Shown: positions 1 through 64,000 of the stretch, one piece after another | Layout: every line of letters begins with the position of its first letter | How positions within the stretch are numbered: position 1 is the stretch's first letter | From: Streptomyces sp. NBC_00659 | Lineage (GTDB): Bacteria > Actinomycetota > Actinomycetes > Streptomycetales > Streptomycetaceae | DNA: 64,000 bases | NCBI RefSeq assembly: GCF_036226925.1 | Contig: NZ_CP109031.1 | Span: forward strand, 310,001-374,000 | Reading direction: 5' to 3' | Position numbers and translations under genes: made by a program | Notes under the pieces: generated by a model | The model's input: only the letters and a program-made list of their open reading frames with translations | Told to the model about the DNA's origin: nothing | Databases searched by the model: none

Positions 1-2
1 CG

Positions 3-512
3 GCCTCGCTGCTCGATGCGGTGGTCCGGCTGCTGCGACTGCTCGACGAACCCCGCGACCGGGCCGTACTCGCGCCGCTGGTCAAACGCGAGATCCTGTG
101 GCGCCTGATCACTGGCGAGCAGGGTGCGACGGTACGCGAACTCGGCCTGGCCGACAGCGGTCTCAGCCACGTCTCCCGGGCCGTGCGCTGGATCCGCGAG
201 CACTACGCGCAGTCCTTCCGCGTCGAGGACGTGGCACGCATGTCCGGCATGAGCGTCTCCGCCTTCTATCGCAACTTCCAGGCGGTGACCGCGATGAGCC
301 CCATCCAGTTCCAGAAGCAGATCAGGCTGCAGGAGGCCCGGTTGCTGCTCGCCACCCACCCGGGCGACGTCACCGGCATCGGCCGGCGCGTGGGCTATGA
401 CAACCCCTCGCAGTTCAGCCGGGAGTACCGCCGCCAGTTCGGTGCGCCCCCGAGCCGGGACGCCGCCCGTCTGCGCAGCACCGCGCACTCCCCCGTGGCC
501 GTCCTGCCCTGA
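3..512 (+). CDS. AraC family transcriptional regulator, C-terminal part (gene starts before the window)
   Basis: The frame is open from the first bases of the window, so the gene is cut by the window edge; an internal GTG at 21 is not a convincing start. The visible 169 residues hold the end of an AraC_N-like domain (REILWRLITGEQG) followed by a complete double helix-turn-helix AraC DNA-binding domain (IREHYAQSFRVEDVARMSGM, then IGRRVGYDNPSQFSREYRRQFG). It is presumably a one-component regulator of a neighbouring oxidoreductase; the SDR gene at 667 on the same strand is the obvious candidate target. Family is clear, ligand and target are not. Confidence 0.9.
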   Translation, partial: ASLLDAVVRLLRLLDEPRDRAVLAPLVKREILWRLITGEQGATVRELGLADSGLSHVSRAVRWIREHYAQSFRVEDVARMSGMSVSAFYRNFQAVTAMSPIQFQKQIRLQEARLLLATHPGDVTGIGRRVGYDNPSQFSREYRRQFGAPPSRDAARLRSTAHSPVAVLP

Positions 513-666
513 ACCATCTGAAGCACGGTAGAGGATCGTGCAGGAAGAGGCGAGGATAGTTCTACTGTTTCAGCAGGTCAGAGCGATTCAATGGAATCAC
601 CGATTCCCCAGCCGTGCAGGAAAATGCCTGTCCGGCCGGGGATCCCATCCCATCGCAAGGATCGCC

Positions 667-1416
667 ATGAAGACCGTTCTGATCACTGGTACCTCGTCCG
701 GATACGGACGGGAGACAGCCCTCCACTTCCATGCGCAGGGGTGGAACGTCATCGCCACGATGCGCACCCCGCGTCGGGACGCTCTGCCCTCCTCGGACCG
801 GCTGCGCGTCGTCGGGCTCGACGTGACCGAGCCCGAGAGCATCACCGCCGCACTTGAGGCAGCCGGCCCCGTCGACGTCCTGGTCAACAACGCGGGCGTC
901 CCCTCGATCGGTGTGTTCGAGGGCACCCCCATGGCCCGCGTTCGGGAAGTGTTCGAGACCAACACCTTCGGCGTGATGGCGACCACCCAGGCGGTGCTGC
1001 CCCAGTTCCGCGAACGCGGCTCCGGCGTGGTGGTCAACGTGACCTCCAGCGTGGTGCTGGGCCACATGCCACTCTCGGCCGTCTACAAGGCGAGCAAGAT
1101 GGCCATCGAGGGGTTCACCTCCTCTCTCGCGCTCGAACTCGCGCCGTTCGGCGTGCGCGCCAAGACGGTCGAGCCGGGCGCCTGCCTGACGACGAACTTC
1201 GCCGCCACGGCGACACAGGGCGCCCTGCTGGACGAACTGGTCCCGGCGCCCTACGCAGCGTGGGCGGAGAAGGCCATGGGCGACTTCACGGGCCAGGACC
1301 TGTTCACCGAGGAAAGCGACGTCGCCGAAGCGGTGTGGCGCGCCGTGCACGACACGACCGGGCAGCTGCGCTTCCCGGCCGGTCCCGACGCAGTCTGGCT
1401 CGCCCAGGCAAAGTGA
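667..1416 (+). CDS. SDR family NAD(P)-dependent oxidoreductase
   Basis: This 249-residue protein has the length and motifs of a classical short-chain dehydrogenase: the cofactor-binding TGTSSGYG near residue 7, NNAG near 78, a serine in NVTSS and the catalytic YKASK (Tyr-x3-Lys). The start is the ATG at 667, preceded by AAGGA at good spacing; the longer upstream frame is not needed. Substrate cannot be told from sequence. It follows an AraC regulator, an arrangement common for inducible SDR enzymes, so that regulator may control it (inference). Confidence 0.93.
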   Translation: MKTVLITGTSSGYGRETALHFHAQGWNVIATMRTPRRDALPSSDRLRVVGLDVTEPESITAALEAAGPVDVLVNNAGVPSIGVFEGTPMARVREVFETNTFGVMATTQAVLPQFRERGSGVVVNVTSSVVLGHMPLSAVYKASKMAIEGFTSSLALELAPFGVRAKTVEPGACLTTNFAATATQGALLDELVPAPYAAWAEKAMGDFTGQDLFTEESDVAEAVWRAVHDTTGQLRFPAGPDAVWLAQAK

Positions 1417-1861
1417 CGTGGGCAGTGGGCAGAGTCCTTGCCACCGGCGAGGCGTTCGGCTCCCGCGCGTACGACGGGCCGAGGGCTTCCGGCCGGCGGG
1501 GCGTTCGCGCGGCGGGCTGAGCCGGCAGCATGTCCATGGAGTGCCTGACAGCACTCCCGGTCCTCGGCCCCTCCGGGGATGACGAGGTAGTGGACGATGT
1601 TGATGGCGATCGTGGTGTCACCCGTCCCGAGGCGGGGGGAGGCCTCTGCCGCGGACCCACTGGTCCCCCATCGCGTCGGCCGTCGGCGTCCGAAGGATCT
1701 CGGGCTCGTTCGGCGCCCGCTGCATGGGCCGCCCGCCATGAGGGAGGCCGGACGACTGGGCGAACCGGTCGATGCCGTCGAGGGCAGCGGCGCGGATCTG
1801 CTCGATCATCTCGGCGTTGGCCTCCGCCATGTCGCCTGGCACGTTCGCGGAGGTCTTGACG
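1417..1861 (-). other. degraded sequence downstream of a transposase remnant
   Basis: No intact gene fits here. On the minus strand two frames each carry a coding-like stretch (AEANAEMIEQIRAAALDGID at about 1770-1845 and TTIAINIVHYLVIPGG at about 1575-1625), separated by a frame change. They may be parts of one decayed gene joined to the IS fragment upstream, but I do not recognise the family. Confidence 0.35.
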
Positions 1862-2013
1862 CTCTGGGCATCGAGCCACGCAGGCGCTCGGCTCGGCGTT
1901 CCGGCCTTCGGCCTGGCGCAGCAACTGGCGCAGGAAGCCGTTGCGTTGGTGAAAGACACCAACTCCCAGCGGGCATCGGAGAGATCACTGGGATACGGGC
2001 GCTGTCGCGTCAT
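1862..2013 (-). pseudogene. IS5-family transposase, N-terminal remnant
   Basis: The start MTRQRPYPSDLSDARWELV is the hallmark N-terminus of an IS5-group transposase. After WELV about 60 residues of the family are missing. The sequence resumes as VFHQRNGFLRQLLRQAEG in a second frame, then shifts again to LDAQSVKTSANVP, the conserved motif around the first catalytic region. Everything after that is gone. It has at least one deletion and one frameshift and is certainly inactive. A C-terminal piece of an IS5-type transposase lies at 35510, but nothing links the two directly. Confidence 0.8.
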
Positions 2014-2066
2014 ATTTCGGTCTGATCCTTTCTCAGAGCAGTGCGAAAAAACTCGCTGGACATCGC

Positions 2067-2837
2067 ATGGGCCAAGCGGCGAGCGTTGACGGAATGCAGC
2101 AGGAGAAGATCTGGGACGCCGATGTCGCCCAACGCTATGACACGCCCGGCTCCGGCATGTTCGCGCCTGAGGTCTTGGGGCCGACCGTGGACCGACTCGC
2201 CCAACTCGCCGGGGGCGGAGCAGCGCTTGAGTTCGCCGTCGGGACCGGCCGGGTAGCCGTCCCGCTCGCCGGGCGAGGAGTCTCTGTCACCGGCATCGAG
2301 CTGTCGCTCCCGATGGTGGAGCAACTGCGAACCAAGGCAGATGAAGCAACGATCCCCGTGATCATCGGTGACATGGCGACCACCGTCGCCCCCGGGAAGT
2401 ACACCCTCGTCTACCTCGTGTACAACACGATCTCCAACCTGCTCACCCAGGATGAGCAGGTCCAGTGCTTCCGTAACGCTGCCCGCCACCTTGCGCCTGG
2501 TGGTCGGTTCGTGATCGAGCTCTGGGTTCCCGAGTTGCGCAAGCTACCACCGGGCCAAACGGCCACCGTCTGGCAGTCCGAACCCGGCTACATCGGGTTG
2601 GACACCTACGACGTCCTGTGCCAGCACGTGGTGTCGCACCACTTCCGTTTCGATGAGTCTGAGCAGGCGCGGTTGTTCCGGAGCCCTCATCGCTATATCT
2701 GGCCGGCCGAACTCGACCTGATGGCTCAGCTGGCCGGATTCGAACTGGAGACCAGGCATGCGGACTGGGCCGGCGCCCCATTCACCGCCGAGTCGCGTTC
2801 TCACGTCTCCGTCTACCGAATCCCGCCAGCACAGTAG
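2067..2837 (+). CDS. class I SAM-dependent methyltransferase
   Basis: The protein of 256 residues has a class I methyltransferase fold signature: motif I LEFAVGTGRVAVPLA around residue 50, an acidic residue after beta 2 (VTGIELS), IIGDMATT as motif II and LAPGGRFVIELW as motif III. An alternative ATG at 2094 (MQQEKIWDADVAQRYD) gives a more family-like N-terminus with a GACGGA just upstream, so the true start may be there. The substrate is unknown. It stands alone between transposase debris and a broken zinc-ribbon gene. Confidence 0.9.
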   Translation: MGQAASVDGMQQEKIWDADVAQRYDTPGSGMFAPEVLGPTVDRLAQLAGGGAALEFAVGTGRVAVPLAGRGVSVTGIELSLPMVEQLRTKADEATIPVIIGDMATTVAPGKYTLVYLVYNTISNLLTQDEQVQCFRNAARHLAPGGRFVIELWVPELRKLPPGQTATVWQSEPGYIGLDTYDVLCQHVVSHHFRFDESEQARLFRSPHRYIWPAELDLMAQLAGFELETRHADWAGAPFTAESRSHVSVYRIPPAQ

Positions 2838-3016
2838 CTCCGCATGGCCGGGACGGATGCCCCGTCTCCGGCCTTGCCTCATGTGGGCGTCGCGGTGAGG
2901 GAGTGCCTGTCTCTACATGGTCCTCCTCTGGCGCCCTCGTACTTTGGTAGGCCGAAGGGTTCGCTGAGAGGCCGCCGGGGTTCCCGACGGTCTCCGCGTT
3001 TTCGTACGGTGGGCAC

Positions 3017-3518
3017 ATGGGCAAGGACAGGGTGCCCCGGCTGAGGCTGCTCGTGATCACGGACGACGACACGGGGCCGAGGCTGTGCCGGGGGTGTGGT
3101 GGTCCGCTGACGCCTTCGGTGAAGGCGTCGGCGGTGTTCTGTTCGTCGGTGTGCCGGTCACGGCATTGGCGGCGGATGCGGCGGGCGCGGGCGCGGACCG
3201 AGGCAGTCCAGGCCGGTGTGACGTCCAGCTGCCCGGAATGCGGCGCGTCGTGGACGGTTGAGGGTCGAACATCCTGCCTCGGCGACGTACTGCTCTCCTG
3301 CCTGCCGCAAACGGGCCCGGCGCAGACGGCGCGCGGCGGACAACGGGTCGTTGATGACGGGCTGGGCCTCGTCCTTGCGGGTGGTGGCTGTCGCGCACTG
3401 CCCGCCCGAGATGAACTCCCAGCGCCGACGACGGTACGGACATGGCCGCGTTCCCACGCGAGCGTCGCTACAGGCCGTACGGGCTACTGCACGTCGACGT
3501 AGTCACCTGCGGCCTTGA
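3017..3518 (+). pseudogene. small twin zinc-ribbon protein, frameshifted
   Basis: The first frame from ATG 3017 encodes a CxxC...CxxxC unit (CRGCGG, then CSSVCRSRHW) and the start of a second (CPECGASWTV). At about 3255-3260 the frame must change for the second unit to finish as HPASATYCSPACRKRARRRRR, which is read from 3258 onward. With one indel the gene reads as a protein of two treble-clef-like zinc ribbons with basic tails, so one-base disruption (or a sequencing error) is the simplest explanation. Function unknown. Confidence 0.6.
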
Positions 3519-4409
3519 CGGCCTGAGTGGTCGAGGTTCCCGCGAAGCTGTAGCGGAAGTAGCCGTCGACGGTGGCCGTCGCGGTCGTCTTCAGGTTGCC
3601 CCTCGAGTCCGACTTGACCGTCTTGAGGGTGGTGTAGGTGTCGCTGGTCTTCTTGCGGAACTGAAACTGCACCGGCTGGGCGGCGTAGCCCGTGTACGTG
3701 CCGGTGTCCCAGTTGGCGCGGGACAGCAGGCCGGTGGCCGTGACGGTCTTGCCCTTCTTGACGGGCTACGGGGATGCGTTGACCGTCAGCTTGGAGTAGC
3801 GCTGGAGCTTGGCGGTGCCCAGCCCGTCCCGGTAGACGGAGCCGACCTTGCTCCAGTCAGCGTCCAGGTCCTCGGGATTCACACCGTTCCAGGCGATGGC
3901 GACGCCGATGGCCGTCCAGGTGCCCGCGTCCTCGTTGCGCAGTTCGTCCTGCGGGTAGACGTCGATGGTGCCCTTGCAGGTGGCGGCGGTCGACGAGCTC
4001 GCGGTGCAGGAGGGGGCATCATCGCTGAACAGGACGTTCCCCGACTCGTCGTAGGGACCGCGGTAGATCTCGACCTCCAGTGGAAGTCGTCGGCGGTGAT
4101 GTCCACGGACACGTCGTGCCTGACGCTGCAGGTGACCGGGACGGAGACCCGGTTGGTGGTGCCCACGACGATCGGCTTGCCGCTGTCGACCTTCACGTTC
4201 GAGAAGGACAGGTCGAGGTCGTAGGGCTGGTCGTCGGATCCTGGGGAGCCGGTGAACAGAGTCTTGCCCGAAGCGGCGTGGACGGCTTCGCGCACCTTGG
4301 CGATCTCCGCGCGGCGGTCGGCAAAACCGGCGGCGTGAGCGCCCGGAATGGTGCGGACGGAGAAGGCCGGGGCTCCGGAGACGGCGGCCACGGTGACGCG
4401 GATGCGCAT
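3484..4409 (-). pseudogene. secreted Ig-like-domain protein, frameshift plus nonsense mutation
   Basis: From ATG 4409 the product has a signal-peptide-like start (MRIRVTVAAVSGAPAF, cleavage after AHA) and a domain containing VKVDSGKPIVVGTTN, typical of Streptomyces secreted repeats with Ig-like domains. Near 4080 the reading must shift frame to continue as EIYRGPYDESGNVLFSDDAP. It then meets an in-frame TAG at about 3770, where the reading [17 protein letters not shown] would be continuous if that codon were a sense codon. The rest ([19 protein letters not shown]) runs to the stop at 3484. Two independent lesions make it a pseudogene of about 300 codons. Confidence 0.75.
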
Positions 4410-4577
4410 GCGATTTCCCCAGTGGAGAAAGAGGGTCTGGCAGGTTGGTCGTTCCTCACGGTTCGCTGACACCAGAGGCCCAGGTGATCGTGGAATCTGC
4501 CGACTCGGATGATCCGATCAACGACGCAGGCAGGTCGTTGCACGGGAAATGGAGATTCCGTGTGCATATGACCAAGA

Positions 4578-5480
4578 TCATGCTCCGCACACGGCCAGTG
4601 CCGTTCGCGCCAGCCCGCGCAGCCAGACGTGGGCGTGGTCGGTGTCGTAGCGCTGATGCCACGACAGGTACACCGGTGCCGACGGCAGTTCGAGTGGCAG
4701 GGGGAGGACGACCAGGCCGAGGTCGCCGACCGCTGACCGCGTGGTGGCTTCGGGGACGCTGATCAGGAGATCGGAGCCGCGCGCGAACTCCAGCGCGGCC
4801 GCTTCCGTGGGCGCGGTCGCCACTACGCGGCGGGTGAGGTTGAGCCGCGTGAGCGCGTCGTCGAGGGCGTTGCTGAGGTTTCCACGTCGCGAGACGGTGA
4901 CGTGTTCAGCGGCGGCGTACTGCTTTGCCGTGAGGGTCCTGACGCGGGTGAGGGGGTGTCCCTGCCTCACGACGATGACGAGGTGGGTCTCGCCCACGTT
5001 CTCGGCGCGGATGTCCGGTGCGCTCGGGCGGTTGGCGTTCGCCTCCAGGTCGACCTCGCCGCGCCGCAACTCGGGGGTGTCGATGCTCGATTCCGCGACG
5101 AAGCGCAAGCGCACGCCTGGCGCCTGTCCGCGAACGGCCGCGAGGAGTGAGGGGCCGCTCAAGGCGACCAGGGAATCGTGCCAACGGAGGGTGAAAGTGC
5201 GCTCCAGCGTTGCCAGATCGAGTTCACGGCTCGGTGCCAGCACCCCCTGGACCTGGTGCAGCAGCTCGTGGACCTGTTCCCGGACGGCGATCGCATACGG
5301 CGTCGGGGTCATCGTGCGGCCGGTGCGCACCAGGATCTGATCCCCGGTCGCATGCCGGATTCGGCCCAGACTCCGGCTCATCGCGGGGGCGGTGACGTGC
5401 AGGCGTGCGGCCGCCCCGGTCACACTCCCCTCCTCCAGCAGCGCGTCGAGGGCGGTGAGCAGGTTCAAATCCAATTGCAT
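4578..5480 (-). CDS. LysR family transcriptional regulator
   Basis: The product starts MQLDLNLLTALDALLEEGSV and carries the LysR winged helix (TGAAARLHVTAPAMSRSLGR), followed by a substrate-binding domain (residues about 90-300). I chose ATG 5480, preceded by AGGA, over an ATG nine codons upstream. It is divergent from the inositol-monophosphatase-like gene at 5618, and the intergenic DNA holds an interrupted inverted repeat. LysR proteins normally control the divergent gene, so it probably regulates 5618-7074 (inference). Confidence 0.92.
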   Translation of the reverse strand: MQLDLNLLTALDALLEEGSVTGAAARLHVTAPAMSRSLGRIRHATGDQILVRTGRTMTPTPYAIAVREQVHELLHQVQGVLAPSRELDLATLERTFTLRWHDSLVALSGPSLLAAVRGQAPGVRLRFVAESSIDTPELRRGEVDLEANANRPSAPDIRAENVGETHLVIVVRQGHPLTRVRTLTAKQYAAAEHVTVSRRGNLSNALDDALTRLNLTRRVVATAPTEAAALEFARGSDLLISVPEATTRSAVGDLGLVVLPLPLELPSAPVYLSWHQRYDTDHAHVWLRGLARTALAVCGA

Positions 5481-5516
5481 GTGAGTAATCCTAGCCGTAC
5501 TTGACATGCATTTGAA
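5464..5516. promoter_or_regulatory. possible LysR operator between divergent genes
   Basis: TTCAAAT (5464-5470) plus TTGCATG on the left faces CATGCATTTGAA (5505-5516) on the right, an interrupted inverted repeat overlapping the LysR start. A TTGACA hexamer lies at 5501-5506. LysR proteins bind such interrupted palindromes, but no binding is shown here. Confidence 0.35.
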
Positions 5517-5617
5517 GTTAATGAAGGGGCTCTATACCTTCGAGGTGAGAGCGCAAGACGGAACGCACCGCCTGGCCCGACCAGCCTCAACACCCCTCCT
5601 CACACGGGAGTACCGCC

Positions 5618-6436
5618 ATGTCCGAAACGCTTCAGACCACCGACGTCGCCGCCTCCGACGCCGACCTCCTCAGCCAGACCGCCATGATGGTGCGAGCGGC
5701 CGGATCGGCGCTGCGCGAGCGCTTCGGCGAGGTGGTCCCCTACCAGACCCGCGAAGAGCTGATGCACGCCCTCGCCGCCAACGACGACACGGCGCTCGAC
5801 ATCCTGCGCCCCGGCCTCACGCGCCTGCGCCCGGACGCCGGCTGGGTGGAGGACGAGCTGGACGGCGGGGCGCTGCCGCCCGGTGAATGGTGGGTCGTGG
5901 ATCCGGCCGAAGGAAACGTCAACCACCTGCACGCCCTGCCGGAGTGGGCGGTGACCGCCACGCTTGTGCGCGAGAACCAGCCGGTGCTCACCGCGGTCCA
6001 CCTGCCGTTGACCGGCGAGACCTACACCGCGCTCACCGGCGCGGGCGCCCACCTCGACGGCCGGCCGCTGCAGGTCTCCCGGACCGCGGACCTCGGCCTG
6101 GGCATCGTGGCCACCAGCCAGGCCCGGCCGGACGAGGACGAGCAGGTCGTGCGGCGCGTCGGCTCCTCGATCACCGCGATGCTCTTCGACGCGCTCGTCG
6201 TCCGCACCGCCGTACCCGCGACCCTGCACCTGATGAACGTGGCCGCCGGCCGGATCGACGCCTTCTGGCAGTACTCCGGTGCCCGCGCGGACCTGCTGCC
6301 CGGGGCGCTGCTCGTCACCGAGGCCGGCGGGCGGATCTCCGACGCCGAGGGCCGCCCCTGGACCCCGCAGAGCGAGAGCTTCCTGGCCGCCGCGCCCGGC
6401 GTCCACGCCGAGGCCGTCGCCACGCTCTCACGCTGA
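5618..6436 (+). CDS. inositol monophosphatase family protein with altered metal motif
   Basis: The 272-residue length and architecture match the IMPase/CysQ superfamily: a WVEDEL-type acidic pair near residue 75, WWVVDPAEGNVNH near 90, and ARADLLPGALLVTEAGGRIS near 225 (the second metal/phosphate motif). In canonical enzymes the middle motif is DP(I/L)DGT; here it is DPAEGN, so the second aspartate is a glutamate and the threonine an asparagine. It may be an active variant or a non-catalytic relative. It is followed by an NADP-binding protein gene 41 bp downstream and is divergent from a LysR gene. Confidence 0.85.
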   Translation: MSETLQTTDVAASDADLLSQTAMMVRAAGSALRERFGEVVPYQTREELMHALAANDDTALDILRPGLTRLRPDAGWVEDELDGGALPPGEWWVVDPAEGNVNHLHALPEWAVTATLVRENQPVLTAVHLPLTGETYTALTGAGAHLDGRPLQVSRTADLGLGIVATSQARPDEDEQVVRRVGSSITAMLFDALVVRTAVPATLHLMNVAAGRIDAFWQYSGARADLLPGALLVTEAGGRISDAEGRPWTPQSESFLAAAPGVHAEAVATLSR

Positions 6437-6477
6437 CCACGCACCACAACCTGCACGCACGAAAGGACCAGATCACC

Positions 6478-7074
6478 ATGACCACGATCGCAGTTCTCGG
6501 AAACGGCCGCGTCGGCGGCAACCTGACCGCAGCGCTCACCCGGGCAGGGCATGAGGTGACCGTGGCGAACCGCGCTCCGGGGGCCGCCGCCGACGCTGCC
6601 CGGACAGCCCGGATCGTCATCAACGCCACCCCGGGCGCCGGCTCGCTGGACCGGCTCGCCGCCCTGCGCGAGGAACTGCGCGGCAAGATCCTCGTCGACG
6701 TCTCCAACGCCACCGTCGACGGCCCCGACGGACTGCCCGCCGACCTGCTCTACCCCGGCTCAAGCCTCGCCGAGCAACTCCAGGAAGCGCTCCCCGAAAC
6801 GCACGTCGTCAAGACACTCAACACCATGCTCTTCCCCGTGATGACCGCGCCGGCCACCCTCACCCAGGCCCCCGAGGCCTTCCTCTCCGGCGAGGACCCG
6901 CAGGCCAAGCAGACCGTCCGCGAACTGCTCATCAGCCTCGGCTGGCGCAAGGAGTGGATCACCGACCTCGGCGGGATCCAGACCGCCCGCGCCACGGAGG
7001 CCGCGATACTTTTCGTACCGCACGTGATTCGGTCCAGCGGATTCACGCCCTTCGCGATCTCGATCGCCCGCTGA
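6478..7074 (+). CDS. NADPH-dependent F420 reductase-like NAD(P)-binding protein
   Basis: The 198-residue protein begins with a dinucleotide-binding motif (TIAVLGNGRVGGNL) and continues with VVINATPGA, ILVDVSNATVDGP and VVKTLNTM, the series seen in F420-dependent NADP reductases and related small Rossmann proteins (usually about 200-220 residues). ATG 6478 has GAAAGGA 11 bases upstream. It probably forms an operon with the IMPase-like gene before it. Whether it uses F420 is not decided by sequence alone. Confidence 0.88.
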   Translation: MTTIAVLGNGRVGGNLTAALTRAGHEVTVANRAPGAAADAARTARIVINATPGAGSLDRLAALREELRGKILVDVSNATVDGPDGLPADLLYPGSSLAEQLQEALPETHVVKTLNTMLFPVMTAPATLTQAPEAFLSGEDPQAKQTVRELLISLGWRKEWITDLGGIQTARATEAAILFVPHVIRSSGFTPFAISIAR

Positions 7075-7289
7075 TCCGCACACAGCGCGCCGCCCCTCGC
7101 GATCCGCGGACACCGGAACTCTGAACGCCGAGGCCAGTTCACAGACTTGACGAGAACCACCTGCTCCGGGTTTCCGTACCAGGCAGGGCCGAGCCGAAAA
7201 GCCCTCTCACCGCTCGCCCCGCAGTTCAAGCTGCTCTGAGCAAGGGCCTCTCATATGTCCTCGAAGTCCTCCTCACGTTCCAGCTCTCG

Positions 7290-7465
7290 CTGTGCCTCAC
7301 CCCGGCTCCTACAGTTCGTCGTCGCGGCCGAGCCGTCAAGCGTGCCTGATGCTGTTCGTGCCACAACGGCCCTACCTCGGCCACGAGTTCAGCGATCACC
7401 ATCGGCGACAACCCGGTGATCCGGCACTCCTCCACAATCAACTCACCTGCCTCAGCCGCCATCAT
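7290..7465 (-). pseudogene. transposase remnant (DDE_Tnp_4 type), N-terminal piece
   Basis: Reading minus, TGLSPMVIAELVAEVGPLWH is followed by EQHQARLTARPRRRTVGAG, the N-terminal helical region of Streptomyces IS5-group transposases of the DDE_Tnp_4 type. The similarity stops at VGAG, where an intact copy would continue into KHRLVFVDRL. The rest of the element is absent, so this is a fragment. A longer, also broken, transposase of the same general type starts at 8788. Confidence 0.7.
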
Positions 7466-7645
7466 GCTCAGTTCAACGAGCTACCTGGGCGTCGAGCCAC
7501 GGCAACCGTGCGCGAGGTCGTAAGGGTCACTGGCCCGAACAGTCCGCGGGGATCGTGTGCTGAGCGCTTCGATCGGCGAGTGAACGGGTGAGTTGGCGAC
7601 CCAGAGGGTGCGCGCTCTGCGCGCCGCTGACGACGACGTCGGCGC

Positions 7646-7682
7646 CTGTCACCCGCCGTCAGTGAGGTCCGGCGGGTGACAG
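7646..7682 (-). terminator. hairpin at the 3' end of the small secreted protein gene
   Basis: CTGTCACCCGCC (7646-7657) and GGCGGGTGACAG (7671-7682) form a perfect 12-bp stem with a 13-base loop. The hairpin overlaps the last codons and stop of the minus-strand gene ending at 7649, so it can serve as its intrinsic terminator. Confidence 0.6.
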
Positions 7683-7852
7683 GGGAAAGCTTGGTGCCCG
7701 CCATGATCACCGTGCTGGCCGGCCACGACAGCCGGCGCAGAAGCGGGCGCCGCCGACGCGGTACCCGCCATACCCAGTGCCGCACCGCCTGCCAGCAGAC
7801 CGGTTGCCGCGGTACCGGCCATCAGGCGCTGAACGTGAGTGAGTGCTCTCAT
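7649..7852 (-). CDS. small secreted protein of unknown function
   Basis: A 67-residue product, MRALTHVQRLMAGTAATGLL onward, with a signal peptide ending near GTASA-AP. The mature part is only about 35 residues, rich in His and Gly (GQHGDHGGHQAFPCH), with one cysteine. ATG 7852 has a strong GGAGGAGG eight bases upstream, which fixes the start. A stable hairpin overlaps its end. The His cluster suggests metal binding, but that is inference; no family recognised. Confidence 0.7.
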   Translation of the reverse strand: MRALTHVQRLMAGTAATGLLAGGAALGMAGTASAAPASAPAVVAGQHGDHGGHQAFPCHPPDLTDGG

Positions 7853-8068
7853 CGAGAGTCCTCCTCCGGGGGAAAGGCGATGTTCCATCGCCTCGTGTGT
7901 CACAGGGCATTCGAAGCAGCATCGCCGCCAGATGACCCGAATCAGGAAGAAGAATAATTTAGTAGAGAATATTCATTTTTCATGCGTTCTTCTCGCCATC
8001 CAGGGTGACTACGGCTCCGGATCACTGACAGAGCCACAACACGCCCCTCCAGAGAGGAGGCGCCGGCC

Positions 8069-8548
8069 ATGACCGTCACCACACCCACTCCGGCACCCCC
8101 AACTGATCTGAACCATAGCCCCGTTACTCACCATCAGCTAGCCGTCGCCCTGCCCTACGGACTGCACACCCCGCAGGTGGCGCGGCAGATCACCGCCCGA
8201 TGGCTGGCCGCGCGCGGGGCTCCGGCTTCGCGCATGTGCAATGTGGTGCTCGTCGTGTCCGAACTGGTCACCAACGCCATCCGGCACACGCACGAACCCT
8301 GCACCCTCCAGCTCACGTGGCACGGAAACCGTCTGGACGTCGCCGTCGCCGACCACGGCAAGACGCTGCCGGAGAGGTCCGGCACACCGGGCGAGAACGG
8401 CGGCTTCGGGCTCCTCCTCATCGAGGGCCTCGGAGGAAGGATCAAGACAGTTCCCGCACTCGGCGGCAAGACCGTGCATGCGACCCTGACCCTCACCCCG
8501 TCCAGCCGCCCACATCGTGCACCGCCGACGACCGCCTCGGTTCGGTAG
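8069..8548 (+). CDS. ATP-binding protein, RsbW-like HATPase
   Basis: The 159-residue protein shows the HATPase_c_2 (anti-sigma kinase-like) motifs: N box VVLVVSELVTNAIRHTHE near residue 60, G1 box VAVADHGKTLP near 93 and G2 box GENGGFGLLLIEGLGG near 112. Streptomycetes carry dozens of such small single-domain ATPases, some acting as anti-sigma factors, many without known partners. No cognate sigma factor or anti-anti-sigma gene adjoins it, so its partner is unknown. Confidence 0.9.
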   Translation: MTVTTPTPAPPTDLNHSPVTHHQLAVALPYGLHTPQVARQITARWLAARGAPASRMCNVVLVVSELVTNAIRHTHEPCTLQLTWHGNRLDVAVADHGKTLPERSGTPGENGGFGLLLIEGLGGRIKTVPALGGKTVHATLTLTPSSRPHRAPPTTASVR

Positions 8549-8787
8549 CCCGGAGATGTCCCGCCACTAGAGGGCATCTGATCTGACGAGTCCCCGCCTG
8601 GACGCCTTCGAACGGCGGACCGTCGTTGCCTCGGTCGTTTGTCTGCACCTGCTCCGCCGGCCTCCGGGTGGCAGCGCCGCACCGGTGTGAGCGGGGCCTG
8701 GTGCTGGCGCCCGGGACGATTCACCGGGTCGTGTTTGGGTGTCGGCGCCATCGCGGATGAAGGCAACTTGAGTACAGCCCTTACGAG

Positions 8788-9706
8788 TTGGTCAATCGAC
8801 AGGTCCTGACGCATCGGCTGTCCACCGGGGTCTCTCGGCGCCATCTGGCTTGTCTGGTAGAGGAGTTGGCCGGGCTCTGGCAGGCCTGGATCGAGGGCTG
8901 CCGTCATGCTGCGCGAGGTGGGAGCAGGAAGCGGGCTGCTGGAGCCGGTGCTCGCTACCGCCTGGTGTTCGTCGACCGGTTGACGGCCGCACTCATTCAT
9001 CTGCGGCACGATCTGCCGCACTCGGTGCTGGGACTGCTGTTCGGCGTTGACCGCTCCACCATCACTCGCGCGACCGGAGAGATACGCACGCTCCTGGCTG
9101 AGCGCGGATGCGCGGTTCCCGATCGCCCTGGCCTGCGCCTTCGCACGCTGACTGACGTTTTCGCCCATGCCCAGGCCAAGGTCATTAGCTGCGGCTGGAT
9201 GCCGCCGAGATCCAGGTCCGCCGGCCGCCGGCCGGCCGTGGTGGGCGGCGAGCGTTCGTCTCCGGCAAGAAGAAGCGGAACACGATGAAGGCCACCGTCA
9301 TCGCCGACCACCAGGGTCGTACCTTACGGGTCGATGCCCCGTGGCCTGGACGGAGGCACGACGCGACCGCCACACGCAACGAAGGCATCGGGATCCGCTT
9401 CCAGCACTATCCCGATGTCGAGGTCCTTCTCGACGACGGCTACCTCGGTCTTCGCCGTAATCACCCCGGGCAGGCGGCGACCCCGCCGCGGAAGGGAAAC
9501 TGGATCAGCCCGCCCTAGGTCCATGAAGCCCGCCGCCGAGCCCGCCACCGGCACTCCTCGAAACGCATCACCGTCGAACACGCCCTCGCCGACCACAAAC
9601 GCTGGAAACAACTGGCGCGCTGGACCCACCGACGCGAGACCCTGCCTGCCGCCTACCGGGCCATCGCCAACCTCGCCTCCTTCGAAGTCGATGCAAGCCA
9701 GGCCGA
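8788..9706 (+). pseudogene. IS5-group transposase (DDE_Tnp_4), frameshift and stop
   Basis: The N-terminal half reads ARYRLVFVDRLTAALIHLRH and LLFGVDRSTITRATGEIRTL, the helix-turn-helix region of DDE_Tnp_4 transposases. Near 9190 the frame shifts to RRAFVSGKKKRNTMKATVIA, continuing through the catalytic core (PWPGRRHDATATRNEG, YPDVEVLLDDGYLGL). An in-frame TAG at 9516-9518 interrupts it before the final conserved part (SSKRITVEHALADHKRWKQL). With one frameshift and one nonsense codon it cannot make an intact transposase. I could not fix the terminal inverted repeats. Confidence 0.82.
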
Positions 9707-9975
9707 TGCCCCGTCCCTCCCGGCCCAGCAGGCGCAGCGGTTCGGTGAGGTTCGCCCAGTGCGCGACGGAAAAGCCGCGCTTGCGCACGGCTCGCCCATG
9801 GTCATAGCAGCACATGAGGTGGGTAAAGGCATCGCAAAAAGCGCCTGCCATCAGGCCGGACAGACCGGACAAGATCCAACACATCACCACGATCCAGCCA
9901 ATTGGCCGATGTTAGTTTTCATACCGCTCTGACTGACCATCAGAGTCGTACAACAGAAAACAAACGGGAGAAAAA

Positions 9976-10386
9976 ATGCGCAAGTTGGCAGTAGGCGCCC
10001 TCGCGGCCGGCCTCTTCGCCATGGGGGCAGGCACAGCGTTCGCCGCCTCGTGGCACGACATTCCGACACTGTCGACCGGCGGTGCGAAGTTCCACCACGG
10101 CGAGTACGCGTGGCACCCCGCAGGCGAGGACCACGGCGCCTTCGAGTGGAAGGGCCAGCTCCAGGACGCCGACCACGGTGACGATCACAACGTGTACGTG
10201 CAGGTGAAGGTCGAGGGCTACGACTGGAGCCGCTACAACGGCAAGCAGGGGCAGACCGTTCCGCTGAACTACTCCAACTGGGCGCCCTCGCAGCGCTACA
10301 CCGACGACGCGTACATACGCGTCTGCCGTGACAAGGGTTCGTTCAACCCGGACAACTGCTCGCCTACCAAGCACTACCAGCGGTAA
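9976..10386 (+). CDS. secreted 136-residue protein upstream of an ABC/FtsX exporter
   Basis: A classical signal peptide (MRKLAVGALAAGLFAMGAGT, cleavage near AFA-AS) precedes a mature domain of about 112 residues rich in aromatic, His and Asp residues (WHDIPTLSTGGAKFHHGEYA; VYVQVKVEGYDWSRYNG) with two cysteines (CRDKG and NCSP) near the end that could pair. GGGAGA precedes ATG 9976. A perfect 12-bp terminator follows, then an ABC ATPase and FtsX-like permease on the same strand. This order resembles lactococcin-972-type bacteriocin loci, but I cannot see that family's core motifs, so I leave the function open. Confidence 0.85.
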   Translation: MRKLAVGALAAGLFAMGAGTAFAASWHDIPTLSTGGAKFHHGEYAWHPAGEDHGAFEWKGQLQDADHGDDHNVYVQVKVEGYDWSRYNGKQGQTVPLNYSNWAPSQRYTDDAYIRVCRDKGSFNPDNCSPTKHYQR

Positions 10387-10406
10387 GCAAAACCACACCG
10401 CCAAGT

Positions 10407-10437
10407 ACCGGGCCCAGGCTGACCTCCTGGGCCCGGT
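10407..10437 (+). terminator. intrinsic terminator between secreted protein and ABC genes
   Basis: ACCGGGCCCAGG (10407-10418) and CCTGGGCCCGGT (10426-10437) form a perfect 12-bp stem with a 7-base loop, followed by CGCTTCTTT. It would let the secreted protein be made in excess over the downstream transporter by partial read-through. Confidence 0.8.
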
Positions 10438-10444
10438 CGCTTCT

Positions 10445-11137
10445 TTGGGGGAAGCCATCAGTACGTCAGAAGTCCTTTCCGCCAAGGGTGTCGACCTTTC
10501 CTACGGCAAGCACCTGGCTGTCAGCGACGCCCACATCTCGATCTCCCGGGGGGAGGTCACCGCCATCACCGGACAGAGCGGTTCGGGGAAGTCATCGCTG
10601 CTGTACTGCCTCGCGGGAGTGCTGCCTCCCGCGCGCGGGCAGGTCCGGTTCGAAGGGGAGTCGCTCGGCGATCTCACCGACGACGAGATCAGTACGCTGC
10701 GCCGTGAACGCTTCGGTTTCGTCTTCCAGTACGGCGAACTGCTCCCCGAGCTGACCATCGAGGAGAACACCGCCCTGCCACTACGCCTGGCCGGGCAGCG
10801 CAAGCGTCCCGCGCTCGCGGCCGCCGGTGAAGTCCTCGCCCGGCTCGGACTCGGCGAGCTGCGCGAGCGCCGCCCGTCGCAGGTGTCGGGTGGTCAGTGC
10901 CAACGCGTCGCCGTCGCACGGGCCCTGGTCCACCGCCCGGCCGTCGTGTTCGCCGACGAGCCGACCGGGTCCCTGGACAGCGCCAACGCATCCGCCGTAC
11001 TGAAGGAGTTCCTCGGCCTGGCGCGCTCACAGGGCACGGCCGTCATCCTGGTCACCCACGACCCCGCCGTCGCCGCGCAGGCCGACACCCACTACACGAT
11101 GTCCGACGGAATCCTCACCCATCGGGGGGCGGCGTGA
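10445..11137 (+). CDS. ABC transporter ATP-binding protein (LolD/MacB type)
   Basis: Walker A is TGQSGSGKSS, the signature motif VSGGQCQRVAVARAL, and Walker B VVFADEPTGSLDS, with the H-loop VTHD: a complete nucleotide-binding domain of the LolD/FtsE class that pairs with FtsX-like permeases. The start is uncertain. No ATG or GTG lies between the terminator and the domain; TTG 10445 is possible, while the best ribosome site (GGGGGAAG, 10447-10454) would serve an ATC at 10457. The last bases overlap the permease start (GTGA), so the two are translationally coupled. Confidence 0.93.
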   Translation: MGEAISTSEVLSAKGVDLSYGKHLAVSDAHISISRGEVTAITGQSGSGKSSLLYCLAGVLPPARGQVRFEGESLGDLTDDEISTLRRERFGFVFQYGELLPELTIEENTALPLRLAGQRKRPALAAAGEVLARLGLGELRERRPSQVSGGQCQRVAVARALVHRPAVVFADEPTGSLDSANASAVLKEFLGLARSQGTAVILVTHDPAVAAQADTHYTMSDGILTHRGAA

Positions 11138-13413
11138 GGGAGTTCCAGCTCGGTCTGCGCCTGCTGTTCGGCTCCGGTCGCGGCAACCGCATACGTTTCT
11201 TCCTCATGGCGGCCGGCGGCTCCCTCGGGGTCTGCTGCCTCGCTCTCGTCCTCACCGTCCCGCAGATCCTCGACGCACACGACGGCCGGGCCGCCGCACG
11301 ACAACCGCAGACCACGTCCGCGCGGCCCGCGGGTTCCACCCTGCTGCTCCAGCGCACCGACCCCTACGGTTCGAAGGCCTTCACCCGGGTGTTCGTCGCC
11401 AAGGGGATCAAGAACGCCGACAACGCCCCGCCCGGGCTGAAGGAACTCCCGGCCCCGGGCGAGGTGTTCGTCTCTCCTCGCGTACACGACCTGCTGCGTG
11501 ACCGACCCGCCGTCAGGGGACTCCTGCCAGGTCACGAGAAGGGTCTGATCGGCGCGACCGGACTCGCCCACCCCGACGAGCTGTTCGCCTACATCGGCAC
11601 GACACGCGGCAAGATCGCCGGCGAGGGCCGCGCCTTGAAGGGATGGGGATACAGCTACACGCCCTTCCCTGCCGTCGAACCCTCGACCCTGACGTACATC
11701 CGTTTCGCCCTGGGCTCACTGGTCCTGCTCCCCCTCGGCATCTTCCTCTCCGTCTGTGCCCGGCTCTCCGCCGCCAGCCGGAACCGCCGCCTCGCCTCCT
11801 TGCGTCTGTTGGGCCTGAGCACCAAGGGAACCCAGCGGGTCAACGCCGCCGAAACCGTGATGGCGGCCTTGCTCGGCGCGGTTCTCGGCCTCAGCGAGTA
11901 CTGGGTCCTCAACCAGGTGATGACCCGGACCGGACTTCCCAGTCTGAGGTGGTACCCGGCCGATGGCGAGCTGTCCGCGACGACCGTCGCCGTCTGCCTG
12001 ATCGGCTCCCCGCTCCTCGCCTGGTTCGTCGGCCGGGCCAGCGCACGCGATGCCGCCGCCAATCCACTGGCGGTACGCCGCACCGCCGCCCCCAAGCGCC
12101 CCGCCAAGTGGGGCGCCCTGCTCCTGGTGACCGGCCTCGGCATCGTCGTCGGCTACTGCGCCACCGGCTTCACCGACCACCCCGCCAACAGCCTCGGACC
12201 GAACGCGCTCCTGATGCCGGCGGGCATTCTGCTGACAGGCCTGGGGCTGGTACTGACGCTGCCCCTGATCTCCTACTCCCTTGCCCTCCGACTGGCGCGG
12301 ACCACCCAGTCCCTCACCCTGAACCTGGCGATGCGCCGCAACGAGGTCGAGCCGGGCAGCACCATGCGAGTCGTCACCGGCCTCGTGCTCCTCGTCTTCT
12401 CCGCCTCCCTGGCCCAGGGCGTCCTGATCCAGCTGGAGCAGGTCACCCGGCCGTCCTCTCCCGTGCAGGACTACTCCATCCCTCTGTCATCGCTCACGGC
12501 TCGGCAACAGCACGATCTCGCCGCCCTGCCGGGGGTACGCGCGCACGCTGTGACGATGGAGTCCTGGACCGACCCCAACGGTTCCGCCGACCAGCCCTGG
12601 GCCAGCGCCGTCGTCGCCACCTGCGGCCAACTGTCCAAGCTGGTAAGGCACTCCGACGGATGCGTCGACGGCAAGGTGATGCGGCTCAGTGACCCGAACG
12701 CGGGCACCGGCCAGGGGGCGCGCCCTGGTGACACTCTCCCCTTCCGCAATCCGAAGGGCGGTCCCGGCAAGACCCTGAACATCGAACTTCCGCACGACAC
12801 CATCGCCTACAGCGCCTACGACCCGTCGGCGGTACACGGAGCGGACGTACTCGTCCCGCCGTCGGCGCTGTCCGCCACGGCCCGCCCGGAGGGAGCGCGG
12901 TACGTCCTCACCAGCAGCTCCGACCACGACGAGGTCCGCAGGGTCCTCGACGGTATCGCCGCTGTCGCCCCGACCATCGAAGTCGAACCCATAGGCGTGA
13001 ACATCGAGGGCCTCCAGCAGATCGCCGTCCTCGAGACCCTGCTCGCCGTCGGCATGATCATGGGTCTGGTCATCGGGACTGCGGCCTTCGTCGTCTCGGC
13101 GACCGACCGGGCGGTGGAGCGACGCGCACAGGTCACCGCCATCACACTGATCGGAGCACGGGCCCGGACGATGCGAGCCGTGCAGTGCGTACAGGTCGTG
13201 CTCCCCCTGAGCATCGGGCTCGCACTGGCGCTCGTGACGGGCAAGTTCGCCGAGTCCTGCTACCTCGTCACCGGGGGAAGCGAGATCTACTGGGACTTCG
13301 CCGGCGTCCCGATGCTCGCGCTCGCGGCAGCGGGTGTTGCGGCCGTTTCCGCCGTCGGCACACTCCCGCTCGTGGGACGGCGCATCGACCCGGAACTGAT
13401 CCGGCGCGACTGA
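11134..13413 (+). CDS. FtsX-like ABC transporter permease, 759 residues
   Basis: GTG 11134 overlaps the ATPase stop. The protein has an N-terminal membrane anchor (about residues 22-42), a first extracellular region, and FtsX-type helix blocks around residues 190-340 and 385-460. A second large extracellular region follows and a final FtsX block at about 635-750 (AVGMIMGLVIGTAAFVVSAT; ITLIGARARTMR). This is the duplicated MacB/FtsX-like architecture used by mechanotransmission exporters rather than importers. With the ATPase it forms a complete transporter. The secreted protein just upstream is the natural candidate cargo or partner (inference). Confidence 0.92.
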   Translation: MREFQLGLRLLFGSGRGNRIRFFLMAAGGSLGVCCLALVLTVPQILDAHDGRAAARQPQTTSARPAGSTLLLQRTDPYGSKAFTRVFVAKGIKNADNAPPGLKELPAPGEVFVSPRVHDLLRDRPAVRGLLPGHEKGLIGATGLAHPDELFAYIGTTRGKIAGEGRALKGWGYSYTPFPAVEPSTLTYIRFALGSLVLLPLGIFLSVCARLSAASRNRRLASLRLLGLSTKGTQRVNAAETVMAALLGAVLGLSEYWVLNQVMTRTGLPSLRWYPADGELSATTVAVCLIGSPLLAWFVGRASARDAAANPLAVRRTAAPKRPAKWGALLLVTGLGIVVGYCATGFTDHPANSLGPNALLMPAGILLTGLGLVLTLPLISYSLALRLARTTQSLTLNLAMRRNEVEPGSTMRVVTGLVLLVFSASLAQGVLIQLEQVTRPSSPVQDYSIPLSSLTARQQHDLAALPGVRAHAVTMESWTDPNGSADQPWASAVVATCGQLSKLVRHSDGCVDGKVMRLSDPNAGTGQGARPGDTLPFRNPKGGPGKTLNIELPHDTIAYSAYDPSAVHGADVLVPPSALSATARPEGARYVLTSSSDHDEVRRVLDGIAAVAPTIEVEPIGVNIEGLQQIAVLETLLAVGMIMGLVIGTAAFVVSATDRAVERRAQVTAITLIGARARTMRAVQCVQVVLPLSIGLALALVTGKFAESCYLVTGGSEIYWDFAGVPMLALAAAGVAAVSAVGTLPLVGRRIDPELIRRD

Positions 13414-13440
13414 CCACAGCGCTTGACCGCTCATGGTCCG

Positions 13441-13478
13441 TCGGCTCGGCCCGCTCCGCATCGAGCGGGCCGAGCCGA
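13441..13478 (+). terminator. intrinsic terminator after the FtsX permease gene
   Basis: TCGGCTCGGCCCGCTC (13441-13456) and GAGCGGGCCGAGCCGA (13463-13478) form a perfect 16-bp stem with a 6-base loop, 28 bases after the permease stop. No clear U-tract follows, as is usual in Streptomyces. Confidence 0.8.
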
Positions 13479-14080
13479 GTCATCCCGGACCGTCAACGCC
13501 GCTCGCGAGGACGTCAGGCCCCCAACCCGAAGGCCGGACAGCAGACCGGACCAGCCCAACCCCCGAACATCACCGCTCCGTCACAGCACGGCGTGCCGCC
13601 GGGGAAACGGGCGTGCCGTACAGCGGGCATGGACACCGTGACGGCCGTCATCGCCCGAAGGAGGAGGACGGCGGCGGCGTAGAGCGGGGCGGATGTCGTA
13701 CGTGGTGGCCGGCCAGCCGCCGAGGAAGGCTCCGATGGCTGTACGAGGCCTCATCGGCTCGCCTCACGCCGCATCCGCTCCCCCGGAGAAGCCGCTGCGT
13801 CAATGGAGCCTGGCTCCAGCCCAGGACAACTGGGGCCCAGCGTCCACTTCAACTGCGCCCGCCCTGGACGCCTGACGCTGCCCGGTCCCGGTATCCGGGC
13901 TTACGCAGGTGAACCGCTGCTCCGGAGCGGGCGAACGACGGTTCCGCAGTACGCGACGAGGCCGCCTGCCCATCTCCGTCTCGGTCCCGGACTGCCCTGC
14001 TCGGCACAGGAGGAGAGTCTGCCCGGGTCGGAGTGACAGGGGGTTTCCGGCCTGTGCATGAGTGCGGAGGCCGGGGACCG
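13479..14080. other. intergenic stretch without recognisable gene
   Basis: About 600 bases. Open frames exist on the plus strand (for instance 13433-13912) but their composition, Arg/Pro/Ser-rich with no family-like motif, is that of non-coding high-G+C DNA. Confidence 0.5.
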
Positions 14081-14173
14081 CTAGGGTCTGCCGTTTGGAT
14101 CAGGTGGCGTCGAGGCGCGGTGCGTTGTCGGCTGCCCCGCGTCCCGCCGCATGATCCAAACGACAGGCCCTAG
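14081..14173. repeat. MITE-like element, 93 bp, with 22-bp terminal inverted repeats
   Basis: CTAGGGTCTGCCGTTTGGAT (then CA) at 14081-14102 is the inverse of TGATCCAAACGACAGGCCCT (then AG) at 14152-14173, with two mismatches. The ends read CTAG on both sides, which may be a target duplication or part of the repeat. There is no coding capacity. Similar short elements with GTCGTTTGGATCA-type ends are, to my knowledge, scattered in Streptomyces genomes, but I cannot check copy number here. Its right end supplies the stop codon of the neighbouring lipoprotein gene. Confidence 0.75.
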
Positions 14174-14697
14174 TTCCCGGACGGGGTGCCGGAGGTGCGG
14201 GAGCCGGAGTGGCCCGGCTTCGATGGGGCCCATGTGGGTTTGGCCCTTGCCTCGGCCGGGTCGGGTTCGGCCAGGGTGAGTCCCCAGGTGTCGTCGTCTC
14301 CTATGCGGGCCTCGATCTCCTTGACCTGGCCGCTCTTGGCGAAGTAAAGGACCACGACCTGCCGTACGGAGCCCTCGTCGTAGAAGTCCGCTGTCACGTC
14401 TGCCTTGGCGGCGGCGCCGAAGGCCTTGACCCAGTTGCGGGCCGTCGCGTCGGCGTGCGTGTCGTCGACGGCGAGCGCGGCCAGTGCGTCGGCGTCACCG
14501 TCGGCGAGCCGCCACACGGCCTTCTGCACCGTCTCGAGACTTCCCGTGGAGGGGTAGCCGACGACCCGCAGTGGCCGGTGATTGCTGTAGTCCGTCTGGT
14601 ACGTCAGGGACTCGCCGTGCGACGTGCAGCCCGTCAGAAGTCCGCCCGTGACGGCGGCGGCCAGTGCGAAGCGGGCGAGTCTTGTCTTGCGTGTCAT
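14170..14697 (-). CDS. lipoprotein of unknown function
   Basis: ATG 14697 opens a 175-residue protein with a lipobox (VTGGLLTGC, Cys about residue 24) and a single soluble domain; motifs such as VRQVVVLYFAKSGQVKEIEA suggest a small alpha+beta fold. The gene begins two bases after the stop of the preceding gene, so it belongs to the operon 15799-14170. Its TAG stop lies inside the terminal repeat of the MITE-like element, so the original C-terminus may have been longer. Family not recognised. Confidence 0.8.
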   Translation of the reverse strand: MTRKTRLARFALAAAVTGGLLTGCTSHGESLTYQTDYSNHRPLRVVGYPSTGSLETVQKAVWRLADGDADALAALAVDDTHADATARNWVKAFGAAAKADVTADFYDEGSVRQVVVLYFAKSGQVKEIEARIGDDDTWGLTLAEPDPAEARAKPTWAPSKPGHSGSRTSGTPSGN

Positions 14698-14699
14698 GG

Positions 14700-15002
14700 T
14701 CAGAACCTCGTGTTCGGGCGGAAGATGATGACCCGCTCGATGTAGTCGGGCTTGCCGCGGTACCGCAGGATGGCAGCCGCGAGGCTGGTCCTGTCCGTAC
14801 CGCCGTGCTGGATCAGCTGGTGCCTGTGCCGCTTGCGCTCGAACCACCATGCGCGGTCGCCCTTGCGCCCGCCGTAGCGGGTCTTTGTGGCGAGGGCGAT
14901 CGCACATGGAGGCCCGCCGGCGCCGAGCACGGAGGTCTCCTTCCCGACCGATTCTGCATGATCAGCCCAGATTGATCGCCTGGGCGGCCGAGTCCCGGCC
15001 AT
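14700..15002 (-). CDS. conserved small basic protein of unknown function
   Basis: The reading frame starts with an ATG sharing one base with the stop of the upstream gene (TGATG at 15004-15000) and ends just before the lipoprotein start, so it is translationally coupled on both sides. The first 35 residues are low-complexity. The rest (KTRYGGRKGDRAWWFERKRH ... LRYRGKPDYIERVIIFRPNT) is aromatic and basic and looks like a real domain. No catalytic motif recognised. Either a true 100-residue gene or an N-terminally eroded one. Confidence 0.55.
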   Translation of the reverse strand: MAGTRPPRRSIWADHAESVGKETSVLGAGGPPCAIALATKTRYGGRKGDRAWWFERKRHRHQLIQHGGTDRTSLAAAILRYRGKPDYIERVIIFRPNTRF

Positions 15003-15799
15003 CAGGCCTGGGCCGGGGCGCTCCCGCTGGGTGAGTCCTCGACGTGTGTGGCCCGGGCTCGCCGGAGCGCTCGCCTCAGCCCCGCCAGCGCGGTGGCGGT
15101 TCCGGCTCCGACGGGAGCAAGCGGCCAGTACGCGATGGTGTTCCCGAAAGCCGCGCACCCCATGAGCACGAAGCTCGCCGCCATCCCTACGAGGAACCCG
15201 AACAACCAGGATGGGGCCCGCTCCCGCCGCTCCAGCCGTACCCCGCCGTCGCGGCCGGCCAAGTATGCGGCGGCGGCCAGGGCGAGGGCGATCAGATAAC
15301 CCAAGACCAGCGGGTAGAGCATGAACAGTGCCATGTCCCACCCCCCGGGGTGCCAGCCGAGCCACACGTCACGCCCGTCGATCTCCACGACCCGCCCGTG
15401 CCACAGGCCCGCCTGGACCCGCTGCCCCTCCAGGAGGCCGTTCGCGGAATCGTCCGGGACGCCGTTCACCGTCTTCGCCTCGTCGCCGATGCGCAGTTCG
15501 ATCGTGTGCTTGGTGGTGACGTTCCAGTCGCCGCTGCCGCCGTCCTGGCCTCCGCCGTCTCTCCCACTCGTCGTGTGGGACGTCAGCTTCGTAATGGTGG
15601 CCCCGGCCGTGTGCAGCGTTCCGTTCGACTGTGCGTGCGCGACGCCCGTCTCCTCGTAGGTGCGCATGGCGAGCAGCAGGATCAGGGCAGCCATGAGCAG
15701 GCGGAACACCCAGCGCAGTACATGGCCTCGCGCTGTCCTGGGCCGCCTCGTGCCCGGTCTCGTCCGCGACGTCGTGTCCCCGGTCTGCTCCTGCGTCAT
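15002..15799 (-). CDS. membrane protein with extracytoplasmic loop, DUF3592-like layout
   Basis: Starting at ATG 15799 (GGGGG just upstream), this 265-residue protein has a first membrane helix near residues 30-45 and a polar segment of about 110 residues with a possible metal- or ligand-facing region (ELRIGDEAKTVNGVPDDSAN; VEIDGRDVWLGWHPGGW). Two to three more helices follow from 154 to 245. The arrangement resembles DUF3592-type proteins, but I am not certain. It leads the three-gene operon 15799-14170, whose members are small membrane or membrane-anchored proteins. Confidence 0.8.
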   Translation of the reverse strand: MTQEQTGDTTSRTRPGTRRPRTARGHVLRWVFRLLMAALILLLAMRTYEETGVAHAQSNGTLHTAGATITKLTSHTTSGRDGGGQDGGSGDWNVTTKHTIELRIGDEAKTVNGVPDDSANGLLEGQRVQAGLWHGRVVEIDGRDVWLGWHPGGWDMALFMLYPLVLGYLIALALAAAAYLAGRDGGVRLERRERAPSWLFGFLVGMAASFVLMGCAAFGNTIAYWPLAPVGAGTATALAGLRRALRRARATHVEDSPSGSAPAQA

Positions 15800-16376
15800 C
15801 GGGCCCCCTCGCCTTCCGGTCGGGAACAGACGAAAGCCGTCCCACCGGATCACACGCCGCACAGCTGACCATGGTTGCGGTCGACCACCCGGCCGTGACC
15901 GTGTCACCGGATGGCAGAGGTCCCAGGCCGTCGACCCGGTGGGTGAGGGGTTCGGGGCCGACCGGTCCCCGTCGCACTGTGCGGGATCCTGCGACGGGAG
16001 CAGCCGGTACGCGCCGATCGGCTCCGTCCCGAACCGCACATCCGTCTCCCGGCAGTTGCCAAATCCCGTGTCATCCAAGGCAGTTCCCCGCCGAACTGTC
16101 CCGCGAGGCGCGGGCTGCCGACAGCGTCCTGGAGTGGGCCACCGGACGAGCCGTCGTGTTGCCTGCACCGCCACCGCACCACGATCACCCACCACCACGC
16201 CGTGAGCCGCGAACACCACCTCGCCTGCGACCTCCAGCGCCTCGAACCCTTTCGCGCCGACGATGCAGGCCGCCAAGGACAGCCGCGACCCGCACCGCAG
16301 CCTCCGGGAGGGAGCCCCAACCTCGACCTTGGGCGGCCGCCGTGCGGGCCCGACACCGCGAGCCCGACACCAATGA
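15800..16376. other. intergenic stretch, possibly decayed coding DNA
   Basis: No gene can be supported. A minus-strand stretch near 16130-16290 (ACIVGAKGFEALEVAGEVVF) is less Arg/Pro-rich than usual antisense noise and may be a relic, but no family is evident. The right end runs into palindromic operators for the ArsR cassette. Confidence 0.4.
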
Positions 16377-16436
16377 GCAACCTTCGGTTGCGATAGGCGC
16401 CGACGCCGCCTATCGTGATGTGCAACCAAAGGTTGC
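16377..16436 (+). promoter_or_regulatory. paired ArsR-type operators
   Basis: Two near-identical palindromes, GCAACCTTCGGTTGC (16377-16391) and GCAACCAAAGGTTGC (16422-16436), lie 45 bases apart and flank a third inverted repeat, CGATAGGCG/CGCCTATCG (16391-16415). They sit just upstream of the AHSA1-ArsR-AHSA1 cassette. The half-site matches the style of ArsR/SdpR operators, so autoregulation by the ArsR at 16660 is likely (inference). Confidence 0.65.
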
Positions 16437-16453
16437 GAAAGGTGGCTGCGGAC

Positions 16454-16663
16454 ATGGAGTACGGGAGCATCGAGCGCGAGTTGTACGTCGACGCCCCGCC
16501 CCAAGTGGTGTTCGACGTACTCACCGACCCCGAGCACATCAGGGACTGGTGGAGCGCGGAGGCCGCCGTGCTTGAGGCGCACTACAACGACCACCGGCAG
16601 GGCTGGGACTTCTGTCTGCCCCGCCTGGCTGCAACCGCCAAGCAGGCGGCGGGCGCGCGATGA
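16454..16663 (+). CDS. miniature SRPBCC/AHSA1 protein with in-frame internal deletion
   Basis: The first 37 residues (EYGSIERELYVDAPPQVVFD ... DPEHIRDWWSAEA) match the N-terminus of AHSA1-type START-like proteins and the last 34 (LEAHYNDHRQGWDFCLPRLA) match their C-terminus. The roughly 75-residue middle of the helix-grip fold is missing without loss of frame. ATG 16454 has AAAGGTGG upstream and the stop overlaps the ArsR start (ATGA), so it is still translated in the cassette. It probably cannot form the ligand cavity and may persist only as a coupling leader. Confidence 0.7.
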   Translation: MEYGSIERELYVDAPPQVVFDVLTDPEHIRDWWSAEAAVLEAHYNDHRQGWDFCLPRLAATAKQAAGAR

Positions 16664-17001
16664 ACACCGGCGTGGACGACGGTCTGTGGTCGGCGATCGG
16701 CGACCCGACCCGGCGCCGCATGATCGACCTGCTGGCCGAGGGGCAGGGCACCGCGACAACCTTCAGCGCCCGTCTGCCCGTCACCAGGCAGGCCGTGACC
16801 AAGCACCTGACCGTGCTCGACCGGGCCGGACTCGTCAGGTCCACGGCGGCCGGCCGGGAGCGGCGCTACCACGTCGACGAGGCACAACTGGGCCGCGCCG
16901 TGGCCCAGTTGCAGTCGGTGGGCGCACTGTGGGACGCCCGGCTGCAGCGCGTCAAGGACATCGCCGAGGCGATCCAACGAGCCAAGAACGCGAAGAAGTA
17001 A
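16660..17001 (+). CDS. ArsR/SdpR family transcriptional regulator
   Basis: 113 residues with a winged helix: LWSAIGDPTRRRMIDLLAEG, FSARLPVTRQAVTKHLTVLD and LVRSTAAGRERRYHVD as the wing. No metal-binding cysteines (no CxC), so it belongs to the non-metal SdpR-like branch that travels with AHSA1/SRPBCC genes. Its start overlaps the preceding mini-AHSA1 stop, and an AHSA1 gene follows 34 bases later. It probably binds the two palindromes at 16377-16436. Confidence 0.92.
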   Translation: MNTGVDDGLWSAIGDPTRRRMIDLLAEGQGTATTFSARLPVTRQAVTKHLTVLDRAGLVRSTAAGRERRYHVDEAQLGRAVAQLQSVGALWDARLQRVKDIAEAIQRAKNAKK

Positions 17002-17035
17002 CGAGCCGAGAACGCGAAGAAGCGAGGAGATCAAG

Positions 17036-17473
17036 ATGGCGGACATCCTGCACCGGGTCGGCACCACGGCGGCCCGCGACACGGTCTATCAGGCACTCAC
17101 CACGGTCGACGGTCTGGCCGCATGGTGGACGACCGACACCGAGGGCAGCGGCGACGACGTACTGCAGTTCCGCTTCGGCGACGTCGGCGGCTTCGACATG
17201 AAGGTCCTCGAACTCCAGCCGGACACCCGAGTGCGGTGGGAGGTCGTCAGCGGTCCCGAGGAATGGGTCGGCACCACGGTGACCTTCGACCTCAAGCAGG
17301 AAGGCGAGTGGACGATCATCCTGTTCGCGCACGAAGGATGGCGCGAGCAGGTGGAGTTCATGAACCACTGCACCACCAAGTGGGCACTGTTCCTGATGAG
17401 CCTGAAATCCCTGATGGAGACGGGCACTGGTGCACCGCACCCGCACGACGTGCGGATCAGTAACTGGCACTGA
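17036..17473 (+). CDS. SRPBCC (AHSA1-like) domain protein
   Basis: A full-length 145-residue START-like protein: TTAARDTVYQALTTVDGLAA, WWTTDTEGSGDDVLQFRFGD, then VRWEVVSGPEEWVGTTVTFD and a C-terminal helix WALFLMSLKSLMETGTG. GAGGAG precedes ATG 17036. Such proteins bind hydrophobic ligands; the specific ligand is unknown. A short duplication (AGAACGCGAAGAAG twice, about 16986-17022) spans the ArsR end and the spacer before it. Confidence 0.9.
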   Translation: MADILHRVGTTAARDTVYQALTTVDGLAAWWTTDTEGSGDDVLQFRFGDVGGFDMKVLELQPDTRVRWEVVSGPEEWVGTTVTFDLKQEGEWTIILFAHEGWREQVEFMNHCTTKWALFLMSLKSLMETGTGAPHPHDVRISNWH

Positions 17474-17907
17474 CCCCGTCCGCGGGCGACTGCCGCCCCG
17501 ATACGCTCGCGCGATCATCGCGGATCTTCGGTCCGAATGCACGGCGGCCGTACCGCGGTCCTGAGGCCCGGATCCTGACGGGGCCGACGACCTCGCGGTC
17601 TCCGTTACCCCGCCCGTCTGGCGCCGCTCCCTCGGTCGATGCAACCGTGCCGGCCGGACCTGCCGCTCCCGGTACGACCGCTTGGCCGTCCAGGCGTCGG
17701 CGTTTCGCCAGCCGTGAGATTCCGATACGGAGTTCGGCCATGGCGATCACGGCGGGCGCCGCTGTCACGACCGTCCTGATCGGGATCGGCCTGCCGGCCC
17801 CAGCCGCCACAGGCTTCCCCGGTCGCCGGCCCGGCACCGTCCTGCCCGCCCCCACCCGGCAGTCGCTGAACCGCGGCGTGCGATCCGGCGACCGGGTGCC
17901 GGAGGGT
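17474..17907. other. intergenic stretch without recognisable gene
   Basis: About 430 bases between convergent genes. A plus-strand frame with a signal-like stretch (MAITAGAAVTTVLIGIGLPA, from 17740) runs on into the antisense of the DUF1772 gene and lacks a mature domain, so I do not call it. Confidence 0.4.
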
Positions 17908-18354
17908 TCAGGCGAGGGCGGCGGCCATCAGGGTGAAGGCGGCGATGATGACGGCGACGCGGACGTAGTGGAAGCGGTCCCAGCGGTTCATCTGCTGCTT
18001 CCAGTCGGCGGGGAGGCCGTCGGCGGTCCACGCCTTGACCCGGTTGTTGATCGGGACGAGCAACAGGATCGACATGACCACGCTGAGGATCAGCAGCGCG
18101 GCGGCTGTGACGACGAGGCCGGCGCCGTGGTGGTCCCATCCGGCGATGGCCCAGACCACGCTGAGGGCGAGTGAGCCGATGTACCAGAACGGCATCACGG
18201 CGCCGAGCAGCCGGGCCCCGTGGATGCGGCCGCGCAGGCCGTTGTCGCCGGGGAGGCCGTTGAGGATCGGGTTGACGAAGAAGGCGACGGAGAACTCCAC
18301 CCCCACCATCACGCCGACGGCCACGGTGGTGAAGACCTCGAGTGCGTTGAGCAT
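17908..18354 (-). CDS. DUF1772 (anthrone oxygenase-like) membrane protein
   Basis: 148 residues with four predicted membrane helices (VFTTVAVGVMVGVEFSVAFF; ARLLGAVMPFWYIGSLALSV; a third near 82-103; a fourth at the C-terminus) and the conserved N-P-I-L and N-x-R-V-K (NNRVKAW) features of DUF1772. Some relatives act as anthrone oxygenases or on small aromatic substrates, but most are uncharacterised. AGGAGAGG precedes ATG 18354. It is divergent from the TetR gene at 18446, with two palindromes between. Confidence 0.88.
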   Translation of the reverse strand: MLNALEVFTTVAVGVMVGVEFSVAFFVNPILNGLPGDNGLRGRIHGARLLGAVMPFWYIGSLALSVVWAIAGWDHHGAGLVVTAAALLILSVVMSILLLVPINNRVKAWTADGLPADWKQQMNRWDRFHYVRVAVIIAAFTLMAAALA

Positions 18355-18372
18355 GATGACCTCTCCTGCAAT

Positions 18373-18436
18373 CTAGCGGTGCTAGGTGATGAGGCAACGC
18401 TAGTACTGCTGCCGCTCGATTGTCTAGCAGTGCTAG
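18373..18436. promoter_or_regulatory. twin TetR operators
   Basis: CTAGCGGTGCTAG (18373-18385) and CTAGCAGTGCTAG (18424-18436) are 13-bp near-perfect palindromes in the divergent intergenic region, and a related half-site lies between them (GCTAGTACTGC). One abuts the tetR ribosome site, the other the DUF1772 start, so the regulator likely represses both genes. Confidence 0.7.
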
Positions 18437-18445
18437 GATCGAATC

Positions 18446-19024
18446 ATGTCGGTACAAGAACGCAAGGAGCGCGAACGGGCCGGCCGCGAGCGCCTCATCG
18501 TGGCGACGGCCCGCGAACTCGCCGAGCAGCAGGGCTGGGACGCGGTCACCACCCGCCGGCTCGCCGAGCGCATCGAGTACAGCCAGCCCGTCCTCTACAG
18601 CCATTTCCGCGGCAAGCGCGAGATCATCGGCGCCGTCGCCCTCGAGGGCGCGGCCGAGATGGCCGCGGCGCTGCGGGCCGCGGCCTCCGCCGCGGACGGC
18701 CCGCGCGCCCGGGTCACCGCCCTCGCCCGCGCCTACCTCGGCTTCGCCGAACGCAATCCGGCGGTCTACGACGCCATGTTCCAGCTCGACGGTGGTCTGG
18801 CGTTCGCGCACGAGGACACCCCGGAGCCTCTGAAGGACGCCTTCGCCGCTCTGCTGGAGAGCCTCGGCGAGGTCGCCGGGGACGGCGTCCACCCGGCACT
18901 GTTCACCGAGGTGTTCTGGGCGGCCCTGCACGGGCTGGCGACCCTGACCCGGGCGGGACGCCTGCCGCCGGGGGACGCCGAGCGGAGGGTGGAACTGCTG
19001 GTGGACCGGCTCGCCATGACCTGA
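18446..19024 (+). CDS. TetR family transcriptional regulator
   Basis: 192 residues. The N-terminal TetR helix-turn-helix reads TARELAEQQGWDAVTTRRLA and YSQPVLYSHFRGKREIIGAV. The C-terminal part (about 80-185) matches the TetR_C ligand-binding domain of the WHG type. AGGATCG precedes ATG 18446 and overlaps one of the palindromes. The divergent DUF1772 membrane protein is the likely target. Confidence 0.93.
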   Translation: MSVQERKERERAGRERLIVATARELAEQQGWDAVTTRRLAERIEYSQPVLYSHFRGKREIIGAVALEGAAEMAAALRAAASAADGPRARVTALARAYLGFAERNPAVYDAMFQLDGGLAFAHEDTPEPLKDAFAALLESLGEVAGDGVHPALFTEVFWAALHGLATLTRAGRLPPGDAERRVELLVDRLAMT

Positions 19025-19104
19025 CGCACCGTCCGGGCGGGCGAGGTCTTCCCGGCCCGGCTGCCTGCCCATGACATCTCTCCGCGGGAGGTCGGAGCGG
19101 CCGC

Positions 19105-19428
19105 GTGTCGCGGGATGACGCGCCAAGGCCGGTTGCCTCGCTCATGGCGACGGGCCTGGCGACGCCCGTCACCGTCGTGGCCGCCACCGTGGCGGTCATG
19201 GAGGCGGGTCCGGCGGACAAGGCCGGTGTGGCGTCGGCGGTGTTCAACGTGTCCCGTCAGGTGGGCAGCGCCATGGGTGTGGCCCTCTTCGGCACTCTCC
19301 TCGACACGGCGGGCGGCACGATCGGCGGGCTGCACGCGGCGGCGGTCGTCGCCTCGGCGGCGTTCCTGCTGGCGTCGGTACCGGCCGCGGCCACCGGGCG
19401 CCGGGCCGATGCCACCCGGGCCCGCTGA
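19105..19428 (+). pseudogene. MFS multidrug transporter, C-terminal fragment
   Basis: ATGLATPVTVVAATVAVMEA followed by PADKAGVASAVFNVSRQVGS and AMGVALFGTLL is the characteristic last third of DHA2/EmrB-type drug exporters (motif around Asn-x-x-Arg-Gln). The preceding eleven helices are absent and the frame opens within the TetR-MFS spacer. It is therefore a 5'-truncated remnant of a transporter that probably stood downstream of the TetR gene. Confidence 0.8.
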
Positions 19429-19701
19429 GGCCGCCGTATCCTCCCGGGCACCGGGCCCGACAGTCTGCCTTCGGCAGGACGGCCGGCATGGAGATCGTCG
19501 GGGCCCGGCGCCGGCTTCGTCAGGATCGGTGACCGGCGTGTGCTCAAGGGTGTCCGGCGTGAACGGGAGACGAGGCGGACGGGGATGCGGAACTTGCGCC
19601 AGGTGATCTTCGGCGTTGGTCGTCGGCACCGTGTCACCGGCCGAGGTCACGGCCGGAGGTGACGCCAAGCGCCGGCCCGCGCCCCTGTGCCGGTGGGGCC
19701 G

Positions 19702-20712
19702 TCAGCTGTTCTGCAGGGTGCTCCGGCGGTCCTGGTCGGGGAGGCGCAGGAGTGCCGCGCCGACCGGGGTCAGGGTGTGCAGGACGGTGTTCGCGTGCCG
19801 GTGGCTGGCGATGAGTCCCGAGTCGCGCAGGACCGTGGTGTGGTGGCTGGCGTTGGCCGTGGACACCGAAACGGCGCGGGCTATCTCGGAGTTGGTCGCG
19901 CCGTGCGTCACCGTCAGCAGTATCGCGGCGCGGGTACGTCCGAGCAGTGCCGACAACGACGCCTCGGCCGGGCGGGGCTGGGGCGCGGGAGCGGACGGCG
20001 CCGGCGGATAGAGCAGGACGGGCGGCAGGTCCGGGTCGGCGAAGGAGACCGGCTTCTGCCAGCAGAAGTAGGAGGGGATCAGGAGCAGGCCGCGGCCGCC
20101 CAGGTGCAGGTCCCGGTCCAGGCCTCCCCCGTACTCCACCTCCAGGACGGGGGCCTTCCACCGCATGGCGGGCTTCAGTGCGCCGAGCAGCGCCTCGGCT
20201 CCGCCGTGGAGCAGATCGCGCCCCCGGCGGGCGCACTCGGCGTCGACACGGGCCTGCATGCGGTCGGCGTAGGGGGCGATGACGGCGTTGTGGTACTTGC
20301 GCAGCACCGCGACCAGGTCCGCGCGGACATCGTTGTCGGCCAGGCGGTACATGTCCGCGGGTACGTTCCTGACCTGGGCGAGCAGACCGATCTCGTGGCG
20401 GACCCTGGACGGCGGGGTGTCGAGGATCGCGTCGAGTCCGCTGTCCAGCCCCTGACTCGCCTCGGCCGGGGTGAGGAAGTCGGGGAAGTAGGTCGCGCGG
20501 GGGAACAGGGGGAAGAGCAGTCGGCGTACCTCGGCGCCCAGTTGCCGGGTGGCGATGGCTTCGCGGGCGTCGCGGTACCAGGCGGCGTGGGCGCAGCGCC
20601 CGAGCTGCGACTGCAATCGGTGCAGGCTGGCGGCGATCTCCCATAAGGGGTCGGGTCTGGCGGCAAGGCGGGTTCGCGCGAGATCCTCCGTGGTGAAGTG
20701 GATACGCAGCAC
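19702..20712 (-). CDS. ArsR-like winged-helix regulator with DUF5937-type N-terminal domain
   Basis: I chose GTG 20712 (LRIHFTTEDLARTRLAARPD) because GGGGGGA lies just upstream and related proteins begin this way; a longer frame exists. Of 336 residues, the first ~230 form a helical domain of the DUF5937 type and the last ~80 an ArsR-like HTH (LLGRTRAAILLTVTHGATNS; VSTANASHHTTVLRDSGLIA). Such proteins are common in actinomycetes, with no known ligand. A neighbouring target is not evident. Confidence 0.88.
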   Translation of the reverse strand: MLRIHFTTEDLARTRLAARPDPLWEIAASLHRLQSQLGRCAHAAWYRDAREAIATRQLGAEVRRLLFPLFPRATYFPDFLTPAEASQGLDSGLDAILDTPPSRVRHEIGLLAQVRNVPADMYRLADNDVRADLVAVLRKYHNAVIAPYADRMQARVDAECARRGRDLLHGGAEALLGALKPAMRWKAPVLEVEYGGGLDRDLHLGGRGLLLIPSYFCWQKPVSFADPDLPPVLLYPPAPSAPAPQPRPAEASLSALLGRTRAAILLTVTHGATNSEIARAVSVSTANASHHTTVLRDSGLIASHRHANTVLHTLTPVGAALLRLPDQDRRSTLQNS

Positions 20713-20839
20713 GGTCCCCCCACGCATGTTCTTTTCCCCGATGCGGCTGACAATGCCGCGCCGCCCCCGTGAAAGCAAGATCGAAACGGGTCAACTCGAG
20801 GCGCGTGGAGACCGGTTGGCGCCGTGTGGGCCGGGCCGG

Positions 20840-21613
20840 TCATCCCGTGACGATTGCGGCGACCTCCCGGCGTAGGGCGGGCAGGTCGGTGAAGACCGTA
20901 CCGGGGCAGTCGGTGTCCGCCCAGTTGCGGTGGCCGCCGATGACCGGCGCGGCGCGGCTGACCCCGCTGACCGGATTGAGGTAGAGCACCTTGCCCGTGG
21001 GGGCGAGCGCGTGCCGTGCGGCCAGGTCGGCCAGGAGCTGCACGAGCGCGGTGCGTGCGGCGGTCGACGGGGGTGTGGTCGTCAGCGTTCCCAGCAGGGC
21101 GATTCCGATGTTGCCCGTGTTGTAGCCCTGGACGTGCGCGCCGGTCACGAGCCGGCCCGCCGAGTCGTGTGCGGCCGTACCGTCGGTACCGGACCAACGC
21201 CCCTCGTACACCAGGCCGTTCCGGTCGATCAGGAAGTGGTAGCCGATGTCGCCGTAGCCCTTGCCGACCGTGTCGTTGCGGTAGATCGCCCGTACCACCG
21301 CGGCCGGGTCGGGATCGCTGCTCCCGTCGTCGGTGTGGTGCACGGTGAGGGTCTGGACCGGGTAGTACTCGGGCGGCCAGAGCTCCGTACCGTCTGTGTA
21401 CCGGAGTGTCTCGTCCGCGCCCCACGCGGCTCGGGACAGCAGCGTGTACGCGGCCGAGGCCGAGGCCGCCGCCGAGGGCGGGCGGGGCACCACGCTCAAC
21501 GCGGCGGCTCCGAGCACGCCGAGGATCACGCGTCGGGGTATTGGGGACGCCATGGGGTTTGACCTCTGGGGGCCTGCGGCCTGCGGGTCCGGGTTCGGGT
21601 TCGGGTCCGTCAT
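20840..21613 (-). CDS. secreted N-acetylmuramoyl-L-alanine amidase (PGRP/amidase_2)
   Basis: The 257-residue protein starts with a twin-arginine-like signal (PRRVILGVLGAAALSV) followed by an amidase_2/PGRP domain: LLSRAAWGADETLRYTDG, the zinc ligand region TLTVHHTDDGS, YHFLIDRNGLVYEGRW, and HRNWADTDCPG with the second His and the Cys ligand. It should cut the amide between muramic acid and the stem peptide outside the cell. AGGAGGATC precedes ATG 21613. The next gene upstream encodes a peptidoglycan-binding-like protein, so the two may act together. Confidence 0.93.
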   Translation of the reverse strand: MTDPNPNPDPQAAGPQRSNPMASPIPRRVILGVLGAAALSVVPRPPSAAASASAAYTLLSRAAWGADETLRYTDGTELWPPEYYPVQTLTVHHTDDGSSDPDPAAVVRAIYRNDTVGKGYGDIGYHFLIDRNGLVYEGRWSGTDGTAAHDSAGRLVTGAHVQGYNTGNIGIALLGTLTTTPPSTAARTALVQLLADLAARHALAPTGKVLYLNPVSGVSRAAPVIGGHRNWADTDCPGTVFTDLPALRREVAAIVTG

Positions 21614-21703
21614 CGTGTGATCCTCCTGTGGGGGTGTTCGCGGGCCGGCCCGCCCGCTCCCCGGAATGCGGAGGCGGGCGGCCGGTGGAACGGGAGGTCG
21701 CTG

Positions 21704-22069
21704 TTACAGGGCGCAGGCGGGCTTGGGGGTGTAGAGGCGGGACCACGTGCTGGAGCCCACGATGCCGTCGGCGCCGCCGGTGGTGCCGTTGCACGTCTGC
21801 ACGTAGTACACGCCGTCCGCGGTTGCCGGGCCGTAGTCCCCGTCTTCGTCGATGTAGGCCGGGTAGCTGCTGTAGAAGTTGATGAGGCACTGCACCTGCT
21901 TGACCGCACTGCTGTTGTCGCCGGGGTGGACCGTGGGCCGCGCGGAGTCGGCGATGTAGTTGCAGTTGCTCTCGGCGGCCGAAGCGCTTGCGGAGGGGGC
22001 GCCGACGAGCATGCCTGCGACGGCGAGCACGGCGGTGCTGCACAGAACAGCGAGGCGATGGGTGCGCAT
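21704..22069 (-). CDS. secreted peptidoglycan-binding-like protein
   Basis: From ATG 22069 (GGGAG upstream), 121 residues with a signal peptide ending near GAPSASA and a mature domain: PTVHPGDNSSAVKQVQCLIN, then YIDEDGDYGPATADGVYYVQ. That is the repeat pattern of PG_binding_1 (V-x-x-LQ...G-x-F-G-x-x-T). Four cysteines (residues near NCN, QCL, TCN, PAC) probably form disulfides. It lies 90 bases upstream of the amidase on the same strand. Confidence 0.87.
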   Translation of the reverse strand: MRTHRLAVLCSTAVLAVAGMLVGAPSASASAAESNCNYIADSARPTVHPGDNSSAVKQVQCLINFYSSYPAYIDEDGDYGPATADGVYYVQTCNGTTGGADGIVGSSTWSRLYTPKPACAL

Positions 22070-22399
22070 GAAGTGTCTCCCGAGGTGTGCGGTGGTCGTG
22101 ATGAAAGTAAGCGTGCGCGTGAACACGATCACCGTCCACGAGATTCGACTGTGCCGAAAACAGGCAGCTCAGGTGCCGTGGGGCAGCGTGAGACATCCGT
22201 CGCCGGGCCGAGCGGCGCGTTCGGCAGGCGACTGGGGAGCGGGGACGGTAAGAACGGTCCCAGAGCCGGTGGTTCGGTCGAAGGGACGGGGAACTCCGTT
22301 CGGCGGACGGGGAGTTTGCGGCCGATGCACAACCGTTCCGGCGTCCCGCGAGTCACCTAGGGCAGGAGCAAACATCTCCAAAGATCACAAGGGGGAAAT
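22070..22399. other. divergent intergenic region
   Basis: About 330 bases between the divergent peptidoglycan-binding and SapA-like genes. No further gene is supported; both promoters must lie here but I cannot assign hexamers with confidence. Confidence 0.4.
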
Positions 22400-22849
22400 A
22401 TGCGATTCAACCGTTCTGTTCTGACGGGGGCCGCTTTCGCCGCCCTGGCGGTGGGGGCCGCCACCGCTCTGGCGGCGCCCGCCTCGGCCGCACCGAACAC
22501 CACGCCGCAGAAGGTCTGCGGAAGCGCCTACAAGACCGTGAACTCCGCGCCCGTCGGCTCCCTGGGCACCGTCTACCTGACGTACAACGCGTCGAACGGA
22601 AAGAACTGCGTCGCGACCATCCGCCAGAACCCGGGCACCGCCGTGGACATGTCCACATGGATCTACGTCCCCGACACCGACGAGGGCGCCCAGGACTACG
22701 GGCGGTACACCTCGTACGCGGGGCCGGCCTATGTGTACGGCAAGGGCCACTGCGTCGACTGGGGCGGCCAGATCAACAACGTGTACATCCAGGTGACCGG
22801 CTCCAACTGCGCCTCCTTCAAGGAGCACCGGGTCACCTTCACCCGCTGA
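22400..22849 (+). CDS. SapA-like secreted protein (spore-associated protein A family)
   Basis: The 149-residue protein has a signal peptide (MRFNRSVLTGAAFAALAVGA, cleavage near ASA-AP) and a mature domain with VCGSAYKTVNSAPVGSLGTV, KNCVATIRQNPG, YGRYTSYAGPAYVYGKGHCV and ITG-like NCASFKEHRVTFTR. This matches, from memory, the spore-associated protein A family, known to be secreted and found on spores of Streptomyces. Four cysteines are in conserved positions. GGGGGAA precedes ATG 22400. Confidence 0.82.
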   Translation: MRFNRSVLTGAAFAALAVGAATALAAPASAAPNTTPQKVCGSAYKTVNSAPVGSLGTVYLTYNASNGKNCVATIRQNPGTAVDMSTWIYVPDTDEGAQDYGRYTSYAGPAYVYGKGHCVDWGGQINNVYIQVTGSNCASFKEHRVTFTR

Positions 22850-22974
22850 CCGCCACTCCTCCCGGCCACCACGCTCCAGCGCCGCCCTCTCCCCTGACCC
22901 GGGTACGGAGGGCCGACGGTGACCGGGCCGGCGCCCCACAGCCCGATCACCGCGCGGGAACGCACTTGGCCCAA

Positions 22975-23058
22975 CTCGCTCCGGCAGGCGCACCAAGTTC
23001 TGCCGGAGCGAGCACGTGTCGGCAGACTCACCGAGTTCTGCCGGGGCGAGCACATGTC
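22975..23058. repeat. short inverted and direct repeats after the SapA-like gene
   Basis: CTCGCTCCGGCAG (22975-22987) pairs with CTGCCGGAGCGAG (23000-23012). The right arm is part of a 30-bp unit (22991-23020) repeated with three changes at 23029-23058. It could be a terminator that was then duplicated. The remainder of 22850-23210 holds no gene that I can support. Confidence 0.45.
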
Positions 23059-23210
23059 CCAGCCCGTGCCACAGGCCCCAGGCCCCAGGCCCTGTCTGCC
23101 GACCGGGACTGTCCGTTTCAACGGAGGCCTCATCTGCCTGGGCACCACCGCAACCGCAACCAGCAGTCGAGGCGCACAACCAGGCGGAAAGCGAGCGCTC
23201 CGACGCCTGG

Positions 23211-23633
23211 TCAGGCGGAGGCGAAAACCTCCTCGGGGACGTCGTCGAGGACGAATCCGTTGTCGAGCCGGACGCGGACCGTGACGCGGAGCATCCGTCG
23301 CTGGTAGGCGACCCACTGCTCTTCCAAGGCCCCCACCTGCTCCTCCAGCTGCTTTCTGCTCACCGGCGGCATCTGGTGGCCGAAGTCGTCGAGGAGCGAC
23401 TTGAGACGCAGGTACTCACGGACCTCGTGACTCTGCTGCCGGTGGTGCTCGTCCACACGCTCGACAGTGCCCTCGATGCCTGCCGCCAGGGCCAGCGAGG
23501 CGGCGAAAGCACCCGTCTCCTGTGGGGACTCCCCGGCCGGGGTCACCGACCCGGCCAACCGGAGATCCGCAGCCAGCCGCACCCGTTGGCCCACGTTCAG
23601 CGTCATCGATCCTTCGTCTTCCTCGTCGGTCAC
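23211..23633 (-). CDS. conserved hypothetical protein, coupled to the gene before it
   Basis: GTG 23633 overlaps the stop of the upstream gene (GTGA), which supports this start over ATG 23606. The 140 residues include a beta-rich start (LNVGQRVRLAADLRLAG), a middle helix with possible coiled-coil (VREYLRLKSLLDDFGHQM; SRKQLEEQVGALEEQW) and a last beta part (LRVTVRVRLDNGFVLDDVPE). No known domain recognised. Confidence 0.7.
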   Translation of the reverse strand: MTDEEDEGSMTLNVGQRVRLAADLRLAGSVTPAGESPQETGAFAASLALAAGIEGTVERVDEHHRQQSHEVREYLRLKSLLDDFGHQMPPVSRKQLEEQVGALEEQWVAYQRRMLRVTVRVRLDNGFVLDDVPEEVFASA

Positions 23634-23941
23634 CGGTGATCCGGCGGACGTGGCGTCGCCAGGCGTACCGGAGAGGACAGGATCATCCCACCCTCACCTC
23701 CGGTCCCGGCGCGATCGAGGGTGAAGTGGAGCGGGTGTCGGATCTCGACCTGCTCTCCGTCGAAGTCGAACAGGACCGGGCAGTCACAGAACCACTCGTC
23801 ACCCTGAAGGTCCCAGACCATCCAGACCCTCGTCAGAGTCCGGCCGGCAAGACCACGCAGACGATGCGCGTGCTCCCGCACAACGTCACTGCGGTGGTTC
23901 AGCCACACCGGCTGGTAGCCCACGATGCCGAAATCGAACAT
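23630..23941 (-). CDS. conserved hypothetical protein
   Basis: A 103-residue protein beginning MFDFGIVGYQPVWLNHRSDV, aromatic-rich and with normal codon bias (WMVWDLQGDEWFCDCPVLFD). The start has AGGATGAC upstream. It forms a two-gene operon with the coupled gene that ends at 23211. The last 25 residues are low in complexity. Function unknown. Confidence 0.7.
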   Translation of the reverse strand: MFDFGIVGYQPVWLNHRSDVVREHAHRLRGLAGRTLTRVWMVWDLQGDEWFCDCPVLFDFDGEQVEIRHPLHFTLDRAGTGGEGGMILSSPVRLATPRPPDHR

Positions 23942-24263
23942 TGCGTCATCCTGTCAGAGCTGCCACACACCGGCTCGACGCAGGTCCGAACTGCAGCTGC
24001 CTACCACGTCCTACTCGTCCGGATGCGAACCCCCGGCAGAAGTAGGGCCGACAGTGCTTCTGCCGGGAGAACCGCCTGGGCATGGCGCCCCTCAAATGAT
24101 CGACTGAAGACAGACGCGGGACGTCCTCCACGTATACGCACTCCGGTGGACACCCCCTCGGCGGACGGCCGCCGGGGACGGAGCCGGTGCGGGAGTGGCG
24201 ACGACCACCCGCCGCTCGACAGACCGTCGCACGCATGCGGCAGACCGAACGGGGACCTCTCAC
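23942..24263. other. divergent intergenic region
   Basis: About 320 bases between the hypothetical pair and the PIG-L gene, with no supported gene or strong repeat. Confidence 0.4.
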
Positions 24264-25163
24264 ATGAACAGCAGCAATGAGCGCAGCGCAGGGTTGTCCA
24301 GGCGGAGTGTCCTGGCCGCCGGTGCGCTGACCGCGGCCGCTGTGGCGTACCAGGCGGGCCGTGCCCCCACGGCGTCGGCCGCCGCCAAGCCCGCCATCTT
24401 CTACGCCCCGCACCAGGACGACGACGCGATCGGCCTGGCCGGGTCGATCCTGGAGCACAAGGCGGCGGGTCGGCCCGTCTACCTCGTCCTGGTGAGCAAC
24501 GGCCGCAATCCGGACCTGGCCGTGCGCATGAACAGCGACCCGTGCCCCTTGACCCAGTGGTCCAGCCCGCATCCGTGCGCCGCGGGCGGCCGGCACAACC
24601 TGTCCTGGCAGACCGACGGAACCACCAAGGTCGTCGCCGCCCGGACCGCCGAGTTCATGGCCTCCGCGAAGGCGCTGGGCGTGGACAAGGTCATCAACTT
24701 CAAGGTGGTGGACGACGGGTTCTCCAGCACCGCCGCCTACGACCGGCTTGTCGACCGGATCGAAGCAAAGGTCAGGGCGCTCGCCGCTCAGTATCCCGGA
24801 GCCTCGCACAAGTTCACCGCCGGCTGGCTCGAGCACACCGAGACGCACAAAGCATGCAGCGACGTGGCCTACCGCCTGATGAACGACGGCACGATCTCCG
24901 ACGTGCGCTTCAACCACGTCTACGCCTACGAACGTCCCCAGCAGGACCGTGCGAACGGCGCCGCCTACGTGCTGACCATCCCCGGCTCCCACATGACGAT
25001 CAAGCGGAACGCGATGTACGCCTACAACACCTGGGACCCGAGCCGGAACCTGTACGCGCTGGGCTATCACAGCGTCCCGGAACTGCTGGAGGCCGCGCAC
25101 GCCGATCCGCGCGAGTTCGTCCACACCCTGCCCTCCGACTACCGGCCGGGCAAGGGCAACTGA
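24264..25163 (+). CDS. Tat-exported PIG-L family deacetylase
   Basis: ATG 24264 gives 299 residues with a twin-arginine signal (SRRSVLAAGALTAAAVAY). The PIG-L/LmbE fold follows, with the metal motif YAPHQDDDAIGLAGSILEHK near residue 50 (P-H-x-D-D) and later VHTLP and TAGWLEHTETHKACSDVA, where the His residues complete the zinc site. The family removes N-acetyl groups from glycans or GlcNAc conjugates; export by Tat points to an extracellular glycan substrate. A DUF4232-like lipoprotein gene follows 83 bases later. Confidence 0.92.
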   Translation: MNSSNERSAGLSRRSVLAAGALTAAAVAYQAGRAPTASAAAKPAIFYAPHQDDDAIGLAGSILEHKAAGRPVYLVLVSNGRNPDLAVRMNSDPCPLTQWSSPHPCAAGGRHNLSWQTDGTTKVVAARTAEFMASAKALGVDKVINFKVVDDGFSSTAAYDRLVDRIEAKVRALAAQYPGASHKFTAGWLEHTETHKACSDVAYRLMNDGTISDVRFNHVYAYERPQQDRANGAAYVLTIPGSHMTIKRNAMYAYNTWDPSRNLYALGYHSVPELLEAAHADPREFVHTLPSDYRPGKGN

Positions 25164-25246
25164 CCATCGAAAAGAACAGGCAGACCGACCGACACCGGCC
25201 GACGGCACCAAGCCGCGGCCCCGCACCACTCACGGGGGAACCCTTC

Positions 25247-25939
25247 ATGAACGCCTCACGTCACCGCTCCATGCTGCTCGCCGTCACGGGCACGGCTCTG
25301 GCCCTGTCCCTCACCGCCTGCCAGGATGGGTCGGGCACCAAGTCGTCATCCGCGGCGGCCCCTTCGGCCCCGGCGGCGTCGTCCCCGGCGGCCACCGGCA
25401 CGTCCGACGCGACGGACGCGACCGGCTCGGCGGAATCGACGGAATCGAAGGCATCGACGGGCTCCACCGACACCTCCGCGGGTTCTGCCGGCGCGACCGG
25501 CAAGCAGGCTGCCGCCTCCACACCGGTGTGCACGGCAGCAGATGTACGCGTCACCGCCGCCAGGCAGGACGGTCCGCCCTACACCCACATCGTCCTGACC
25601 GCGAAGAACACCACCCGGCACTCCTGCCGGCTGACAGGCTTCCCGCACATCCAGTTCGTGGAGAGCCACAAGCAGGACGTTGAGGCCGTCGCCAAGAGCA
25701 AGCCGGCCACACCGGTCGTGCTGACGGCCGGCGCCCCGGCCTACGCCCTGGTGAAGCTGTCGAACGGCGGGGTCGACGAGAACAACGAACCCGTGTCGGC
25801 GTTCTCCGTCATGCTGGAGGGCGACTCCACAGTCATCACCGTCGCCGCGCCCGGCAGCGAGGGCATCGCCGTCGACCCCGCGAAGGCGCTCACCGGCTAC
25901 TGGACTCCCGAACTTCGCAACGGCGCGGACGACTTCTGA
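25247..25939 (+). CDS. DUF4232-like lipoprotein
   Basis: ATG 25247 gives 230 residues: a lipoprotein signal (ALALSLTAC, Cys about residue 25), a long Ser/Thr/Ala-rich linker (residues 27-90), then a domain with VRVTAARQDGPPYTHIVLTA and NTTRHSCRLTGFPHIQFV, the conserved pattern of DUF4232. Two cysteines may pair. The low-complexity linker is typical of cell-wall-spanning lipoproteins. Role unknown; it may share a transcript with the PIG-L gene. Confidence 0.87.
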   Translation: MNASRHRSMLLAVTGTALALSLTACQDGSGTKSSSAAAPSAPAASSPAATGTSDATDATGSAESTESKASTGSTDTSAGSAGATGKQAAASTPVCTAADVRVTAARQDGPPYTHIVLTAKNTTRHSCRLTGFPHIQFVESHKQDVEAVAKSKPATPVVLTAGAPAYALVKLSNGGVDENNEPVSAFSVMLEGDSTVITVAAPGSEGIAVDPAKALTGYWTPELRNGADDF

Positions 25940-26070
25940 GTCTGAGCGGGTGTCACTGATCTCGGCTCTTCAGGGTGATCTTTGCTGAGCATCCTGATGT
26001 GGGTGTGGTGTTGTCGGTGTCGGTGTCGGTAGTTCGCGGTGCGTGAGATCTGTGGATAGGGGGGCCGACG

Positions 26071-26115
26071 CCTGCAGCGCGGCGGCGCCGGGAATCGACG
26101 TCGCCGCGCTGCAGG
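26071..26115. repeat. 14-bp perfect inverted repeat
   Basis: CCTGCAGCGCGGCG (26071-26084) and CGCCGCGCTGCAGG (26102-26115) with a 17-base loop, between convergent genes. It may act as terminator for the lipoprotein gene ending at 25939, though it lies 130 bases downstream. The surrounding 25940-26226 carries no supported gene. Confidence 0.5.
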
Positions 26116-26226
26116 ACACGGTTTGAATGGTGCCTGATCCTCGTTCTCGTGAGCGAAGCCAGGCGAATCCGCGCGAGCATGCCCGGCAAACCGGCCGACA
26201 GCCTGCTCGCCTCGCGGCCCCGGCAA

Positions 26227-26276
26227 GCAGGGGGCGAACTCGGGTGGGCCGGAAGGTCCCCCAGTTCGCCCCCTGC
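26227..26276 (-). terminator. terminator of the sigma factor operon
   Basis: GCAGGGGGCGAACT (26227-26240) and AGTTCGCCCCCTGC (26263-26276) form a perfect 14-bp stem with a 22-base loop, starting four bases after the stop of the minus-strand gene at 26280. Confidence 0.7.
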
Positions 26277-26279
26277 TGC

Positions 26280-27344
26280 TCAGCTGTCGGTCCGCGCGGC
26301 CTTCTCGCCGTGCCGGTCGACGACGGCGCGCTGCAGCACGGCCGTGCTGCCCATCAGCGTGTCGGACGTGATGCCCTTCTGCTTGTCGTGGGTGATGAAG
26401 CCGCGCGCGCCGAGGAACGCGAGACTGCGCTTGTCGAAGATCCATTCGTCACGCGTGGCGGAGGAGGCGTCCTCGCGTGTGATGGCGATCCCGTGCCGGC
26501 CGGCCACGTCGACGGCGTCCGGGATCTCCTTGACGCCCGGTATCCTCGCGGCCGCCTTGTACAGCGCGGCGGTGTTCCGCGGCGGCATGAGCGTCTGGCT
26601 CAGCAGGTCGCCGATCAGGGAGAAGACGGCCTGCTCCCTGGACTCTTTGTCGGACACGCGGACCTCGCGGCGCAGCAGGGCGAGCAGGGCGTCGGGGTCG
26701 GTCGGCAGCGAGGACAGCCACGTGTACGTGGGATGGTCGATCCCCGCCGGGACCGCGTCGGTGGACTCGATGGGGATCGTCTCCCCGGGCATCACGGCGT
26801 CCTTGCCGGACTCCCGGATCCAGCCGAGGGTCTTGAGGGGCCTGGGATCCTGCGAGGTCCATGTCTCCACCGTGTGCGGGGCGCCGAGTTTCACGGGCCC
26901 TTCGAACGTTCCCTTGTTCGACACGGTCAGGTTCCTGACGTACACGAACTGGTCGTCCCCGACCGGCGTGACGTCACTGGCCATGGCGGCGACGGCGATC
27001 CGGTGCAGGGTGAGCGAGGCGCTCTGGGCGTGTGCGCTGCCGGTGGCGGTCCGGTCCGCCGGCGCGGATCCGGGGCCGCCCGTGCCGGTGCCGGTGACGG
27101 TGACGGTGACGGCCAGCGCTGCGGCCAGCAGCGTCGAGGCGAGGGGCACCAGGATGACCGGACGCGTCAGCCGGCGGCGCGGGGGCGAGGCCGGGGCCGC
27201 GGCGGGAGCGTGGCCGAGGTCTTGGTCGATCTGCTGCATCAGGACGTCCTTGTAGTGGAGGTGTCGTCCCGGCGGGAGGTCCCATTCGGCCGGTGCGGAC
27301 AGCAACTCCAGTGCGTCCTCGGTCCGTCGACCGTCGGCGTTCAT
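26280..27344 (-). CDS. CU044_5270 family membrane protein (sigma-factor partner)
   Basis: 354 residues: a cytoplasmic N-terminus of ~60 (PPGRHLHYKDVLMQQIDQDL), one membrane helix at about 62-84 (LTRPVILVPLASTLLAAALA) and an extracytoplasmic region to the end (KTLGWIRESGKDAVMPGETI; LMGSTAVLQRAVVDRHGEKA). This is the CU044_5270 family, nearly always downstream of an ECF sigma gene and often assumed to be its anti-sigma partner. The start overlaps the sigma gene stop (27341-27344). Confidence 0.88.
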   Translation of the reverse strand: MNADGRRTEDALELLSAPAEWDLPPGRHLHYKDVLMQQIDQDLGHAPAAAPASPPRRRLTRPVILVPLASTLLAAALAVTVTVTGTGTGGPGSAPADRTATGSAHAQSASLTLHRIAVAAMASDVTPVGDDQFVYVRNLTVSNKGTFEGPVKLGAPHTVETWTSQDPRPLKTLGWIRESGKDAVMPGETIPIESTDAVPAGIDHPTYTWLSSLPTDPDALLALLRREVRVSDKESREQAVFSLIGDLLSQTLMPPRNTAALYKAAARIPGVKEIPDAVDVAGRHGIAITREDASSATRDEWIFDKRSLAFLGARGFITHDKQKGITSDTLMGSTAVLQRAVVDRHGEKAARTDS

Positions 27345-27985
27345 CGGGTCTCCTCCTTCAGGAACAGGGCCGCGAACGCGGCCTCACTCTCCATCTCTCC
27401 ACGGGGGACGGTGGGTTCCGTCCTTGCGCTGCCCTGCCCGGAGCTGAGCCGGGCGAGCCGCGCCCTGGCGCGAGAGAGCCGCGACCGTACGGTGCCGACG
27501 GGGACCCCGAGCATCTGCGCGGCCTGCCGGTAGTCGAGCCCGGCCGACACACACAGCGCGAACACCTCACGCTCCTGGCGGCGCAACCGGCCCAGCGCCT
27601 GGTGGACCAGCGCGAGCCGGCGGGCGTCGTCGATCCGCCCGGCCGCCTCCTCCGCGAAGTCCTCCACGGGACGCGGCTGCGGGCTGCGCGCGAGGAAGGC
27701 GAGCCGCCGACGCAGACTCCGGTTGGCGTTGCGCGCCTTGTGCGTGGCGATACCGAGCAGCCAGGGCCCCAGTGATCCGCCCTCCGGCTCGACCCGCTCC
27801 CGGCCGCGCCAGGCGGCGAGGAACGTCTCGGACATGACCTCCTCGGCCTGGGACCAGTTGCCGGTCAGCCGCAGGGCATGGTTGTAGACCGCCCGCGCAT
27901 ACTGGTCGTAGAGCTCGGCGAACGCCGCCCGGTCCCCCGCCCGTATGCGCGCGCGCATGGATTCCGCTGGTTCTTTATGACTCAC
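27341..27985 (-). CDS. ECF-type RNA polymerase sigma factor
   Basis: Region 2 reads FAELYDQYARAVYNHALRLT followed by WSQAEEVMSETFLAAWRG, and region 4 reads VFALCVSAGLDYRQAAQMLG then VPVGTVRSRLSRARARL: a complete ECF sigma factor. I chose GTG 27985 (GGAGAG eight bases upstream); ATG 27958 is also possible. It is co-transcribed and overlaps by four bases with the CU044_5270 membrane gene, forming a sigma/anti-sigma-like pair. Target promoters unknown. Confidence 0.92.
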   Translation of the reverse strand: MSHKEPAESMRARIRAGDRAAFAELYDQYARAVYNHALRLTGNWSQAEEVMSETFLAAWRGRERVEPEGGSLGPWLLGIATHKARNANRSLRRRLAFLARSPQPRPVEDFAEEAAGRIDDARRLALVHQALGRLRRQEREVFALCVSAGLDYRQAAQMLGVPVGTVRSRLSRARARLARLSSGQGSARTEPTVPRGEMESEAAFAALFLKEETR

Positions 27986-28496
27986 ACTCAGTACTCTCCG
28001 CGCCCCGCCCGAAGTTCCTGTGGCGCGCGTCACGCCCCCGATGCGATGGACCCCCGCAACGAACAGGGCCGCTTGCCCCTCGGCCGTCCTTGCTTGCGAC
28101 CCACCCTGCCGTAGATGCGGATGAGCACAGATCTTCGTGCTCAGGTGGCCATGCCTGCCAGACTCCCGGAGTACTGCCGTTCCAGAGACGGAAGGAAACC
28201 ATCGGGTCCTGCGGGTTCCCAGTCAGGTAGCCGAGGGTCTTGCCGTAGTAGGGGTTGTTACTGCCGAACAGCATGGACGGGGTACCGAACTCGGCGACGA
28301 CGTCCGACCACACGCGGTCTTCGCCCGCCCACTGGCGGACCGTACCCCGCAGGACTGCGTATGCGTCACGGTCCAGTACGCGGTCGGGCTTGAGCCAGCC
28401 GCGCTGGTGCGCGAACTCGGCATACACCGAGGCGACGCCGTATTCGTCATAGCGCTCCGGGATCGGATCGCTGGGCCCGGAGGCAGCGCCCTGCAA
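27975..28496 (-). CDS. hypothetical protein, C-terminus probably disrupted
   Basis: The first ~123 residues look genuinely coding (ERYDEYGVASVYAEFAHQRG; GTPSMLFGSNNPYYGKTLGY; VSFRLWNGSTPGVWQAWPPE). After PEHEDL the composition changes to Ser/Arg/Gly-rich sequence that overlaps the sigma gene start. A frameshift or deletion near 28130 is likely. The start (TTG 28496) is uncertain. Family not recognised. Confidence 0.5.
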   Translation of the reverse strand: MQGAASGPSDPIPERYDEYGVASVYAEFAHQRGWLKPDRVLDRDAYAVLRGTVRQWAGEDRVWSDVVAEFGTPSMLFGSNNPYYGKTLGYLTGNPQDPMVSFRLWNGSTPGVWQAWPPEHEDLCSSASTAGWVASKDGRGASGPVRCGGPSHRGRDARHRNFGRGAESTECES

Positions 28497-28532
28497 TGCG
28501 TCAGTTCGCCCGAGCGGTGGCGCCGAGGGCGG

Positions 28533-28865
28533 TCACTTGGGATGGCGCACGAGCAGCACGGCCTCGACGTCTCCGGCGGGCGCCCGATACAGGTGCGGGG
28601 TGTCGGCGGCCCAAGTGCCGTGCATGCCGGGGCCGATCAGGACGGGGTTGGCGGCTTCACCGACGAGGGCAGTGCCGGTGAGGACGATGATGTGCTCTGT
28701 CGTGTCCGGGGAGTGGGCTGCGGATTCCTGCGTCGCTCCGGAGCGGATGCGGATCCGGTAGGTCTCCGTGACGGAGGTGCCGGCCTCAAGCTCCGGCGTG
28801 CCACACCGGAGCAGGTACGTCAGGCCACCGGACAGGCCATCGGCGGAGTGGCTCCGGTCGGCCAC
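28533..28865 (-). CDS. cupin domain protein, probably the C-terminal remnant of an XRE-cupin regulator
   Basis: The 110-residue product matches the cupin part of XRE-cupin regulators: YLLRCGTPELEAG, ESAAHSPDTTEHIIVLTGTA, GPGMHGTWAADTPHLYRAPA. Full family members have a helix-turn-helix of ~70 residues in front, absent here. The 5' end overlaps a YbaK fragment on the other strand, so a recombination joint probably removed the DNA-binding part. It may still be expressed as a stand-alone cupin. Confidence 0.65.
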   Translation of the reverse strand: MADRSHSADGLSGGLTYLLRCGTPELEAGTSVTETYRIRIRSGATQESAAHSPDTTEHIIVLTGTALVGEAANPVLIGPGMHGTWAADTPHLYRAPAGDVEAVLLVRHPK

Positions 28866-29017
28866 CCTCAGACGCTCCCTGCCGTGGTCGACGCGGCCCT
28901 GGCCGACTACCCGCAGCTCTGGGCCGCGGCCGGAACTCCTCGCACGGTGTGTTCCCCACGACCGTCAGTGAACTCCTCCGGCTCACCGGCGGGCTCCTGC
29001 TCCCCGTCGGCCCGTGA
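28791..29017 (+). pseudogene. YbaK/aminoacyl-tRNA deacylase-type protein, 3' fragment
   Basis: RRATPEQVRQATGQAIGGVA, then LPAVVDAALADYPQLWAAAG is the C-terminal half of YbaK/ProX-type editing proteins. Near 28944 the frame must change to read VFPTTVSELLRLTGGLLLPV and the stop at 29015. The N-terminal half is missing. The piece is truncated and frameshifted, hence non-functional. Confidence 0.75.
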
Positions 29018-29279
29018 CCGGTACTTCCCGCGCGGGCTACGCGGCCGGCAAGGCGCAGGCAGGCGATGGCCCGGAAACCTGCGACAGAGTGCCGTCGGGC
29101 CGGCCGGTGCGGTAGCGCGGGCCTCGGTCGCAATCGTGGTCAGGTGCGCGGGGCGGGTGGGGTCGCGTCGTGGTTGGCGGCGACCTTCGCGGTGGTCTTG
29201 ATGTGCGGGTCGCGGGCGGACCGGGTCTTGCCGCCGAATGCCATCCGGTCCGCGGGCGGCAGTGTGCCAACGGGCGCGC

Positions 29280-29807
29280 TCAGCGCTGTACCGCGAGTCC
29301 GGGCCGGTGACGCCGCATCGCGTCCAAGACCGCCTCAGGCGCCACCGGCAAGGTGTTGGTGGCCATGTTGGCGGGGCCGAAGCCGAGTCGTGCGTTCATG
29401 GACGCGGTGCTGCGGACGAGCTTGGGTGCTCGAGCCAGATAGGCGTCCGGATCGTGCAGCACCAACTCGATGAACCGCTGCGAGGTGTTACGTACCCGCT
29501 GCTCGCGTATCCGCACGGCGGATATCTCGTCCCAGCCGAACCGGCCCAGCCTCACGTGGTCCACTCCCGCGTCGTCCAGCACCAACTCCGGTCGGCCGCG
29601 GAGCAGGCGCTGGATGATGACCACCGAGCAGAACCCGAAGAAGGGCACGGCCAGCGCCCCCGCCACAGTCATCTTCATGGTGCTGTGGGCGACCAGGAAA
29701 CCAATGCCCAGAGCGACGAAGACCAGAGAGCCGGCCAGCATGGCCCACACACGTCTCTTGGCGAGCGGGTAGACCGTCGGGGGCAGCGGAACGCCGTTTC
29801 TGATCAC
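29280..29807 (-). CDS. STM3941-like membrane protein with PH-like domain
   Basis: Residues from GTG 29807 (MIRNGVPLPPTVYPLAKRRV) form a two-helix hairpin (WAMLAGSLVFVALGIGFLVA; VPFFGFCSVVIIQ) and a beta-rich cytoplasmic domain (PELVLDDAGVDHVRLGRFGW, ISAVRIREQRV, RFIELVLHDPDAYLARAP). That is the layout of STM3941-type proteins. The reading frame is open for another 249 codons upstream, into aldo-keto reductase and XRE fragments, so in this genome it may be made as a fusion; I give the internal start that restores the family length. Confidence 0.7.
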   Translation of the reverse strand: MIRNGVPLPPTVYPLAKRRVWAMLAGSLVFVALGIGFLVAHSTMKMTVAGALAVPFFGFCSVVIIQRLLRGRPELVLDDAGVDHVRLGRFGWDEISAVRIREQRVRNTSQRFIELVLHDPDAYLARAPKLVRSTASMNARLGFGPANMATNTLPVAPEAVLDAMRRHRPGLAVQR

Positions 29808-29864
29808 AGGCTCAGACGATAGGACCAGAGCCCTCGTCAGCGGAAGTCTTCTCGCGGGCCGTTC

Positions 29865-30122
29865 GGCGACGTCGGTGTCGGGGCTGGGACGGTGGACCTG
29901 GTAGAGATCGAGGTGGTCGGTGCCGAGGCGCCGCAGGGAGTTCTCGACCTCGCGGATGGTCCAGCGCCGCGAGCCGCCGCGCCGGTTGGGGTCGTTCTGG
30001 TCCATGGGCATGAAGAACTTGGTCGCCAGGAACACGTCCTCGCGGCGGCCCTTGAGGGCCTTGCCAACGATCTCCTCCGAGACGCTGGCGGAGTACGCGT
30101 CGGCGGTGTCGACGAAGTTGAG
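29865..30122 (-). pseudogene. aldo/keto reductase, internal fragment fused in frame
   Basis: NFVDTADAYSASVSEEIVGK, LATKFFMPMDQNDPN and RREVENSLRRL-type sequence (WTIREVENSLRRLGTDHLDL) plus YQVHRPSPDTD are the N-terminal third of an AKR: catalytic Asp-x4-Tyr (DTADAY) and Lys (ATKFF) are present. The first ~45 and the last ~230 residues of the family are missing. The piece is in frame with an XRE fragment before it and a membrane protein after it. Confidence 0.75.
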
Positions 30123-30554
30123 GCGCAGGCCGGGATCGGCCGGCAGTTCCATCGCCTCGCAGGGCAGCGCGAGATCGCCGACCAGGGGGTGGCGCAGGTT
30201 CTTCACGCCGGAGCGGTGGAACTTGACGTCGTGGCGGGCCCACCGGCGGGCGAAGTCCTCGCTCTTCGTCGTCAGCTCTCCGATCAGGTCGGTGAGCGCT
30301 TTGTCGTGGGGTGCCCGGCCCGTCTCGGTGCGCAGGAAGGCGACCGCGTCGTCGGCCCCCTTGTCCCAGTCGGACCAGAACTCCTGGCTCGCCGGGTCCA
30401 GGAACATGAAGCGGGCGCTGTTCACCGGACCGCGCCGGGCGAACAGCGGGGAGTCGACGGGCAGCCCCGCCTGTTGCGGGGTGATCCGTGCGCGGCGGGT
30501 GCTCAGGAACTCGCGGACCTCGGCGGCAGGGGTCTTCCTGTTGCTGTCGGCCAT
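30116..30554 (-). pseudogene. XRE/MmyB-type regulator with internal deletion, fused in frame
   Basis: The start AAEVREFLSTRRARITPQQA matches the first ~35 residues of XRE/MmyB regulators. The helix-turn-helix and ~110 residues are then missing, and the sequence resumes in the C-terminal ligand domain (SARFMFLDPASQEFWSDWDK; FHRSGVKNLRHPLVGDLALP; MELPADPGLRL). The frame continues directly into the aldo-keto reductase fragment. Without the HTH it cannot bind DNA. Confidence 0.75.
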
Positions 30555-30845
30555 GCTCAGGGTCCGACGGCTTCTCGGGCGGCGGCGCGGGCGGACATGC
30601 GGCGGCTCCTCTTGATCGACGTGAATCCTGTGCTGGTCTTTTCACCGTAGATCCGTCGGCGCGCGCCTGCGAGGTACTGCCGTTACCTGGAAGAGCGGTG
30701 CCCCCCGTCTGCGCGCCGAGGCGCGGTTTCCTGAAGAAGGATTCCTGGGCAGGGCCAAGGGACCCGGCGCACCGGGACCGGGCCGGGAAAGGGACCGGCC
30801 TGAAGGGAGCAGCGCGCGCAGTGCCCCCTGGGCCTGGCCGGCCGC

Positions 30846-31151
30846 TCAGACCGCGTCGAGGCCGGCTGTGTCCCGGACGGTTCCCTTGCTCTGGGGCAGA
30901 GCGGACAGGGACAGGGCGCCGGGTCCGAAGAAGACCAGGAGCAGGAACGCCCAGCAGAACAACGCGGGCGACAGTCCGCCGTTCTGCAGGAGGAAGAGGC
31001 CGTCCTTCTGGTGCTCGGTGAAGTAGGCGAAGGCCATGGCCCCCGAGCTGAGGAACGCGGCACTGCGCGTCGCCGCTCCCACGAGTACGAGAACACCGCA
31101 GAGCAGTTCGATGACCCCGGCGTACCAGAACGGCCAGTCGCCACGGGGCTT
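30846..31151 (-). pseudogene. DoxX family membrane protein, 5'-truncated
   Basis: WPFWYAGVIELLCGVLVLVG, ATRSAAFLSSGAMAFAYFTE and LSPALFCWAFLLLVFFGPGA are the last three helices of DoxX proteins. The similarity starts at codon 31151, exactly where a 14-bp tandem repeat begins, and an in-frame TAG stands 24 bases further up. There is no start codon except an internal GTG at 31082. The N-terminal helix and loop are lost. Confidence 0.75.
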
Positions 31152-31193
31152 GCTTTCTCTACGTGTTCTCCTCTACGTGCTTTCCTCTACGTG
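31152..31193. repeat. 14-bp tandem repeat, three copies
   Basis: GCTTTCTCTACGTG (31152-31165), TTCTCCTCTACGTG (31166-31179) and CTTTCCTCTACGTG (31180-31193), each ending CTCTACGTG, abut the truncated end of the DoxX fragment. Confidence 0.85.
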
Positions 31194-31243
31194 CGCGCGG
31201 GATCGTCGGTTCAGTGCGACGTCCTGCCGTTTTACGCCCCGTA

Positions 31244-32020
31244 TCACTTCGAGCGGATCAGCTGTGCCTGCACGCCGTAGTGGTCGGACAGGTAGGCCTG
31301 GCGGCCGTCGGCCAGTGTCACCTTGTCCTGGAACACGAGGTCGGCGCCGCCGGTCAGTGTCTCCCCGGCTGCGGCCCGGACCAGTACGTGGTCCAGGGCC
31401 GGCGGCGACGGCCATCGGGGTGTGGGCCGGTAGGTCGGACGCTGGTCGCCGGCGAGGATGTCGCGCAGTCCCGCTGTGGCGATGAAATCGGCGAGTAGCG
31501 CCGAGTCGCGCGGGATGTTCAGGTCACCGACCACGGCGACGGGCAGGGACGGGCCGACGGCCGCGATCAGCTCGGTGAGCCGGGCCAGTTCGGCAGCTGC
31601 GATCCGCGTGTAGCGGTTCGTGGGGGACCAGTCGTCGTCGCGGTTGGCCGACAAGTGGGTGTTCACGACCACCAGTTCACCGTCCGGGGTGGTGACGGAC
31701 GCCAGCAGGGCGCCCTTGCGCATGAAGAATTCGCCGCGCACCGGGCCCGTCATCGGATACGGCACGAACCGCCATCGGCTGATCGGCCACCGGGACAGCA
31801 GCACCAGGCCGCCCTTGAGCAGGACCGTGCCCGAACAGACGACGTGCCGGTATGCGGGAGCGGCACGGCGGATCAGCCGGGCGTTGCGGCGGAACATGAC
31901 CTCCTGCAGGCAGACGATGTCGTACTCGGAACGGTCGAGTGCCGCGCCGAGGGCACGCAGCCGGGCCGGGACATCGCCGGTGAAGAGGGTGTTCATGGTC
32001 AGCAGTCGCAGGGCCTTCAC
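31244..32020 (-). CDS. endonuclease/exonuclease/phosphatase (EEP) family hydrolase
   Basis: 258 residues with the EEP/DNase I-like core: LLTMNTLFTG, IVCLQEV (metal-binding Glu), VVVNTHLSANRDDDWSPTNR, VAVVGDLNIPRDS and the final LSDHYGVQAQL (catalytic His after Asp). Related actinobacterial proteins include sphingomyelinase-like phosphodiesterases, but substrates vary. GTG 32020 has GGAAGGTGAC upstream. No signal peptide, so it is probably cytoplasmic. Confidence 0.9.
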   Translation of the reverse strand: MKALRLLTMNTLFTGDVPARLRALGAALDRSEYDIVCLQEVMFRRNARLIRRAAPAYRHVVCSGTVLLKGGLVLLSRWPISRWRFVPYPMTGPVRGEFFMRKGALLASVTTPDGELVVVNTHLSANRDDDWSPTNRYTRIAAAELARLTELIAAVGPSLPVAVVGDLNIPRDSALLADFIATAGLRDILAGDQRPTYRPTPRWPSPPALDHVLVRAAAGETLTGGADLVFQDKVTLADGRQAYLSDHYGVQAQLIRSK

Positions 32021-32176
32021 GAACTTGTCACCTTCCGTCCGGTGGCCTGTCGGGCCGTGCGGGGAGCCGCGGCGTTGATCGTACTGTCACCCGTGCCCGC
32101 CGAAGCCCGGGGTCGTGGCTGGGCGCTGTCGCGAGAGCCGGCAGAGCGCGGGCGGGGGCCGTCGGCCCCTGCCCGC

Positions 32177-32218
32177 GCTCGTGGAACAACGCTCGTGGAA
32201 CAACGCTCGTGGAACAAC
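32177..32218. repeat. 14-bp tandem repeat, three identical copies
   Basis: GCTCGTGGAACAAC occurs at 32177-32190, 32191-32204 and 32205-32218 without a change, in the spacer between the EEP and aminopeptidase genes. Confidence 0.95.
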
Positions 32219-32244
32219 GTGCGGGGGCCGACAGCCCGCCGCAC

Positions 32245-32304
32245 GGATGACCTGAGGACGGATGACCCGAGGTCAGGTGACCTGAGGACGGGTGACCTGA
32301 GGTC
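32245..32304. repeat. 15-bp tandem repeat, four copies
   Basis: GGATGACCTGAGGAC (32245), GGATGACCCGAGGTC (32260), AGGTGACCTGAGGAC (32275) and GGGTGACCTGAGGTC (32290) follow one another directly and end ten bases before the aminopeptidase stop. Confidence 0.95.
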
Positions 32305-32313
32305 GGAGCAGGT

Positions 32314-33741
<1,428 letters not shown>

Positions 33742-34467
33742 GTGCACTTCATTTCCGAACAGCGCCTCGACGACGGCGTCCTCGAGCGCGAATTCACCCT
33801 CGGCGACATCCCCGGCACCCTGTGGACGCCCGAGTCCGCCGCACCGGCCCCGCTGGTCCTGATGGCCCACAACAACGGCCTGCCCAAGGCGGAACCCCGG
33901 CTGGTGGCCCGGGCCCGGTACACCGCGGCGCGCGGCTACGCGGTGGCCACCATCGACGCCGCCGGGTGCGGTGACCGTCCCCGTTCCGCCGCCGACGAGC
34001 AGGCCCGTGCCGACCTCCGGCGGGCGATGCAGGCCGGAGAGCAGGTCGACGAGATCTTCGAGTCCTTCATCGGCCCGCTGGTCGAAAACGCGGTCCCGGA
34101 ATGGCGGACCACTCTGGACGCCCTTCTTGAGCTGCCCGAGATCGGCGGCCCGGTCGGCTACTCCGGGGGGTGGACCGCCCTCGGCATCCGCCTCGCCGTG
34201 GCCGAGCCGCGCATCGCGGCCGCGGGCTTCTTCGCCGGGGGGTACGTGCCCCGTGCCCAGCGCGAGGAGGCCCGGCAGGTCACCATTCCGCTGCTGTTCC
34301 TGCTGCAGTGGGACGACCAGGGCAATCCCCGGCAGCGGGCCCTGGACCTGTTCGACGCCTTCGGCAGCAAGGAGAAGACGCTGCACGCCAATCCGGGCGG
34401 GCACACCGGCACCCCGTGGTTCGAGCTGGAGGACGGGTGCCGGTTCTTGGACCGACACCTGAAGTAA
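33742..34467 (+). CDS. dienelactone-hydrolase-like alpha/beta hydrolase
   Basis: 241 residues of alpha/beta hydrolase fold: strand ending LVLMAHNNG near 40, the nucleophile elbow GYSGGW (Ser141) near 140, LLFLLQWDDQGNP with the likely acid near 195, and HANPGGHTGTPWF with the catalytic His near 222. GTG 33742 has GAAAGG at good spacing. Related genes are often annotated as dienelactone hydrolase family with unknown substrate. A 20-bp perfect hairpin follows. Confidence 0.87.
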   Translation: MHFISEQRLDDGVLEREFTLGDIPGTLWTPESAAPAPLVLMAHNNGLPKAEPRLVARARYTAARGYAVATIDAAGCGDRPRSAADEQARADLRRAMQAGEQVDEIFESFIGPLVENAVPEWRTTLDALLELPEIGGPVGYSGGWTALGIRLAVAEPRIAAAGFFAGGYVPRAQREEARQVTIPLLFLLQWDDQGNPRQRALDLFDAFGSKEKTLHANPGGHTGTPWFELEDGCRFLDRHLK

Positions 34468-34512
34468 GGCCGGGCCGCCCGGCGGGCAGCAGACGTTAGG
34501 CGGTGTCGGCCA

Positions 34513-34564
34513 GGCCACCGTCATAGAGGAGGACAGGTCCCGGCCCTCCTCTATGACGGTGGCC
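34513..34564. terminator. 20-bp perfect inverted repeat, probable terminator
   Basis: Arms at 34513-34532 (core CCACCGTCATAGAGGAGG) and 34545-34564 are perfectly complementary over 20 bases, with a 12-base loop, 45 bases after the hydrolase stop. The remaining spacer to 34854 has no supported gene. Confidence 0.7.
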
Positions 34565-34854
34565 GACAGATGCACACCCGCCCCGATCGCGGCGGTACCG
34601 GGCATCGGCGGTACCGGCCGGTCGGGGCGGCGCTCGGCCACCAGCGCCGGCCATCAGCCGGGCCGGGGGCGGCCGACAGCGCACGACCCTCTTGTCCGAC
34701 CGCTGCTCGGTTGCCGATGCCTGTGCTTTGGTGCTCTTGAGCGGCAAGGGTCTGATCGGCCCGATCGATCACCCACTGACGACTGACCGAGGGCAGCCAG
34801 CGGTCCGTCAGCGAGGCTGCCGCCCAACTCGGACAGTTCATCGGGCGTCCTCAC

Positions 34855-35422
34855 TCAGTGGCCGGCCGGCCCGAGCTGGATGGATGCCGCGTCGACCGTC
34901 TGAGCCAGCAGGACTGCAATGGTCATGGGCCCGACCCCACCGGGGACCGGTGCGATCAGGCGGGCGCGAGTGCGGGCGGTGTCGAAGTCGACGTCGCCGA
35001 CGTTGCCAGGGTTGTACCCGGCGTCGATCAGGCAGTCCGAAACTCATCGCCCCGAAGGAGCTCATCGTGACCCCGTCGACGTCCTTCTCCGGCGCGATGG
35101 ACTCGAATGCCGCCCGCTCATCGATGTGAGGGCCTACGGGGTGCTGAAGCAAGATGCCGTGCACTCCGGCGTCCCGCGAGAGGGACTGGAGGGTCTCCAC
35201 CAGCTCAGCCGCTGTAGTGGCGGCAGGCAGGCTGACAAGCCGGGACTCGATGCCCGCCTTCGCGCAACGGGCCCGCTTCATCCGAACATAGGTCACCGAT
35301 GCCGGATCTTCACCCACCAGCACCGTTGCGAGGCAAGGCGTCACGCCGACACGCCGCGCAAGCTCTGCCGCCTTGTCCGACGTCTCCTCGACGATGCGTC
35401 GGGCAAGGCCAACACCGTCCAT
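34855..35422 (-). pseudogene. folD: folD-type methylenetetrahydrofolate dehydrogenase/cyclohydrolase, internal deletion
   Basis: From ATG 35422 the N-terminal domain is well preserved: CLATVLVGEDPASVTYVRMK (catalytic Lys in the YxxxK motif), GILLQHPVGPHIDERAAFES and PEKDVDGVTMSSF. At AMSFGL the sequence jumps, with loss of frame, to [20 protein letters not shown] and [20 protein letters not shown], ending at TGA 34857-34855. About 80 residues holding the NADP-binding core are gone. An intact copy presumably lies elsewhere, as the enzyme is usually needed. Confidence 0.85.
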
Positions 35423-35509
35423 AAGTCGGGCTGTCTGTGCCTAGGACATGATCCCCTTACTTCGCTTGCGCCCCGGGAGGGCCGTCTGCTCGACGGCCGC
35501 CACCCACCC

Positions 35510-35836
35510 CCGCGCGACCGAGGCGTGGGCCGACACCGACCACCGCATCAAAGCCATCGACCACGACGCACGGCTGGGCGTCGACGCCGAAGTCGTCCAA
35601 CGCGACCGCGGAATCAAAGGATTCAAACTCATCCCCCGACGCCGGGTCGTCGAGCGGACCCTCGGCCGGCTGATGCACCACCGCCACCTCGCCCGGGACC
35701 ATCAGACCCACCCCACCGCTCCGAAGCCATGATCCACATCGCCATGACCGACCTCATGGCCCGCCGCCTCACCAGCGAGAACACCATCTCCTGGCGCGAC
35801 CCGACACCGCAGGACAAACAGCATATTCCGGGATGA
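35510..35836 (+). pseudogene. IS5-family transposase, C-terminal remnant
   Basis: The end of a DDE transposase is visible: RGIKGFKLIPRRRVVERTLG (DDE Glu region), RLMHHRHLARDHQTHP in one frame and SEAMIHIAMTDLMARRLTSE in the next. The upstream two thirds are missing and replaced by the FolD joint. It is truncated and frameshifted. Confidence 0.75.
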
Positions 35837-35870
35837 AACAACGGGAGAAAACGACCTCTCAGGACGGACG

Positions 35871-35925
35871 CGGTCGGATCTCCCGGCCGCAAGAGGCTCG
35901 GCCGGGAGATCCGACCGAGCCTCTT
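35871..35925. terminator. overlapping alternative hairpins
   Basis: CGGTCGGATCTCCCGGCCG (35871-35889) pairs perfectly over 19 bases with 35899-35917. An 11-base arm in its loop, AAGAGGCTCGG (35891-35901), can instead pair with CCGAGCCTCTT (35915-35925). The two structures exclude each other. Lying between the transposase end and the subtilisin end, it is most simply a bidirectional terminator. Confidence 0.65.
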
Positions 35926-36045
35926 GCCTGAACCGCCGGCCACGCCACGAACGGGTCACGTGGTGCGGCCCCGGGAATCCGCCTCGTCAGAACAGCTTCC
36001 GTCGTCCGGCTCCGGCGGCTGTGGCCGCGGCGCCGGCGGCATGGC

Positions 36046-37257
36046 CTACGGAACGAGCTTCAGCAGTTTGTTCGGTGAACCCGACCCGATTCCGCTGAGG
36101 ACTCCGCTGGTCGCGCCGTTGACCAGCGCGCTGCCCACGCTTGCCGGGGAGGCGCCCGGGTGTGCCGTCAGGTAGAGGGCGGCGGCCCCGGAGACGTGCG
36201 GGGCGGCGAACGATGTGCCGTTGCCCGTGTACGTGGCCGAGTCGGAGGTGTTCCAGGCCGCAGTGATGCCGGAGCCCGGGGCGAAGAGGTCCACCCGGGA
36301 GCCGTAGTTGGAGTAGCTCGCCCGTGCGTCGCTGCTCGTCGTCGCGCCGACCGTCAGCGCCTCTGTGACCCGGGCCGGGGAGTAGTTCGACGCCAGGGCG
36401 CCGGAGTTGCCCGCCGCGACGGAGTACGTCACCCCGGAGGCGATCGAGTTCTTCACCGCGGTGTCCAGCGAGGTGCTGGCCCCGCCGCCGAGGGAGACAT
36501 TGGCGACGGAGTCGGCCACGTGATGGGCGGTGATCCAGTCCACGCCCGCGATGACCCCGGCGGTCGTGCCGGAGCCGTCGTTGCCGAGAACCCGGACGGC
36601 GACGATCTTCGCCTTCTTGGCCACGCCGTAGGTGGTGCCTGCGGCGACGGTCGCGACGAAGGTCCCGTGGCCGTAGCCGTCCTGCGCGGTGGCGTCGTTG
36701 TCGACGAAGTCCCACCCGTAGGAGGCGCGGCCCGCGATGTCCTGGTGGGTGATGCGCACACCGGTGTCCAGGACGTACACGGTCGACCCGCTGCCCCCGG
36801 CGTCGGGGTAGGTGTAGGTGCCGTTCAGCGGAAGGTTCGTCTGGTCGGTCCGGTCCAGGCCCCAGGGAGCGCTGGTCTGCGTACCGAGCGTGCGGACGAC
36901 CTGGTCCTGCTCGACCGATGCGACCTCGGGGTCGGCCGCCAGCCTTCTGGCCTGGGCGCCGGTGAGTTGGACGGCGTAGCCGTTGAGCGCGGAGGTGAAC
37001 GTCCGCCTGACGGTGCCTCCGTACTGGGACACCAGGCCCTTGCCGCGTGCGGCGGTGGCCTTGAAGCCGGCGTTCTTCTTGAGCGTGACGATGTAGCTGC
37101 CGGGAACGGCATGGGAGGAATTCGCCCCCAGGACGGTTCCCTCGGCCGGTGCGGCCTGGGCGGGGAGGGCGGAAAGGGTGCCGACTGCTGTCGCTGCGGC
37201 GGCTGTTGTGGCGATCGCCGCGGCGATGCGCCGCTTCATGGTGCGTACTGCTGCCAT
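36046..37257 (-). CDS. secreted S8 family subtilisin-like serine protease
   Basis: ATG 37257 gives 403 residues: signal peptide (cleavage near ALPAQA), an I9-type propeptide (SYIVTLKKNAGFKATAARGK to about 122) and a peptidase S8 domain with Asp164 (YVLDTGVRITHQDI), His197 (DGYGHGTFVATVAAG) and Ser349 (GNGTSFAAPHVSG); oxyanion Asn in AAGNSGA. The usual GHGTHVA is GHGTFVA here, a tolerated change next to the catalytic His. The enzyme is of the proteinase K/SAM-P45-like group and should be an extracellular protease. Confidence 0.95.
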   Translation of the reverse strand: MAAVRTMKRRIAAAIATTAAAATAVGTLSALPAQAAPAEGTVLGANSSHAVPGSYIVTLKKNAGFKATAARGKGLVSQYGGTVRRTFTSALNGYAVQLTGAQARRLAADPEVASVEQDQVVRTLGTQTSAPWGLDRTDQTNLPLNGTYTYPDAGGSGSTVYVLDTGVRITHQDIAGRASYGWDFVDNDATAQDGYGHGTFVATVAAGTTYGVAKKAKIVAVRVLGNDGSGTTAGVIAGVDWITAHHVADSVANVSLGGGASTSLDTAVKNSIASGVTYSVAAGNSGALASNYSPARVTEALTVGATTSSDARASYSNYGSRVDLFAPGSGITAAWNTSDSATYTGNGTSFAAPHVSGAAALYLTAHPGASPASVGSALVNGATSGVLSGIGSGSPNKLLKLVP

Positions 37258-37573
37258 GTGGAGAGGTCCTTTGCGATCGGGCACGGGAGTCCTGGTGCGG
37301 ATCCCGGCCGAACCATGCGAGGCACTCGGATCGGTGCCACAGAGCGACCATGGGTTCCGCACCCGACGGTCGAAAAGGGATTACATGCACACGTCATGAA
37401 CCCGTCATGTGTGGCCATCGTGCGCAGTACTGCGGCCACAAGGGGCCACGTCCGCTTACGAGTTGGTGCGCGACAGAGGTGGCACATCCCGCGATCGTCA
37501 GCCGCGGTGGTGCGGGTCAGCAGGTTGTCGAGGGTTGACCTTCGCATCGGTGTGATGGTTGTGCAATCGAGTC
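37258..37573. other. divergent intergenic region
   Basis: About 315 bases between the protease and LLM genes; both promoters must lie here. I see no strong repeat or further gene. Confidence 0.4.
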
Positions 37574-38698
37574 ATGGACAGGGACTTGGACAGGGACTCG
37601 ATGGACCCCGGATCGTTTCGGCTCGGTCTGGCGCTGGAGGGCACGGGCTGGCACCCCGCCTCGTGGCTGCTCTCGTCGGTGACGGATGCCGAAGAAGTCT
37701 TCAGCGGCGGCTACTGGACGAACTGGGGGCGCGCGGCCGCGTCGGGCGGCATCGACTTCGTCACGCTCGAGGACGGCCTGAGCCTGCAGACCGACCGGTT
37801 CGGTACCGCCGACCAGGCCCGTGACCGGGTGCGCGGCAGACTCGATCCCGTCGTCACCGCGGCACTCCTGCTGGCGACGACGGACATCGGCGAGGTGGTG
37901 GTCTCGCGCAATGTGACGCACACCAACCCGTTCCACGTCGCCGCCCAGATGGCGTCCTTGGCGGCCATCGGGCCGGGCCGGGTGACGTGGCGGCCGCAGG
38001 TCTCCGCCGACGCGCGCGATGCCACGGCGGTCGGTGGCCCTGCGACGCCCCAGCTGCGGCCCGAGGACATATACGTCCCGACCCGCATCGCGCGCCGGCT
38101 GCGGGATCTGTTTCGTGACGCCGAGGACTACGTGCGAACGGTGCGCGAGCTGTGGCGGACGTTTCCCGCCGGGAGCCTGGGCTCCGGGGACACGTTCCTG
38201 CACCGGGACAAGGTCGCCCCGCTGCGGCTCACCGGGACGGAAAGGTACCCGGCGGCCGGCCCGCTGACCGTCCCGGCACTGAGCACCCCGAAGGTCGCGG
38301 TGCTCGCGCACCATGCCCTGGAGCCGTACCGGCTCGCCGCCGCCGTCGCGGACCGGGTCTTCGTGACTCCCTCTCAGGAACACCCGGTCTCCTCACTCCT
38401 GCCGGCGTTCCGGGAAATCGAGAGGCTGACGCCGGACGCCACCGAAACCGAGGTGTACGCGGACGTGGCGGTGGTCCTGGGCGACACCGGCGAGCACGCG
38501 AAGGCCAGGCTGGCCCGGCTGGACGAAGCCGCCGGTTTCGCCTGGGCACCGGACACGCACGTGTTCGTCGGAACCGCGGACCACCTCGCCCGGGAACTCG
38601 CCCGCTGGCGCGAACAGTTCGGCCTGCGCGGGGTCCGGCTGCGCCCTGCGGTGCTCTCGGACGACGGCGACAGGATCGTCCGGGAGCTTGTCCGGTGA
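37574..38698 (+). CDS. LLM-class flavin-dependent oxidoreductase
   Basis: 374 residues with the luciferase-like monooxygenase barrel: LGLALEGTGWHPASW, GGIDFVTLEDGLSLQ, TDIGEVVVSRNVTHTNPFHV and MASLAAIGPGRVTWRPQVSA (phosphate loop of FMN), ending with HVFVGTADHLARELARW. It is the short type similar to the NtaA/SnaA/DszA branch, with FMN or F420 as cofactor undecided. ATG 37574 is used; an upstream ATG at 37559 is less likely. Confidence 0.9.
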   Translation: MDRDLDRDSMDPGSFRLGLALEGTGWHPASWLLSSVTDAEEVFSGGYWTNWGRAAASGGIDFVTLEDGLSLQTDRFGTADQARDRVRGRLDPVVTAALLLATTDIGEVVVSRNVTHTNPFHVAAQMASLAAIGPGRVTWRPQVSADARDATAVGGPATPQLRPEDIYVPTRIARRLRDLFRDAEDYVRTVRELWRTFPAGSLGSGDTFLHRDKVAPLRLTGTERYPAAGPLTVPALSTPKVAVLAHHALEPYRLAAAVADRVFVTPSQEHPVSSLLPAFREIERLTPDATETEVYADVAVVLGDTGEHAKARLARLDEAAGFAWAPDTHVFVGTADHLARELARWREQFGLRGVRLRPAVLSDDGDRIVRELVR

Positions 38699-38727
38699 GG
38701 AACCCGCCTCAGGCGCAGCGCAGTTGA

Positions 38728-39123
38728 TCAGGCATTGCCCATCTGACCGGGTGCGGCCGGGGCGCGGTGGCGCTCCACCTCGGACAGGTACTCGGTCATC
38801 GCGTTCCGGTTGCGGGTGAGCACCTCGATCCGGTCGGTGAGCTTGTCCCGCTCCGAGGTCAGCAGCGCCAGCATCTCCGGGGTCGCGTCCGGGAAGTGAA
38901 TGGATCTGGGCTTGTCCAGGCACGGCAGGATCTGCTTGATGAGTCGGGTGGGCAGCCCCGCTGCCAGCAGGCCACGTATCTGCTTCACGCGGTCCGCGTT
39001 CCGCTCGTCGTAGTCGCGGTATCCGTTCGCCGACCGATCCGGCACGATCAGGCCCTGCTCCTCGTAATAGCGCAGCAGGCGCCGGGACACGCCCGCCACG
39101 CGGGACAGTTCACCGATTCGCAC
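38728..39123 (-). CDS. MerR family transcriptional regulator
   Basis: 131 residues: IGELSRVAGVSRRLLRYYEE and RDYDERNADRVKQIRGLLAA are the MerR helix-turn-helix and wing, followed by a dimerisation helix (SERDKLTDRIEVLTRNRNAM). There are no effector-binding cysteines typical of metal sensors. It is divergent from an MFS exporter with a 22-bp palindrome between, the usual layout for a drug-responsive MerR and its pump. Confidence 0.93.
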   Translation of the reverse strand: MRIGELSRVAGVSRRLLRYYEEQGLIVPDRSANGYRDYDERNADRVKQIRGLLAAGLPTRLIKQILPCLDKPRSIHFPDATPEMLALLTSERDKLTDRIEVLTRNRNAMTEYLSEVERHRAPAAPGQMGNA

Positions 39124-39155
39124 ACGCTTGAGGTTAGCCGCCGGGCCTGGGCTTG

Positions 39156-39177
39156 ACCATCACATGTATGTGATGGT
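39156..39177. promoter_or_regulatory. perfect 22-bp palindrome, MerR operator
   Basis: ACCATCACAT-GT-ATGTGATGGT lies between the divergent merR and MFS genes, overlapping a TTGACC hexamer (39153-39158). MerR regulators bind palindromes in long spacers of their target promoter. Confidence 0.75.
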
Positions 39178-39191
39178 TTCACGATCGGTGC

Positions 39192-40406
39192 ATGACGACG
39201 ACAACAGCCTCTCCGACAAGACGTGATGTCCTGCCCTGGTCCGCGCTGCTGGCACTGGGCACCGCGGTGTTCATCACCAGCCTGACCGAGACCCTCCCGG
39301 CGGGCGTCCTCCCGCAGATGTCATCCGCTCTCGGCGTCAGCTCCGGTGCGGCGGGCCAGACCGTCACCGTGTATGCCATCGGTACCGCCCTCACAGCCAT
39401 ACCGCTGACCGCCGCCACGGCGGGAGTCCGGCGCAAGCCGTTGCTGCTGGGCGCCATGGCCGTCTTCCTGGTCGCGAACACACTCACCGCTGCCGCGCCC
39501 GGCTACGCGGTACTGCTCCTCTCACGGTTCCTCGCCGGCGTCGCCGCCGGACTCGCGTGGGCACTCCTCGCCGGATACGCGCGGCGTATCGCGCCTCCCG
39601 GCCAGGAGGGACGCGCCATCGCGGTCGCGATGACCGGGATCCCCCTGGCGCTGTCGCTGGGTGTTCCCGCCGGGACGCTGATCGGGCAGCAGATCGGGTG
39701 GCGCATGTCCTTCGCCGCTGTCTCGGTGCTCACTCTCGCCGTCCTCGGGTGGATCACGTTCAGCGTCCCCGCCGTCAGCCGGCCGACGGCCACAGCCGAC
39801 AGGCCGAAGCCGACCACCCGGCAGACGCTCCGGGTCCCCGGGGTCCCCGCCGTCATGGTCGTCGTCGTGACCTTCGTCCTCGGCCACACCGTCATCTACG
39901 CGTACATCGCGCCGTACCTGTGGCATGCCGGCCTCGGCACCGCGGCGGACGCGATCCTGCTGGCCTTCGGTATCGCATGCCTGATCAGCATCTGGTACAC
40001 CGGCCGCCACATCGACGGTCGTCTGCGCGGGCTCGCGCTGACCGCCGCGACGCTGTTCACCCTCGCCACGGCCGCCTTCGCCGCCACCACGGCACAGGCC
40101 GTCGTCTGGGTGGCGGCCGTCGTGTGGGGTCTGGGATGGGGTGCCGCGCCCACACTGCTTCAGACCGCAGCCGGTCATGCCGGAACACGTCAGAGTCCAG
40201 CCATCGCCGACACCGCGCAAGCCATCCTTGTGACCTTGTGGAACGCGGCCATGGCACTCGGCGGCATCATCGGCGGCCTCCTCCTGCAGCGTGTCGACGT
40301 CACCGCCGACGCCACCGCCGCGGCAGTGCTCGGAGTCCTCAGCCTGGCCGTGATCGCACTCGCGCGACACCATGCCTTCGCGCCGACCGACCAGGACACA
40401 CCGTGA
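39192..40406 (+). CDS. MFS transporter, Cml/AraJ-like exporter
   Basis: 404 residues with twelve predicted membrane helices; the first reads ALLALGTAVFITSLTETLPA, with LPAGVLPQMSSALGVSSGAA, the AraJ/Cml-type loop. FLAGVAAGLAWALLAGYARR and MTGIPLALSLGVPAGTLIGQ carry the antiporter motif C-like glycines. It should export small hydrophobic compounds by proton antiport. It starts 14 bases after the MerR palindrome, so repression/activation by the divergent MerR is likely. Confidence 0.92.
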   Translation: MTTTTASPTRRDVLPWSALLALGTAVFITSLTETLPAGVLPQMSSALGVSSGAAGQTVTVYAIGTALTAIPLTAATAGVRRKPLLLGAMAVFLVANTLTAAAPGYAVLLLSRFLAGVAAGLAWALLAGYARRIAPPGQEGRAIAVAMTGIPLALSLGVPAGTLIGQQIGWRMSFAAVSVLTLAVLGWITFSVPAVSRPTATADRPKPTTRQTLRVPGVPAVMVVVVTFVLGHTVIYAYIAPYLWHAGLGTAADAILLAFGIACLISIWYTGRHIDGRLRGLALTAATLFTLATAAFAATTAQAVVWVAAVVWGLGWGAAPTLLQTAAGHAGTRQSPAIADTAQAILVTLWNAAMALGGIIGGLLLQRVDVTADATAAAVLGVLSLAVIALARHHAFAPTDQDTP

Positions 40407-40448
40407 CATGCGCGAAGGCGTCACCGTCCGTGGCTCCGGACGGCACCC

Positions 40449-41282
40449 CTACCTCGGCCGGGCGGGAGTGCTCACGGCACCGGCGTGTGCGTCGATGTGC
40501 GCGTCCAGCGCGGCGAACGTCGCTTCGGGGCGCTCGATGTGCGGCAGATGGCCGGCTTCGGCGATCGGCTCGTAGCGCCCTCGGGCGAACGCCTGCGCGT
40601 AGGCCCGCCCGTACGCGGGCGTGACGATGCGGTCGCTCTCACCCCACACCACGAGGGCCGGGATCCGCACCCGTGCGAGCCGGTTCAGGAGCTTCGGGTC
40701 GTGCATGTACGGGTCGCCGGCCAGGAGGCGGAGAGTGGCCATGTTGGCCTGCTGGAGCGCGATCCGCTCCTCGGTGAGGGTGGTCGGGTCCACCGCGAAA
40801 CGGGCCGGATCGTGGAACGAGTACGCGGCGATCTCGTCCGGCCGGAGTCCGAAGATCTCGCGGACCGGCTCTCCCGGGACGGCCACGCCCGCGGCGTTGA
40901 CCAGGACCAGGGAGCTGATCACAGCGCCGTCGTCGCGGAAGGCCATCTCGGCCGCGGTCCAGCCGCCGAGCGACGAGCCGACGACGAGGACGTCGCGGTG
41001 GCCCTCGTCCCTGAGCCAGTGCAGATAGGCGATCGCCAGGTCGTCGACGCCGGTGAACCAGCCGGGGCGCTCGGTCCCGTTCCAGCCCGGGTGGGTGGGA
41101 ACGACGCATCGCATGCCGTGCCGGCCGGCCAGATGCGCGGCGACGCCCTGGACGGTGGCGGGCCCGCCACCGCCGTGCAGGACGAGTGCGAGGCGGCCGT
41201 CGGCGGGTCCGGCCTCGGTGAGGGTGAGGGGAAGGTCGGGGCGTGGGTGGACGGTACGGGTTCGCGTCTCGGTGTCGGTCAT
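40449..41282 (-). CDS. alpha/beta hydrolase
   Basis: 277 residues from ATG 41282; the longer upstream frame overlaps the MarR gene. The core is clear: LALVLHGGGGPATVQG (oxyanion loop), VVGSSLGGWTAAEM with Ser104 as nucleophile, ALVVWGESDRIVTPAYG with Asp217, and EAGHLPHIERPE with His245. This is the general hydrolase/haloperoxidase-like group; substrate unknown. It is divergent from a MarR regulator, which probably controls it. Confidence 0.92.
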   Translation of the reverse strand: MTDTETRTRTVHPRPDLPLTLTEAGPADGRLALVLHGGGGPATVQGVAAHLAGRHGMRCVVPTHPGWNGTERPGWFTGVDDLAIAYLHWLRDEGHRDVLVVGSSLGGWTAAEMAFRDDGAVISSLVLVNAAGVAVPGEPVREIFGLRPDEIAAYSFHDPARFAVDPTTLTEERIALQQANMATLRLLAGDPYMHDPKLLNRLARVRIPALVVWGESDRIVTPAYGRAYAQAFARGRYEPIAEAGHLPHIERPEATFAALDAHIDAHAGAVSTPARPR

Positions 41283-41345
41283 GCACCTCACGGTATCTAC
41301 GCATACGTATATACGCAACCTTAGATTCTGGATTAGGGTGCGACC

Positions 41346-41903
41346 ATGACCGCGAACCATGAGGAACCCAGAGTCCGAGGCACGGGCGACAGGGCCGGGA
41401 GCAGGACGTCTGCCGACACCGGCACCGACACCGCGTCCGGCCTCGCCGCTCCGCCCGCCGTGGAACCGGGCTCGTCCGCCGTTCCCGTCGATCTCGAAGA
41501 GCTGGGGCGCGCCGTGAAGGAAGCGCAGTACCGGCACCACCGCGCGCTCGACACCCGCCTCTCGGCGGTCGGCACGACGCTGGCGCAGTGGGACGCACTG
41601 CGGGCCATCGCCCGTACGCCCGGAGCATCCGCACACGAGCTGGCGGTCGCCACTTTCCAGGGCGACCAGTCCTTCGGCACACTGGCCTCCCGGCTCGCGG
41701 CCCAGCACCTCATCGAGCGCCGTCCGGGTCGCGGCCGGCGTATCGAGCACCATCTGACGGAGACCGGCGAGCACGTCTTGAGGGCGGGGCGCACCGTCAC
41801 ACGCGATGTCCTCGCCGCATCCTTCGACCCGCTGGACGAAAGCGAACGGGCCACGCTGCTCGGGCTGTTGCGCCGTATCGGCGTTCCGAGTGAGGGTCTC
41901 TAG
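41346..41903 (+). CDS. MarR family transcriptional regulator
   Basis: 185 residues, with a nonconserved N-terminal tail of ~45 and then the MarR fold: LGRAVKEAQYRHHRALDTRL, TLAQWDALRAIARTPGASAH, ELAVATFQGDQSFGTLASRL (recognition helix) and the wing IERRPGRGRRIEHHLTETG. It is divergent from the alpha/beta hydrolase; the spacer (41283-41345) contains an alternating TACGCATACGTATATACGCA that may hold the operator. Confidence 0.92.
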   Translation: MTANHEEPRVRGTGDRAGSRTSADTGTDTASGLAAPPAVEPGSSAVPVDLEELGRAVKEAQYRHHRALDTRLSAVGTTLAQWDALRAIARTPGASAHELAVATFQGDQSFGTLASRLAAQHLIERRPGRGRRIEHHLTETGEHVLRAGRTVTRDVLAASFDPLDESERATLLGLLRRIGVPSEGL

Positions 41904-41988
41904 GATCAGCGATGTGATCCGCCGGCCGCTCTCGACGGACCGGGAGACGCAGTGAGGAGGGCTGACGCTTGTGCTTCCGGGCGACCTG

Positions 41989-43578
41989 TCAGACGCGGAA
42001 GTACAGGGCGCGTTTCAGGAGGCCGAGCGACGCCTGAGCCCAGGCGAGGATGTTCAAGGTGGAATCCAGGTTGGCGGGAGGCTGGTTGACCAGGGTGTCG
42101 CGGCGGATGAGCCGATCGAAGTCGACCGTGACCGGGGCTGTCCGTACGCTGCCGTCGGAGTGGCGGAACTGCACACCGGCCGTGAGCATGACGTTGATCA
42201 GTTCCTGGGCGACGATCCCGTAGGCGATGGTGGTGGGGTGAACGCCGTCGAGGGAGAACAGGCCGCCGTCGGTACGTCCTGCGCCGTCGCTGGTGATGAA
42301 GTGGGAGTTCGGCTCCGGAGCAAGGGCCTTCAGTTGCGGCGGCAGTCGGTAGGGCCGCCACCATGGCGGTCGGGCCGTCATGTCCTTCATGTAGCGGCGT
42401 GACGCGAGTCGGTCGAGCAGGCCGGCTGTGTCCATGAGGAACCAGTCCGCCCCCGTCGTCCGCGCTGTTCTCACTTGGTCGGTGATGGCCTCGTTGTAGA
42501 GGTCGATGGCCCGGTCGATGTCTTCCGCCTGCTGCCCCGTCAGGTGAGGGTGAAGGAAGGGGTTGAAGGTGTCGTCGTCGATCCAGGGCCGGGTGTAGTA
42601 CGGGAAGTACCTGGACCCCGGAGCGCTCTTGGCCCCGATTCCACGGGCGAGCGGGGGGATGGTGACGTGCGGGACGGTGCACCAGATGACATGGCGAGCC
42701 GCGATCTGCCGTACTTGGGCGGCGATGTGCCTCAGCTCTTCCTTGAAGTGGCTGGGATCCCAGACCGTGTAGGCCTTCTTGCGCTCCAGGTCGTCGTATC
42801 CCTCACCACTCCACTCCACTTTGAGCTGGGTCACTGTCTGCAGGGCGTTGTTGGCGCCGAGGAAGACGATCAGGGTCTCGATTCCGTGGCCCCCTCCGTC
42901 GGGCCGGTCCTCACCGAGGCGGCGGGCCGCCGACAGCAGCGTCATGGTTCCGCCTCGGTCCACGCCGGCGGAGGGCAGGACCCGCAGTGCCGCGCGGTCA
43001 CCGTTGTTCTCCACGGTCTGCCGCAGCAGGTTGTCGGTGGGCGTCGCGATGGCGTCCTGGCAGATCTTGGCGCTCTTTTCGAGGACGTCGCGCAGGTCCC
43101 AGCCGTACACGGCGAGATTGTGGTTGATGGCGTTGATCTGCGGGACGACGCTTCCCGGCCCGCGCTCCCAGTAGTCCTCGACCTCGTCCAGGAACCTGCG
43201 GGCGTGGAACAGGGCCAGCGGGACCTCCCACCAGTCCAGGTCCTTGCCGAAGCGCTCCTGAAGCTCCCTCAGCAGCAGTTCGATGTTGACGGGCAGCCCT
43301 CCGTACCCCGGGTACACGGGGAATCGGAAGTCGGTGCCGGATCCCAGTTCGTGAGCGATGATCGCCGGGTAGGACAGGTCGGTGTTGAAGACCGCTCCGC
43401 TCTGGAACCCGTGCGTGAGTGAGTCGCCGATCGTCACGAGCCGGTGGCGTGGCTCCTGTCCCTGATCCGGGTGACTGAACGGAATGCCCAGCGTGGGGTC
43501 CGTGACCGGTTCGCGCGGTGGTTGTCCCCTGCCCGCCAGGACCTCGGCCGGGATGTGAGCGTGCATCTGGTCGGCCAT
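41989..43578 (-). CDS. SGNH/GDSL-type hydrolase, 529 residues
   Basis: Block I is RLVTIGDSLTHGF with Ser53 as the likely nucleophile; GYGGLP and FLGANNALQTV fit blocks II-III (Gly, Asn of the oxyanion hole), and SLDGVHPTTIAYG is block V with the Asp-x-x-His pair. At 529 residues it is much longer than plain GDSL esterases; the extra sequence lies between blocks III and V and at the C-terminus. No signal peptide is evident. GAGGAGA precedes ATG 43578. It is the third gene of the minus-strand set that begins with an M4 protease and emfourin. Confidence 0.88.
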   Translation of the reverse strand: MADQMHAHIPAEVLAGRGQPPREPVTDPTLGIPFSHPDQGQEPRHRLVTIGDSLTHGFQSGAVFNTDLSYPAIIAHELGSGTDFRFPVYPGYGGLPVNIELLLRELQERFGKDLDWWEVPLALFHARRFLDEVEDYWERGPGSVVPQINAINHNLAVYGWDLRDVLEKSAKICQDAIATPTDNLLRQTVENNGDRAALRVLPSAGVDRGGTMTLLSAARRLGEDRPDGGGHGIETLIVFLGANNALQTVTQLKVEWSGEGYDDLERKKAYTVWDPSHFKEELRHIAAQVRQIAARHVIWCTVPHVTIPPLARGIGAKSAPGSRYFPYYTRPWIDDDTFNPFLHPHLTGQQAEDIDRAIDLYNEAITDQVRTARTTGADWFLMDTAGLLDRLASRRYMKDMTARPPWWRPYRLPPQLKALAPEPNSHFITSDGAGRTDGGLFSLDGVHPTTIAYGIVAQELINVMLTAGVQFRHSDGSVRTAPVTVDFDRLIRRDTLVNQPPANLDSTLNILAWAQASLGLLKRALYFRV

Positions 43579-43617
43579 GGTGTTCTCCTCGGCCTGATGG
43601 TGGCGTTCCTGCGTGTG

Positions 43618-43920
43618 TCACTGCTCCGCGATGTGTTGTTCGAGCCAGCCGAGCAGGGCCGCGAATGCCGGGGACATGGCGGCTTCGGACTGGGTCAGGG
43701 CGGTCGAGCGCCCGCCGTCCTCCACCGTGACCGTGTAGCTCATCGCGTCCCTGGCCCGGCTCGGCCGGTCCTGCCCGGCCTCGGGGGCGGCCGCCGCCAC
43801 CAGCCGGTCCAGCTCTCCCTCCGCGCTTTCGGGCAGGGCGTCGGTGTCCAGCACCTTGGGCGGAAGGCCCAGGCGGATCGCGGCCGCCTGGCCTCCCTGC
43901 GCTTCCCAGGTCACCCTCAT
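43618..43920 (-). CDS. emfourin-like inhibitor of protealysin-type protease
   Basis: From ATG 43920, 100 residues: MRVTWEAQGG, DTDALPESAEGELDRLVAAA and SYTVTVEDGGRSTALTQSEA then LLGWLEQHIAEQ. This is the pattern of emfourins, cytoplasmic inhibitors encoded next to protealysin-like M4 proteases. The protease gene ends 71 bases upstream on the same strand, which strongly supports the assignment. The SGNH hydrolase begins 39 bases downstream. Confidence 0.85.
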   Translation of the reverse strand: MRVTWEAQGGQAAAIRLGLPPKVLDTDALPESAEGELDRLVAAAAPEAGQDRPSRARDAMSYTVTVEDGGRSTALTQSEAAMSPAFAALLGWLEQHIAEQ

Positions 43921-43991
43921 CGGGCACACCCTTCAGGCCGACCGACCGGCACTCCTCGCCGTCGGGGGTCGGCCGCGTCAACAGCCGTCGG

Positions 43992-45203
43992 TCACTTGCT
44001 CTTCAGCGCGGTGACGTCCCTGGCCAGTCCCGTCACCTGGGCGGCCAGTGCGCCGATCTGGCGGCTCACGGTCGCCATTCCCTTGTCCCCGCCCGCGCCA
44101 CCGTTCCGGTTGGCGGCGAGGCTTCGCGCCCGGGCGACGCCTGCCAGGATCCCGCTGATCTGGATGCCGACATCCTGCCAGGCGGCCAGTACGGACAATT
44201 GTTCGGTGCTGTCGTCGCCGAACAGTTCCGCGGCCTTCCGGTACGTGGTGTTCGCGAATTCCTGGAACTGAGTCTCGGTGTTGGAAGCCTTGAGCGATTC
44301 GAACCAGATGAGGCCGGGAGCCTCCCAGGCGAATCCTCCGATGCGCGACGCCGTCAGGAAGAACGCCTTGTTCGGGATGCCGGAGTTGACGTGCACCCCG
44401 CCGAGGTCGCCCTTCTCGGTGTCCGGCAGTCTGACGAAGTCTTCCATGTGGTCGGGTTGGGGGTCCCTGCCGAACAGGGCGTTGTCGTACGCGTGCCCCG
44501 GGGCCTTCATCGATCGCAGGGCGTCGGCGTCGATTCCCGGGGTGAAGATGTCGGGCCCGATCAGCCAGTCCGCCTCATCGGCCGACTGCTTCAGCGACCA
44601 TTGTTTGACCAGCGACCCGAAGACGTCCGACATGGATTCGTTCAGGGCCCCGGACTGGTTGTGATACTTGAGTCCCGCGGTGAACTCGGTGACTCCGTGT
44701 GTCAGCTCATGGCCGATCACGTCGACGGATCCGGTGAAGTCGGAGAACATCCTTCCGTCCCCGTCACCGAAGACCATCTGCTGCCCGTCCCAGAAAGCGT
44801 TGTTGAACCTTTCACCGAAGTGGGCGAACGCGTCCAGGCGCATCCCCTGGCCGTCGATCGAATTGCGGTTGAACACCGCCTTGTAGAAATCGCGTGTCGT
44901 TCCGAGTCCGCCGAATGCACGGTTGACGGAATCGTCCGGGGACTCCGGGCCGTCCTCCGACCGGGCGAGAACAGCAGAAGGGAGGAAGGTGCCGTTCTGG
45001 CAGTCGAAGACGGTCCGCCGGCCGTTGCCGGGGGCGGCAGCGGCACCGGCGAAGGACGCCCGGATCCCTCGCTCACCGCGCAACCGAGCGGTGGTCAGCA
45101 TGGTGTTCAGCGCCATCTGGCGCACTTCGCTGTCATCGCTGCTCAGGAGCTTTTCGAGCAGGTGCGGGGGGATGATGCAATGGAGGTGGGAGGTCCTGAT
45201 CAT
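43992..45203 (-). CDS. protealysin-like M4 metalloprotease
   Basis: ATG 45203 gives 403 residues that begin with the short protealysin-type precursor motif CIIPPHLLEKL (residues 9-19) and no secretion signal. The peptidase M4 domain contains HELTH at 165-169 (VDVIGHELTHGVTEF) and the third zinc ligand region GALNESMSDVFG (Glu189), and GGVHVNSGIPNKAFF further on. The C-terminal ~35 residues after the M4 domain are Gly/Arg-rich and end in a short helix. Such enzymes act inside cells or are released by non-classical routes; the emfourin downstream would restrain it. Confidence 0.92.
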   Translation of the reverse strand: MIRTSHLHCIIPPHLLEKLLSSDDSEVRQMALNTMLTTARLRGERGIRASFAGAAAAPGNGRRTVFDCQNGTFLPSAVLARSEDGPESPDDSVNRAFGGLGTTRDFYKAVFNRNSIDGQGMRLDAFAHFGERFNNAFWDGQQMVFGDGDGRMFSDFTGSVDVIGHELTHGVTEFTAGLKYHNQSGALNESMSDVFGSLVKQWSLKQSADEADWLIGPDIFTPGIDADALRSMKAPGHAYDNALFGRDPQPDHMEDFVRLPDTEKGDLGGVHVNSGIPNKAFFLTASRIGGFAWEAPGLIWFESLKASNTETQFQEFANTTYRKAAELFGDDSTEQLSVLAAWQDVGIQISGILAGVARARSLAANRNGGAGGDKGMATVSRQIGALAAQVTGLARDVTALKSK

Positions 45204-45482
45204 GGGACACCTCGCGTACATGAGGAGAGGCGGGGAAACCTCGCTCATCGGATGTTGTTGGGTGGTTGTTCTCCGCGTTCGGAACAATCACGCCGATCCC
45301 GACTGGAGCTCGCCCTCGTCGATCGTCTGCGCCGGAGGCGGCGCATCGACGGTGTCGATCGCCAGGCGGACGGTTTACTGTGACCGGGCAATCGCGTCTG
45401 ACGCGCCGGGCCCCACCTGCTCCGCACCTCTGTACGGCGAGGTGAATTCCGGGATGCCGGCTCAGCCGTGTAGCGAGCGGTC

Positions 45483-45680
45483 TCACTGTCTCTGCTTCGT
45501 GCGCATGACCGAAGAGGTGAGAACCGTGTCTACTTCGAGTATCCGCTCGGTGCCATCGACGCGCACCCCGGGCGAGGCTCTCTTTCCGAGGATGACGCGG
45601 ACCCGGCCGAAAGCTTCCTCAGGCAACAACTTCCGTGCACGCTCGGTCACTTCGGACACGAGGTCGATGGTCGCGGCCAT
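45483..45680 (-). CDS. small hypothetical protein
   Basis: ATG 45680, preceded by GGAG, opens 65 residues (AATIDLVSEVTERARKLLPE; FGRVRVILGKRASPGVRVDG) with a plausible helix followed by beta strands. It stands alone between the protease and the HAD gene. No family recognised; coding seems more likely than not. Confidence 0.5.
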   Translation of the reverse strand: MAATIDLVSEVTERARKLLPEEAFGRVRVILGKRASPGVRVDGTERILEVDTVLTSSVMRTKQRQ

Positions 45681-45767
45681 GCCGTCGTTCTCCACGACCT
45701 CATGTAATTGCCGAGGAAACAATTCTGGTGACGAACCGTTGACGTTTCCGTCACCGGCTCTCGGCGC

Positions 45768-46502
45768 TTACCGATCCCGCTCCGGCAGGCCTTGCTCCTC
45801 CGTCCCTCGCCCCACCGGCCCCTCGGCGAATCCCCGAGCTGGAGCGAGGGGACGATCGTCGCGGACCAGCAGAGTTGCTGTATCTTCCACCGGTCCCCGC
45901 AAGTCCACTGTGAAACCGGCCTGTTCGAGTGCGATGGCTCCGTGCATGCTCGCCATGGCCGGGACGAGCCGGGCGGAGGCGATATCCACGGGCACGACCT
46001 CGGTTCGGTTGGTGACGGCCTCCAGATCGCTCAGCCCTTGCCCCTCGGACAGCTTGATCCGCGCCCAGAAGACGGGGCGGTTCTCCGCTGCGGCGCGGGT
46101 GAACACGGGGTGAGCCGCGGTACGCAACCCGGCTTCCCTCGCGAACCCACGCTCCTGAGGATTTTCGCCCACGAAGACGCACTCGTCGGCCGCCGAGGGA
46201 GGCGCGCCTTCGCCCGCCGTGCCGGCGACCGCCTCGTCGAAGATCTCCCGGCTGTCTTTGGAACCCCAGTGCACGAGCGCGTCGTCCGTGAAACGGCCGG
46301 GGAATGCCTCCCGCAGAGCGGAGAAGGCGCGCTCCGCGGCACCCTGATCGGGGCCGGGGTTGGAAATGACACCCTTGCGTACGTCGCGGAAGTCATCGAG
46401 CACGGCGAGGACACGCGGTCGGGGCAGTAGCCTCAGCGAACCGTCTGCCTCCATGCGGGCGTCCGCCAGGGTCGCTCCTATGTCGAAGAAGAGCACGGGC
46501 AT
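45768..46502 (-). CDS. HAD-like hydrolase superfamily protein with altered motif I
   Basis: ATG 46502 (GGAGGC upstream) gives 244 residues. Motif I reads LFFDIGATLADA: the first Asp is present, but the second (normally Asp, the general acid) is Gly. Motif II is KGVISNPGP, motif IV region CVFVGENPQERGFAREAGLR. The HAD core fills the first ~130 residues; the rest (ALEQAGFTVDLRGPVEDTAT) is an unassigned second domain. Either a non-phosphatase HAD or a divergent enzyme. Confidence 0.8.
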   Translation of the reverse strand: MPVLFFDIGATLADARMEADGSLRLLPRPRVLAVLDDFRDVRKGVISNPGPDQGAAERAFSALREAFPGRFTDDALVHWGSKDSREIFDEAVAGTAGEGAPPSAADECVFVGENPQERGFAREAGLRTAAHPVFTRAAAENRPVFWARIKLSEGQGLSDLEAVTNRTEVVPVDIASARLVPAMASMHGAIALEQAGFTVDLRGPVEDTATLLVRDDRPLAPARGFAEGPVGRGTEEQGLPERDR

Positions 46503-46972
46503 CTCGATGCCTCCGCGATCTGAATCCGTATCCGGAATCGGCACGCGCCCAAGTCGAACGGTCGTGGCGGTAAGGCCCGTTCGGGAAGGAACGGGGCCGG
46601 AGAAGCGGGTGTCTCGCCACTCCGGGAATTCCGAGGGCCCGTGCCGTCGGCCTGCAGCGACACCGACGCTCCGAGAACGGACTCCCGCCAGTCCATCGTC
46701 CCCCCTAGGTTGCGCTTTCGCATCCTGGGATGTACACGGATTCCGTTCGCCTTCAGACAGTTGAAGTAGGTACGGAGTACGGGTGGCGCTGCGTGGATGC
46801 GAACGGGGGACGGCCGGCCGCCCGAAGGGAGGCCGGCCGTCGAGGCCGGTGGCGGCAGAGGTCAGTACCGGTTCCCGATCTCCGGTGGCCGGGTGAGAGA
46901 GTGCAGCCCGTGATGTTCGCGCGTTTCGGCCGGCGTTTAATCACTTGACCCGGTCCGTACGGTGTTCGGGTG
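46503..46972. other. intergenic region with one hairpin
   Basis: About 470 bases between divergent genes. A hairpin with arms ACGGCCGGCC (46810-46819) and GGCCGGCCGT (46831-46840) stands in the middle. No gene is supported; the open frames here are antisense-like in composition. Confidence 0.45.
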
Positions 46973-47755
46973 ATGGACATGCTGATCGACGAACTCCGCA
47001 CCGCGTACGACGCCCAACTCCGTGGTGTCACCCCGCCCGGCGGCAGCGCCCGAATCGAGAAGGACGGCCCGTTGACCCGTGTCGTCGGCTGGCACCGTGG
47101 CTTCGTCACGGGCCCGCGCGACCTCGGTGTGTGCGGGGCGGAACTCGACGCGCTCATAGCGCGGCAGCGTGACTTCTACGCTGCCCGTGGCGAGGCGGTC
47201 GAATGGAAGACTCGCGCCCATGATCTCCCCGCCGACCTCACTGACCGGCTCACGGCGGCCGGCTTCGTCGCCGAGGACAGCGAGACCGTGCTCATCGGGC
47301 AGTCCGCAGATCTTGCCGCCGATCCCGTCCTGCCCGACGGCGTGACCCTCCGCCGTGTCACCGCCCGATCCGACCTCCAGCGCATTGCCGCCATGGAGAG
47401 CATCGTCTGGGGCGAGGACTGGAGTTGGCTCGCCGACGACCTGGCCGCCCGGATCGAGGACACCCCCGAAAACATCGTCGTCCTCGTCGCCGAGGCACGT
47501 ACCGAAGTCGTCTGCGCCGCCTGGTTGGTGTTCAAGGACGGCGTCGACTTCGGCGGCCTCTGGGGCGGCTCGACGCTCAAGGAATGGCGCGGACAGGGCA
47601 TCTACCGGGCCATGGTCGCCCACCGAGCCCAACTCGCCGCTGCCCGCGATGTCCCCTACGTCTACGTCGACGCCTCGGCCGACAGCGCCCCGATTCTCAC
47701 CCGTCTTGGCCTGCACGCGGTCACCACGACGACACCGTATGTCTGGTCGCCCTGA
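46973..47755 (+). CDS. GNAT family N-acetyltransferase
   Basis: About 260 residues: an N-terminal region (IDELRTAYDAQLRGVTPPGG) and a C-terminal GNAT domain. The acetyl-CoA motif A is LWGGSTLKEWRGQGIYRAMV (R/Q-x-x-G-x-G/I type) near 195, and DVPYVYVDASADSAPILTRL near 230 is the motif B area. ATG 46973 or the adjoining GTG 46970 could start; there is no clear ribosome site. Substrate unknown. Confidence 0.9.
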   Translation: MDMLIDELRTAYDAQLRGVTPPGGSARIEKDGPLTRVVGWHRGFVTGPRDLGVCGAELDALIARQRDFYAARGEAVEWKTRAHDLPADLTDRLTAAGFVAEDSETVLIGQSADLAADPVLPDGVTLRRVTARSDLQRIAAMESIVWGEDWSWLADDLAARIEDTPENIVVLVAEARTEVVCAAWLVFKDGVDFGGLWGGSTLKEWRGQGIYRAMVAHRAQLAAARDVPYVYVDASADSAPILTRLGLHAVTTTTPYVWSP

Positions 47756-48066
47756 GCTCAGTCGGCCTTCGCCGGCTCCTCAGCCCGTGCCCGAGTGCCG
47801 GCGAGGCGCTAGGAGTCGTCACCGCGACCTGGGCCCGAAACACCGCGCGGGTTGCCGAACTTGCCGCCGCTCCAACCGTTCCGGGCGTGGGCGAGCCGCG
47901 CATGCTCGGATACGTCGACGGTCACCGTCAGGGCCCGTTGCCGAGTTCCTCCTCCCCATCGCCCGAGACCGCGCCTGGTTCCGCTGGGACGGGCAACCTG
48001 CAGCGAGTTGAGAGTCAAGCTCAGGAGCTGCGGCAAAGAAGCGGCGCTCGGACCTCCGTGCGAACG

Positions 48067-48085
48067 ATAGATTAGGCAAGCCTAA
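48067..48085 (+). promoter_or_regulatory. DmdR/IdeR-type iron box
   Basis: ATAGATTAGGCAAGCCTAA matches the iron-box consensus TTAGGTTAGGCTAACCTAA at 15 of 19 positions by my count and contains the palindrome TTAGGCAAGCCTAA. It ends 44 bases before the start of the BlaI-like gene. Confidence 0.65.
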
Positions 48086-48129
48086 GAAGCATGGCGCACC
48101 AGGCGCGGTTGCCGGAGAGCGGGAGAAAC

Positions 48130-48513
48130 ATGTCGGGCAATGGTCGGGACGCTAGACGTCCGCACGGTGAGCTCGTCGCGGATGTGCTCGCGGTGCTGTG
48201 GGAGGCCGGCAAGCCGCTCACCGCGCAGCAGGTCAACACGGTCCTCGACAAGGGGCTGGCCAGGACGACCATGGCCACCATACTGAGCCGCCTCTACGAG
48301 AAGGGCACGCTGCGCCGGACCCTGTCAGGCCGTAGCTTCGCGTATGAGCCGGTGGAGGACGCGGCCGGGCTTGTCGCCGGGCGCATGCGTCGTGAGCTGG
48401 AGAGCGAGCCTCGTCGGGACTTGGTGCTGAAGCGGTTCGTGTCCTCCTTGTCCGAGAACGACGAGGAGACTCTGCGGCACCTGCTTCTCGCGGCCGAGGA
48501 TGACGCCGAGTGA
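48130..48513 (+). CDS. BlaI/MecI/CopY family repressor
   Basis: 127 residues from ATG 48130 (GGGAGAAAC upstream): GELVADVLAVLWEAGKPLTA, VLDKGLARTTMATILSRLYE and the wing KGTLRRTLSGRSFAYEPV are the Penicillinase_R winged helix, and the C-terminal ~40 residues form the dimerisation arm with the usual cleavage region. It overlaps the M56 gene by four bases, the standard repressor/peptidase pair. Unusually, an iron box lies in front. Confidence 0.92.
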   Translation: MSGNGRDARRPHGELVADVLAVLWEAGKPLTAQQVNTVLDKGLARTTMATILSRLYEKGTLRRTLSGRSFAYEPVEDAAGLVAGRMRRELESEPRRDLVLKRFVSSLSENDEETLRHLLLAAEDDAE

Positions 48514-49454
48514 CGCTCGTGCTGGTCCTGGTCGTGCCGGCACTCGCGTTTCCGTGGGGCGCGGCGGCCGTGACCCGCCGTCTGGCCCGTGTCCTCCCGC
48601 CTCGCGAGGCCTGTTGGGCATTGACAGCCGCGGCACTCCTCATGGCCGGCGGCACGATCGCGGCGCTGGTCGGTCTGTTCCACGTGCCGTTCCTGGCGTC
48701 GCTCGAGCACGTGCCCCTCCCCCGGGTGCTGGAGGTCTGGCCGGCGGCGGTTCCGGCCGCCGTCGCGGCGGGCCTGGTCATGCTCGTTCAGGCAGGTCTG
48801 CTGCTCCGACGCTGGTTCCGGCACCGGGCGGTACTCGAGCACGCCTGGCAACTGGCAGCCCAGGGAACGTGCGACGGGGATGTCGTGGTGGTGCCGGGGA
48901 ACGACGTGGACGCCTTCGCGCTTCCCGGCTACCGCGGCCGCGGCGGCCGGGTCGTGGTGTCCTCCGGGATGCTGCGGGCCCTGAAGCCGGGCGAGCGCGA
49001 GGTGTTGCTGGCCCACGAGCGCGCCCATCTGTCCGGCCGCCACCATCTGCTTTCCGTCGTGGTCGACCTGTCCACGGCTGTGCATCCCGCGCTGCGGAGC
49101 CTGAGGGAGTCGTTGGGGTTCCATCTTGAGCGCTGGGCGGACGAAGCGGCGGCGGCGGCCGTCGGCAACCGGAAGCTCGCGGCGGCTGCCATTGCCCGGG
49201 CGGCCCTGGCCGGTTCCCGGGAGCGCAACACGAGCCGAGGGTATCCGCTCCTGTCGGTGACGACCGGGCCCGTGCCGCAGCGGGTCGAAGCACTGCTCCT
49301 GCCGGAGCCTGCCGGACTGCGGGCCGGCACCCACCGGGCCCGTGTCCTGGGCCTGGCGGCGACTGTGGCCGGTTCGGCGCTGGCCGCGCTCGCGCTGGCC
49401 TATGGGCTGCACGAGTACGTGGAGTACGCGGCCATCGGCGTACGAGGAGACTGA
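48510..49454 (+). CDS. M56 family membrane metallopeptidase (BlaR1/MecR1-like)
   Basis: GTG 48510 overlaps the repressor stop. The 314-residue protein has three N-terminal helices, a cytoplasmic M56 domain with the zinc motif LLAHERAHLSGRHH (HExxH) near residue 167 and HLERWADEAAAAAVGN as the third ligand region, and a last helix (VLGLAATVAGSALAALALAY). There is no penicillin-binding sensor domain, as in most Streptomyces M56 proteins. It should relieve repression by the adjacent BlaI protein on an unknown signal. Confidence 0.92.
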   Translation: MTLVLVLVVPALAFPWGAAAVTRRLARVLPPREACWALTAAALLMAGGTIAALVGLFHVPFLASLEHVPLPRVLEVWPAAVPAAVAAGLVMLVQAGLLLRRWFRHRAVLEHAWQLAAQGTCDGDVVVVPGNDVDAFALPGYRGRGGRVVVSSGMLRALKPGEREVLLAHERAHLSGRHHLLSVVVDLSTAVHPALRSLRESLGFHLERWADEAAAAAVGNRKLAAAAIARAALAGSRERNTSRGYPLLSVTTGPVPQRVEALLLPEPAGLRAGTHRARVLGLAATVAGSALAALALAYGLHEYVEYAAIGVRGD

Positions 49455-49627
49455 CCCTCGGCCGAGCGGCGAGTGGCGGCACCCGGAGGCGAATCCACGG
49501 AGTGCCGCCACTGCCCGTATCAGCGGTGTGTGTGCCAGATGTCCGGCGCTCCCTGACAGCGACAGGACCGGACCGACCCGACCCGGTTCGGCCTGCAACC
49601 GGCAGGAGGCCGGGGGTCATCCGGGAA

Positions 49628-50038
49628 TCAGCCCCGCCTAGCGAGCTTGGAGAGCGGTTCAGCCAGCGTGTTGACGCGGTCCGACAGCTCCTTGCGCTGT
49701 TCCTTGCCGACCTTCTCGTACGAGGTGAAGACGTAACTCGTGTTGTCGGTGCGGTACTTGTCGAGCACCGTGTTCGTGGCGGCGAACTGCTTGTCGCGGT
49801 CGCCGATCCTGTTGTCCTGCCACAGCGCCTTCTCCAGGCGGTGCCAGCCGGTCCAGTCCTTCGCCGGCTCGGTGCGCTCCCAGCCGATGCGGGAACCGGC
49901 GTACGCCTTCTTGGCGGCCGCGACGCCACCGGCCCGGACAGCGTCGGTGAACACCTTTTGTCTGCAGCCCGCCGGCGACGCGGCGACGGCCAGGACAGTG
50001 CCGGCGCCGACGAACAGGTGGCGGGGACTGGCGGACAT
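49628..50038 (-). CDS. efeO: miniature EfeO-like (M75) protein with in-frame deletions
   Basis: The 136 residues join four collinear pieces of EfeO: VFTDAVRAGGVAAAKKAYAG with SRIGWERTEPA, then KDWTGWHRLEKALWQDNRIG (the HxxE M75 metal motif), then TVLDKYRTDNTSYVFTSYEK and LSDRVNTLAEPLSKLA. The cupredoxin domain, ~20 residues after ERTEPA and ~95 residues after the M75 motif are missing, all without frame loss. The N-terminus is signal-like (HLFVGAGTVLAVAAS) with a Cys at 25. A strong iron box lies upstream. No EfeU or EfeB gene adjoins. Confidence 0.75.
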   Translation of the reverse strand: MSASPRHLFVGAGTVLAVAASPAGCRQKVFTDAVRAGGVAAAKKAYAGSRIGWERTEPAKDWTGWHRLEKALWQDNRIGDRDKQFAATNTVLDKYRTDNTSYVFTSYEKVGKEQRKELSDRVNTLAEPLSKLARRG

Positions 50039-50122
50039 GGGTGCCTCGATTCACGTGCTGGTCCGGAACAGCTCGGACCAGCACGTCGCGAGCCGACGCG
50101 GAGCCTACATAAATGTAGTCAC

Positions 50123-50141
50123 TTAGGTAAGGCTGCCCTAA
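50123..50141 (-). promoter_or_regulatory. DmdR/IdeR-type iron box
   Basis: TTAGGTAAGGCTGCCCTAA matches the consensus TTAGGTTAGGCTAACCTAA at 16 of 19 positions by my count. It lies 85 bases upstream of the minus-strand mini-EfeO gene and fits iron-dependent repression of efeO. The divergent spacer (50039-50355) holds no other gene. Confidence 0.8.
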
Positions 50142-50355
50142 GTGTGCATGGAATGGGGTTACCGTCCATCGGAAGGGTGCTCGCGCCGACCAATCGCCAC
50201 GCCGCTCCGCACCCAGGCCGCACCGGCGATTGAGGACGCACCAGCGGCAGTTGAGGCAAGGGCCACGGCCATCAGGACTGGGGTCTGTCGAACGAACGGC
50301 CCGCTTGGGCTGCTTCGGCCGGCTGAGCCCGAACTCCGCTGCCAGGTAACGGTGT

Positions 50356-51237
50356 TCACGCCCCGGCGCTCCCACCGCCCCGCTCGACCGGGATCCACAG
50401 CTGCGAGCCGGTCTCCGCGCCGATCTCCACCGGCCGCGTCAGCAGAAGCTCCGGGCCTGGCCGGGCCGTGTACAGGTTCGAAGGGAACCACTGCGTGAAC
50501 ACGTCTCGCCACAGCTCCTGGAGGGCGCTCGGATAGGGCCCGTGGTTGTCGAAGACCGCCCAGGTGCCGGCCGGCACGTCGAGGGCGTCGAGCTCCTCGG
50601 CTACCGTCTCGGGACCGGTCACCACGCCGACCCAGTAGTCCGCCTCGGCGCCCTCCTCCCGGCTGTCGGTCAGGTACACCACCGCCGACAGGACCCCCTC
50701 CGGCTCCCCGCCTGCCAGCTCCTTCATCCGGACGATCGCCTGCTTGTCCAGGCTCTCCACGTGCGCCGCGGCCGCCTCGTTGACCCCCTCGTGCACGAGG
50801 GGGATCCGGGCCTTCCTGCCGACGACCCGAAACGGCTCCTTCTCCACGATCCGGTACCGCATGGTCGTACTCCCCTCGACGACGACTCGGAAGGACATGC
50901 GCGGTTGTGCCGTGAGCACCGCACCCGTGCGCCGGGCCTCGCCCGGCCCGATGCCGTGCACCGACCGGAATGCCCGGGCGAACGCCTCGCCCGAGCCGTA
51001 CCCGTACCGCACCGCGACATCGAGCAGCGTCAGCTCCCCGGCCAGCACCTCGGCCCCGGCGAGTGTCATCCGCCGGCGCCGTACGTAGACCGCGAGCGGC
51101 ATCCCTGCGAGAGCGGAGAACAGCCGCCGGAAGTGGTACTCCGACACCGCGGCGATCCGGGCGACCTCGGCCATGTCGACCTCTTGGTCGAGGCAGCCCT
51201 CCAGGTGGTCCAGCGCCTGATTCAGCCGCTCCAGCAC
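50356..51237 (-). CDS. AraC family regulator with GyrI-like effector domain
   Basis: 293 residues from GTG 51237. Residues 1-105 are the AraC double HTH (VDMAEVARIAAVSEYHFRRL; LLDVAVRYGYGSGEAFARAF). Residues ~125-290 are a GyrI-like effector-binding domain (YRIVEKEPFRVVGRKARIPL; VPAGTWAVFDNHGPYPSALQ; YTARPGPELLLTRPVEIGAE), as in Rob/BmrR-type drug-responsive regulators. It probably senses a hydrophobic compound; the target is not evident, the divergent serine hydrolase being one candidate. Confidence 0.93.
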   Translation of the reverse strand: MLERLNQALDHLEGCLDQEVDMAEVARIAAVSEYHFRRLFSALAGMPLAVYVRRRRMTLAGAEVLAGELTLLDVAVRYGYGSGEAFARAFRSVHGIGPGEARRTGAVLTAQPRMSFRVVVEGSTTMRYRIVEKEPFRVVGRKARIPLVHEGVNEAAAAHVESLDKQAIVRMKELAGGEPEGVLSAVVYLTDSREEGAEADYWVGVVTGPETVAEELDALDVPAGTWAVFDNHGPYPSALQELWRDVFTQWFPSNLYTARPGPELLLTRPVEIGAETGSQLWIPVERGGGSAGA

Positions 51238-51488
51238 ACGTATCCGCCCTTACCTTGTGGGACAGCCACCGACACGGCCGGGCTCGGGGACGACCGGGAT
51301 CGAGGACGACCGGCCGGGCCGCCAGCAGACCGCAGGGCGGAGGCGGTAGCGGTCGGCCGACGGGCCGACCGCGCGACCCATCAGGCCGCCTCACCGCAGG
51401 AGCAGAAGATCTGATCGCGCCCCGCCCGACGAAACCGGTGCGGGAATTGTCGGGCGGGAAGCCCTGGGACTACTTGAGGCTTACGCCC

Positions 51489-52604
51489 ATGAACGATGTT
51501 AGGGGATTTTGCGATCCGGGGTTTGCCGCAGTCCGTGAGGCACTTGCGGCTTTGCTCGGCAAGGACGACGTGGGCGCCTCGGCAGCCGTCTACATCGACG
51601 GCGAGCCGGTGGTCGACCTCTGGGGCGGGTACGCCGACGCACACCGCTCCGTCGGCTGGGAACGCGACACCCTCACCGGCGTGAACTCGACGACCAAGAA
51701 CATGATCGGCCTGTGCGCGCTGGTTCTCGCCGACCGGGGCGAGCTCGATCTGTCCGCGCCGGTCGCCGCCTACTGGCCCGAGTTCGCCGCGGCCGGCAAG
51801 GAGAACGTGCTGGTACGACACGTGCTGTCGCACACAGCGGGGCTACCGGACCTGTCCGGGCTGACGGCGGTCGAGGAGCTCTACGACTGGGAGAGCGTGA
51901 CGGCGGGGCTGGCCGCGCAGGCACCCGAATGGGAGCCGGGAACGGCCGCCGGCTATCACGCGCTCACCTTCGGCTTCCTTGTGGGTGAGATCGTCCGCCG
52001 CATCACCGGCCGCGGTCCCGGCGAGTTCTTCGCCGAAGAGGTGGCCGAACCGCTGGGCGCGGATTTCCACATCGGGCTCTCCTCCGATCATGACCACCGC
52101 GTCGCACCGCTCATCCCGCCACCGTCACTGACCGACGCGTACGCTGCCAGTGCACCGCCGGGCCCGGACGGCACCCGCCGGGAGAACACCGGAGCCGTTG
52201 TCCGGGTCAAGGACGCCAACTCCGTGCCCTGGCGCCGTGCGCAGATCCCCGCGGTGAACGGTTTCGGCAACGCCCGCTCCGTCGCCCTGGTCCAGTCGGT
52301 GTTGGCGAACCAGGGGTCGGCGGGCGGCGTACGACTGCTGTCCCCCCAGGGGTGCGAGCCGGCGTGGCAGGAGGTGTTCCGCGGCCACGACCGCGTGCTG
52401 GGGACGCCGATGTCCTGGACGGCCGGATTCGGCAAGTTCGGCGACACCTTCGGCTGGGGCGGCTGGGGCGGCTCGCTGGTCGTGAGCGATCCCGGTGCGC
52501 ACATGACCGTGGCCTATGTCATGAACCAGATGATCGACCGGGACCGGCAGGAGGACGACCGGGGCATGGAGATCGTGATGGCCGCCTACAGCGGCCTGCG
52601 CTGA
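51489..52604 (+). CDS. serine hydrolase (beta-lactamase/EstB family)
   Basis: 371 residues from ATG 51489. The class C/EstB signature is complete: VNSTTKNMIGLCALVLADRG holds the nucleophile Ser-x-x-Lys (STTK) near residue 73, VLSHTAGLPDL follows, GTAAGYHALTFGFLVGEIVR has the Tyr motif near 158, and FGWGGWGGSLVV fits the C-terminal H/WxG. It lacks a signal peptide, so it is more likely an esterase than a beta-lactamase. It is divergent from an AraC-GyrI regulator. Confidence 0.92.
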   Translation: MNDVRGFCDPGFAAVREALAALLGKDDVGASAAVYIDGEPVVDLWGGYADAHRSVGWERDTLTGVNSTTKNMIGLCALVLADRGELDLSAPVAAYWPEFAAAGKENVLVRHVLSHTAGLPDLSGLTAVEELYDWESVTAGLAAQAPEWEPGTAAGYHALTFGFLVGEIVRRITGRGPGEFFAEEVAEPLGADFHIGLSSDHDHRVAPLIPPPSLTDAYAASAPPGPDGTRRENTGAVVRVKDANSVPWRRAQIPAVNGFGNARSVALVQSVLANQGSAGGVRLLSPQGCEPAWQEVFRGHDRVLGTPMSWTAGFGKFGDTFGWGGWGGSLVVSDPGAHMTVAYVMNQMIDRDRQEDDRGMEIVMAAYSGLR

Positions 52605-52913
52605 CAGTGCGACAGGGAGCAGTCCGGACCCGCACGGCCTGCTCTCTCCCCCGCTCTCAGCCCCGCACTCAGGTGGAACAGCCGTCAGTCACGCTGCGGG
52701 GCGGACCCGTCGGGGCTTCCCCTCCTCGGGTTCGAGGGCACGAGCGCTGCGGTTCTCATGCACGGCCAAGATACTCACGCACGGACACCGCGCCGGGACG
52801 GGACCGACGCACACCGACTCGGCCGTCCCATTCATGTAACCGCCCGCCCACTCCTCGTATCCGCCGGTACGATCACGGCACGCGAGCGGGGGCTCGTGAG
52901 CGAGGGGGCGGGG
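52605..52913. other. intergenic region upstream of the lipoprotein-kinase operon
   Basis: About 310 bases without a supported gene; the promoter of the 52914-58344 operon must lie here. A GTG at 52896 in frame with the lipoprotein is an alternative start for it. Confidence 0.4.
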
Positions 52914-53798
52914 ATGAGCAACGGCAACACCGTTGTGCGCAGGAGCACTTGGCGTTGGCGGTTAGCCGCTTCGGTCGCCACGGCGGCTGTGGTGCTCAGC
53001 GGCTGCGGTTCCGGGGACGACGGCAAGGCGGCCGGGCCGAGCTCTTCGGCACCTTCGAGATCCGGCGCCACAGACACGTCCGGCTCTCCATCGGCCGTCA
53101 CGTCCGGCTCGCCCTCAGCGGCCGCGTCCGCGTCCTCCTCGGTTGACGCGTCGTCGCTGACGCCGTTCCAGGCGGACCCCGCCAAGGTGCCCAGGACAAA
53201 GAGCCGGGCCGAGGCGCTGGCAGCGGCTGTCGCGCTGAAACCACAGGCGTGGGGCGCCGATTTCCGGGAGCAGCGGCCGGCCGTGAGCACTCCGGGCACC
53301 GCCGCCGTGCTGGACGAGCAGTGCCGGTGGGAACGGCGGGCGCTGCCTCAGAGCGTCCTGGCTTCCCTGTCCCGCTACAGCGAGATTCCCGCCGCCGGCG
53401 GCAAGGGCGAGCTCAAGGTGAGCGCGGTGGTCACCGTGCACACCACCGTGCGCGAGGCCGACGAGCACCTGGCCACCACGCTGGAGGAGCCGTTGCGCTG
53501 CCGGCAGCAGCAGGTCCGTACCGACGAGCGGATCGCCGAACTCATCTCGACCGCCACTCCTTACGGTCAGGGCAGCAACACCTACTCCGACGACCAGGTC
53601 GTGGAAATGGGCAAATATCTCACCGGAAGCGGCGTGCAGACCTACTACTGGTACGTCACCCGGCTCGGCACAGTGACTCTCGCGGTGTCGGTGAAGGGCG
53701 CCAAGGGCTATTCGGACAACGAGTTGGGGACGTACGCGTCGCGCGCCAACGTCGCGATGCTCACCCGCGTGGAGTCCGAGCTCGGAGGAGACAGCTGA
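52914..53798 (+). CDS. lipoprotein, first gene of the kinase operon
   Basis: ATG 52914 (GAGGGGGCGGGG upstream) gives 294 residues with a lipobox VVLSGC (Cys31), a Ser/Ala/Thr-rich linker to about 85 and a soluble domain (PRTKSRAEALAAAVALKPQA; VVTVHTTVREADEHLATTLE; TYYWYVTRLGTVTLAVSVKG). There are two further Cys (CRW, CRQ) that may pair. The stop shares one base with the start of the first kinase (TGATG), so the three genes are made together. It may be an extracellular partner of the kinase sensor domains (inference). Family not recognised. Confidence 0.88.
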   Translation: MSNGNTVVRRSTWRWRLAASVATAAVVLSGCGSGDDGKAAGPSSSAPSRSGATDTSGSPSAVTSGSPSAAASASSSVDASSLTPFQADPAKVPRTKSRAEALAAAVALKPQAWGADFREQRPAVSTPGTAAVLDEQCRWERRALPQSVLASLSRYSEIPAAGGKGELKVSAVVTVHTTVREADEHLATTLEEPLRCRQQQVRTDERIAELISTATPYGQGSNTYSDDQVVEMGKYLTGSGVQTYYWYVTRLGTVTLAVSVKGAKGYSDNELGTYASRANVAMLTRVESELGGDS

Positions 53799-56107
53799 TG
53801 GAGCCGCTGCGTTCGTCGGATCCCGCGCGCATCGCGGACCATCGCCTGCTCGGGCGGCTCGGCGCCGGAGGCATGGGCGTGGTGTACCTGGCTCGCACCC
53901 CTGGGGGCGCGCTGGTGGCGCTGAAGGTGCTGCTCGCCGAGTACGCCGAGGAGCCGGGCTTCAAAGAGCGGTTCCGCCGCGAGGTCGAGGTCGCCCGGCG
54001 GGTCGACAGCCCCTGGGTGGTGCCGCTGGTGGACGCCGACCCGGACGCCGAGGCGCCGTGGCTGGCGACGGCGTTCGTGCCCGGACCGTCACTGGGCGAG
54101 GCCGTGGCCGCGTACGGGCCGCTGCCCGAGCGCGGTCTGCGGCTGCTGGGCGCCCGGCTGGCCGAGGCGCTGGGCGAGGTGCACCGGGCCGGGCTGGTCC
54201 ACCGGGATCTGAAGCCGGGCAATGTGCTGACCGCCCACGACGGGCCGCGGCTCATCGACTTCGGCATCGCCCGCGCGCCGGAGGACCGGACGCTCACGGC
54301 GACCGGGATGGTGGTCGGCACACCCGGTTATCTGTCTCCCGAGCAGGCCGAGGGGCGGGGCGGGGACGGCATCGGCCCGGCGAGCGACGTGTTCTCCCTC
54401 GGCTGTGTCCTGGCGTTCGCGGCGACCGGGCGGGCGCCGTTCGGCAGCGGAGCGGTCGACGCCCTGCTGTACCGGGCCGTCCACGACCCGGCGGACCTCG
54501 AGGGGGTGCCGGCGTGGCTGCTCGAGGTGCTGGCCCGCTGCCTGGAGAAGGATCCTGCCCGGCGGCCGGATGCCGGTGAGCTGGTGCGGGAGCTGGCGGC
54601 CGACGGCGCCGCCCAGGGCGAAGCGACCTCCGAGGCCGCACCGCGGGACGAGGGGACATCCGAGGCCGCACCGCGGGACGAGGGGACGTCCGAAGCCGCA
54701 CCGCGGGACCAAGGCGCGTCCGGGTGGCTGCCCGAGCCGGTCGCCCGGCTGATCGCCGAGCGCTCGGCCGCCGCGCTCGCGCTGCCGGACATCGAGCACA
54801 CGCTGGCGCCGTCCGACACACCGGCCGCTGCCGACCCGGCGGAGCCCGACACGCATGAGATGGCCGGGCCGGCGGAGCCGCGGGACTCCCTCCCGGCCGG
54901 CCGGCGTCGTTTCCTGCTGCTCGCCGGCGGGGCCGTGGCGCTGGCGGCGGGCGGGGGCGGGGCCTGGTGGGCGGTGGCCCGCGACGGCGGCCCGGGAGGC
55001 GAGAGCCCTGCCGACGCCGCGTCCTCGCGCCGGCCGGTGCACACCATCGCCCTGCACGGCGACCTCAGCGGCCCGCAGCGGGAGACGGGCCGGGCCCAGG
55101 AACGCGGACTGCGGCTCGCGGTCGCGGAGTTCAACGCGCGCGGCGACGCGCCGTTCGCCGTGAAGGTCAAAGCCGTCGACGACGGGGGCGATCCGGCGGC
55201 CTCTGCCCGGCTCGCCGCGCAGCTCACCGACGATCCGGCGGTCCTCGCCGTCGTCGGCCCGACCACCGACGAGACCGGGCAGACGGCGCTCGCGACGTAC
55301 GACGCCGGACTGCTGCCGGTCGTCGGCGTGTCCCCCGGCACGACCGCCCTGTCCATCCAGGGGTTCCGCTCGTTCCTGAACGCACGGCTGCCCGACGCCG
55401 TTCTGCCCATCTACGTGAGCGCCTACCTGCGTGGCACCGCGCGATCGCGCAAGGTCGGCATCGTCGTCGACCGGCCGGCCGGCACTTACGGGACGAATCT
55501 CGGCAGTTCCCTCGCCAACGCGCTCGGCAGCATCCCGTACCCGTCCGTGCCGGAAGTGGTCAGCGCGATGCGCCGCGACTTCGGCGGCGCGGTGGACGCG
55601 GTGCTGTCCGCGGGCGCCGACTCCGTGTTCTTCGCCGGTCTGCCCGACCGGGCGGCGCTGATATCCGCGACGCTGCGGGAACGCTCCTTCACGGGTGCGC
55701 GGGTCTCCGGCCCGGCGCTGCTGGACGAGAGATTCCTGACGCAGGCTCAGGAAGGTGCCGAGGGCTGGGTGATGGTGGCCCCGGTCATCGACGCGACCCG
55801 CAAACCCGAGGCGCGGAAGTTCGCCGCCGCCTACCGCGAGCGCTTCAAGGAGGCACCGCCCCGGTACGCGGCGGAGGCCTACGACGTGACCGGGATGCTG
55901 CTCAAGGCCCTGGCCGGGCTGCCGTCGAAGGGCCGCACCCGGCAGAACCTGCTCACGGCCGTGCGGGCCGGAAAGTACAAGGGCATCACCAAGACGTTCG
56001 CCTTCGACAAGATCGGCATGATGGTCATGGACGGCACCGGCGGCTTCCTCTGGCGGGTGGACCGGGGTGCGTTCGTGTACGACGGCCCCGCGCCGCTCAC
56101 CGCCTGA
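53798..56107 (+). CDS. Ser/Thr protein kinase with periplasmic-binding-type sensor domain
   Basis: 769 residues. The kinase domain (about 10-270) is complete: GAGGMGVVYLA loop, Lys43 in ALKVLL, HRDLKPGN (Asp137), DFGIARA (Asp154), SPEQ (180-183). A tandem repeat of ~11 residues (EGTSEAAPRDE, three copies at 277-307) is followed by a linker, a Tat-like GRRRFLLLAGGAVALAAG membrane segment (369-390) and a Peripla_BP_6/LivJ-like ligand domain to the end (LHGDLSGPQRETGRAQERGL; VVGPTTDETGQTALATYDAG). Together this is a transmembrane receptor kinase likely to sense a small molecule outside. It couples to the lipoprotein before and a paralogue after. Confidence 0.94.
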   Translation: MEPLRSSDPARIADHRLLGRLGAGGMGVVYLARTPGGALVALKVLLAEYAEEPGFKERFRREVEVARRVDSPWVVPLVDADPDAEAPWLATAFVPGPSLGEAVAAYGPLPERGLRLLGARLAEALGEVHRAGLVHRDLKPGNVLTAHDGPRLIDFGIARAPEDRTLTATGMVVGTPGYLSPEQAEGRGGDGIGPASDVFSLGCVLAFAATGRAPFGSGAVDALLYRAVHDPADLEGVPAWLLEVLARCLEKDPARRPDAGELVRELAADGAAQGEATSEAAPRDEGTSEAAPRDEGTSEAAPRDQGASGWLPEPVARLIAERSAAALALPDIEHTLAPSDTPAAADPAEPDTHEMAGPAEPRDSLPAGRRRFLLLAGGAVALAAGGGGAWWAVARDGGPGGESPADAASSRRPVHTIALHGDLSGPQRETGRAQERGLRLAVAEFNARGDAPFAVKVKAVDDGGDPAASARLAAQLTDDPAVLAVVGPTTDETGQTALATYDAGLLPVVGVSPGTTALSIQGFRSFLNARLPDAVLPIYVSAYLRGTARSRKVGIVVDRPAGTYGTNLGSSLANALGSIPYPSVPEVVSAMRRDFGGAVDAVLSAGADSVFFAGLPDRAALISATLRERSFTGARVSGPALLDERFLTQAQEGAEGWVMVAPVIDATRKPEARKFAAAYRERFKEAPPRYAAEAYDVTGMLLKALAGLPSKGRTRQNLLTAVRAGKYKGITKTFAFDKIGMMVMDGTGGFLWRVDRGAFVYDGPAPLTA

Positions 56108-58344
56108 TGGAGCCGCTGCGGGCCGGCGACCCGTCCCGGATCGGCCGCTATCGTCTGCTGCGGCGGCTGGGTGCCGGCGGCATGGGCGTGGTCTTCCTGG
56201 CCCGTGCGCCGGGCGGGGCGATCGCCGCGGTGAAGACGGTCCGGTCCTCCTACGCCGACGAGAGCGGATTCCGGACCCGTTTCCGCCGTGAGGTCGAGGC
56301 CGCCCGGCAGGTCAGCAGCCGCTGGGTGGTCCCGCTGCTGGACGCGGACGCCGACGCGGAGGCACCGTGGCTGGCGACCTCGTACGTGCCGGGGCCCTCG
56401 CTCGCCGAGGCGGTGGATGCCTTCGGGCCGCTCTCGCTCGCTTCCGTTCGGGTGCTGGGCGTACGGCTCGCCGAGGCGCTCGATGCGGTGCACGGGACCG
56501 GTCTCGTACACCGTGACGTGAAGCCGGGGAACATCCTGCTGGCTCCGGACGGGCCACGGCTCATCGACTTCGGCATCGCCCGCGCGCCGGACGCCACCGC
56601 CCTCACCTCCAGCGGCGTGATCGTCGGCTCGCCGGGCTTCCTGGCGCCCGAGCAGGCGCGGGCGCGGGGCGGCGAGATCGGCCCGCCGACCGACGTGTTC
56701 TCACTCGGGTGCGTGCTGGCGTTCGCCGCGACCGGGATACGGCCGTTCGGCGGCGGCGCGGCGGCCGGGGTGCTGTTGCGCACGATCTACGAAGAGCCCG
56801 ATCCGGCGGCGCTCCCGGACGGTCCGGCACCCCTGCTGAGAGCCTGCCTGCACAAGGATCCGGCCGCCCGCCCGAGCCTCGCGCGACTCCGGGCGACGCT
56901 CGAGGAGGAGATGGCCGGCGACTCCGCCGAACCGTCCGACTGGCTGCCCGCGTCGGTCACCCGGCTGATCAACGACAGGTCCGCCGCCGTGCTCACCATC
57001 GGCGCGATCGAGCCGACCCAGGTGTCCGCGCCCACACCGTCGAGCACGGCCGGCACGGCGAGTGCGGCGTCGCCGGAGGCCGCGACGCTGACGGCCGTCA
57101 CCGCCACCCGCCCCACCCTGCGCGCGGTCGGCCGCCGCGGCTTCCTGCGCCTCGGCTCGACAGCGGGACTCCTCGCGGCGGGCGGTGGCGGGGCCTGGTG
57201 GTGGAGCACCCGGGCGAAGCCAGGAACGTCCACGTCGTCCGGGACCGGCCCTCGGCGCCCCGAACTGGTCGTGGCGTTCCACGGCGATCTGACCGGCGCC
57301 CACAAGGAGACCGGGAAGGCCCAGCTCAACGGCGTCCGGCTGGCCGTCGAACAGCTCAACGCCCAGAAGAACCGTACTTTCCGGCTGAAGCTGCGGTCGT
57401 ACGACGACGGTGGCGACACCAGGCGGGCCGACGAGCTGGCCGCCCGGCTGGCGAAGGATGCGGAGGTGCTCGGGGTACTGGGCCCGACCACGGACGCCTG
57501 CTTCCGCGCCACCGAGAAGACGTACACCCAAGCGGTGATGCCCGTCGTGTCCGTGTCGGTGGGCACCGACACACTGAGTTCGGCATTCGGCACGAACATC
57601 TTCCACTGCCATGCTGCACTGCACGTCACGTACGAGCTTCTCGCCGCCCCCTGCGTTCGCTATCTCAGCAACCACCTCGACGCCCGTCATGTGTTCCTCG
57701 TGGACGACCGGGCTCAGGGCGACTTCGCCTGGACCGTGTGCGACCAGGCCGAGAAGGCGCTGCGGCACAACGGCCGCGACACCACGGTGACCCATGTGGG
57801 CGCCGGGAGGATCGACTACGCGTCGCTCGCCGCCATGGTGAAGTCCGCCCACGCGGACGCGGTCGTCTTCACCGGCGACGCGGCCCGGGCCGCCGGATTC
57901 GCGTCCGCGCTCACGGCCGCCCGGTTCACCGGCGCCCGGTTGGCGACGGAACGCGCGCTCGACCCACGGTTCCTCGCCTCGGCCGGCGCCGCCGCGAAGG
58001 GCTGGGTCTTCGCCACCTCCTTCACCGACCCGACGGCCCGCGCCTCCGCCCGCGCGTTCACGGCGGCCTACCGCGCCCGCTTCGGCGCCGACCCCGGCTG
58101 GTACGCGGCGGAGGCACACGACGCCGTGATGTTCCTGGCCCAAGCCTGCGACAAGGACGGCACCACGCTGACGGAACGGGGCGCGATCGCCCGCCGGATG
58201 CCCGAGATCACGTATGCCGGCATCACCCGCACGGTCAAGTACGAGTCGGGGTACGGCTACAACCACGACGGGATGTTCGAGTTCCAGGTCGTCGACGGCG
58301 CGTTCCGGTACCTGGGGCACTACCGGGACGCCGCGGTGTCGTGA
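56107..58344 (+). CDS. Ser/Thr protein kinase with periplasmic-binding-type sensor domain (paralogue)
   Basis: 745 residues, a clear paralogue of the gene before it: same start (MEPLR...DP-R-I), Lys43, HRDVKPGN (Asp137), DFGIARA (Asp154), APEQ. The juxtamembrane linker is Thr/Ser/Pro-rich, the RR-bearing membrane segment is VGRRGFLRLGSTAGLLAAGG (341-360), and the LivJ-like domain runs from about 383 (FHGDLTGAHKETGKAQLNGV; LGPTTDACFRATEKTYTQAV). The sensor halves have diverged more than the kinase halves, so the two probably read different ligands. TGATG coupling joins it to the first kinase. Confidence 0.94.
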   Translation: MEPLRAGDPSRIGRYRLLRRLGAGGMGVVFLARAPGGAIAAVKTVRSSYADESGFRTRFRREVEAARQVSSRWVVPLLDADADAEAPWLATSYVPGPSLAEAVDAFGPLSLASVRVLGVRLAEALDAVHGTGLVHRDVKPGNILLAPDGPRLIDFGIARAPDATALTSSGVIVGSPGFLAPEQARARGGEIGPPTDVFSLGCVLAFAATGIRPFGGGAAAGVLLRTIYEEPDPAALPDGPAPLLRACLHKDPAARPSLARLRATLEEEMAGDSAEPSDWLPASVTRLINDRSAAVLTIGAIEPTQVSAPTPSSTAGTASAASPEAATLTAVTATRPTLRAVGRRGFLRLGSTAGLLAAGGGGAWWWSTRAKPGTSTSSGTGPRRPELVVAFHGDLTGAHKETGKAQLNGVRLAVEQLNAQKNRTFRLKLRSYDDGGDTRRADELAARLAKDAEVLGVLGPTTDACFRATEKTYTQAVMPVVSVSVGTDTLSSAFGTNIFHCHAALHVTYELLAAPCVRYLSNHLDARHVFLVDDRAQGDFAWTVCDQAEKALRHNGRDTTVTHVGAGRIDYASLAAMVKSAHADAVVFTGDAARAAGFASALTAARFTGARLATERALDPRFLASAGAAAKGWVFATSFTDPTARASARAFTAAYRARFGADPGWYAAEAHDAVMFLAQACDKDGTTLTERGAIARRMPEITYAGITRTVKYESGYGYNHDGMFEFQVVDGAFRYLGHYRDAAVS

Positions 58345-58403
58345 TGGCCCTGGACATACGTCTTGCGGAGGACCAAGATCCATCGCGGATCGGCGCCCAT
58401 TAG
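58344..58403 (+). pseudogene. apparent start of a third kinase gene
   Basis: The second kinase stop again overlaps an ATG (TGATG). The 19 codons that follow read ALDIRLAEDQDPSRIGAH before TAG. DPSRIGAH matches DPSRIGRY and DPARIADH at the same place in the two kinases upstream. It may be what is left of a third paralogue, or a short fortuitous peptide. Confidence 0.45.
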
Positions 58404-58413
58404 GGTCGGGGGC

Positions 58414-59073
58414 ATGACGTCACCCCTTGCCGGCAGTGCCTTCGACTCGCTCCTTCTCGACGCCGTGCCCGACCAGGAGGCACTGCGCCGGGCTTACGAA
58501 CTCCCCAGCGACGCCGCCGTGCGCAAGCAGATGACCGAACTCACCGAACAGACCAAGCGGTTGATCGGATGCTCATCGCTGGTCCTGGTCGCCAGCACGG
58601 ACGCCGAGGGCAACTGTGACGTTTCCCCGCGCGGCGGCCCTGCCGGGTTCGTCGCCGTCCTGGACACACGGACGGTGGCGATACCGGACGCGACCGGCAA
58701 CAAGCGTCTGGACACCCTGCAGAATGTCGTCACCACGGGACGGGCCGGCCTGCTGTTCATCATCCCGGGGCGCACCACGACGCTCAGAGTGAACGGCCGG
58801 GCCTGCGTCTCCACCCGCCCGGAGCTGCTGTCTCAGCTGACCGCCGTGGGCAAACCGCCGGCCAGTGCGCTGGTGCTGGGGATCGAGGAGGTCTACCCGC
58901 ACTGCCCCAAGGCACTCCTGCGCAGCGGGGCCTGGAAGCCGGACCAGTGGCTGTCGGCGGACGCCCAGCCGACCTCGGCCGAGGTGACGCTGGCCCAGCT
59001 GCGGATGCCGGAGCTGACGATCGCCGACATCGAGCAGACGGAGGCGGATTCACTGAAGTACCGCTACGAGTAG
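58414..59073 (+). CDS. pyridoxamine 5'-phosphate oxidase family (MSMEG_1061-like) flavoprotein
   Basis: 219 residues with a split-barrel PPOX fold: MTELTEQTKRLIGCSSLVLV, VSPRGGPAGFVAVLDTRTVA, TGRAGLLFIIPGRTTTLRVN and SALVLGIEEVYPHCPKALLR. This is the FMN-binding PPOX group annotated as MSMEG_1061 family. No catalytic pyridoxamine residues can be assigned, so the substrate is unknown. Confidence 0.9.
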   Translation: MTSPLAGSAFDSLLLDAVPDQEALRRAYELPSDAAVRKQMTELTEQTKRLIGCSSLVLVASTDAEGNCDVSPRGGPAGFVAVLDTRTVAIPDATGNKRLDTLQNVVTTGRAGLLFIIPGRTTTLRVNGRACVSTRPELLSQLTAVGKPPASALVLGIEEVYPHCPKALLRSGAWKPDQWLSADAQPTSAEVTLAQLRMPELTIADIEQTEADSLKYRYE

Positions 59074-59272
59074 CGGGCCGCCGGCCAGCGATTACCGAAC
59101 CGCCGGCCCGCCGAATCCCGGGACCGGCATGCCCCGAACTCCATGGCGGGGCCTCCCGTGAGGTCACCCGCGGCGTCGGCACTCCGGCCGACGCCTTGGC
59201 GACGGGGTTCGCCCTGCCCGATGCCGTCCGAACCAGCGGACAGGTGAGTGATCACCCTTCTACGCTGGCGGC

Positions 59273-60037
59273 ATGACGGGATATCCGGGCTTCGGTGTGC
59301 TTCTGGCAAGGCTGCTGGATCACAGGAAGCTGGACATCGGCACTCTGGCACGGCAATCCGGAGTCCCCGAACCCGAGCTCCAAAGGGTCTTCGCCGGCGT
59401 CGCGCCGAGCCCGTCCCTGCTCCGACGGCTCGGACCCGCACTCGGCCTCCATGCCGCAGACGTATTCGTGATCGCGGGGGCGACGGTTCCGGACGACCTT
59501 TCGCCTCTGGACGCAGAGGCAGGGAGGTGGGTTCCGCAGGTCGTGAGACGTGCCGTAGAGCTCCCGTCCGAGAAGAAGAGCGAGTTGCTCCACCTAGTCC
59601 GGTCGTTGCCACAGCGGAAGGTCGTGCAGTCACCGGCGTTCCCGCGGGTCGATGTCCCGCCCCCGGGGCCGCCCGGGGCCCTGCTCGTCCGGATGCTCAG
59701 ATACAGGAACCTGCATTGGATGGGCATCGCCAGGGTCTTCCACTCCCTGACCGGCCGGTACTGGTCCCCGTCCACGTACGGAATGGTGGGCGCCGGCCGC
59801 AAGGAGGTGACCCCCGACCTCGTGGCCGATTTCGGGACCGTGCTGGGCATTCCCGCCGAGGACCTGGGCGCCCTGATGGGCATCCCGCCTTCCGAGGAGC
59901 CCCACACTCGGGAGCCGGCGGCGGCCGGCGTGGCCGAGCTGATCTGGGACCTGCGGCGCCTGACCGCCGACCAGGTGCGACACACAGGCAAAGCGGCCGC
60001 ATCCCTGTGGTCACCTCGACCGAATCCCCGACGCTGA
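59273..60037 (+). CDS. XRE-like helix-turn-helix protein of Streptomyces type
   Basis: 254 residues. Two HTH-like units are visible: residues 10-60 (LLDHRKLDIGTLARQSGVPE, ELQRVFAGVAPSPSLLRRLG) and about 138-205 (LHWMGIARVFHSLTGRYWSP; VTPDLVADFGTVLGIPAEDL). It has the look of lineage-specific XRE regulators common in Streptomyces, partner unknown. The start follows a weak ribosome site. Confidence 0.75.
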   Translation: MTGYPGFGVLLARLLDHRKLDIGTLARQSGVPEPELQRVFAGVAPSPSLLRRLGPALGLHAADVFVIAGATVPDDLSPLDAEAGRWVPQVVRRAVELPSEKKSELLHLVRSLPQRKVVQSPAFPRVDVPPPGPPGALLVRMLRYRNLHWMGIARVFHSLTGRYWSPSTYGMVGAGRKEVTPDLVADFGTVLGIPAEDLGALMGIPPSEEPHTREPAAAGVAELIWDLRRLTADQVRHTGKAAASLWSPRPNPRR

Positions 60038-60202
60038 TGACGTGTTGAGGGCCAGTCAGCGCCCGCCAGGCAGCCGTCGACCAGATATCCAGATGCCCTC
60101 CCGCGTGCTTCGTCCATACGTATCCAGGCGAACTCGCTCGGCCTCGGCACCGCCGAACGGTGCAGGGGCCCGGCGACCCTCGTCCGGCTGCGGGGGCCGA
60201 CC

Positions 60203-60254
60203 TTGACATGCAGCTTATTGGCTGCCTAAATTAAAGGCAGCCGGAAGGCTGCAT
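60203..60254 (+). promoter_or_regulatory. promoter with overlapping ArsR-type inverted repeats
   Basis: A TTGACA (60203-60208) and a TAAATT (60227-60232) 18 bases apart form a good promoter. ATGCAGC/GCTGCAT (60208-60214 and 60248-60254) and GGCTGCC/GGCAGCC (60220-60226 and 60236-60242) are nested inverted repeats across it. Binding of the downstream ArsR-SRPBCC protein here would block transcription. Confidence 0.7.
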
Positions 60255-60288
60255 ATTGACAGGCGGAGGCCTGGGTACGGGGACGGGC

Positions 60289-61086
60289 ATGGACGAGGTG
60301 TTCAAGGCGCTGGCCGATCCGACGCGGCGCGCACTGCTCGACTCGCTCAACGCGCACAACGGGCAGACCCTGCGCGAGCTGTGTACAGGACTCGACATGG
60401 CCCGGCAGTCCGTCAGCAAGCACCTCGCGGTGCTGGAGGAGGCCGGGCTCGTCACCACCGTGCGGCGGGGCCGGGAGAAGCTGCACTACCTCAACGCAGC
60501 GCCCGTGCACGAGATCGCTCACCGGTGGATCAGCCGCTACGACCGGACCAGGGTCCAAGCCCTGGCGGACCTGAAACTCGCCCTGGAGGAGACCGCGATG
60601 GACGCTGCGCCGACCTTCGTCTACACCACCTACATCCGCACCACCCCGCAAAAGCTCTGGCAGGCGCTGACCGAGCCCGCCTTCACCCGCCGCTACTGGT
60701 CCACGGAGTTCGCCACGGACTGGTCCGTGGGCTCACCGATGACCTGGGACAACCATGGCGTACAGATCAGCGACCCGAAGCAGGTCGTGCTGGAGGCCGA
60801 GCCCTGCAGCCGGCTCTCCTACACCTGGCACGCCATCACCCCGGAGCTCGCCAAACGCTTCGACTGGGACGAGGAGTTGCTCGCCAAGCTGTCCGGCGAG
60901 GCCCGCTCGAAGGTCACCTTCACCATCGAGGAGGCCGCCGCGCAGGTCGTGAAGCTCACCGTCGTACACGACGGATTCGAGCCCGGGTCGAGCCTGGCCG
61001 GGATGGTCAGCCACGGCTGGCCGAACGTGGTGGCAAGCATGAAGTCGCTCCTGGAGACCGGCGAACCACTCCCGGACGATGCGTGA
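60289..61086 (+). CDS. ArsR-type regulator fused to SRPBCC/AHSA1 domain
   Basis: From ATG 60289, 265 residues: an ArsR winged helix (VFKALADPTRRALLDSLNAH; TGLDMARQSVSKHLAVLEEA; VRRGREKLHYLN) in the first ~100, and a complete AHSA1 START-like domain after (YTTYIRTTPQKLWQALTEPA; YWSTEFATDWSVGSPMTWDN; SHGWPNVVASMKSLLETGEP). The fusion of two proteins that elsewhere are separate (as at 16660-17473) implies that the AHSA1 pocket senses the ligand for the DNA-binding half. Confidence 0.93.
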   Translation: MDEVFKALADPTRRALLDSLNAHNGQTLRELCTGLDMARQSVSKHLAVLEEAGLVTTVRRGREKLHYLNAAPVHEIAHRWISRYDRTRVQALADLKLALEETAMDAAPTFVYTTYIRTTPQKLWQALTEPAFTRRYWSTEFATDWSVGSPMTWDNHGVQISDPKQVVLEAEPCSRLSYTWHAITPELAKRFDWDEELLAKLSGEARSKVTFTIEEAAAQVVKLTVVHDGFEPGSSLAGMVSHGWPNVVASMKSLLETGEPLPDDA

Positions 61087-61142
61087 CCGGATGCGTGACC
61101 CGACTCGTGGCCCGACTCGTGGCCCGATGCGTGACTTCCCGA

Positions 61143-61298
61143 TCAGGGATCGACGACATCACGAGCTGTCACATCCTGGCGCATCGCCGCAACGATTCGG
61201 ATCGTCATCAGTTCACCGACCCGCGCCATGACACTGCCGCCCCAGCATTCATGGCGGACCAGAGAAAGAGTGTCCACCAGGCCGGCTTTCGCGCTCAT
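61143..61298 (-). CDS. short ORF coupled to the ferredoxin gene, possible remnant
   Basis: An ATG overlapping the ferredoxin stop (ATGA) opens 51 codons: SAKAGLVDTLSLVRHECWGG, VMARVGELMTIRIVAAMRQD. The composition is protein-like, but no family is recognised; it may be the start of a truncated cobalamin- or cofactor-related gene. Confidence 0.4.
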   Translation of the reverse strand: MSAKAGLVDTLSLVRHECWGGSVMARVGELMTIRIVAAMRQDVTARDVVDP

Positions 61299-61687
61299 CG
61301 CGCCCTCCGGGGCGGAGTGAAGACGTAGAGGTCGAGGATGTCGGGGCAAGGGGCGACGCCGGGGCCACCGGCTTTGACCCAGGCGGCGATGTCGTCCGTG
61401 GCATCGGGGTCGTTGACGAGGCCGAGCCAGACCGGGCGGGCGCCCGCGGCACGTGCGGCGGCGGAGGGCTGGACGACGATCACGTTGGCGTGTTCGCACA
61501 CGTCGAGGCAGGCCGCGATGCGCACCGGTGCGCTCTCGGCCAGGCGTGCTGTCTGCCGGGCGTGATCCACTCCGGTGACTTTCGGGCTTCCGCAGCAGCA
61601 GTCCCGGCAGACGACGACGCGGCACGGCGCCGGTTCGACGAGGGTTCGCTCCGTAGGGGCTTCGTCAGGTCGCTCGCGAGATGTCAT
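61295..61687 (-). CDS. thioredoxin-like [2Fe-2S] ferredoxin domain protein
   Basis: 130 residues: PCRVVVCRDCCCGSPKVTGV, then VRIAACLDVCEHANVIVVQP and RPVWLGLVNDPDATDDIAAW: the Cys pattern of (2Fe-2S) thioredoxin-like ferredoxins. Relatives in Streptomyces usually follow cobalt-transport genes (cbtB, cbtA) behind a cobalamin riboswitch. Here the riboswitch is upstream but those genes are not between. The start overlaps the stop of a short ORF (ATGA at 61687-61684). Confidence 0.85.
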   Translation of the reverse strand: MTSRERPDEAPTERTLVEPAPCRVVVCRDCCCGSPKVTGVDHARQTARLAESAPVRIAACLDVCEHANVIVVQPSAAARAAGARPVWLGLVNDPDATDDIAAWVKAGGPGVAPCPDILDLYVFTPPRRAR

Positions 61688-61959
61688 GCGTCACCCTTCA
61701 AACTGCTCGCACCTCGCGACGTCGCCCTTACCGAGGATCGAGAGGCGCGATGCGGCAACAAGGTCGGGTGTCGATCCGGGTAGCCCGCGGCGGCGGACCT
61801 CGTCGTGTCCTCGGTGTCGTTCTTCGGGCCGCCGCAGACGGTGGCCGGCACGGCGGTGACCGGCAGGGCGGGTTTGACGTGACGGGCGGGAGTGGGGAGC
61901 AAGGGCAGACCTCGGGGTCGGGGCTCGTACGCGGAGCCTGGACTGTGGATGTCCTCCAC
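61684..61959 (-). CDS. short ORF between cobalamin riboswitch and ferredoxin gene
   Basis: A 91-codon frame from ATG 61959 (EDIHSPGSAYEPRPRGLPLL onward) starts just after the riboswitch and ends coupled to the ferredoxin start. It is Arg/Ser/Pro-rich with no domain. It may be a leader whose translation carries ribosomes to the ferredoxin, or the scar of deleted cbtBA genes. Confidence 0.35.
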   Translation of the reverse strand: MEDIHSPGSAYEPRPRGLPLLPTPARHVKPALPVTAVPATVCGGPKNDTEDTTRSAAAGYPDRHPTLLPHRASRSSVRATSRGASSLKGDA

Positions 61960-61969
61960 GCCGGGGCGC

Positions 61970-62115
61970 GGAGGTGCCAGCAGGTCTTCGGACTCGGGTT
62001 CGTCCGGACGAGGCGCCTTCCCGGTCTCCCAGTGGCTCGCGTGCCCCGCCCGTTCCCCTCACCGCTGCGCGTCAGTTCCGGATTCGCACCGGATTCCCTG
62101 GCCTCGGATGAGGCT
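61970..62115 (-). ncRNA. cobalamin (B12) riboswitch
   Basis: Reading minus, the conserved core is complete: GAATCCGGTGCGAATCCGG, then GACGCGCAGCGGTGAGG, GCCACTGGGAGACCGGGAAG and CCGAGTCCGAAGACCTGC. These are the standard adenosylcobalamin-binding blocks in the right order (the first block near 62090, the last near 61975). A terminal stem (CCTCATCCGAGG) opens at about 62105. It should lower expression of downstream minus-strand genes when B12 is abundant. Confidence 0.93.
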
Positions 62116-62570
62116 CAACTGGCCTGATGAGGCTATCAAGCTCGTCGTACCGTCAGTTCGTGCGATCGATCACGGGGCACGAGGTACGGGACGAACGTGC
62201 TGGTGTTCTGGTCGATCCGCAGAGGACCGGCCGAGGGGCGGTACGGCCTTCCCCGACAGTCCGCCGCTGCCTGCTGTCCACCCTGCCGGTCGTGGCACTG
62301 GTCGCATTCGGCTACTGCGCTCTGCCAGCCTGTCCGAGAAGCTTGTGCGCTCAACTCCGGCCCCTATGGCTCCATCTTCAGCCCAAATCCTGTTGGCCGC
62401 CCTCGCGGTCGTCATGGTGCGGCGGTCTCCGCGGGAAGGGCAGTGTTCGCGTCATCCGATGAACTCGGATGAGGCAGCACGGGGTCACCCCCGGGGCCGG
62501 AGTCTCTGGCAGCGCTCGTATTCTTCGTTCCCTCACATCAATCGGACACAGCGAAGAGACGACGGAATCG
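62116..62570. other. intergenic region upstream of riboswitch and membrane gene
   Basis: About 455 bases with no supported gene. The riboswitch promoter (minus) and that of the gene at 62571 (plus) should be here. Open frames on either strand lack family motifs. Confidence 0.4.
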
Positions 62571-64000
62571 ATGATCGGCAGCTTTGTGGCCCTCGTGGTG
62601 GTCCCCTTGGCCATGGCCGGGCTGGCTCGATGGGCGGCGGCAAGGCGGCGGCATGGCCTGGCAGCGGGCCGGGCCGTTCACTTCCGCTGCCGACTCGACG
62701 GCCGCAAGGGCCGACTGCTGGCCGACCCGCGCCTCGACGGACCCGTCTTCCTCGACCGCTCCGGCGGTGCCACTGCCCTGCCGCGCGGCGGCGAGGCCCT
62801 GGACGCGACGGTCACCACCACGGGCCAGGCCGCCTTCGAGAAGGTCGGCCTGCGCTACCGGACACCCGACGGCCAGGTGTTGCGGCTGGGCCTGGGCACA
62901 CACGACGCGCGGACGATCGGTGCCTGGCTGAGCGAACAGGCCCACCCGACCCTCGCACCCGCCCGCCGGCCGCTGTTGCCGACCGCGCCGCTATGGGCAG
63001 TGCTGGCGCTCGTGGCGTCGCTGTTCGTGGGCTTGGCCGCAGCGGACTTCGCCCTGCTCGGAAAACACACCTCCGCCGAGGTCGTCCGTCCGAACCGGGC
63101 CGAGGACGGCTGCATCGTCAGCTGGGACGGCGGTTCGCAGCATACGACTGTGGACTGCGACACGGCAGACGTCCGTCCGGGCGATCACGTCCCGATCATC
63201 GCGCTGCCCTGGCCCTTCCTGGGTGAGGCCATAGATACGCGGACCTCCTTGATCGTGGTCGCCGTCCTCGGGGGCGGCCCCGGTCTGCTCGGCCTTGGCG
63301 GCGCACTGGTCATCAGCCCGTTGGCCTGCACCCGACGCGTCCGGAGGGCGCGCCAAGCCGGCCCCGCGATCACCTCACAGGCGGCCGCGAGCGACAAGGA
63401 GGACGAGGAGAGCGAGGACAGGTGGCCCACTCTCGAGGACGACCTGAACTACGCGAGCCTCGCCGCCGCGGCCCGTCACGGTGATCGCCACGCTCCGGGG
63501 CCCCGGGTGACCTCGCCGCGCCGCGGCTTCGGCCGTACGTCCGTCTCGCCGCGCGTCTGGGTGCTGACCACCGTCCTCGGCACCGGCGCCTGGTACTTCC
63601 TGCTGCTCTCCTGCGCCGCCGTCCTCGACGACCCCTTCCACCTGGGGCACCGACGCTTCCTCGTGTTCGGTACGGTCGCCATCGTCTCCCTCGCCCGGCT
63701 CGGCTGGTTCATCGTCGACCGGTCCGCCCTCTGCGGCCCGGTACTGCGTGCGGCCCGTTCCGCGGCCGGGGACGACGCATGGCAGCCCATGCGCTGCATC
63801 CGGCTGCGCCCGAACCCCGGAGAGCTGGTGCTGGTCCTGTTCCGCCCGGACGGCGGAGACGTGGCGGCACCGGTGCTCCTCCAGCGGATCTCACGATCCC
63901 GCGGAAGCGAGCGCCGTACCGTCGGGGGCCCTGCTCCGGTCGGCGACGCCCTGGTGCACGACACCGGCGTGGGCCCGCGGATCTGCGAGATCGACGGCGT
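62571..64000 (+). CDS. membrane protein of unknown function, runs off the window
   Basis: The frame from ATG 62571 (IGSFVALVVVPLAMAGLARW) stays open to the last base, at least 476 codons, so it is cut by the window end. It has an N-terminal helix, a soluble stretch (VHFRCRLDGRKGRLLADPRL), a helix near 145-165 (PLWAVLALVASLFVGLAAAD), a loop with two Cys (DGCIVSWDGGS, VDCDTADV), two more helices near 225-250 and further ones at about 330-385. The loop-and-helix pattern resembles DUF3592-like or PH-type membrane proteins; I do not recognise the family with certainty. Confidence 0.8.
   Translation, partial: MIGSFVALVVVPLAMAGLARWAAARRRHGLAAGRAVHFRCRLDGRKGRLLADPRLDGPVFLDRSGGATALPRGGEALDATVTTTGQAAFEKVGLRYRTPDGQVLRLGLGTHDARTIGAWLSEQAHPTLAPARRPLLPTAPLWAVLALVASLFVGLAAADFALLGKHTSAEVVRPNRAEDGCIVSWDGGSQHTTVDCDTADVRPGDHVPIIALPWPFLGEAIDTRTSLIVVAVLGGGPGLLGLGGALVISPLACTRRVRRARQAGPAITSQAAASDKEDEESEDRWPTLEDDLNYASLAAAARHGDRHAPGPRVTSPRRGFGRTSVSPRVWVLTTVLGTGAWYFLLLSCAAVLDDPFHLGHRRFLVFGTVAIVSLARLGWFIVDRSALCGPVLRAARSAAGDDAWQPMRCIRLRPNPGELVLVLFRPDGGDVAAPVLLQRISRSRGSERRTVGGPAPVGDALVHDTGVGPRICEIDG

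Follow-up and report, generated by a model that had tools for sequence, protein, structure and literature searches.

The three-gene unit at positions 52,914 to 58,344 of the window (the whole 64,000-nucleotide stretch analysed here, from a genome of 9.66 Mb in a single contig) is best explained, with a probability of roughly 60%, as encoding Tat-delivered paired Venus-flytrap kinases together with a PknH-sensor-like lipoprotein co-receptor, as judged from sequence comparisons. Two paralogous AfsK-type Ser/Thr kinases would each hold the kinase domain in the cytoplasm and a LivJ-fold sensor outside. The sensor, already folded, would probably cross the membrane via Tat through an uncleaved internal twin-arginine signal-anchor, and the lipoprotein would act as a co-receptor by presenting a separate PknH-sensor-like domain tethered at the outer face. 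We propose that the unit constitutes a conserved extracytoplasmic sensing module of Streptomycetaceae. The window genome belongs to Streptomyces, as relatives carry this genus name, and two loci of the same genus have sensor and kinase halves identical to those in S. fructofermentans and S. aureus records.

Gene organization

The lipoprotein gene (52914..53798, plus strand, as are all features described below) encodes 294 aa, comprising a Ser/Pro-rich tether followed by one globular domain (approximately residues 86-292), and its lipobox LSGC (52995..53006), which is read directly from the sequence, contains the lipidated Cys31. The genes for kinase 1 (53798..56107; 769 aa) and kinase 2 (56107..58344; 745 aa) share one architecture, namely an AfsK-type Ser/Thr kinase, a variable linker, an RR anchor, and a LivJ-type sensor. 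The lipoprotein/kinase 1 and kinase 1/kinase 2 junctions both read TGATG, a one-base overlap. The initial annotation had described a lipoprotein and two complete kinases joined in this manner, with coordinates that proved exact, and the receptor-like layout it gave to the kinases is supported. The similarity of the RR segment to a Tat signal, the loss of LivJ ligand residues, and the similarity of the lipoprotein to the PknH sensor were not part of that annotation.

Kinase domains

Both kinases match Pfam Pkinase above the Pfam cut-offs (E 5e-37 for kinase 1 and 5e-36 for kinase 2) and possess the elements of Hanks-type bacterial Ser/Thr kinases, that is, a Pkinase domain, Gly loop, Lys, HRD, and DFG. 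The catalytic residues Lys43, Asp137, and Asp154 occur in kinase 1 and kinase 2 alike, in agreement with the earlier statement that the catalytic motifs of each are intact. In 35 sequences each of kinase 1 and kinase 2, the HRD Asp, HRD Asn, and DFG positions tested do not vary, and the catalytic Lys is missing from one of the 35 kinase-1 sequences. The AfsK NCBIfam model NF053615 gives 267 bits with kinase 1 and 283 bits with kinase 2, the best stretches being residues 1-345 and 1-327, respectively. Because these scores fall below the curated cut-off of 1300 bits, the kinase parts are, by this profile, AfsK-like and not AfsK members. A juxtamembrane motif beginning WLPEPVARLI lies at 54725..54808 in kinase 1, presumably on the cytoplasmic side, and W279, L280, R286, L287, I288, and R291 (kinase-2 numbering) are invariant in 44 aligned sequences including kinase 1.

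Putative internal twin-arginine anchor

The RR-bearing central segment that had been remarked upon in each kinase was located at residues 369-396 of kinase 1 (54902..54985; RRRFLLLAGGAVALAAGGGGAWWAVARD) and residues 343-371 of kinase 2 (57133..57219; RRGFLRLGSTAGLLAAGGGGAWWWSTRAK), and in both it resembles a Tat signal-anchor placed internally. Anchors were compared in an alignment of 141 sequences, consisting of 113 database proteins longer than 600 aa (from the best 120 of 281 matches) and 28 locus fusions; this is the total of 144 collected minus two copies of the window kinase 2 and one protein of another subfamily. Among these listed matches and locus fusions, the anchor follows the pattern G/S/T/R-R-R-x-F/L-L-x-L-G, then a Gly/Ala-rich uncharged stretch, a Trp, and a basic residue, with variable positions preceding RR. 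RR is present in 141/141 (one row is off by one alignment column) and RRx[FLVI]L, with fixed spacing, in 139, the remaining two reading RRGFM and RRLLV. A Lys or Arg follows within 14 residues of the hydrophobic stretch in 136 of the 141, and the 19-residue Kyte-Doolittle maximum (KD19) has a median of only 1.00 (range 0.72-2.06). Moreover, RR and the hydrophobic residues that follow are kept in 75/75 locus fusions (71 different), where the codons for the two anchor arginines vary (six and five different ones). RR by itself is common, and the G+C content here favours Arg.

The RR consensus, low hydrophobicity, and C-terminal positive charges of these matches and locus fusions are those of internal Tat signal-anchors, and TatC is present in the window genome. 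According to Tooke et al. 2017, low hydrophobicity and C-terminal positive charges make Sec release a segment to Tat (PMC5449189). A proven internal Tat substrate is Sco2149, a three-TMD actinobacterial Rieske protein (Keller 2012, as cited in PMC5449189). The three-TMD Rieske protein of the window genome carries GRRKLI before its third TMD, for which KD19 is 1.52 as compared with 2.36 and 2.02 for the first two. We infer that the anchor inserts into the membrane and that export of the sensor depends on Tat. No cofactor requiring Tat is known for these sensors.

It is also conceivable, albeit rather unlikely, that the anchor is an ordinary signal-anchor inserted by Sec/YidC, with arginines that only set an N-in orientation as in PASTA kinases. 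Controls for this alternative were 22 other kinases of the window genome, located on 20 stretches; PF00069 had 40 listed matches in that genome. Five were dropped, one being cut short and four being without a segment of KD19 of at least 1.6 (their maxima were 0.45-1.14), which left 17, including PASTA and PQQ kinases. The presence of RR before the TM in 7 of these 17 is in keeping with Sec/YidC insertion, as is the match of two controls to a looser RR motif, but RRx[FLVI]L itself occurs in 0/17. The control KD19 values (median 2.45, range 2.12-3.27) all lie above those of the anchors, as the highest anchor among the listed matches and locus fusions reaches 2.06 and the lowest control 2.12; the anchor sequences are related by descent, and P values are uncorrected for it. 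A simple position-independent insertion score likewise separates the anchors (median +5.66) from the controls (-0.55).

Further points in favour of Sec/YidC come from related proteins. Among 37 free sensor relatives, 35 carry a lipobox-like site, 25 have RR somewhere in the 75 residues that precede the domain, and four have RRx[FLVI]L; since lipobox-like sites predominate there, the sensor fold can evidently be exported by a different type of signal. In addition, a second fusion subfamily, seeded by the third fusion of the window genome and sampled as 119 of the best 120 of 302 matches, has RR in 115/119 and WR in 4/119, with KD19 values of 1.41-2.06. In the fused proteins, however, no Cys is found within 45 residues after RR in any of the 141 listed matches and locus fusions, so a lipobox is lacking, and the RR anchor therefore appears to stand in the place that the lipobox occupies in the free relatives.

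Sensor domains and ligand site

The C-terminal domains of kinase 1 (55037..56089) and kinase 2 (57262..58332) match Pfam Peripla_BP_6 above the Pfam cut-offs (E 4e-30 and 4e-36, respectively), and the solved structures that match them best are those of proteins binding leucine or branched-chain amino acids. The LivJ/Peripla_BP_6 periplasmic-binding (Venus flytrap) fold that had been assigned to both is upheld by sequence for kinase 1 and by sequence and model for kinase 2. The latter, the sole kinase modelled, yielded a periplasmic-binding fold for its C-terminal part in the structure prediction that had been suggested as a check. In the same AF2 model the anchor is not helical (pLDDT <50), and residues 300-381 are without confident structure.

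These matches would fit the usual LivJ-type receptors for branched-chain or polar amino acids, and amino acids had been put forward as candidate ligands. We consider this identity unlikely, because Ser79, Thr102, and Glu226, which we take to be the LivJ ligand residues in role and numbering, are mostly replaced in the kinases but kept in most free relatives. At the Ser79 position, D or N is found in 30/35 kinase 1 and 26/35 kinase 2 sequences (Asp491 and Asp463 in the window) as opposed to S in 36/37 free relatives. The Glu226 position holds R in 21/35 kinase 1 and 34/35 kinase 2 sequences (Arg618 and Arg594 in the window) and D or E in 29/37 free relatives. Thr102 is matched by T in none of the 35 kinase 1 sequences, one of the 35 kinase 2 sequences, and 36 of the 37 free relatives, in a region where the alignment is less certain. 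Thus, most LivJ amino-acid residues are, by alignment, lost in the kinase sensors, the case for an amino-acid ligand is weakened, and the ligand is probably something other than an alpha-amino acid held in the manner of LivJ. Should D463 and R594 of kinase 2 point at one another from opposite sides of the cleft, it may be the partner or the lipoprotein, and not an amino acid, that drives the flytrap shut.

Lipoprotein

The lipobox Cys31 is conserved without exception when 23 or 30 sequences are aligned, as befits a bacterial lipoprotein. The fold of the globular domain resembles that of the PknH-type sensor (PF14032); the ligand-trap role considered in the initial annotation, if understood as solute binding, is not supported. 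The resemblance is one of fold: for 23 members of the family, the 6 Pfam families with E values of up to 1 do not include PF14032, in a range where HMMER filters drop most matches above approximately 0.1; none of these 23 members matched Pfam with an E value below 0.1, the window lipoprotein matched 0 families, and no PDB sequence match to the lipoprotein was better than E 0.4. In M. tuberculosis PknH (4esq; PMC4118811), the sensor forms part of the kinase polypeptide and contains two disulfides, whereas the window lipoprotein is a separate protein in which the only cysteines besides that of the lipobox, Cys137 and Cys196, leave room for no more than one disulfide formed by conserved Cys. Mycobacterial lipoproteins with a PknH sensor domain are known (PMC4118811).

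Alternatively, the lipoprotein might be an independent ligand trap or cell-wall lipoprotein with nothing but a promoter in common with the kinases. This seems improbable, as a search of 61 Streptomyces genomes for the lipoprotein family gave 26 matches above 200 bits in 22 genomes, and all 26 adjoin such kinases, while true flanking ORF clusters reach at most 5 of 37 loci. The co-occurrence check that had been recommended earlier is thereby answered in favour of an association. Five weaker lipoprotein matches in this search did not exceed 45 bits.

Conservation and evolution of the module

Fusion kinases were found at E 1e-40 in 22 of the 61 genomes. Of the 24 loci examined around these kinases, 23 carry the lipoprotein gene upstream in the same orientation. 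Starting from the lipoprotein added three loci, in which both kinases are present with more divergent sensors, so that lipoprotein and fusion kinase occur together in 26 of 27 loci overall. The exception without the lipoprotein belongs to genome G013, whose first kinase scores low over the kinase half (292 bits). Two open-frame fusion genes are present in 24/27 loci, a single gene in two (L080 and L088), and an interrupted second gene in L081. At the thresholds used, 21 of the 61 genomes have both components, one the kinase only, one the lipoprotein only, and 38 neither (Fisher 4e-14, uncorrected for descent); the lipoprotein-only genome, G011, does have the kinases, below threshold. In 8/8 named genomes found through the lipoprotein, two kinase genes lie behind the lipoprotein gene, and in L099 the frames of the lipoprotein and first kinase are broken. 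Beyond the trio, no conserved genes were found across 37 loci, in which the larger ORF clusters (37, 36, 16, and 7 loci) represent the module itself and overlapping frames.

The module extends to another genus of the same family (f1), where G128 has it in full, and within f1 but outside Streptomyces, fusions occur in G128, G087, and G061. Outside f1, no fusion frame of at least 700 aa was found among the matches listed from 118 genomes of the class, those listed being at most 583 aa; this search used E 1e-25 with at most the best 15 candidates scored per genome, and divergent fusions could be missed.

A FastTree phylogeny of the sensors places 35 kinase 1 and 35 kinase 2 sequences on two sides of one split (support 99 for kinase 2 and 76 for kinase 1), and the tree of the kinase halves needs two changes between the groups. 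Since the sensors split once and the pair is kept across loci, the two kinases are best read as products of one old duplication in which gene order has been kept. Within the window the kinase halves of the pair are 63% identical and the sensor halves 37%, and the kinase halves are the closer in 34/34 paired loci (medians 63.5 and 36.5), as had been observed before. Duplication followed by ligand change had been offered as the reason. However, same-position orthologues compared with the window show the same contrast (kinase medians 68 and 64%, sensor medians 40.5 and 39%); ligand change was therefore rejected as the cause of sensor divergence, and it appears that the sensors simply evolve faster.

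Relation to known systems

Novelty was considered and rejected for the kinase plus solute-binding architecture, which the initial annotation had called uncommon. Krupa and Srinivasan 2005 described, for S. coelicolor, a kinase that carries a solute-binding domain and, for Nostoc, one that carries an ANF-receptor domain (PMC1262709), and NCBI has given the name 'bifunctional serine/threonine-protein kinase/ABC transporter substrate-binding protein' to most of the best 120 of 281 matches to the kinase-2 sensor half. The kinases in PMC1262709 show the same kind of domain pairing as those of the window. Unlike the window kinases, the S. coelicolor fusion has a binding domain described there as Glu/Gln-type, and in the available portions of that paper no mention was found of a Tat-like anchor, tandem pair, lipoprotein, or pocket change for these fusions.

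The closest known pathway is GlnH-GlnX-PknG, for which it has been proposed that a solute-binding lipoprotein informs an actinobacterial Ser/Thr kinase about extracytoplasmic nutrients (PMC6069109). Signalling from a solute-binding protein to a Ser/Thr kinase is shared, but that pathway consists of three separate proteins with an unfused sensor and an amino-acid ligand. With internal-Tat membrane proteins such as Sco2149, the window kinases share an internal RR, a weakly hydrophobic segment, basic residues, and a C-terminal domain that in the kinases is predicted to lie outside. Those proteins are polytopic, and the examples described in PMC5449189 bind metals or metal cofactors, whereas in the window kinases the signal lies behind a soluble kinase, with no preceding TMD or cofactor known. 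In the open PMC literature, judged by titles and abstract openings, neither a Tat-delivered kinase nor a description of a receptor kinase delivered by an internal export signal was found. The main texts of PMC5449189, PMC7317946, and PMC13186574 never use the word 'kinase', and 'twin-arginine' is absent from PMC6213207.

Proposed sensing mechanism

Activation of bacterial Ser/Thr kinases is an outstanding question (PMC6069109), and the present unit is a compact one whose sensor fold, lost amino-acid site, partner lipoprotein, and delivery signal are each testable. Judged by anatomy and conservation only, the most likely mechanism is that an outside signal would act on the flytraps, perhaps aided by the lipoprotein, and thereby alter the pairing of kinase 1 with kinase 2. 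The paired kinases would then phosphorylate each other and their targets, activation consisting of the kinase domains being brought together. A kinase 1-kinase 2 heterodimer is suggested by the paired retention and by class C receptor ectodomains (GABA-B, mGlu), the latter as an analogy only. Two loci have a single kinase, an observation against the heterodimer. We hold it doubtful that the unit represents a new receptor class, that is, an obligate heterodimer of Venus-flytrap Ser/Thr kinases, Tat-delivered via uncleaved internal anchors, with the lipoprotein as third subunit.

Least probable of all is that the kinases are soluble and cytoplasmic, the segment being no more than a flexible Gly/Ala linker, and that an intracellular molecule is sensed by the LivJ-fold domain; the very low hydrophobicity (KD19 of 0.86 in kinase 2), the AF2 model without a helix at the anchor, and the existence of cytoplasmic LivJ-fold regulators such as AmiC would agree with it, but RRxFL, an uncharged stretch ending in a conserved Trp, and then basic residues are hard to explain in a linker, and the operon partner is, by its lipobox, an exported lipoprotein.

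Should the anchor prove to be a genuine Tat signal, as the preferred reading of Tat-delivered kinases holds, Tat would deliver the sensing half of signal receptors and not only cofactor enzymes, and kinase signalling would depend on Tat. Similarly, an RR consensus with a weak anchor after a kinase domain would then serve as a search rule.

A 19-codon ORF (58344..58403; MALDIRLAEDQDPSRIGAH) begins inside the kinase-2 stop, again at TGATG. Among 35 loci, only the window shows a DPxRIG-like peptide in the 400 bases that follow the last kinase, and the ORF has no counterpart as a third-kinase stump in the 34 other loci. It is possible that this ORF is the stump of the N-terminus of a third kinase.

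Directly behind kinase 2 of the module, a 19-codon open reading frame (MALDIRLAEDQDPSRIGAH; positions 58344-58403 of the window, + strand) starts inside the kinase-2 stop codon through a TGATG overlap. With its DPSRIG motif it resembles the N-terminus of these kinases, and it may be what remains of a third kinase that was lost. At 34 other loci no counterpart was found. A PPOX-type flavoprotein gene matching TIGR04025 lies directly downstream of the module (58405-59073), and any one flanking gene recurred at 5 of 37 loci at the most.

The same genome encodes a third kinase/Peripla_BP_6 fusion of another subfamily (L039 / L091; contig C1, approximately 9153.7-9156.3 kb), with no module-type lipoprotein in a 14 kb stretch around the fusion gene. 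Among the best 120 of 302 matches to this subfamily, the twin arginine was present in 115 of 119 relatives, and Trp-Arg occurred in the other 4.

Two loci (L080 and L088) carry one kinase only, together with the lipoprotein; their sensors form a branch apart from the others in the sensor tree, with Ala and Asp occupying the two positions of the pocket that match LivJ Ser79 and Glu226. A divergent version of the module, with lipoprotein and two kinases, is found at L146, L150, L151, and L152, where the sensors reach merely 209-240 bits against the family model, and genome G011 holds two modules of this type. At L068 (genome G013) the module lacks the lipoprotein. The kinase half of the first kinase there gets a low score of 292 bits, and the gene upstream appears, by eye, to be MazG-like.
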